DNA from: a virus
Length of the DNA stretch: 23,040 bases
Virus record (IMG/VR): IMGVR_UViG_3300020429_000012
Location: 1-23,040 of that record
Strand: one strand, 5' to 3'
The translations under genes were made by a program, and so were the position numbers. The notes beneath the pieces are model-generated. The model was given only the letters and a program-made list of their open reading frames with translations. It ran no database searches and was not told where the DNA came from. Of this stretch, positions 1 through 23,040 are shown piece after piece (within the stretch, counting starts at the first letter, position 1; each line of letters opens with the position of its first letter).

Positions 1-520
1 TTTTAGAATTAGTTAAAACTGAATTACCCATATAGCCATGAAAGCCACATTGATAATGCAAAACCAATGGTGTTGTATCAGATATTGTTATTTCGGTATA
101 TGCTCCTGATTGCCCTGCTGTACCATTTATAGTTACACCAGTGCTATATAAAGTTGATTTATCCGCTTCTAAATAAAATTTCAAAGGGTGATTGCTATTA
201 CTTGAATCTGATTGAATAAATCTATATGTATTTCCGGGTGTAAGACTTAAAAAAGGAGAAAAAACACCATTAATTTTATAACCTAAACTTGAGCCTTGAC
301 CGTTATATCTGTGTGCAGAGGTTTTACTAGCAACTGTAACTGTATAAGTAATTGTTGAGCTACTAAACGAGCCTAAAAGTTCGCCAGCTTCCCAAACATA
401 ACCTGAGTCATTTTCTGTAAATAACTTTGCGAGTGCTGTATCTATACCGATTTCACCTACAGCTAAGTCAGAGGAACTTGGCTTGGAAGTTCCTCTTTTA
501 TGTTTAATAACATTTGCCAT
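1..520 (-). CDS. Tail fibre protein with cupredoxin-like domain (partial, C-terminus off window)
   Basis: An open frame starts with ATG at 518-520 behind a good Shine-Dalgarno sequence (AAGAGGT) and runs 173 codons to the window edge without a stop. The N-terminus (MANVIKHKRGTSKPSSSDLA, then VGE) resembles the start of many phage fibre proteins and is also similar to the start of the next fibre upstream. Residues about 56-168 form a beta-rich domain that I read as cupredoxin-like, with 'PGNTYRF', 'QSDSSNSNHP' and 'YQCGFHGYMGN'. His111, Cys158, His161 and Met164 match the type 1 copper ligand set (His, then C-x2-H-x2-M). It follows the other fibre genes, so it is probably an exposed tail fibre or tip component. 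Copper binding is inference. The family assignment rests on motif recognition only. Confidence 0.8.
   Translation of the reverse strand, partial: MANVIKHKRGTSKPSSSDLAVGEIGIDTALAKLFTENDSGYVWEAGELLGSFSSSTITYTVTVASKTSAHRYNGQGSSLGYKINGVFSPFLSLTPGNTYRFIQSDSSNSNHPLKFYLEADKSTLYSTGVTINGTAGQSGAYTEITISDTTPLVLHYQCGFHGYMGNSVLTNSK
17..355 (-). other. Cupredoxin-like domain, copy 1 (fibre protein)
   Basis: Residues about 56-168 of the partial fibre protein. The possible ligands are His111, Cys158, His161 and Met164. The order and spacing C-x2-H-x2-M resemble plastocyanin-type sites, which use C-x2-H-x4-M. The domain aligns by eye with the insert in the L-like protein: both carry ING, P.LSL, GNTY, F.QSDSSN, HP, then C..H...MGN. 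Confidence 0.6.
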
Positions 521-555
521 AATAAATACCTCTTAATTTTAATGATGGTTACTTA

Positions 556-2019
556 TCAGAATGATCCTCCATCGAGTTCTATACCATCTATTGAACCACC
601 AGTAATAGCAACATTATTTGCAGCTTGAGTAGCCATTGATCCTAAACCAAGACTTGTTCTAGCTGTAGCACCAGACTCAAGAACAAAATTAGATCCATCT
701 CCTACAATAAAACCTCCATTACTAGGACTTAAGCCAGCAATATCTGTTAATTGAGCATCTAAACCTTGTTTTGCATTTAATTGAGTTTGAATTGAGGAAG
801 TAACACCCACCACATAATTCAATTCATTAGTCGATAATGTTGCTCCATCTAAAATTGCCACCTCAGCAGCAGTTAATAAAGCTAATGCAGCAGAAGCCCC
901 AGATTGACAGCCTGCTAAATTTGTTAAATCTGCATCTAAAGGCTGTTTATTATTTAATTGAGTTTGTACAGAAGAAGTTACACCATCGAGATAATTTAGC
1001 TCTGTGACATTAGCAGTGATGCCGTCCAAGACGTTCAATTCATTCACACTACTGGTGATTCCATCTAAGACGTTTAGCTCAGAAGCATTTGCAGTAACAC
1101 CATTCAATTTTGAAACTGGTAAAGATCCAGTTATTGAACTAGCTGCTAAATCTAAAGCTATTTTTGCAGATTCAAAAACTAAACCACCATTTGCTTTTAA
1201 ATCAACATCGAACTCATTACCAGTTTTTGTAAGACCATTTCCAGCAGTCGCTCCAGCTACTCCCGAAAACTGAGTAAAGGCAAGGTTGTTGGAATTAACT
1301 ATATCGCTTCCTTTATTAGTCGAGCAAACAAATCCAACATCTCCAAAGCTTGAGCCTTGTTCTACGAATGTAAATACTCCAGCAGCAGATGCACCATTTG
1401 CTAAGTCAGCCGATCTTGACCATGCACCAGCAGCACAAACGTAAATACCATTCTCGGTTGCTGTATTTTGGTCTTTTACTAAAACCCTATCTCCAGCAGA
1501 AACAGAAACCCCATCTATTGTTTGAGTACCAGAAAGTGTAAGATTCGTAGTGCTTGCCACGACCACAGAATCTTTGACATCTAATCCTTGAGCGACTCCA
1601 TCCACATAGCCTTTTGTTGCTAAATGTGCATCAGCACTGGGGTCAACACCACTTATAGGAGAGGTTGCTGAAGCAAGCTGATCTAATCTTTGTGCTTGAA
1701 TAGAAGAAGCCAGATCACTTATCTTTGACGCACTTAGACTTGGAATGTCGCTGTCTTGTAAAGCACGAAAATCCGGTGCTGCATCACTACCACTGGCCGG
1801 TCCTGCCAAGACTGAATTTGCTGCTCTTGCAGTATCTTTGTCAAAGAAAGCACCCTTTCCACCAATTTTTATAATTTGTGTAGCGGAACCTCCTGCACCT
1901 CCACTGCCCTTACCGTAGTAAACAATTTCATTTGCTTCTGTTACTGCCTGCTCTCCATTAGCTAATGAAGATGGTGCTGATGATCCAGTGGATCTTTTTG
2001 TTCTTAATGTGGCTGCCAT
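556..2019 (-). CDS. Tail fibre protein with ELNxLDG repeats
   Basis: A 487-residue fibre-like protein. The N-terminus (MAATLRTKRSTGSSAPSSLA, then NGE) is the same type of module as in the next fibre. A Gly-rich stretch follows at 36-55. Residues about 146-252 form a domain common in phage fibres ('VSAGDRVLVKDQ', 'ENGIYVCAAGAW'). Residues 313-352 hold three tandem 13-residue repeats of the type ELN(V/Y)LDG(I/V)T. A longer unit, ELNY..GVTSS(V/I)QTQLN.KQ.LDA.LT, occurs at about 340 and again at about 399. The C-terminus is DGGSF, like the DGGNF end of the upstream collagen-like protein. The start ATG has no clear Shine-Dalgarno sequence in its 41-base leader. Role: probably host recognition or fibre shaft; the receptor is unknown. 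Confidence 0.85.
   Translation of the reverse strand: MAATLRTKRSTGSSAPSSLANGEQAVTEANEIVYYGKGSGGAGGSATQIIKIGGKGAFFDKDTARAANSVLAGPASGSDAAPDFRALQDSDIPSLSASKISDLASSIQAQRLDQLASATSPISGVDPSADAHLATKGYVDGVAQGLDVKDSVVVASTTNLTLSGTQTIDGVSVSAGDRVLVKDQNTATENGIYVCAAGAWSRSADLANGASAAGVFTFVEQGSSFGDVGFVCSTNKGSDIVNSNNLAFTQFSGVAGATAGNGLTKTGNEFDVDLKANGGLVFESAKIALDLAASSITGSLPVSKLNGVTANASELNVLDGITSSVNELNVLDGITANVTELNYLDGVTSSVQTQLNNKQPLDADLTNLAGCQSGASAALALLTAAEVAILDGATLSTNELNYVVGVTSSIQTQLNAKQGLDAQLTDIAGLSPSNGGFIVGDGSNFVLESGATARTSLGLGSMATQAANNVAITGGSIDGIELDGGSF
964..1083 (-). repeat. Tandem 13-codon ELNxLDG repeats in fibre gene
   Basis: Three adjacent 39-base units encode ELNVLDGITSSVN, ELNVLDGITANVT and ELNYLDGVTSSVQ (residues 313-352). 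The DNA of the units is similar but not identical. A fourth, diverged unit (ELNYVVGVTSSIQ) lies at about 790-830. Confidence 0.75.
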
Positions 2020-2060
2020 GATTTTAAATTTTGATTAAAAGGCTGTGATAGCAAGAGGTT

Positions 2061-2276
2061 TCAGAAATTCCCACCATCGACTAATGACGTAATTGTATTT
2101 ACGTTATTAGCAATAATTTTGTTATTAGAGGAATCAAAGGTTAAAACTGAACCTTCAACAGCGTTAGTAGTGTCTATATCAACACTACCAGCGTCCCCTT
2201 TAGGACCCTGTGGCCCGGCTGTAACTACCTCTACAATTTTTGCGGAATTAACAGACACTTGATTATTAGTAGTCAT
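2061..2276 (-). CDS. Small collagen-like tail accessory protein
   Basis: A 71-residue protein with a short collagen-like run (GPQGPKGDAG, residues about 21-30), a module that promotes trimer formation in phage fibres. Before it comes 'KIVEVVTA'; after it comes a short beta-rich segment ending in DGGNF. The ATG overlaps the stop of the upstream gene by one base (TAATG), so translation is probably coupled. The size and position suggest a small trimeric spike or adaptor between fibre components. No enzymatic motif is visible. The shared DGG(N/S)F end with the next fibre suggests a common assembly or capping peptide, which is inference. Confidence 0.7.
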   Translation of the reverse strand: MTTNNQVSVNSAKIVEVVTAGPQGPKGDAGSVDIDTTNAVEGSVLTFDSSNNKIIANNVNTITSLVDGGNF

Positions 2277-2629
2277 TACCTAGTATATCCCTCTGATACA
2301 TTTATACGACCTTCTTCATAAAATTCTTCATTTCCATCAGGGTCTATTAACTTTACATCATATTCGAGAACATCAGGAAAATGTTCTGTAGTTTCTTTTG
2401 GTGCTTTCAAAGTAAATTGACCATTAGGCCGATCATCATATACAACATTAAAATCACAATATTTTAAAAAACGCTCTTCGTCCCATGCAGTTGCTAAAAC
2501 AGTAAATCCTGTTAAGTCCATTTTTGTTTTACTTTCACCGTCTAATGAACGGTTATAGTAAATTCTTGTTTCTCTCCAATCAGAGCCACGTTGAATAATA
2601 AAATTTCGCAATGCAGGAATAATAGCCAT
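2276..2629 (-). CDS. Ig-like / BppU N-terminal-like tail accessory protein
   Basis: A 117-residue beta-rich protein. The pattern 'IIQRGSDWRE', 'MDLTGFTVLATAW', 'NGQFTLKAPKETTEHFP', 'YDVKLIDPDGN', then 'EEGRINVSEGYTR' fits the immunoglobulin-like domain found at the N-terminus of baseplate upper proteins and as small stand-alone proteins near phage fibres. There is no catalytic motif. The preceding gene stops 6 bases upstream, and the collagen-like gene starts at this gene's own stop codon. It is likely an adaptor between the tail tip and the fibres. The family assignment is by pattern and could be wrong in detail. Confidence 0.6.
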   Translation of the reverse strand: MAIIPALRNFIIQRGSDWRETRIYYNRSLDGESKTKMDLTGFTVLATAWDEERFLKYCDFNVVYDDRPNGQFTLKAPKETTEHFPDVLEYDVKLIDPDGNEEFYEEGRINVSEGYTR

Positions 2630-2635
2630 AGTTAA

Positions 2636-2911
2636 TTAAGAAGCATCATCAGGTTCTTCAACTTCTTCATCAGATTTTAAAGGAATAACATCTGCTGTAG
2701 GAGTTGGTTCTTCTTCATTATAAACTTCAAGTTTTCCTTCTAGTTTAGCTACTGTTATAGCTATATTATTTTGTTGAGTTTCAAAATTTTTAATTTGTTG
2801 ATTAGCTTCATTTTTTACAAGATTTATTTGTTCTCCTAATTTTTTATGCTCAGAAATTAAATTTTGTATTTGTTGTTTTGCAAGTTCTCTGCGTTCAGAA
2901 ATAGAAGACAT
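2636..2911 (-). CDS. Small coiled-coil protein with acidic tail
   Basis: A 91-residue protein of unknown function. Residues 1-67 are highly charged and Gln/Asn-rich with a heptad-like pattern (for example 'LGEQINLVKNEANQQIKNFE'), which predicts a long helical coiled coil. The last 25 residues are acidic and Pro-containing, ending EEVEEPDDAS. There is no signal peptide or membrane segment, which argues against a spanin. No Shine-Dalgarno sequence precedes the ATG; the 41-base leader is very AT-rich. Its place among fibre genes suggests a fibre assembly factor or a trimeric connector, but the sequence does not show this. Confidence 0.6.
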   Translation of the reverse strand: MSSISERRELAKQQIQNLISEHKKLGEQINLVKNEANQQIKNFETQQNNIAITVAKLEGKLEVYNEEEPTPTADVIPLKSDEEVEEPDDAS

Positions 2912-2952
2912 TTAGATAAATATAATTAAAAGGATTATAAATCATTTTCTAT

Positions 2953-4563
2953 TTATAAACCGTGTTTATGTTTTTTTTCTAATTCTTTTATTGCTTCAAT
3001 TAATAATCCAACTATGTTGCCATAAGAAACACTTTTATATTCACCGTCAACTACAACCTCTGGTAATATTTGTTCTACTTCTTGTGCTATAACTCCAATC
3101 CCTTTACCAGCAAAATCTTTTCTATCAAATGTAACACCTCTAAGTTTTTTAACAGTTTCTAATGCGTTTGGTATTGTTTTTATATTTTCTTTTAAACGCT
3201 CATCTGAATAAGCTGTTACGTTACCTATCGCTGTCCAATTCCCTGAGTTATCCATATAAGAACCAAGATTACCATCAGTTTTTTTGAATCCTATATAACT
3301 TGCGTCATTTAAAAGCCCTCTTGTTGTACCACCACCAGAAATATTTAACCCATTAAATGTTGGAGTATTGCTTGTGTTTAAAGATTGATCTGCTGTATAA
3401 GTGGTATAGCCAGCACCATTTGTTAATTGATTGTTATTTGTAACAGCAGATGGAATTGTTGGAGTGCCTGTCAAAGCTGTATAAGGAATACTTGTCAGAG
3501 AAGAACCATTCCCACTAAAAGATCCTGATACTGTGCCTGTAACTTGTAAATCTCCATTTACTTTTGCTGCTGTTTTTATATCAAATAAACTGCTTGAAGA
3601 TGATAAATATTGTGAGCCACCTTCAGACATTAAAAATACTGTATCGCCTTGTAATTGCAAAGCATCACCATCTGCACCTAAATAAGCACTTCCCTCGCTA
3701 TTTTCTAATCTAATAAATGTGCCATTAGCATCTGTTCTTTTTATATGAAGTAACTCACTAGGATTATCAAAATTACCTATACCAAAATTTCCAGCACTAT
3801 CAAAAACACCCCTTATCGTATTCGATGTTTTAAATAACATATCAGCAGCTTCATTAGCTTCAAAAATAAAATCGCCAGTTCCCCTATGTTTTAATTCAGT
3901 TGCAGAATTAGCTCCAGAATTAGTTCTAACAAGCCTACAGCCATAATCTGTATAAGTATCATCACCAACTAAATCAATATACGCACTTCTATTGCCTGAT
4001 CCCCCCTCTCCTATTTCCATGCGAGCATCATTAGAACCGTTTTGCAGTCTAAAATTACCAATGATGTCTAAAGTAAATGATGGATTTTCATTGTTAATTC
4101 CTACTTCACCATTACTTTCAATAGTTATTCTTGGAGTGCTATTAGTAGCTAGTGCTAATTCATTAGATGCTGGTAAATACAGACCATTTGAAGGGGCGGT
4201 AGATCCTGTAACATTTACTCTTGCAGCTTGTAACTGATCTGTAGCTGTAACATCATCTCCTGAGACTACTCCTGTGCCAGTAATATTTGTAGCTTCTAAA
4301 TTTACAAATTTATGAGTTCCAGAGTTACCTTCAAGTCTTTCCCAACCATTATTTGCAGCATTTCTGCGTTCAAAATAATTATTAGATGCGTTCCATCTTA
4401 TTGATCTTGAACCCCAATCTGTTGAATTATCTGCTGGTAAATTACTAGGTGCTGGAGATAAATCTGTTGAATATAAAGAGCCTACAACTTCATCTCTGTA
4501 TTTAAGCTCAGTTATAAAATCAGTATATGTGCTTGTTAAGCTTGGTTTTGTCCAGTTAGTCAT
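2953..4563 (-). CDS. Tail fibre/spike with C-terminal S74 intramolecular chaperone
   Basis: A 536-residue fibre. The C-terminal part (about 451-536) is a peptidase S74 intramolecular chaperone domain: 'AYSDERLKENIKTI', 'GVTFDRKDFAGKGIGVIAQE' and a final helix 'LLIEAIKELEKKHKH'. In this family the domain trimerises the fibre and then cleaves itself off with a Ser-Lys dyad; Ser453 and Lys458 are the candidates here. The body (about 90-445) is low-complexity beta structure rich in Gly, Asn, Ser and Thr, including 'SGSFSGNGSSLTSIPYTALT', a motif common before S74 domains. A good Shine-Dalgarno sequence (AAGAGGTG) precedes the ATG, directly after the J-like gene. The self-chaperone would explain why no separate fibre assembly gene of the lambda Tfa type is seen. 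Confidence 0.88.
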   Translation of the reverse strand: MTNWTKPSLTSTYTDFITELKYRDEVVGSLYSTDLSPAPSNLPADNSTDWGSRSIRWNASNNYFERRNAANNGWERLEGNSGTHKFVNLEATNITGTGVVSGDDVTATDQLQAARVNVTGSTAPSNGLYLPASNELALATNSTPRITIESNGEVGINNENPSFTLDIIGNFRLQNGSNDARMEIGEGGSGNRSAYIDLVGDDTYTDYGCRLVRTNSGANSATELKHRGTGDFIFEANEAADMLFKTSNTIRGVFDSAGNFGIGNFDNPSELLHIKRTDANGTFIRLENSEGSAYLGADGDALQLQGDTVFLMSEGGSQYLSSSSSLFDIKTAAKVNGDLQVTGTVSGSFSGNGSSLTSIPYTALTGTPTIPSAVTNNNQLTNGAGYTTYTADQSLNTSNTPTFNGLNISGGGTTRGLLNDASYIGFKKTDGNLGSYMDNSGNWTAIGNVTAYSDERLKENIKTIPNALETVKKLRGVTFDRKDFAGKGIGVIAQEVEQILPEVVVDGEYKSVSYGNIVGLLIEAIKELEKKHKHGL

Positions 4564-7500
4564 TTAAACACCTCTTACAGTAAAGTCTACAGTTCCAGCA
4601 ACACCGTTGCCATTGTTATCAAACAAAAATACTTTAAAGCCATCTGCCGGATTTGCAGAATCTACAAAATCATAAATAGCATATTTTGCACTAGAACTTG
4701 ACCCTCTAATTGTAAGAGAAATAGCATCAACATCTACAAAAGTTTCAGTGAAATTAACTTGTTTTCCTGTCCCTTGACTATCTGATGCAGATACAGTTGT
4801 ACTGCCTTGATCTGTTTTTCTTTTTAAAAATGTTTTTGTTTTTAAACTTTGTACTCTTATTAAGTCATCATTAGCTGATCCTGTAAAAACAAATTTTACT
4901 TTTATATATCTAAAATTAGTTCCTAATACATTTGATGCCCCAATACCTCTACTTGTATAGGTAACACCATCAAGAGAAGTAAATATCTCAGGAGTAACAG
5001 TTGTTGATCCTAATGTCACAGTTGAATCTAAACCAAGTGTTGATTCAATTCTTACTGAAGCTATAACCGCACCTGTATCTATGACTTCCTCGTAACTCCC
5101 TGTGTTTTCAGTAGGTAAAGCATAAACAGTGGTAGCACCATAAACACCAAAAGTTCTAGTCGTATCATTGTCATTTGGGTCAAAGTGTTGTTTCCAAGTC
5201 CTAGAAGTATTGACATTAAAAAACAACCCTCCTTCCGCTAAAAATCCATTTACTATAGTACCGCTAAATGTACTATCTACTTCATCTGTTAAGACAAAAT
5301 CAGGAGGTTGATTGACTTTAGCAACTGTTGAGCCTTGAACTCCTTCTACTCCTGCACTATTTACAGGTAAAAGTATATATGTAAAATCACCAGCAACTTG
5401 TTCAAAAACTGTTGTAAAAGTTCCTTGTTTTTGTCCAACTAAATTTGAAGCATCAGTAGTATTCCTATATATGTTGTAATGAATTATAGGTAATTGATTT
5501 GATGAAACATTACTTTCAGTCCATCTTAATAACACATTATTATCAATAACTTCATTCCTTAAATTTGTTACTGCACTAGGGATTTCAACAGAAAATAACA
5601 CTTCTGACAATGCTCCAAGATTATTATTTGTATCTACTGCTCTAACAAAATATTTTTGTTGTAAATCAGTCCATAAAACTCTTTCTGTGACTTGTGTACC
5701 ATTTTGCTGAAAGTCAGCTATGCCAGCAGTTGTAGCGGTTCCAGACTCTCTATAAATTTTATAATCTTTAATTGGTAATCCATTACTTAAAGGTGTTACT
5801 GAATCCCAGCTAACAAAAGCACTATCAGATTTTATGACTGCGGTTAAATTTAGTGGGGCTGGTGGGGCTGCAAGGACAGGATCAGGATAGTTAGCTATGC
5901 CAGTTCTTCCTATATCTCCTCTAAAACCATTAGCATCTAAAGCTACAACAAAAAATCTAACAGCAGTTCCAACTACAAAACTTGAATCAATATCTAACAC
6001 ATAGCTATCTGAATTTATTTTATCTACTAATGTTGCATCATTTATATCAGTAATCGAATTACCACTACGTCTAATTTCATATTCTTTAATTTTTGTATTA
6101 CCTTGTGTAGGCTCAGACCAAAATAATCTAAGTTTTGTACCTTCAAAAGCAAAATTAATATTTGGTGCTGCTGTATTTACAAACGGTATTACTTTTGAAA
6201 TTAAAGAACCTTCTCTGCCAATAATATCAAATGCTTTTATTCGTATGGTTCTATCAGTATTAAAATTAACTGGCAGTGTAAAAGTTGTAGAACTTACCTT
6301 CCCTAGACTTGTAGCATCATCAAAAATTTCATATTCTTTTATAGCAAATTGACCAGTTCCTAATGATGGTTCTGTCCAGTTAATAATTAAATTATCATCT
6401 TTATATTCATGCGTGATTGTATTTACATCTATAGAAGGTGGATTATTTATACTTATTGATGCTGTTCTATTTTGAGAACTTAAATTTCCATCAGAATCTA
6501 TAGCTTTTATTGAATAAACTTTTGCATTGTCTGTTTTGCTTGGCAAAGTTGGAACTAAAACATTTGTTGTATCAAATTCACCAATTAATATTCCTGTATC
6601 AAAATTACCACCTTCTTTAATGACATAACCTCTTATATCTAAATCACTGAAACTTGGAGCTACAGCTTCAATAGGTGTCCAAGTTAATCTAATACCTAAG
6701 TTGGGATCTATTTCCCCAGCAAAAGTATCACTAACTCTACTAGGAGGTGTATTTTTGCCTTGAACTGTTAAAGACGTTTCTAAGGTATCTGTTGATTTTC
6801 TTCCAGATCCACTTACACTTTTAACTTTAAAATTAAAAACAGAACTTGTAGCAGTGTTTACATTGACATCATCAATATCAAAACTAGGACTTTGAGTAGT
6901 AACTACAATTTCTGATTTATTATCTTGATTATATATAAGCTCATATTTGCTTATACCCTCTACAGGTTTCCACTGAACAATAACTCTTACCTTAATCTGA
7001 TCTCTATATTTATATAAGGACTCAATAGGATAATTTACAGTAGTACCATCTGATAAGACTGCATTAGCAAACCTTTCTGGTGCTATAGGTATTTCATCAA
7101 GGTTCGTAATATCTCGATGCTGTAATGTTTCTAACTGCTCTACATGTGCATATTTTGATTCATTATGAGATACTGCGGAAATATTAAATGTAAAATCATC
7201 TCCTTCTTCTACTGCAACAACTTTAAATTGTCTTGAATTAATAGTTTGTGCAGAATTACCTGTAGTTTCTAAAACCCATGTAGTCCCTATGTTTGGAGTT
7301 TGATCTTGAAAGGTATCTATATAATCGGGATTTTCTTGAAGTGAACTTATAAAAGGTTTATTGCCATTTGAATCATTTATTTTTATTTGAAATTTACCAT
7401 TAATTACAATTTTTTTATTTGTAACATCAATAGAACTTATTGCTTTTTTGCTCACTTGACCATCAGGCATAATTACACTCACAAATCCATTTAGATTTGG

Positions 7501-9519
7501 CAAGTTATTTTGATCTGTTGTTATTACATGATTACTTCCTACTGTTTGTATATTTAATATTCTTCCTGCTCTTCTTACACCAGTTTTAACCTCGTCTTGA
7601 ATTTCAATTAACATTCCCGGCCTGCATAAGGCTCCAGCTTCTAATGTTGTAGTAAAAGTAACAGTCTCTATTTCAGTTGCAACTGTAGTTAAAAACCATT
7701 TTCCAAGTCTTCTGGCTTGAGTCCTTGATGTTACCCCAAAACTATCAATGTTTTTAGAAATTGCACCATACTTATTAATTTCTTCTTGGTCAATAACTTC
7801 TTCATAGGCAGAATCTCTTAATTCATTATCAAAATATTTAACTACAACAATATTTGCACGAGTTTTTTGTGATACCCCAGAATAAGTAAACCCATCATCA
7901 GTAACATTAGTTTTGTTAAATAGAAAAGCAGGATCTAAACCTTCTTTATCTTGAATCATAGAAATAGATCCAGCAGAATAAAGTGGCATGCCACGAAAGA
8001 CAGAAGAAAGAGAATTTATAACCTTAAAAGCATCTTGTCTTTTCCTTAAAACACAATTTAATGAAAATCTTGGTTCTTTTATAGTTTCTACGTTCCCATC
8101 ATTTCTTCTATCTTTGAAAGTTACAAGCTCTGAGCTATATTTACTAATTGCATAAAAAGAATATATATCTAAATTTGCAAGTTTTATAAATTGACCAGTA
8201 CCATATCTTTCTGACAATAAAAGATCTAGTAAGCAAAAAGCAGGATCATTTGTATATTGTGCTGCTGTGAGTTGACCATTAAAAATATAACCATCAGGAT
8301 AATAAATAAATCCAAAACTTTTAATTTGATTTGCATTACTTATACCTAAACTTGCAGCTTGATTAGCATCTCTAACTACTACAGGTGTACCAGTTGAATT
8401 GGCTGCTGGTATTCTTACCTTTATACCATTTATTAAATATGCTCTTCTAGGTATTGAATTAAATTGCTCTGCATCTACCTTTAAACCTACTAATGCTGAG
8501 TTTGGATAGTTTAATACTCTATTAAATTTACAAGTACCATTAACAACATTTTTTGATTCTGTATGTTCAATTTTAAATGACGTTGCATTAACAACTTCAG
8601 TAACAACAAAATTACCATTTGCAGGACCGGTGTAAGATCCATTACTTACTTGGTTTCCATTACTAAAGGTAAATTGTTGATTAGATCCATCTGTTAAAAA
8701 CTCAAAGCCTAAACTATCTCCTAAAACTTTTAAATGTTCATCATTAGTATTAATAGTAATAGTATTGCCAGATTGAGAAAATGTGGCCTGTATAGGATTA
8801 TCAAATTCTTTTATTAATTGAAAAGAACCTACTTGAAAGGTGCTTGTATGATTTATTAGATCATCTGAATTATTTGAATTTATTGTTGAATCATCATCGG
8901 TTAAACGAGAAACCTCAAAAGTAACTGGAAAACTATTACCAGATATATCAAAAGAATATTGCCTTGTATATAAATCTCCTGTTCTTCCTCTAAGAGTCTC
9001 AGTTTTAAGAATTTGAGTATTTTGTCCGCTTTGTTGTTTAGAAAACCTAAATTGCACTTGAGTTCCTAAAGTATCACCATCTTTATTAACTTTTTGAAGA
9101 GCTAGAAATCTCATGTCAATTAAGACAGTACTAACAGATGGATCGGTAATAGTAAAAGAAACAGGAGCAAGTTTAGAAACAGTTCTAGTCAAAGATACAG
9201 GTGTTGATGATCTATTAAATCCTTTAAGAACAGATTGAATAGCAGTACCGTTGTTTCTTTGTATTTCAACATCTACAAAATTATCAGTTCCATCAGAATT
9301 TTTAAGAGGTGTATTATTTAAAAATATTGACTGCATGAAGCTATTAGTAAACCCACCGGGATCATGTAGCCCTTCTATTTCTCCCTCAGATATTAGATCT
9401 AAAATATTTGCAAAACTTTTACTATTTAATGAATCTCTAGCTGTTGATGGAGTTCGATTACCACCTCCTCCTTTACTTCCACCGCCCCCTCCAGAGCCTT
9501 GTATAAAATCATTTTTCAT
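4564..9519 (-). CDS. Tail tip host-specificity protein (lambda J-like)
   Basis: A 1651-residue central tail-tip protein, larger than lambda J (1132). It starts with a Gly-rich segment (residues 9-20), then the J signature 'NILDLISEGEIEGL' (39-51). About 242-332 is an extra beta domain inserted before 'YPNSALVGLKVDAEQF', the conserved J core. The core continues through 'DPAFCLLDLLLSERYGTG' (425-442) and the hub domains to about 800. Six fibronectin type III-like repeats follow (about 839-918, 926-1024, 1027-1113, 1117-1208, 1219-1311, 1314-1400). The C-terminal 250 residues are beta-rich and end in 'FTVRGV'; such ends are usually the receptor-binding region. The ATG has no clear Shine-Dalgarno sequence but lies 5 bases after the I-like stop, so coupling is likely. 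Confidence 0.93.
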   Translation of the reverse strand: MKNDFIQGSGGGGGSKGGGGNRTPSTARDSLNSKSFANILDLISEGEIEGLHDPGGFTNSFMQSIFLNNTPLKNSDGTDNFVDVEIQRNNGTAIQSVLKGFNRSSTPVSLTRTVSKLAPVSFTITDPSVSTVLIDMRFLALQKVNKDGDTLGTQVQFRFSKQQSGQNTQILKTETLRGRTGDLYTRQYSFDISGNSFPVTFEVSRLTDDDSTINSNNSDDLINHTSTFQVGSFQLIKEFDNPIQATFSQSGNTITINTNDEHLKVLGDSLGFEFLTDGSNQQFTFSNGNQVSNGSYTGPANGNFVVTEVVNATSFKIEHTESKNVVNGTCKFNRVLNYPNSALVGLKVDAEQFNSIPRRAYLINGIKVRIPAANSTGTPVVVRDANQAASLGISNANQIKSFGFIYYPDGYIFNGQLTAAQYTNDPAFCLLDLLLSERYGTGQFIKLANLDIYSFYAISKYSSELVTFKDRRNDGNVETIKEPRFSLNCVLRKRQDAFKVINSLSSVFRGMPLYSAGSISMIQDKEGLDPAFLFNKTNVTDDGFTYSGVSQKTRANIVVVKYFDNELRDSAYEEVIDQEEINKYGAISKNIDSFGVTSRTQARRLGKWFLTTVATEIETVTFTTTLEAGALCRPGMLIEIQDEVKTGVRRAGRILNIQTVGSNHVITTDQNNLPNLNGFVSVIMPDGQVSKKAISSIDVTNKKIVINGKFQIKINDSNGNKPFISSLQENPDYIDTFQDQTPNIGTTWVLETTGNSAQTINSRQFKVVAVEEGDDFTFNISAVSHNESKYAHVEQLETLQHRDITNLDEIPIAPERFANAVLSDGTTVNYPIESLYKYRDQIKVRVIVQWKPVEGISKYELIYNQDNKSEIVVTTQSPSFDIDDVNVNTATSSVFNFKVKSVSGSGRKSTDTLETSLTVQGKNTPPSRVSDTFAGEIDPNLGIRLTWTPIEAVAPSFSDLDIRGYVIKEGGNFDTGILIGEFDTTNVLVPTLPSKTDNAKVYSIKAIDSDGNLSSQNRTASISINNPPSIDVNTITHEYKDDNLIINWTEPSLGTGQFAIKEYEIFDDATSLGKVSSTTFTLPVNFNTDRTIRIKAFDIIGREGSLISKVIPFVNTAAPNINFAFEGTKLRLFWSEPTQGNTKIKEYEIRRSGNSITDINDATLVDKINSDSYVLDIDSSFVVGTAVRFFVVALDANGFRGDIGRTGIANYPDPVLAAPPAPLNLTAVIKSDSAFVSWDSVTPLSNGLPIKDYKIYRESGTATTAGIADFQQNGTQVTERVLWTDLQQKYFVRAVDTNNNLGALSEVLFSVEIPSAVTNLRNEVIDNNVLLRWTESNVSSNQLPIIHYNIYRNTTDASNLVGQKQGTFTTVFEQVAGDFTYILLPVNSAGVEGVQGSTVAKVNQPPDFVLTDEVDSTFSGTIVNGFLAEGGLFFNVNTSRTWKQHFDPNDNDTTRTFGVYGATTVYALPTENTGSYEEVIDTGAVIASVRIESTLGLDSTVTLGSTTVTPEIFTSLDGVTYTSRGIGASNVLGTNFRYIKVKFVFTGSANDDLIRVQSLKTKTFLKRKTDQGSTTVSASDSQGTGKQVNFTETFVDVDAISLTIRGSSSSAKYAIYDFVDSANPADGFKVFLFDNNGNGVAGTVDFTVRGV

Positions 9520-9524
9520 TTGAA

Positions 9525-10121
9525 TTAAATATCAATAGTTGAAATTTTTGCTGAAATTGGAATAGAGCCTGTTAATACATGTCCATAACAAATTGGGACA
9601 GCTATGCCCGCCCTAGAAGTATTTTGAACACCGCTAAAACTAAAAGACTTAGTTGGATCTCCTTCGTCTTCTGGTATCTCTGGTGTTGGTGATAATAAGC
9701 CTGCAACACCTCCTAAAACTAAAAGCAAACCAATATTACCTACTAAGGCCATGCCAGCAGCACCTCCAGTAAATCCTCCTAATCCTAAAGTTAAAGGATT
9801 TATTGCACCTCCAGAAAAAGCAAAAGCAGCACCAATTAAAACTACACCAGCAATTATTCTTCCAACATTACCTGATCCACTGATAACAGGAATAATTTTA
9901 ATATCACAATTATTATTAGAAAAATTTAATTCTTCTTCTTTTATACATTCATCGCCACAATATACTTGATAATTATTTTTAGCTATATGTTGCTCTGCTC
10001 CCTTAAAATTTGATATTAAGAAACGAACAGCATCAATCGGGCTATTTAAGACTGCTTCAAAAACATCGTTTCCTCCACAAATGTCTATTAATTCACCATA
10101 AAGTTTTATTTTATTTAACAT
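9525..10121 (-). CDS. Tail assembly protein (lambda I-like)
   Basis: A 198-residue protein. The N-terminal about 80 residues are ubiquitin-like in character (starting 'MLNKIKLYGELIDICGG'). A Gly/Ala-rich hydrophobic stretch at about 84-145 could span a membrane ('VGRIIAGVVLIGAAFAFSGG' and 'MALVGNIGLLLVLGGVAGLL'). The conserved C-terminus is 'AGIAVPICYGHVLTGSIPIS'. Lambda I is needed for tail-tip assembly and acts with J, K and L. It overlaps the K-like gene by 11 bases and is followed by the J-like gene, the canonical lambda order. The hydrophobic part may also serve in DNA entry, which is inference. Confidence 0.9.
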   Translation of the reverse strand: MLNKIKLYGELIDICGGNDVFEAVLNSPIDAVRFLISNFKGAEQHIAKNNYQVYCGDECIKEEELNFSNNNCDIKIIPVISGSGNVGRIIAGVVLIGAAFAFSGGAINPLTLGLGGFTGGAAGMALVGNIGLLLVLGGVAGLLSPTPEIPEDEGDPTKSFSFSGVQNTSRAGIAVPICYGHVLTGSIPISAKISTIDI

Positions 10122-10815
10122 AACGAATCCTTTTGCCAGTACATTTCATGAGCCATTCTCCATAAAAGTCTCTTGAACTTAGTCTACCTTCAATATGATG
10201 TAAAATCATTTGATTTTTTAATAGTACACCTATATGATTTAATCCTGTACTATTTAATGAAAAAAGTAAGCAGTCATTAACTTGCAAGTTTTCTTCTGGT
10301 TTTAATTCTCTAAAACCAGTATCTATAAAACATTTTTCAAAATATGGATTATCACAAAAATCTTTTGGATTTACAGGTCTATCCCAATCTCGTAATTTAA
10401 TATTTATAGTTTCAAAATAATCTCTTATTAAGCTCCAACAGTCATGTATTCCAAATACATATTCTCTCCCAACTAAAGGTGCTTTATATCCAGATGGTTT
10501 AAAGTCAAACCATTCATCAAAACAAACCGAATAAATAAACCAAGGCATTTTATATTTTTCGCAAATTGATTTATCTGCTGGAGAAGGGTAAGGTTTTTCA
10601 TTTGGGTGAGAATGAAAAACACCAATGATAGTCCCTATATCAGCTACATCTGCATAATCTTTTGGTCTAATAATAAATGTTTGTTTAGGAGAAATTGATA
10701 TATTTTCACAAGGCTTATATTTAGTTTTACCTTTATGTATATAAATTAAACCACAAGCTTCTTCTGGTAAACATTTTTCAGCATGTTTTTTTGCGTCTAA
10801 TTTCCAATCAAGCAT
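10111..10815 (-). CDS. Tail tip assembly peptidase (lambda K-like; JAMM + NlpC/P60)
   Basis: A two-domain hydrolase. Residue numbers are from an alternative TTG start at 10827; subtract 4 for the ATG chosen here. The N-terminal Mov34/MPN (JAMM) zinc peptidase domain has Glu23 and the complete motif HSHPNEKPYPSPAD (His72, His74, Ser82, Asp85). The C-terminal NlpC/P60 domain has Cys130 in 'HDCWSL', His198 in 'NHIGVLL' and a third candidate polar residue, His210 or His211. Both active sites look intact, so it may process tail proteins and cut peptidoglycan during entry. I prefer the ATG at 10815, overlapping the L stop as ATGCTTGA, because GGGGA lies 12 bases before it but only 1 base before the TTG. 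Confidence 0.93.
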   Translation of the reverse strand: MLDWKLDAKKHAEKCLPEEACGLIYIHKGKTKYKPCENISISPKQTFIIRPKDYADVADIGTIIGVFHSHPNEKPYPSPADKSICEKYKMPWFIYSVCFDEWFDFKPSGYKAPLVGREYVFGIHDCWSLIRDYFETINIKLRDWDRPVNPKDFCDNPYFEKCFIDTGFRELKPEENLQVNDCLLFSLNSTGLNHIGVLLKNQMILHHIEGRLSSRDFYGEWLMKCTGKRIRYVK

Positions 10816-11728
10816 GAAAAGATCCAATCCCCGGAAATTCTCTTGGCAAACATTGTCTTCTTGGTAATTTATATTGTGGCATGTCTATTGGGGCTGCAAG
10901 CTCAAATTCAACTACATTTCTACTCTCTGAAGATTTTCTATCAATAATAAATATCATATCTTCAAATCTTATATTAGGATCTTCATTTGGATTATTTGGT
11001 GCTGTAATAGTTATTGTATTTCCCATACTGTCACCATGCACTTGACAGGAGTATTTAACAGCTTGTGTAAGTTGTTGATTTGAAGGTGTATATGAAAATG
11101 TATAATCCACACCAACAGTTCCCGATTGATTATCAACACTAAATATGCTGTTATTGGAATTAATTAAAATAAAAGGATGTCCTGTATTAGAAGAATCAGA
11201 TTGATTAAAGATATAAGTATTTCCTATAACTAAACTTAAAGTTGGATTTTTAACACCGTTAATATAAAAATAATTAGACCCTCCTACGTTTTGAACAGTA
11301 ACGACATAAGTTATTGTTTCCCCAGAAAAGTTACTTGCAGATATAAATTTAGCCATTGTTCTAAATCTTGTAACTTTTGCTCCTATTAAATCATTATGAG
11401 GAGTAACACCATTTATTTCAGCAAGTATTGTTGAAACTGTAGATAATAAATTACTTACTCTTAAGGTTGGTCTAGGTAAACTAGATTTTTGACTAGATCC
11501 TTTATAATCAAATCCTTCTGCTTCAATCGGCATTTGGCTATAAGTATTACCGTTAAAAATTAATTCACCTTGCGAGTTCTGAGCTACACCACTATGCCAT
11601 CTATAAACAGTTTCAATTCCTAATGGATTTCCAGTGGCATAATGTAATCCTTCGACAAGTTCTAACTCATATAAATCTATAATTGCAGATGGATTTGTTT
11701 GTTGTAATTCAGAAATAGGTAAAGTCAT
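10808..11728 (-). CDS. Minor tail protein (lambda L-like) with cupredoxin-like insertion
   Basis: A 306-residue tail-tip protein. Residues 1-131 match the L family ('LYELELVEG', 'YRWHSGVAQ', 'DLIGAKVTRFRTMAKF'), and the family resumes at 249-292 ('EDPNIRFEDMIFIIDRKSSE', then 'LPRRQCLP'). Between them, about 132-241 is a cupredoxin-like domain not present in lambda L, with possible copper ligands His184, Cys228, His231 and Met235. After 'LPRRQCLP' the protein ends within 12 residues. Lambda L (232 residues) continues into a cysteine-rich domain that binds an iron-sulfur cluster, and that domain is missing here. The ATG overlaps the M-like stop (ATGA), and the end overlaps the K-like start. L forms the tail tip with J, I, K and M. 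Confidence 0.9.
   Translation of the reverse strand: MTLPISELQQTNPSAIIDLYELELVEGLHYATGNPLGIETVYRWHSGVAQNSQGELIFNGNTYSQMPIEAEGFDYKGSSQKSSLPRPTLRVSNLLSTVSTILAEINGVTPHNDLIGAKVTRFRTMAKFISASNFSGETITYVVTVQNVGGSNYFYINGVKNPTLSLVIGNTYIFNQSDSSNTGHPFILINSNNSIFSVDNQSGTVGVDYTFSYTPSNQQLTQAVKYSCQVHGDSMGNTITITAPNNPNEDPNIRFEDMIFIIDRKSSESRNVVEFELAAPIDMPQYKLPRRQCLPREFPGIGSFHA
11006..11335 (-). other. Cupredoxin-like domain, copy 2 (inserted in L-like protein)
   Basis: Residues about 132-241 of the L-like protein: 'ETITYVVTVQNVGGSNYFYI', 'GNTYIFNQSDSSNTGHPF' and 'KYSCQVHGDSMGN'. The ligand candidates are His184, Cys228, His231 and Met235 (C-x2-H-x3-M). The flanking sequence reads as a normal L protein, so the domain looks inserted. 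It is clearly related to the domain at 17-355. Confidence 0.65.
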
Positions 11729-12093
11729 ACTTCAAAAACTTCTTGAAAAACTAATGAAATATCATATAACCCTGCTGATACTACGGTGACAGAAGGATTA
11801 GCACATGTAAATTTACCACTTGCACCATAAGGAGGGACATAGGTAAATGCTTTTGCACCACTATCTCCTTTTGTAGGATCAGCTAAGAAAGCAAGAATAT
11901 TATCAGTTGTAGTTTTATCTCTATTGTTAAAATTAAGAGTATATTTTCTTTTTGTTGAATTTAATCCCGACCTTAAACGCTGGGCATATCCATCCCCTAG
12001 ATTAACCTCAATAATGTCATTCTCAATTTCAAGTCTTGGTGAATAACTTGGTGCGACATCAGAGCCGACTGTTGTAGTGTCAAAAGTAGCCAT
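11725..12093 (-). CDS. Minor tail protein (lambda M-like)
   Basis: A 122-residue protein of the phage minor tail protein M family: 'GDGYAQRLRSGLNSTKRKYT', 'NFNNRDKTT', 'FLADPTKGDSGAKAFTYVPP' and a C-terminal 'LYDISLVFQEVFEV'. The length is close to lambda M (109). M joins the tail tip after the tape measure complex forms. A strong Shine-Dalgarno sequence (GGAGGT) lies inside the end of the tape measure gene, and the ATG follows its stop directly (TAAATG). The end overlaps the L-like start by 4 bases. Confidence 0.9.
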   Translation of the reverse strand: MATFDTTTVGSDVAPSYSPRLEIENDIIEVNLGDGYAQRLRSGLNSTKRKYTLNFNNRDKTTTDNILAFLADPTKGDSGAKAFTYVPPYGASGKFTCANPSVTVVSAGLYDISLVFQEVFEV

Positions 12094-15000
12094 TTATTCG
12101 TAAAGAATACCTCCGGGCATTTTTGCTTTAACAAGTTCTGCTTGGATAGCACTGCCAATCATTTTACCTAGTTGATTAGCTTTTACATTGTTTCCCTGTG
12201 CAGAAGTGCCACTAGCATTGACCGAAACATTAACAACATTATTACTTGTAGCACCACTTGTTTCAACACCTAGCTTACCTTGCTTATTCCTTCGTAACGG
12301 CATAATTGCTTCTGGACCAGCTTCTCCCATAAGTCCTGCTCCATTAGCCATTGGGAAAAGAGTTGGACGGGACACTATGCCCCCATAAGCATAAGGGACG
12401 ATTTTATTTTTAGCCATAACTTGTCCTTTAGCTGCTGCCATAACTTGCTGCCCTCCGAACCCTTGGACATCATTTCCTACAACACCACCATCTCCAAAGC
12501 CTAAGAAGTTTTTTGCACCCATTATTGCTTTAAAGAATAATGCTTTTATAATCATCTTCTGTATGTCTTTAAGTATAGAAACAGTAAGCTCTGCGAAACT
12601 AGCCTTACCATCAACAACAAGATCCGCAAACGCATCTCCCATGCTGTCTATACCTGTAATTAAACGCTCTCCAATATTAGTTTCTAAATCTAGTGCTGAT
12701 TCTGCGAGTTCTGCGAAAGTCTCTTTAAAGTTAAAAGCTTCTTCTTTAGCAGCAGTTAGCTTCTCTGTTATTTGTTCAACAGAAAGTGATTGACCATTTA
12801 TTATACCTAATGTTTCTCTATGTATCTCTCTAGCTCTTGCTTCTATTTCTGTTTTTTCAAATTCTTTCTCTGTAATTAATCCTAATTCTGCAAGCACACT
12901 ATTTTTTGTAGCTAATTCTTTTTCTTCTAAAACAACACTATCATTCTTAAATTTTAAACGAATAGCTTCTTTTTGGTTTATAAAATCTTGTTCATCTTTT
13001 GCTGATAATTTCTCTTCTCCTGCTTTACCTGTCTTTTTCTTATCAAATTTATTTGTAAGCTTCTCTAACTCTATATCTCTCTTGATTTCTAATTGTTTAA
13101 GTGCATTTCTTTTTTTAATAGCTTCGTTTAACTGTGTATTTAAATTTACAAGTTTTTCCGTTCTTTCATTAGCACCTTTTAAGGAAGGAAATTCTTTGTT
13201 ACCTCCAAGTGAGGATAGCGTTCCTTCAGCGTCTTTTAATTGCTTATCTGTCTTTTGAATCTCTTCAAATAAACCTTTTTTTCTATCTTCTTCACTAACG
13301 CTAACTACTTTTTTATTTGGTTCAGATCCATAAAGTTTTCTAAATTGACCACTTATTATTCCTCCAGACTCTTCAACTACAGCTAGTTTATTTATTGGAC
13401 CAGAAAGTTCTTCTCTTTGCTTAATTAATGCTTCTTTCTTTTTCTTAAGAGCTTCTACCTCTGCTTTTAATTCTTCTTTTGTAAGTCCCTTAAGTCTGTT
13501 CAGATTCTTTTCGGTGTCATCAACAAGACCATCTTGTGTTGCTCTAAATTTCAACAGTAAACCAATAGCTGCTGTTATTCCTGCTGCTAAAGCAACGTAA
13601 GGATTTACTAACGCTAAAACATTAAATGCAGCTTGTGAACTAGCAGCACCAGCAATAGCTTTGCCTAAAAGGAGCCATTTTGCTTTTAATACGGTGAGAA
13701 GACCACTAAGCCCTCCAATCTGTGCAATTAATACTTGAAGTTTTAAAGTTGCAAATGCAGCAGAAACAGTACCCACAACAATAGCAATATCAGCAAAATT
13801 CTTAACAACAAACTTAAGGACTTCAGTAAGAACCTTAAATCCAGCTACAGCTATTCTTGCAAACTCTCCTACAGCAGGAGCTAAATCTGTTAATAATTCA
13901 GCCTGTAATATTTGAAACTCTGCACCAATATCCTTAAAGTTCTCACCAACAGCTAATCTCATTTTATTAGTTGCGACTACTAACCTAGCTCCAGCTTCAG
14001 CATTTGATTTTGCTATTTCTTTTGCGATTGGGATATATTCTTTTCCTAAACTTGCAATAAATTTAGAAAGCATATCTAACCCAACAGTTCCATTTTTGAG
14101 TGACTCTTGGAGGGATTGGGTGGTCATATTGTTAGCTTCAGCAAATGCAGTCACGGCTCCGGGGAATCTTTCGCCCAACTGGCCCGATAGCTCTTCTGCC
14201 GACACTTTGCCCTTTGAGAATATTTGGACCATTGCGGTCAATGCGGACTTAACATCATCTGCTGTACCACCTGTAGCTTTAATAGCTGCAACAGTATTTA
14301 AGAAAGCTTCTTCCGCATTATGAACATTACCTCCAGCACCAAGGACAGCAGCACTTAATCTCTGCATACCTTTTATTGCTACTTCTTGAGGTACGTTAAA
14401 TTCTTCTGTAGCTTTATTTGCAGCACTTAAAGCAATTTCAAAAGATGCTTGATCTTTAGTAATTCCTCTTAATGCTATCTTTGCTTTATCTAATGATGCT
14501 GTATATTTTGCCGACTCACTAATAGCTCCAGCTAAAGGCTGTATTATTTGACTTCCTACTAAACCACCAGTAACTATTCCTGACGCTACATCTCCTCCTG
14601 TTAATGATGAGATAGCTCCTCCAGCCAAACCCCCAGCTAAACCTGATGGACCTCCTACAAAAGCAGATCCTAATAATGCAGTACTTGCACGACCTAAATT
14701 AAAATTTCCACCTCTTGCTTTTCTAAGTTTTTTGTCTATTAAATCTATATCTCTACCAAGTTCTTGAAATTCTTTACTGTTTAAGTCAGTTTGATTTTGT
14801 AATGTTTGTAATGCTGCTCTTTGGTTGTTTAGAGAATTAACACTATTACCAGCAGCCCTAGCAGCATTATTAATATCTGTTCTTAACTGATCTGTACTAA
14901 GACCCAATCTTTCTGTCTGTGCTGTTACCTGAGTTAGTCCAATATCAGATATTTGTTGCATTAATTGGCTAGTACCGCCAAAACTGCTTCTGGCAAATCT

Positions 15001-15354
15001 TGCATCAGCAAGCATGCCCCTTTTTTGTTTAGCAGTTACAGGAACTTTATTTAATGCTTCTAACTCTTCTTTTGCCCTTTCTATTTCTTTGCTTAATGTT
15101 TTATATGAATGACTATTAGTTGCAACTACACTTTTTAACTCTTCAAAAAGCCTAACTTGACCTTTTAAAGCTTTTTCTGAAAGTTTACTTTTAGAAGAAA
15201 ATTCTTTAAATTGTTTTATTTGTGCTGCAAGTTCTTTTTTTGAAAAACTAACTTTTGTTGTTAAATCTTTAAAAGCAGCAGTTACTTTTTTAAAAGCACC
15301 TTGATTTTCAACTTCAAGTTTAAGTTTTATGGTTTCTATATTTGGTGCAGCCAT
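12094..15354 (-). CDS. Tape measure protein (lambda H-like)
   Basis: A 1086-residue protein that sets tail length. Residues 1-215 are charged and helical, probably coiled coil. A Gly/Ala-rich hydrophobic segment follows (about 225-280). About 285-440 is the conserved tape-measure N-terminal domain ('KALRGITK'-like start, 'GKVSAEELSGQLGERFPGAV'). A second hydrophobic stretch lies near 530-605, then long charged helices (about 610-880), and the usual conserved end 'GLMGEAGPEAIMPLRR' near 1010. By analogy with lambda H (853 residues, tail about 135 nm), a tail of roughly 160-170 nm is expected. Start: ATG with a strong AAGGAG, directly after the T-like stop. It is the longest tail gene before J. 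Confidence 0.95.
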   Translation of the reverse strand: MAAPNIETIKLKLEVENQGAFKKVTAAFKDLTTKVSFSKKELAAQIKQFKEFSSKSKLSEKALKGQVRLFEELKSVVATNSHSYKTLSKEIERAKEELEALNKVPVTAKQKRGMLADARFARSSFGGTSQLMQQISDIGLTQVTAQTERLGLSTDQLRTDINNAARAAGNSVNSLNNQRAALQTLQNQTDLNSKEFQELGRDIDLIDKKLRKARGGNFNLGRASTALLGSAFVGGPSGLAGGLAGGAISSLTGGDVASGIVTGGLVGSQIIQPLAGAISESAKYTASLDKAKIALRGITKDQASFEIALSAANKATEEFNVPQEVAIKGMQRLSAAVLGAGGNVHNAEEAFLNTVAAIKATGGTADDVKSALTAMVQIFSKGKVSAEELSGQLGERFPGAVTAFAEANNMTTQSLQESLKNGTVGLDMLSKFIASLGKEYIPIAKEIAKSNAEAGARLVVATNKMRLAVGENFKDIGAEFQILQAELLTDLAPAVGEFARIAVAGFKVLTEVLKFVVKNFADIAIVVGTVSAAFATLKLQVLIAQIGGLSGLLTVLKAKWLLLGKAIAGAASSQAAFNVLALVNPYVALAAGITAAIGLLLKFRATQDGLVDDTEKNLNRLKGLTKEELKAEVEALKKKKEALIKQREELSGPINKLAVVEESGGIISGQFRKLYGSEPNKKVVSVSEEDRKKGLFEEIQKTDKQLKDAEGTLSSLGGNKEFPSLKGANERTEKLVNLNTQLNEAIKKRNALKQLEIKRDIELEKLTNKFDKKKTGKAGEEKLSAKDEQDFINQKEAIRLKFKNDSVVLEEKELATKNSVLAELGLITEKEFEKTEIEARAREIHRETLGIINGQSLSVEQITEKLTAAKEEAFNFKETFAELAESALDLETNIGERLITGIDSMGDAFADLVVDGKASFAELTVSILKDIQKMIIKALFFKAIMGAKNFLGFGDGGVVGNDVQGFGGQQVMAAAKGQVMAKNKIVPYAYGGIVSRPTLFPMANGAGLMGEAGPEAIMPLRRNKQGKLGVETSGATSNNVVNVSVNASGTSAQGNNVKANQLGKMIGSAIQAELVKAKMPGGILYE

Positions 15355-15639
15355 TTATTTTTTCTCCTTATTAATAATCTTCAAGGCAGTAGATTCCATG
15401 ATTTGCAAACCATACATTACTTTTGATCTGTCCTCTATCTTAAACAAGTCAAAAAGTCCTCCTTTCAACAATAGTACCTCATATTTCAATCCTACATAAC
15501 CACCATAAGCAATATTCCATTGAGTCTGCATATTAAGAAACATTATTACAGTTTCCCAGTTTTCTTCCTCGACTTCAAAATCTGCTCTTTTAAAAGTCTC
15601 AGGGGGCAATTTTGAAATATCTACACCTAAAGCCTTCAT
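15355..15639 (-). CDS. Tail assembly chaperone, T-like frame (DUF1799-like), expressed by frameshift from G
   Basis: The visible ATG-initiated frame is 94 residues, with 'WETVIMFLNMQTQWNIAYGG' followed by 'YVGLKYE', a pattern of the DUF1799 family found between tail chaperone and tape measure. The frame stays open upstream of this ATG through the end of the G-like gene, encoding 'KKLEDAAKYWASSGEGGKNT' and 'ALED' before MKALG. This is the usual linker sequence of G-T fusions, and the ATG has no good Shine-Dalgarno sequence. I therefore think the main product is a G-T fusion made by -1 frameshifting at 15705-15711, spanning 15355-16034. In lambda, GT binds the tape measure and recruits tail tube protein. 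Independent initiation at 15639 is not excluded. Confidence 0.8.
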   Translation of the reverse strand: MKALGVDISKLPPETFKRADFEVEEENWETVIMFLNMQTQWNIAYGGYVGLKYEVLLLKGGLFDLFKIEDRSKVMYGLQIMESTALKIINKEKK

Positions 15640-15701
15640 GTCTTCAAGTGCAGTATTTTTTCCACCTTCGCCACTACTAGCCCAATACTTAGCAGCGTCT
15701 T

Positions 15702-16034
15702 CTAGTTTTTTACCAGCCCTATCTGAATAAATTCTTTATATGCAGATATGACCGCATTACGAAAAGCAAGATCGTCAGCGACTTCATGCAAGTTTTTCTT
15801 ATTAAAAGGTATATCAGTTCCATCTTCCTCAGTTACACCTTCCCAACCTTGAACAGCAGTTTCTAAAGCTTTGTCCTCAGATAACTTGTCAAACTCAGCA
15901 AGTTCTTTACCGCCAAGTCTTTTAAATTTGACAGTAATTTCTTCAGTTTCTAATTCTCCAGCTACAGTCGATGAAGGAGAAGCAATAGAAACTTTCCAAG
16001 GGAAAACTTTCGTTTTCTTTCTTACAAATGCCAT
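15702..16034 (-). CDS. Tail assembly chaperone (lambda G-like)
   Basis: A 110-residue protein between tail tube and tape measure, the position of lambda G. It reads as a tail assembly chaperone: 'FPWKVSIASPS', 'EEITVKFKRLGGKELAEFDK', 'AVQGWEGVTEEDGTDIPFN' and 'AVISAYKEFIQIGLVKN'. Such proteins coat the tape measure during tail assembly and leave before maturation. The ATG has only a distant AGAAGG (over 20 bases upstream), so the leader is unusual. The stop TAG follows directly after the heptamer A AAA AAC, so a fraction of ribosomes would continue into the T-like frame. Confidence 0.85.
   Translation of the reverse strand: MAFVRKKTKVFPWKVSIASPSSTVAGELETEEITVKFKRLGGKELAEFDKLSEDKALETAVQGWEGVTEEDGTDIPFNKKNLHEVADDLAFRNAVISAYKEFIQIGLVKN
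15705..15711 (-). promoter_or_regulatory. Putative -1 ribosomal frameshift site (A AAA AAC) between G and T
   Basis: In the G frame the mRNA reads GTA AAA AAC TAG. The last base of GTA plus AAA AAC gives a canonical X XXY YYZ heptamer, immediately before the stop. A slip of -1 continues as AAA AAA CTA GAA GAC into the T-like frame, which is closed further upstream by a TAA just before this region. I saw no clear downstream hairpin. Confidence 0.75.
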
Positions 16035-16085
16035 AAATTTAGTGGATAAATATATATACCTTCTTATTCTAGCTATTAACTTAAT

Positions 16086-17027
16086 CTATGTATAAATTAA
16101 TTGAACTTCATCGTTTCCTGATGCACTAGGAATCAAAGTATAAGGTATTTCATAAGTTGCAATACCATCAGCATCTCCAACACTAATATCGCCAATATCA
16201 GCCCTAGAAGAAATAACTTGTACTTTATTTCCTGCTCCAACTCCATGTAATACAGATAAAGCACCTAAAGTTCCATCAGCTTTTGCTGCTGCGTAAAAAT
16301 CTTTGGTTGCCATCTTCACAGCATCTATTGTCACAGATCCATTTACAGCCCTTTGTGTAAGAAGAACTTCTTTTTCTGTAGATCCACCAATAACCTCTCT
16401 GTATGTTACTTCGTTTCCTAAGTCCATAGATAAAGAATTTAGACCGGATTGATGTCCTAACAAGCTAAAACCTGTAGTATTTCCGGGTTTAAATATAGTA
16501 GGAGTAGGTTGATGATTAAATGTTGGAGTAGGTAATGCTTCGTCTACAACATCTACATATATACCAGTAAATGTAAAATCTAATGTTGGAATTTCGCCCA
16601 CATTTGCATTGAGGGCCACATTGCCCCGACAACCTCTAGCTGCATGTCTCACTCCATCTAGGTTATAGAAAATTACCGCAGAGCTAAAACTGGAACTGAC
16701 AGGAGCGTAGGTAACGCTTGTCCCAGCACTAATTGTTTCTGAAAGTCCACATGCGAGTAAAGCTTTAGAATAGCCGGGAGGAGTACCGGCTGTCCCACTA
16801 GCCACGAACTCGACTGAGAAACTTATTTCAACTTTTAAGTTGGCAAGTAATGATTCTGATGCACCATAATAAGGTCTTACATATTCTCTAGTGACAGAAT
16901 CACTAGACATTGGAGTAACACTTAGATTAGAAACTAAAAGAGCGTCAGCACCAGTAGGAGTGGTGTTATCGTTATACGCTGATTCTGTTTCAATCGTTAG
17001 ACTCTGTTTGTTGGTCAGTAGTGTCAT
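16086..17027 (-). CDS. Major tail tube protein
   Basis: A 313-residue beta-rich protein in the position of lambda V (246). It shows the pattern of siphophage tube proteins: 'NKQSLTIETESAYN', 'VEISFSVEFVASGTAGTPPG', 'SFSSAVIFYNLDGVRHAARG', then 'DFTFTGIYVDVVDEALPTPT' and a C-terminal 'IATYEIPYTLIPSASGNDEV'. It forms the stacked rings of the tail. The extra length over lambda V may reflect an added surface domain in the second half. The start ATG has GAGGT about 8 bases upstream and lies inside the end of the small gene 16990-17145 (38-base overlap). The internal promoter candidate at 17172-17200 would boost this gene. Confidence 0.85.
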   Translation of the reverse strand: MTLLTNKQSLTIETESAYNDNTTPTGADALLVSNLSVTPMSSDSVTREYVRPYYGASESLLANLKVEISFSVEFVASGTAGTPPGYSKALLACGLSETISAGTSVTYAPVSSSFSSAVIFYNLDGVRHAARGCRGNVALNANVGEIPTLDFTFTGIYVDVVDEALPTPTFNHQPTPTIFKPGNTTGFSLLGHQSGLNSLSMDLGNEVTYREVIGGSTEKEVLLTQRAVNGSVTIDAVKMATKDFYAAAKADGTLGALSVLHGVGAGNKVQVISSRADIGDISVGDADGIATYEIPYTLIPSASGNDEVQLIYT

Positions 17028-17145
17028 CAGTTTTTACCTCGGTGTTTTTTTCTGGAGATGGCAAAGTCCTTTTTATAAGTGTTCTTTTGCCAGTTTTAGG
17101 ATCAAGTAGGTAACTACCACCCTCACCCGGATTTTCATTACTCAT
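16990..17145 (-). CDS. Small protein of unknown function before tail tube gene
   Basis: A 51-codon frame from ATG at 17143-17145 to TGA at 16990-16992. It encodes 'MSNENPGEGGSYLLDPKTGK', then 'RTLIKRTLPSPEKNTEVKTD' and a short polar end. The 'GGSYLLDPKTGKRTL' segment resembles a motif I associate with other small phage proteins, which supports a real gene. No function is known to me. It overlaps the tail tube gene by 38 bases in another frame and carries that gene's Shine-Dalgarno sequence within its coding region, so it could act as a translational leader. Its own Shine-Dalgarno sequence is weak. It fills an otherwise empty stretch and follows a promoter candidate. Confidence 0.65.
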   Translation of the reverse strand: MSNENPGEGGSYLLDPKTGKRTLIKRTLPSPEKNTEVKTDDTTDQQTESND

Positions 17146-17171
17146 TGTAGTGAAAAGTTGCGTATAAAGTA

Positions 17172-17200
17172 ATCATATTATTTATAAATCATGTTGACAA
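17172..17200 (-). promoter_or_regulatory. Candidate sigma70-type promoter for tail genes
   Basis: On the minus strand, TTGTCA (17195-17200) and TATGAT (17172-17177) are separated by exactly 17 bases, each matching five of six consensus bases. It lies in the 43-base gap before the small gene and tail tube gene, with the -35 overlapping the end of the tail terminator gene. The DNA is AT-rich, so a chance match is possible. Confidence 0.35.
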
Positions 17201-17611
17201 ATCATTATATGTAGATCTGTAATCAATTTCATAATTACAAGTATATATTCCTGCTGGTGTATCAGCTTCAATAGACTGAAAATCAACTGATAAAGGTCTT
17301 ACATCTATAGCTAAACCTCCTAATGATGAATCTGCAACTAATTTCGTATGTAAACTTTCAACTGTAGCATCAGCTTTTGTGTCTGGATTTTTATGCCTGC
17401 ATATAACTATTACTCTTATAGATAAAGTCCAATCAATAAAATCACGATTTCTTAAAGAAGGATTATCAGATGAAAACTCAACAACAATACTAGGTGACTC
17501 TTCACGAGCAAATGGTTCTACTCTATTTCTATATATACGTTTATTTATACCTGTAGTCGTAGTTAAAATTGTTTTAACTTTTGCAAGTATTTGCTCTCTT
17601 TTAGTCGTCAT
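17189..17611 (-). CDS. Tail terminator / minor tail protein (lambda U-like)
   Basis: A 140-residue protein (lambda U is 131). The pattern 'REQILAKVKTIL', 'GINKRIYRNRVEPFAREESP', 'SIVVEFSSDNP', 'DWTLSIRVIVICRHKNPDTK' and a C-terminal 'TCNYEIDYRSTYNDLST' fits the tail terminator family, which caps the growing tail tube and binds the head connector. The gene sits between the FII-like connector and the tail tube, as expected. The ATG overlaps the end of the FII-like gene by 11 bases, so translation is probably coupled. A Z-type protein cannot be fully excluded, but the length and the 'NYEIDYRST' end favour U. Confidence 0.78.
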   Translation of the reverse strand: MTTKREQILAKVKTILTTTTGINKRIYRNRVEPFAREESPSIVVEFSSDNPSLRNRDFIDWTLSIRVIVICRHKNPDTKADATVESLHTKLVADSSLGGLAIDVRPLSVDFQSIEADTPAGIYTCNYEIDYRSTYNDLST

Positions 17612-17888
17612 CGTCTTTACTCAAGCTAATGATTGAAATCTTACCATCGTCTATTTTTCTTATATTTCTGACTGTATAAGGAATCGTATTTACAAGCATT
17701 GTCTTTTCAAATAAAACTTTTTTAAAATCACTTGTTTTTACTTTTAATTCATACTCTGTAGATAAGATAGTATTATCAGCAATTATTTCATCAGGTTCAT
17801 CTAACATTCCAAAATAAATAGCATTATCATATATCACTTCGTCAGTGAACTCATCAAAAAATACATTTAGATTTTCTTTAAAAACCAT
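17601..17888 (-). CDS. Head-tail connector (lambda FII-like)
   Basis: A 95-residue small beta protein. It has 'EVIYDNAIYFGMLDEPDEII', 'YELKVKTSDF' and 'NTIPYTVRNIRKIDDGKISI', the pattern of the FII/Gifsy-2 barrel family, which attaches to the capsid portal complex and receives the tail. The end is KDDDD. It lies between the head decoration gene and the U-like gene, as in lambda. Its Shine-Dalgarno sequence (AGAGGGG, 9 bases from the ATG) is the 3' arm of the terminator hairpin at 17891-17912, so its translation probably depends on that hairpin being open. The family assignment is moderate; the position is strong. Confidence 0.72.
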   Translation of the reverse strand: MVFKENLNVFFDEFTDEVIYDNAIYFGMLDEPDEIIADNTILSTEYELKVKTSDFKKVLFEKTMLVNTIPYTVRNIRKIDDGKISIISLSKDDDD

Positions 17889-17890
17889 AA

Positions 17891-17912
17891 GAAAAAGCCC
17901 CTCTAAGGGGCT
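17891..17912 (-). terminator. Intrinsic terminator between head and head-tail joining genes
   Basis: On the minus strand AGCCCCT-TAG-AGGGGCT forms a 7-bp stem with a 3-base loop, followed by TTTTC. It starts 6 bases after the stop of the head protein gene and ends 2 bases before the ATG of the FII-like gene. The 3' arm also supplies the next gene's Shine-Dalgarno sequence. There is no T run on the other side, so it acts only for minus-strand transcripts. Confidence 0.85.
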
Positions 17913-17918
17913 AATAAT

Positions 17919-18299
17919 TTAACCGTATTTTTGTAAACCTAAACCATTTACAGAGAATGTAAATGTAGGTGATGACCCTCCAATGGTGTATTTAACACGC
18001 ACATATCTTTTGCACTCATCAGCACTTATGGTTATTTTTTGTGTTGATGCAGTACCAGTAACTTGCGTAAAAGCTGCTCCTGATAAAGATGCAAAAGTTG
18101 AATTATCATCAGAATCCTCAATAGTTACATCTAATGTTGGTGAAGAACCTCCACCAGCAGCAGAATCAAGAACGAATAGTACGTCCCCTTCATAACCTTT
18201 TAGATCTACTCCACTACCATTACCAGTAGCAGTTTTCTCTCCTGTTGGAAGTCCAGCTAAAAATTCCAATCTTTCGAGATTTGCTCTATTAAGTCCCAT
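17919..18299 (-). CDS. Putative head decoration / head structural protein
   Basis: 126 residues from the ATG at 18297-18299. The N-terminus is 'MGLNRANLERLEFLAGLPTG', followed by a beta-rich body ('TLDVTIEDSDDNSTFASLSG', 'KRYVRVKYTIGG', 'FTFSVNGLGLQKYG') of a type often found just downstream of phage capsid genes. A longer frame reaches up to 18395, but that extension is Lys/Gln-rich out-of-frame reading of the Lys/Ala/Pro-rich end of the previous gene; I reject it. The start overlaps the previous stop by 11 bases, so coupling is likely. The gene is followed by a strong terminator. Role in capsid stabilisation is inferred from position. Confidence 0.7.
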   Translation of the reverse strand: MGLNRANLERLEFLAGLPTGEKTATGNGSGVDLKGYEGDVLFVLDSAAGGGSSPTLDVTIEDSDDNSTFASLSGAAFTQVTGTASTQKITISADECKRYVRVKYTIGGSSPTFTFSVNGLGLQKYG

Positions 18300-18492
18300 T
18301 GTTTTTGTCGTTATCAACTGTAGGTTTTGCTTTGGGTTTTGCTTTTGCTTTAGGCTTTGGCTTCTCAGTTTCAACAACTGCTTTACCGCTTCCAATTAGC
18401 GTTCTAGCTAAATCATTGTCAACGTCTAAAGAAGTGCCGGAGTCCTTATGGACTCCAGCTATCAATACGCTGCGTATTAATTTAACTTTCAT
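18289..18492 (-). CDS. Small head-associated protein with Lys/Ala/Pro tail
   Basis: A 67-residue protein. The first 40 residues ('MKVKLIRSVLIAGVHKDSGT', then a short beta segment ending GSGKAVV) resemble the small SH3-like proteins often encoded next to HK97-type capsid genes. The rest is a repetitive basic tail of Lys, Pro and Ala (KPKPKAKAKPKAKP). The ATG lies one base after the capsid stop (TAG, one base, ATG) with no Shine-Dalgarno sequence, so it is probably translated by reinitiation. Function unknown; a stabilising or DNA-contacting head protein is possible because of the basic tail. Confidence 0.68.
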   Translation of the reverse strand: MKVKLIRSVLIAGVHKDSGTSLDVDNDLARTLIGSGKAVVETEKPKPKAKAKPKAKPTVDNDKNNGT

Positions 18493-18493
18493 A

Positions 18494-21013
18494 CTAAGTA
18501 GCGAAACAAAATGCTCCGGCTTGTCTCACGGCATAGTCTATGTCCTGTAGGGCAATTATTCTTACAGTACCAGCAGTTGCCCCAGCGAAAGGATCAACAG
18601 TTAGATCTAAGCCAGACCACATACCAACAATAAACTGACTGAAATCACCAAAGATTACATCGTTATTTACAAGTTGGTTTGTAGTGATTGCTTGATAACC
18701 ATTAATCTGATTATTTTCAAACACGAAGTTAGCAGTAGAAGTACTTGTCTTCTCTGTTGACTTCAAAGCACCTCTTGTTGTTGCATTAATGAGATACTTC
18801 ATTGAGTTGCCTTCTGCGTTTGCAACCGCAACATCAGTTTCCATTGCAATTAGCTCAGAAAATGTGCCTGTGCCTGTTAAAGACTGAGAGCCAATACCAG
18901 AAGTTTGAGTTAAACCTAGTGGCTGATTAGAAGAACCAGTTCCATAGATAGCTGTACGATCTAACTCAAGAGCGATCTTCTTAGCAATGTCATCTCTAAC
19001 AAAAGCTTCAATATCAATAGAAGACTGTAAAAGAGTCCTTCTAGTGAAGTCAGTAAATGCACCGATTGTTTTTGGTGTCATTGAAATCTGAGTAAAGCTT
19101 TGCTGTCCCTCTGTAGGGGCTGCACCCTCTCCTACCCAGTAAGCGGCTGTTGTCCCATCTTGCTTGGGAATTGCAATATTGCCCTCTAGTCCTGTCAGCA
19201 TTGTTACCCCTGCTTCCATTATAGCCATCTTATTTCTCAAGATTTCTATAAATGAGCCACTGAGTAGGTCTGTGGACACAAGATTTCCTCCGTCCGCAGC
19301 AGTCCCAACATTCAAGTCCCTCTTGAGTACTTCGTTAGGAATCAAAATACCTTTTGCTGGTCTGCCATAACGCTTTGCTGCTTCTTCAGAGACTTCACGC
19401 TCGTATGTTGCTGCGTCTTGTGCTGCTTTATCAGCAGGATTTGCAAGAGCATTGATAGCTCTTAAGAATGAGAAGCTTTGTACTTCTTTTTTATCTAAGA
19501 ACTCCTCAGATTTTTTGCCTTCAATTTGCATGTCGGTTGAACGAATAGGGGTTACTTTTTTATTTTTCACAAGATCTAATATTGCAGATCTTGCTTCAGT
19601 AGCAGACTTACCACCCTTGATTAAAGTTTCGGTAAGCTCTTCTGCTCCGTATTCTGCAAACTCACGACAAGTTGAAGTGATTTCAGCAACACGAGCATTG
19701 TTCTCATCTAAAGCACGTTGTACTTCAGCTTGAACATCAATTTCTACGGCTGGCTTTGTTTCCACCGCAGTTTCTTTAGTTGTTTCTTCCATAGACGGAT
19801 TGGATTGTGCGGTAGATTCCGCAGAACGAGTCTCCTCAAGAGGAGCGTTATCATTAATAATAATGTTTTCCTTCTCTAAAGTAACATTTTCTGATGAAAT
19901 ATTCTCTACTAAAGATCTTCCAAACCCAACCGAATTGTCTGCTGGGATCGTTGCCAAGCTAACTTCGTGTGGGGTCCAACGGGTCGCACGGAGTCCAGTG
20001 TCCGTTTCTTCCACTTCGTCCAGACTGTACCCAAAGGAAATTCCACGCAAAATACCGTCTTTAACGTCTTCTAAGACTTCAGAAGCGAATTTAGAGCGAG
20101 AAAAGCGGATTTTAGCGTAACCTCTCATGTCGCTAGGATTTATATAGGCACTTTCGACCACCCCTAGAACTTTATCAGGATTGTGGTTGAAGAGAAACGG
20201 AGCAGAGTCATTTAGTCTTACTAAATTTGCACTTCCTTCTTCGTGGCTTAACACTTCGTCACCAAAAAACCTTTTTACTGGTAGTTCGCTTGAGAAAGGA
20301 AACTCAAAAGTTCTTGATTTTACATTTTTAAAATCAGTAACCTCTTTTCTTTCTAGTTTGTCATCTGAAGTAATAACTCTAATTGGAGCTATTTTTGATA
20401 AAGCACTAAAACGATGTCCAGCAAAAATATCTGTTGACTCACCATTTCTATAAACCTGTATCAAAGCAGCAGGATTTTCTGGAGTGCCTTTTATGACAAA
20501 AGAACTGCTTGGTACATCTATTTCTCCATCTCTAACTATACGAGTAATCTTACCCCTAGCTCGACCACCACTAGCGTTCCAAGCAACAAAGTCGCCAGTT
20601 TTTAGAGCATCTGGTGCTGCTCTAACTGTATCTTCTGTTTTAATTACATAGTCTTCAGACATAGTTCGCTCCCTAGCTTTTTTGATTTGATTAGACTTGG
20701 TTCTGGACCAAGATTGTCCTGCGTCCCCGCCCCAAGCGGCCCAAGCGACCCTCCCGTTGCTGGGATAGCCCTCCTCGCCCGGACGAAAACCTTTGCCCGA
20801 TTTGTCCGATTCATGTCGGGCAAACCATGCGTTCATTGTAATAACAGTATCAGCCGATAGCTCATTACCGCTTAATATTTGTGTTGCTCTTGTTCTAGCT
20901 ACATCTGTACCTCCTCCTTCTCCTTCTTTCTTCCATTCTCTGTAACGTCTAGCTTCTGTCCTCATGCCATCAGTAGGCATAAGACTTATAGAAACACCGT
21001 TTACATTTGCCAT
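18494..21013 (-). CDS. Prohead protease-major capsid fusion with two extra N-terminal domains
   Basis: An 839-residue protein. Residues 17-115 are a domain with 'RRYREWKKEGEGGGTDVART' and 'GYPSNGRVAWAAWGGDAGQS', known to me as an uncharacterised module near phage head genes. About 138-208 reads as a DUF2945/TUDOR-like SH3 domain ('GDFVAWNASGGRARGKITRI'). About 233-370 is a U35-family prohead protease: His277 in 'FLFNHNPDKVLG', Ser326 in 'GISFGYS' and Glu350 in 'HEVSLATIPAD' are candidate catalytic residues. About 371-500 is a charged, acidic scaffold-like (delta) region. About 505-839 is the HK97-fold capsid ('AYWVGEGAAPTEGQQSFTQI', 'IYGTGSSNQPLG'). Separate scaffold and protease genes are absent, so self-cleavage probably releases the capsid. 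Start: ATG with AAAGGAG. Confidence 0.93.
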   Translation of the reverse strand: MANVNGVSISLMPTDGMRTEARRYREWKKEGEGGGTDVARTRATQILSGNELSADTVITMNAWFARHESDKSGKGFRPGEEGYPSNGRVAWAAWGGDAGQSWSRTKSNQIKKARERTMSEDYVIKTEDTVRAAPDALKTGDFVAWNASGGRARGKITRIVRDGEIDVPSSSFVIKGTPENPAALIQVYRNGESTDIFAGHRFSALSKIAPIRVITSDDKLERKEVTDFKNVKSRTFEFPFSSELPVKRFFGDEVLSHEEGSANLVRLNDSAPFLFNHNPDKVLGVVESAYINPSDMRGYAKIRFSRSKFASEVLEDVKDGILRGISFGYSLDEVEETDTGLRATRWTPHEVSLATIPADNSVGFGRSLVENISSENVTLEKENIIINDNAPLEETRSAESTAQSNPSMEETTKETAVETKPAVEIDVQAEVQRALDENNARVAEITSTCREFAEYGAEELTETLIKGGKSATEARSAILDLVKNKKVTPIRSTDMQIEGKKSEEFLDKKEVQSFSFLRAINALANPADKAAQDAATYEREVSEEAAKRYGRPAKGILIPNEVLKRDLNVGTAADGGNLVSTDLLSGSFIEILRNKMAIMEAGVTMLTGLEGNIAIPKQDGTTAAYWVGEGAAPTEGQQSFTQISMTPKTIGAFTDFTRRTLLQSSIDIEAFVRDDIAKKIALELDRTAIYGTGSSNQPLGLTQTSGIGSQSLTGTGTFSELIAMETDVAVANAEGNSMKYLINATTRGALKSTEKTSTSTANFVFENNQINGYQAITTNQLVNNDVIFGDFSQFIVGMWSGLDLTVDPFAGATAGTVRIIALQDIDYAVRQAGAFCFAT
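20708..20818 (-). other. GC-rich codon patch in the N-terminal domain of the capsid fusion
   Basis: Residues 66-102 use about 60% G or C at third codon positions by my count (22 of 36), far above the AT-ending codons of the flanking genes. The segment encodes Gly, Arg and Trp, which explains part but not all of the G+C. It may mark acquired or recombined DNA. Confidence 0.5.
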
Positions 21014-22552
21014 TTACTTTTTACTCCTTTTTTTAGTTTTACTTACTTGTTTTACTTCCGGCAAGTCTAACTCAAGCTGGCCTTCCTCAATAGTAAGATC
21101 TAAATCCTTATCTAAAGTTACTCCTAAACCTTTTGCTACATCTTGTTCTCTTGATATTTCTCTAATAATATCGTCATAATCTCCACCTCCACTCATTGCT
21201 ATGACTTGAGACTTAGACATATATCCAGCTTGTTCTGCTTCACGGTAAGCTTTCACTTCTTTTAATGGATCAATATAGTGTTGTGTTGGTGGAATCCATA
21301 CAGGCTTGCAATACCTAGAAGGTCTTGAAGCATAGTCAGGAAAATCTAACTCACCAGCTAATACAGCTAAAGAAAGCCATTCTTTAAATATTCTTTTATG
21401 AAAATTTTTGATGATATATCTTTGACAGAATTGCCAATGAGTTCTGTCTTCTAACAAGCTTAACCTTGAACTGGAATAGTTAGTCTCACTGAAATCTTTA
21501 CTAATCGTTTCATACGAACAGCCAAATCCGGCTGCGAACCTACGGACCTTGTTTTTGACAAACATCTCATACTGCTGATGAGGATAATCAATATCTGGGA
21601 CAGTTATGCCTTCGCCCGGAGCTAAGTACCTAAATTCCCCCGGTGCAAAGTCTTGAAGCCTTTCATTATTTTCTATGTCATCACCTATTAATTCTCCAGA
21701 ATTATTAGTAATAAAACCAGTTATGGAAGCTCCAATCCTCGCTCTAATTACAGCAGCTTCTTCAAATCCTGACAGTTGATGTAAGTCGTCCATTACAGGG
21801 TGAAACCAAGGTACACCTCTGTTTTGGCCCGGCCTTTCGGGAAGGAATAGATGGATTATATCTTTCGCTGGAATTAATAAATTTTCTTTCTGTTTCCCTT
21901 GATTAGTTAAATAATAAGCATCTCCGGGGTGTCGGGACATTATTGCATAACGGACGGCTCTGCCCCATGAATCAACTTCAACTCCGTTTCTCCACTCATT
22001 ACCTTTAGCTAAAGTTGCTCCACTATATTCTTCGTCTAATAAATCACTTTCTATAACTTGTAATGCTAATGGTACTTTTGATTCTCCAAATGGCTGCCTA
22101 ACTATTCTAAAAATACATTCACCACTCTCAGGCAATGCTCCTGCCATTAACCATTCAAATTCATGAAAACTATGTTTACCAGCACAGTCACAATTAGTTG
22201 CTTCTGACCACTCAGCCCATTTTTCTTCTATTAAATCATTAATTCTTTCATCTTTTTTATTACCTCTTATTTGCTTAACACGAGACTGAAAATCCATTCC
22301 AGTTCCAACTATATTTAGCTGAGTCGATCTTTTCGCTTGCTTTGCGTATGGATTATTCCTTATTAATTCTCTTGATCTGTCTCTTAATTTTCTTAAACCT
22401 TGTCTTACTTCTGCATCTGGACTCAACTGACTTGATCGCCAATCAGCCGTTAATCTACTAATTAATGCACCTTGATATGATCTAGCAGATCTGTTTCTTC
22501 TTAAGGTCTTTGGTGCAACTAATCTAATAATTGCTCTCTGAAAACGATTCAT
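21014..22552 (-). CDS. Portal protein (lambda B-like)
   Basis: A 512-residue protein, close to lambda B (533). It carries the family pattern: 'RSYQGALISRLTADWRSSQL', 'RELIRNNPYAKQAKRSTQLN', 'VIESDLLDEEY', 'LIPAKDIIHLF', 'RPGQNRGVPWFHPVM' and 'FSETNYSSSRLSLLEDRTHW'. The portal forms the dodecameric ring through which DNA enters and leaves the head. The C-terminal 50 residues are charged and end in a basic run (KQVSKTKKRSKK). The ATG overlaps the stop of the W-like gene by one base (TAATG), so it is probably coupled. The capsid fusion starts immediately after its stop. Confidence 0.95.
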   Translation of the reverse strand: MNRFQRAIIRLVAPKTLRRNRSARSYQGALISRLTADWRSSQLSPDAEVRQGLRKLRDRSRELIRNNPYAKQAKRSTQLNIVGTGMDFQSRVKQIRGNKKDERINDLIEEKWAEWSEATNCDCAGKHSFHEFEWLMAGALPESGECIFRIVRQPFGESKVPLALQVIESDLLDEEYSGATLAKGNEWRNGVEVDSWGRAVRYAIMSRHPGDAYYLTNQGKQKENLLIPAKDIIHLFLPERPGQNRGVPWFHPVMDDLHQLSGFEEAAVIRARIGASITGFITNNSGELIGDDIENNERLQDFAPGEFRYLAPGEGITVPDIDYPHQQYEMFVKNKVRRFAAGFGCSYETISKDFSETNYSSSRLSLLEDRTHWQFCQRYIIKNFHKRIFKEWLSLAVLAGELDFPDYASRPSRYCKPVWIPPTQHYIDPLKEVKAYREAEQAGYMSKSQVIAMSGGGDYDDIIREISREQDVAKGLGVTLDKDLDLTIEEGQLELDLPEVKQVSKTKKRSKK

Positions 22553-23040
22553 TACTTAAACCTCACAAACATAGCTCTTGGATTACCTAAACCATTAGCC
22601 ATTGTTTCAGCTTGTTCTTCTAATCTTAACTGAGCTAAGTATTTAGTTCTTAATATATATAGTTCTCCTAACTCATATTTTTTAGCAGATCTAGTACCAA
22701 TCTTATATTCTTGAACACCACCATTTGCAACAATATCATCTATGGCTTTATTTATAAGATCTAATGTTTTTCTTGTGTCAGATCTACCATCAAAAGGTCT
22801 AGGTGTAGTGCCAGTAAATTCTAAACTTGGCAAAACTTCAAATTTACCAGTTGCTATTGTTTGTTTTTGATTACCAGACTTTGATGCAACTGCCTGATAA
22901 AACCAATCTCCTTGCGAAAATTGAACTGTTGTAGATGATGGTATTTCAAACTTAAAATCATCTCCATCTGCTGTACTTTGAACAGATGTGCCAACTTTAC
23001 TTTTATTTGTTCTAAGAAAATAAGAAACTGTCCAATCCGG
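22552..23040 (-). CDS. Head-tail connector: Ig-like domain fused to W-like C-terminus (partial, N-terminus off window)
   Basis: The frame is open from the stop at 22552-22554 to the window edge. A TTG at 22833 could be mistaken for a start but lies in the middle of a continuous protein. The visible N-terminal part ('DWTVSYFLRTNKSKVG', 'FKFEIPSS', 'QGDWFYQAVASKSGN', 'GKFEVLPSLEF') is a beta-rich Ig-like domain. The C-terminal part ('GRSDTRKTLDLINKAIDDIV', 'QEYKIGTRSAKKYELGELYI', 'NGLGNPRAMFVRF') resembles the W-type connector family, which binds between portal and tail. It precedes the portal gene as in lambda. At least 162 residues are visible; lambda W has 68. Confidence 0.75.
   Translation of the reverse strand, partial: PDWTVSYFLRTNKSKVGTSVQSTADGDDFKFEIPSSTTVQFSQGDWFYQAVASKSGNQKQTIATGKFEVLPSLEFTGTTPRPFDGRSDTRKTLDLINKAIDDIVANGGVQEYKIGTRSAKKYELGELYILRTKYLAQLRLEEQAETMANGLGNPRAMFVRFK

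Follow-up and report, generated by a model that had tools for sequence, protein, structure and literature searches.

A cupredoxin domain with a complete set of predicted type-1 copper ligands is inserted in the tail-tip protein L of a marine phage

In phage lambda, residues 1-166 of the tail-tip protein gpL form the HDI domain, which makes up the last tail ring, and its C-terminal domain holds a [4Fe-4S] cluster on the outer surface (PMC10721106). Homologues of L without the cluster have been noted earlier (PMC13243795). The hub of the roseophage R4C carries an inserted oligosaccharide-binding domain, an example of the adhesion modules known to be inserted in hub proteins (PMC10276861). Here we describe an L protein whose insert is a cupredoxin with the complete ligand set of a type-1 (blue) copper site. 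The window, i.e. the whole stretch of 23,040 nucleotides analysed, encodes on its minus strand a lambda-like structural module with a portal, a head protein, a tail terminator, a tail tube and a tape measure, followed by homologues of the distal tail proteins in the gene order M-L-K-I-J (Table 1). The L reading frame matches Phage_tail_L (PF05100; 2.9e-22) and the minor tail protein family phrog_18 (4.7e-37), in both cases in two stretches divided by the insert, and like lambda gpL (PF05100) it has an N-terminal HDI domain and the position of L in the tail module. Elsewhere in the window (18494..21013, minus strand), an 839-aa head protein matched the families of both the head maturation protease and the major head protein, so that protease and capsid are apparently encoded by one fused gene.

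Table 1. Coordinates of the L gene, its inserted domain and predicted ligands, and neighbouring tail genes in the window
Feature	Position	Strand	Basis or remarks
Lambda gpL-type tail-tip hub protein, 306 aa, insert-bearing	10808..11728	-	PF05100, phrog_18, synteny with M, K, I, J
Cupredoxin domain, L residues ~136-243	11000..11323	-	Boundaries from F2-pyocin alignment; AF2, Foldseek, hhalign
His184, predicted first copper ligand	11177..11179	-	Invariant 217/217; aligned to plastocyanin His
Cys228, predicted copper thiolate ligand, only Cys of the insert	11045..11047	-	Invariant 214/214
His231, predicted copper ligand	11036..11038	-	Invariant 212/212
Met235, predicted axial ligand, only Met of the insert	11024..11026	-	C-x2-H-x2/3-M wherever loop complete
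gpM-like distal tail protein	11725..12093	-	PF05939 2e-17
gpK-like JAB + NlpC/P60 tail peptidase	10111..10827	-	PF14464, PF00877; phrog_30
gpI-like tail assembly protein	9525..10121	-	phrog_32 2.7e-37
gpJ-like central tail fibre	4564..9519	-	phrog_31 'central tail fiber J' 2e-152
Partial tail fibre, second domain copy (match 14..373)	2..532	-	phrog_30742 tail fiber 7.7e-56; loop C-x2-H-x2-M

A first-pass annotation of this DNA had proposed that the L sequence is interrupted at about residue 132 by about 110 residues and then resumes, with the insert spanning 11006..11335. Alignment with the solved F2-pyocin hub protein, in which residues 32-112 correspond to L residues 43-135 and residues 113-161 to L residues 244-293, bears out the interruption. 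Since the pyocin hub is ungapped at 112/113, L residues ~136-243 (~108 residues) are an insertion, and the two spans agree within ~4 residues. Lambda gpL (8iyk) could be aligned to the window L as far as lambda residue 120; given the extent of the lambda HDI domain, the insertion lies inside HDI. A scan of viral contigs yielded 34 L relatives. Eight L homologues of 186-188 aa (L027-L034) lack the insert and represent natural empty sites, and the insert is not confined to one type of L: a second L subfamily of ~331 aa (L043-L113, e.g. L046:2069-3067) has the domain at the corresponding place, flanked by Thr-rich linkers. The sole close relative of this subfamily in the phage collection is a single-cell record, MH327491 (marine virus AG-345-A17). 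The same record was the only full match when cultured phages were searched for a siphophage with an insert-bearing L, and no cultured one was found; a search of cellular genomes with the whole L gave no match. On a tree of the L backbone from which the insert had been removed, presence of the insert changes at least three times, which means repeated gain or loss. Identity to L001 is 61% in the insert versus 91% in the carrier; the insert is thus the faster-diverging part, with its ligands kept.

The structure of the domain was predicted with AF2 from 100 aligned relatives with high confidence (pLDDT 90.4, pTM 0.84). The model contains eight strands (7-17, 20-25, 33-36, 40-44, 55-59, 79-82, 92-97 and 101-111) and agrees with the cupredoxin fold, a Greek-key beta-sandwich with about eight strands. 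The first His lies just ahead of the fifth strand, which by position is strand 4 of plastocyanin, the Cys ends the seventh strand, and the second His and the Met are found in the following turn or directly behind it, which is the plastocyanin arrangement. These places along the strand order fit plastocyanin; distances between the ligands were not measured because no model coordinates were available. All four Foldseek matches in the PDB at E<=1e-3 were rusticyanin (best E 4e-4), and the top 50 consisted entirely of rusticyanin, two-domain laccases or copper nitrite reductases, with TM-scores on the query that were only moderate (0.50-0.62). A fold search of a viral library also matched 'beta-sandwich' proteins of giant viruses (Marseillevirus LCMAC201, Pithovirus LCPAC302/304; E 1e-5 to 1e-4), whose ligands were not compared.

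On the sequence level, hhalign of the domain profile with a plastocyanin-family set (PF00127, 32 sequences) gave a probability of 95.9% and an E-value of 6.4e-9 with all four ligands in register. The profile score of 52.2 compares with a mean of 10.3 and a maximum of 17.9 for 60 column shuffles and with 19.4 for the reversed profile. With the ligands masked it fell to 26.3, still above every shuffle, which means that the shared ligands account for about half of the signal. Single sequences revealed far less of this relationship. Searched alone against Pfam and NCBIfam, the window insert returned nothing relevant; it did not match the Copper-bind model (PF00127), whose gathering cut-off was not reached, and 5 of 100 family members matched this model at E-values up to 1 (best 0.053). 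Individual family members gave weak matches to the SoxE, plastocyanin, rusticyanin and Copper-bind models. A PDB sequence search with 14 sequences found nothing significant; with 100 sequences copper nitrite reductase came first (E 0.0035). The Zn-binding YHYH domain, a further candidate, does not figure among the family's listed Pfam matches.

The insert contains one Cys, two His and one Met, exactly the four proposed ligands. Their conservation was assessed in 217 distinct domains, the denominators 217, 214 and 212 in Table 1 being the domains in which the respective position is present. The C-x2-H-x2/3-M loop was detected by pattern in 210 of the 217 and recognized by eye in one more (L285, YTYCTNHSLMG); in the other six it is lost at a contig end. 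All but one of the 210 domains with a pattern-found loop have a single Cys. The loop comes in two spacings. C-x2-H-x3-M is the form of every L insert whose loop is complete and of some long fibres; elsewhere it is C-x2-H-x2-M. The four ligands together with the Gly after Met form the lowest-entropy columns of the domain family. Relatives were fetched with seeds that mostly lack the ligand motif, so that the conservation does not result from selection by the search. Still, the best 80 sequences per scan are close relatives, which has to be kept in mind. Computation demonstrates strong selection on the ligands. The suggestion of the first-pass annotation that the insert is a cupredoxin-like domain with the type-1 ligand set His184, Cys228, His231 and Met235 therefore agrees with predicted fold, ligand register and conservation alike: the comparison with plastocyanin folds places the ligands as in plastocyanin, the residue numbers are exact in the window L, and no position of the family is better conserved among homologues than these four. 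Although no metal has been shown, we infer that the domain probably binds copper.

The domain is not restricted to L. A search of the phage collection with the insert alone matched 217 of 50,697 records, which by organism name belong to Synechococcus, Prochlorococcus, Cyanophage, Pelagibacter and Methylophilales phages and a few unnamed ones. The annotated carriers are tail fibre, baseplate wedge, structural or hypothetical proteins, and scans of viral contigs yielded more than 500 relatives each. Within the window, a partial tail fibre bears a second copy; longer counterparts of this fibre occur in L121 and, with 1939 and 1756 aa, as open frames of two related contigs. The long contigs of two close L relatives (L002 and L040) likewise hold two copies each, the first in L and the other in a long fibre, and some proteins contain the domain in tandem. 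In cellular genomes the domain was found at eight loci (L280-L287) on marine MAG and Prochlorococcus single-cell contigs, whose viral or host origin is unsettled. The first-pass annotation needs one correction: L is only one of the carriers, and the domain is mobile among marine-phage tail proteins. By these computations the domain constitutes a large unnamed mobile family on L hubs, baseplate wedges and fibres of ocean phages.

The window L differs from lambda gpL at its C-terminus as well. It ends in PGIGSFHA without a Cys4 tail, its sole Cys residues being C228 in the insert and C293, and the insert-bearing relatives have PGIGSFHA or PSIGTF-type ends, again without Cys4. L of Synechococcus phage S-H1 (L118) has kept the four Cys, and L of MED4-184 has neither insert nor Cys4. 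Among 201 distinct L ORFs, insert and iron-sulfur tail never occur together (72 with the insert only, 57 with the iron-sulfur tail only, 67 with neither). In the L tree the sampled iron-sulfur proteins form one clade, and two lineages possess neither feature. A replacement of the lost iron-sulfur cluster by the cupredoxin would be a single association without a demonstrated swap; because the sampled iron-sulfur proteins form only one clade, an exchange of iron for copper remains suggestive. Independently of this question, the Cys4 iron-sulfur domain, which has been described as universal for gpL, is absent in these marine L proteins (window 10808..10850; L119; L027-L034).

What the domain does can only be inferred. 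The full-length AF2 model of L is poor (pLDDT 55) and does not allow the insert to be placed; its exposure is for this reason deduced from lambda, by analogy with which it is likely to lie on the surface and project from the tip. Virions are assembled in the metal-poor cytoplasm, and the domain would hence pick up copper probably after release of the virion or at the cell envelope. In our best reading the metal-bearing domain would then serve as a surface decoration for adhesion that aids the tail tip in engaging the host surface. Such a role in host attachment, again drawn from analogy and functionally untested, has in our estimation even chances. No ligand or receptor of the domain is known. 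We put the reading as a whole, a mobile, copper-bearing cupredoxin for adhesion on distal tail proteins, at slightly better than even.

Other explanations have to be weighed against it. An immunoglobulin-like or other beta-sandwich with a convergent motif could account for the antibody V domains among the weak profile matches, which are due to a YYC motif. However, a single Cys precludes an Ig disulfide, only copper proteins appear in the top 50 of the structure search, and the ligands are in register with plastocyanin, so that this possibility is very remote. A passive decoration, either a stable beta-sandwich spacer or an Ig-like domain for adhesion, with any bound copper serving structure alone, is more plausible but still unlikely. 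Phage tails often bear Ig-like decorations, and a domain that moves between proteins and was lost and gained, with at least three changes on the L tree, would agree with this idea. On the other hand, the absolute conservation of four ligands in the absence of any other Cys implies selection on the metal site, and as cupredoxins generally fold without metal, a structural need for it is not obvious.

If the metal matters, it could act as a redox or copper sensor, with metal binding or reduction at the envelope altering the conformation of the hub and helping to trigger genome release. The domain's place at the tip, in the terminal ring of the tail, a ligand set fit for redox-active copper and the missing iron-sulfur tail of the domain-bearing L proteins are compatible with such a sensor. 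We nevertheless consider it improbable, somewhat more so than a passive decoration: the module resides in many unrelated proteins, in some of them in tandem, which speaks against a single, specific mechanical coupling, cupredoxins are generally known to move little on redox change, and L proteins of sister phages do without the domain. Finally, the copper-loaded domain could be a Trojan horse that the host takes for a copper carrier and that docks on an outer-membrane copper receptor. In the phage collection its carriers are marine phages, and those of the domain-bearing proteins that have an annotation are tail or structural ones. A precedent exists in P. aeruginosa, whose TonB-dependent copper transporter OprC is bound by azurin, a secreted cupredoxin (PMC6907878), and iron-bearing phage tails have been proposed to exploit iron receptors as a 'Ferrojan horse' (PMC11705849). 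But the hosts are very different (cyanobacteria, Pelagibacter, Methylophilales), some lack a known receptor of this kind, and no receptor has been identified. We therefore regard it as doubtful that a copper carrier is mimicked, and equally doubtful that ocean phages exploit the copper handling of the host through type-1 copper on tail tips and fibres, with the copper-loaded cupredoxin docking on a copper receptor of the envelope. Attachment, copper capture and receptor mimicry are not separated by the present results.

The domain has no counterpart among the curated Pfam and NCBIfam models and goes unnamed in the PHROG descriptions, and we found no account of it in the literature on cupredoxins or blue copper in phages, where an earlier mention remains possible because subscription journals were outside the scope. 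Some members may already be labelled cupredoxin-like in annotation databases built on structures. If copper is bound, a metal site of the class known from electron transfer and copper handling is on display in many ocean phages. In that case a role of the metal in marine phage infection would become directly testable, the Ferrojan horse idea, so far confined to iron, would extend to copper, and the domain would provide an annotation handle for hundreds of tail proteins of unknown function. Should the receptor-docking variant prove true, copper would help to determine marine phage infection, and virions would constitute a pool of bound copper.

Compared with known systems, the phage domain resembles type-1 cupredoxins (plastocyanin/azurin PF00127, rusticyanin, copper nitrite reductase, two-domain laccase) in predicted fold, strand order at the site and the ligand set His...Cys-x2-His-x2/3-Met. 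It differs from them in its loops, C-x2-H-x2-M or C-x2-H-x3-M, and in the Pro that follows the first His in 210 of the 217 domains, where plastocyanin has Asn; moreover, type-1 cupredoxins are secreted electron carriers, whereas the phage domain is part of a tail protein and stays below Pfam thresholds. With lambda gpL/PF05100 the window L shares the HDI core and the M-L-K-I-J order, but it lacks the domain with the [4Fe-4S] ligands Cys173/182/205/212 and instead carries the cupredoxin near lambda residue 120. The hubs of roseophage R4C and RcGTA are L-type like the window L, and R4C also has an inserted accessory beta domain. That insert, however, binds oligosaccharides and lies within the iron-sulfur region with the cluster kept (PMC10276861), while the window L combines a cupredoxin with the absence of iron-sulfur. 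The PHROG tail families 708, 30742, 32294, 693 and 27200 belong to the same sequence family as the insert; they comprise baseplate wedge, fibre and unknown proteins, and PHROGs names neither domain nor metal site. The HxH iron sites in tail fibres on which the Ferrojan horse is based are, as here, tail-borne metal in marine phages, yet they are His-only iron octahedra in fibre trimers and not a cupredoxin site of His, Cys, His and Met.
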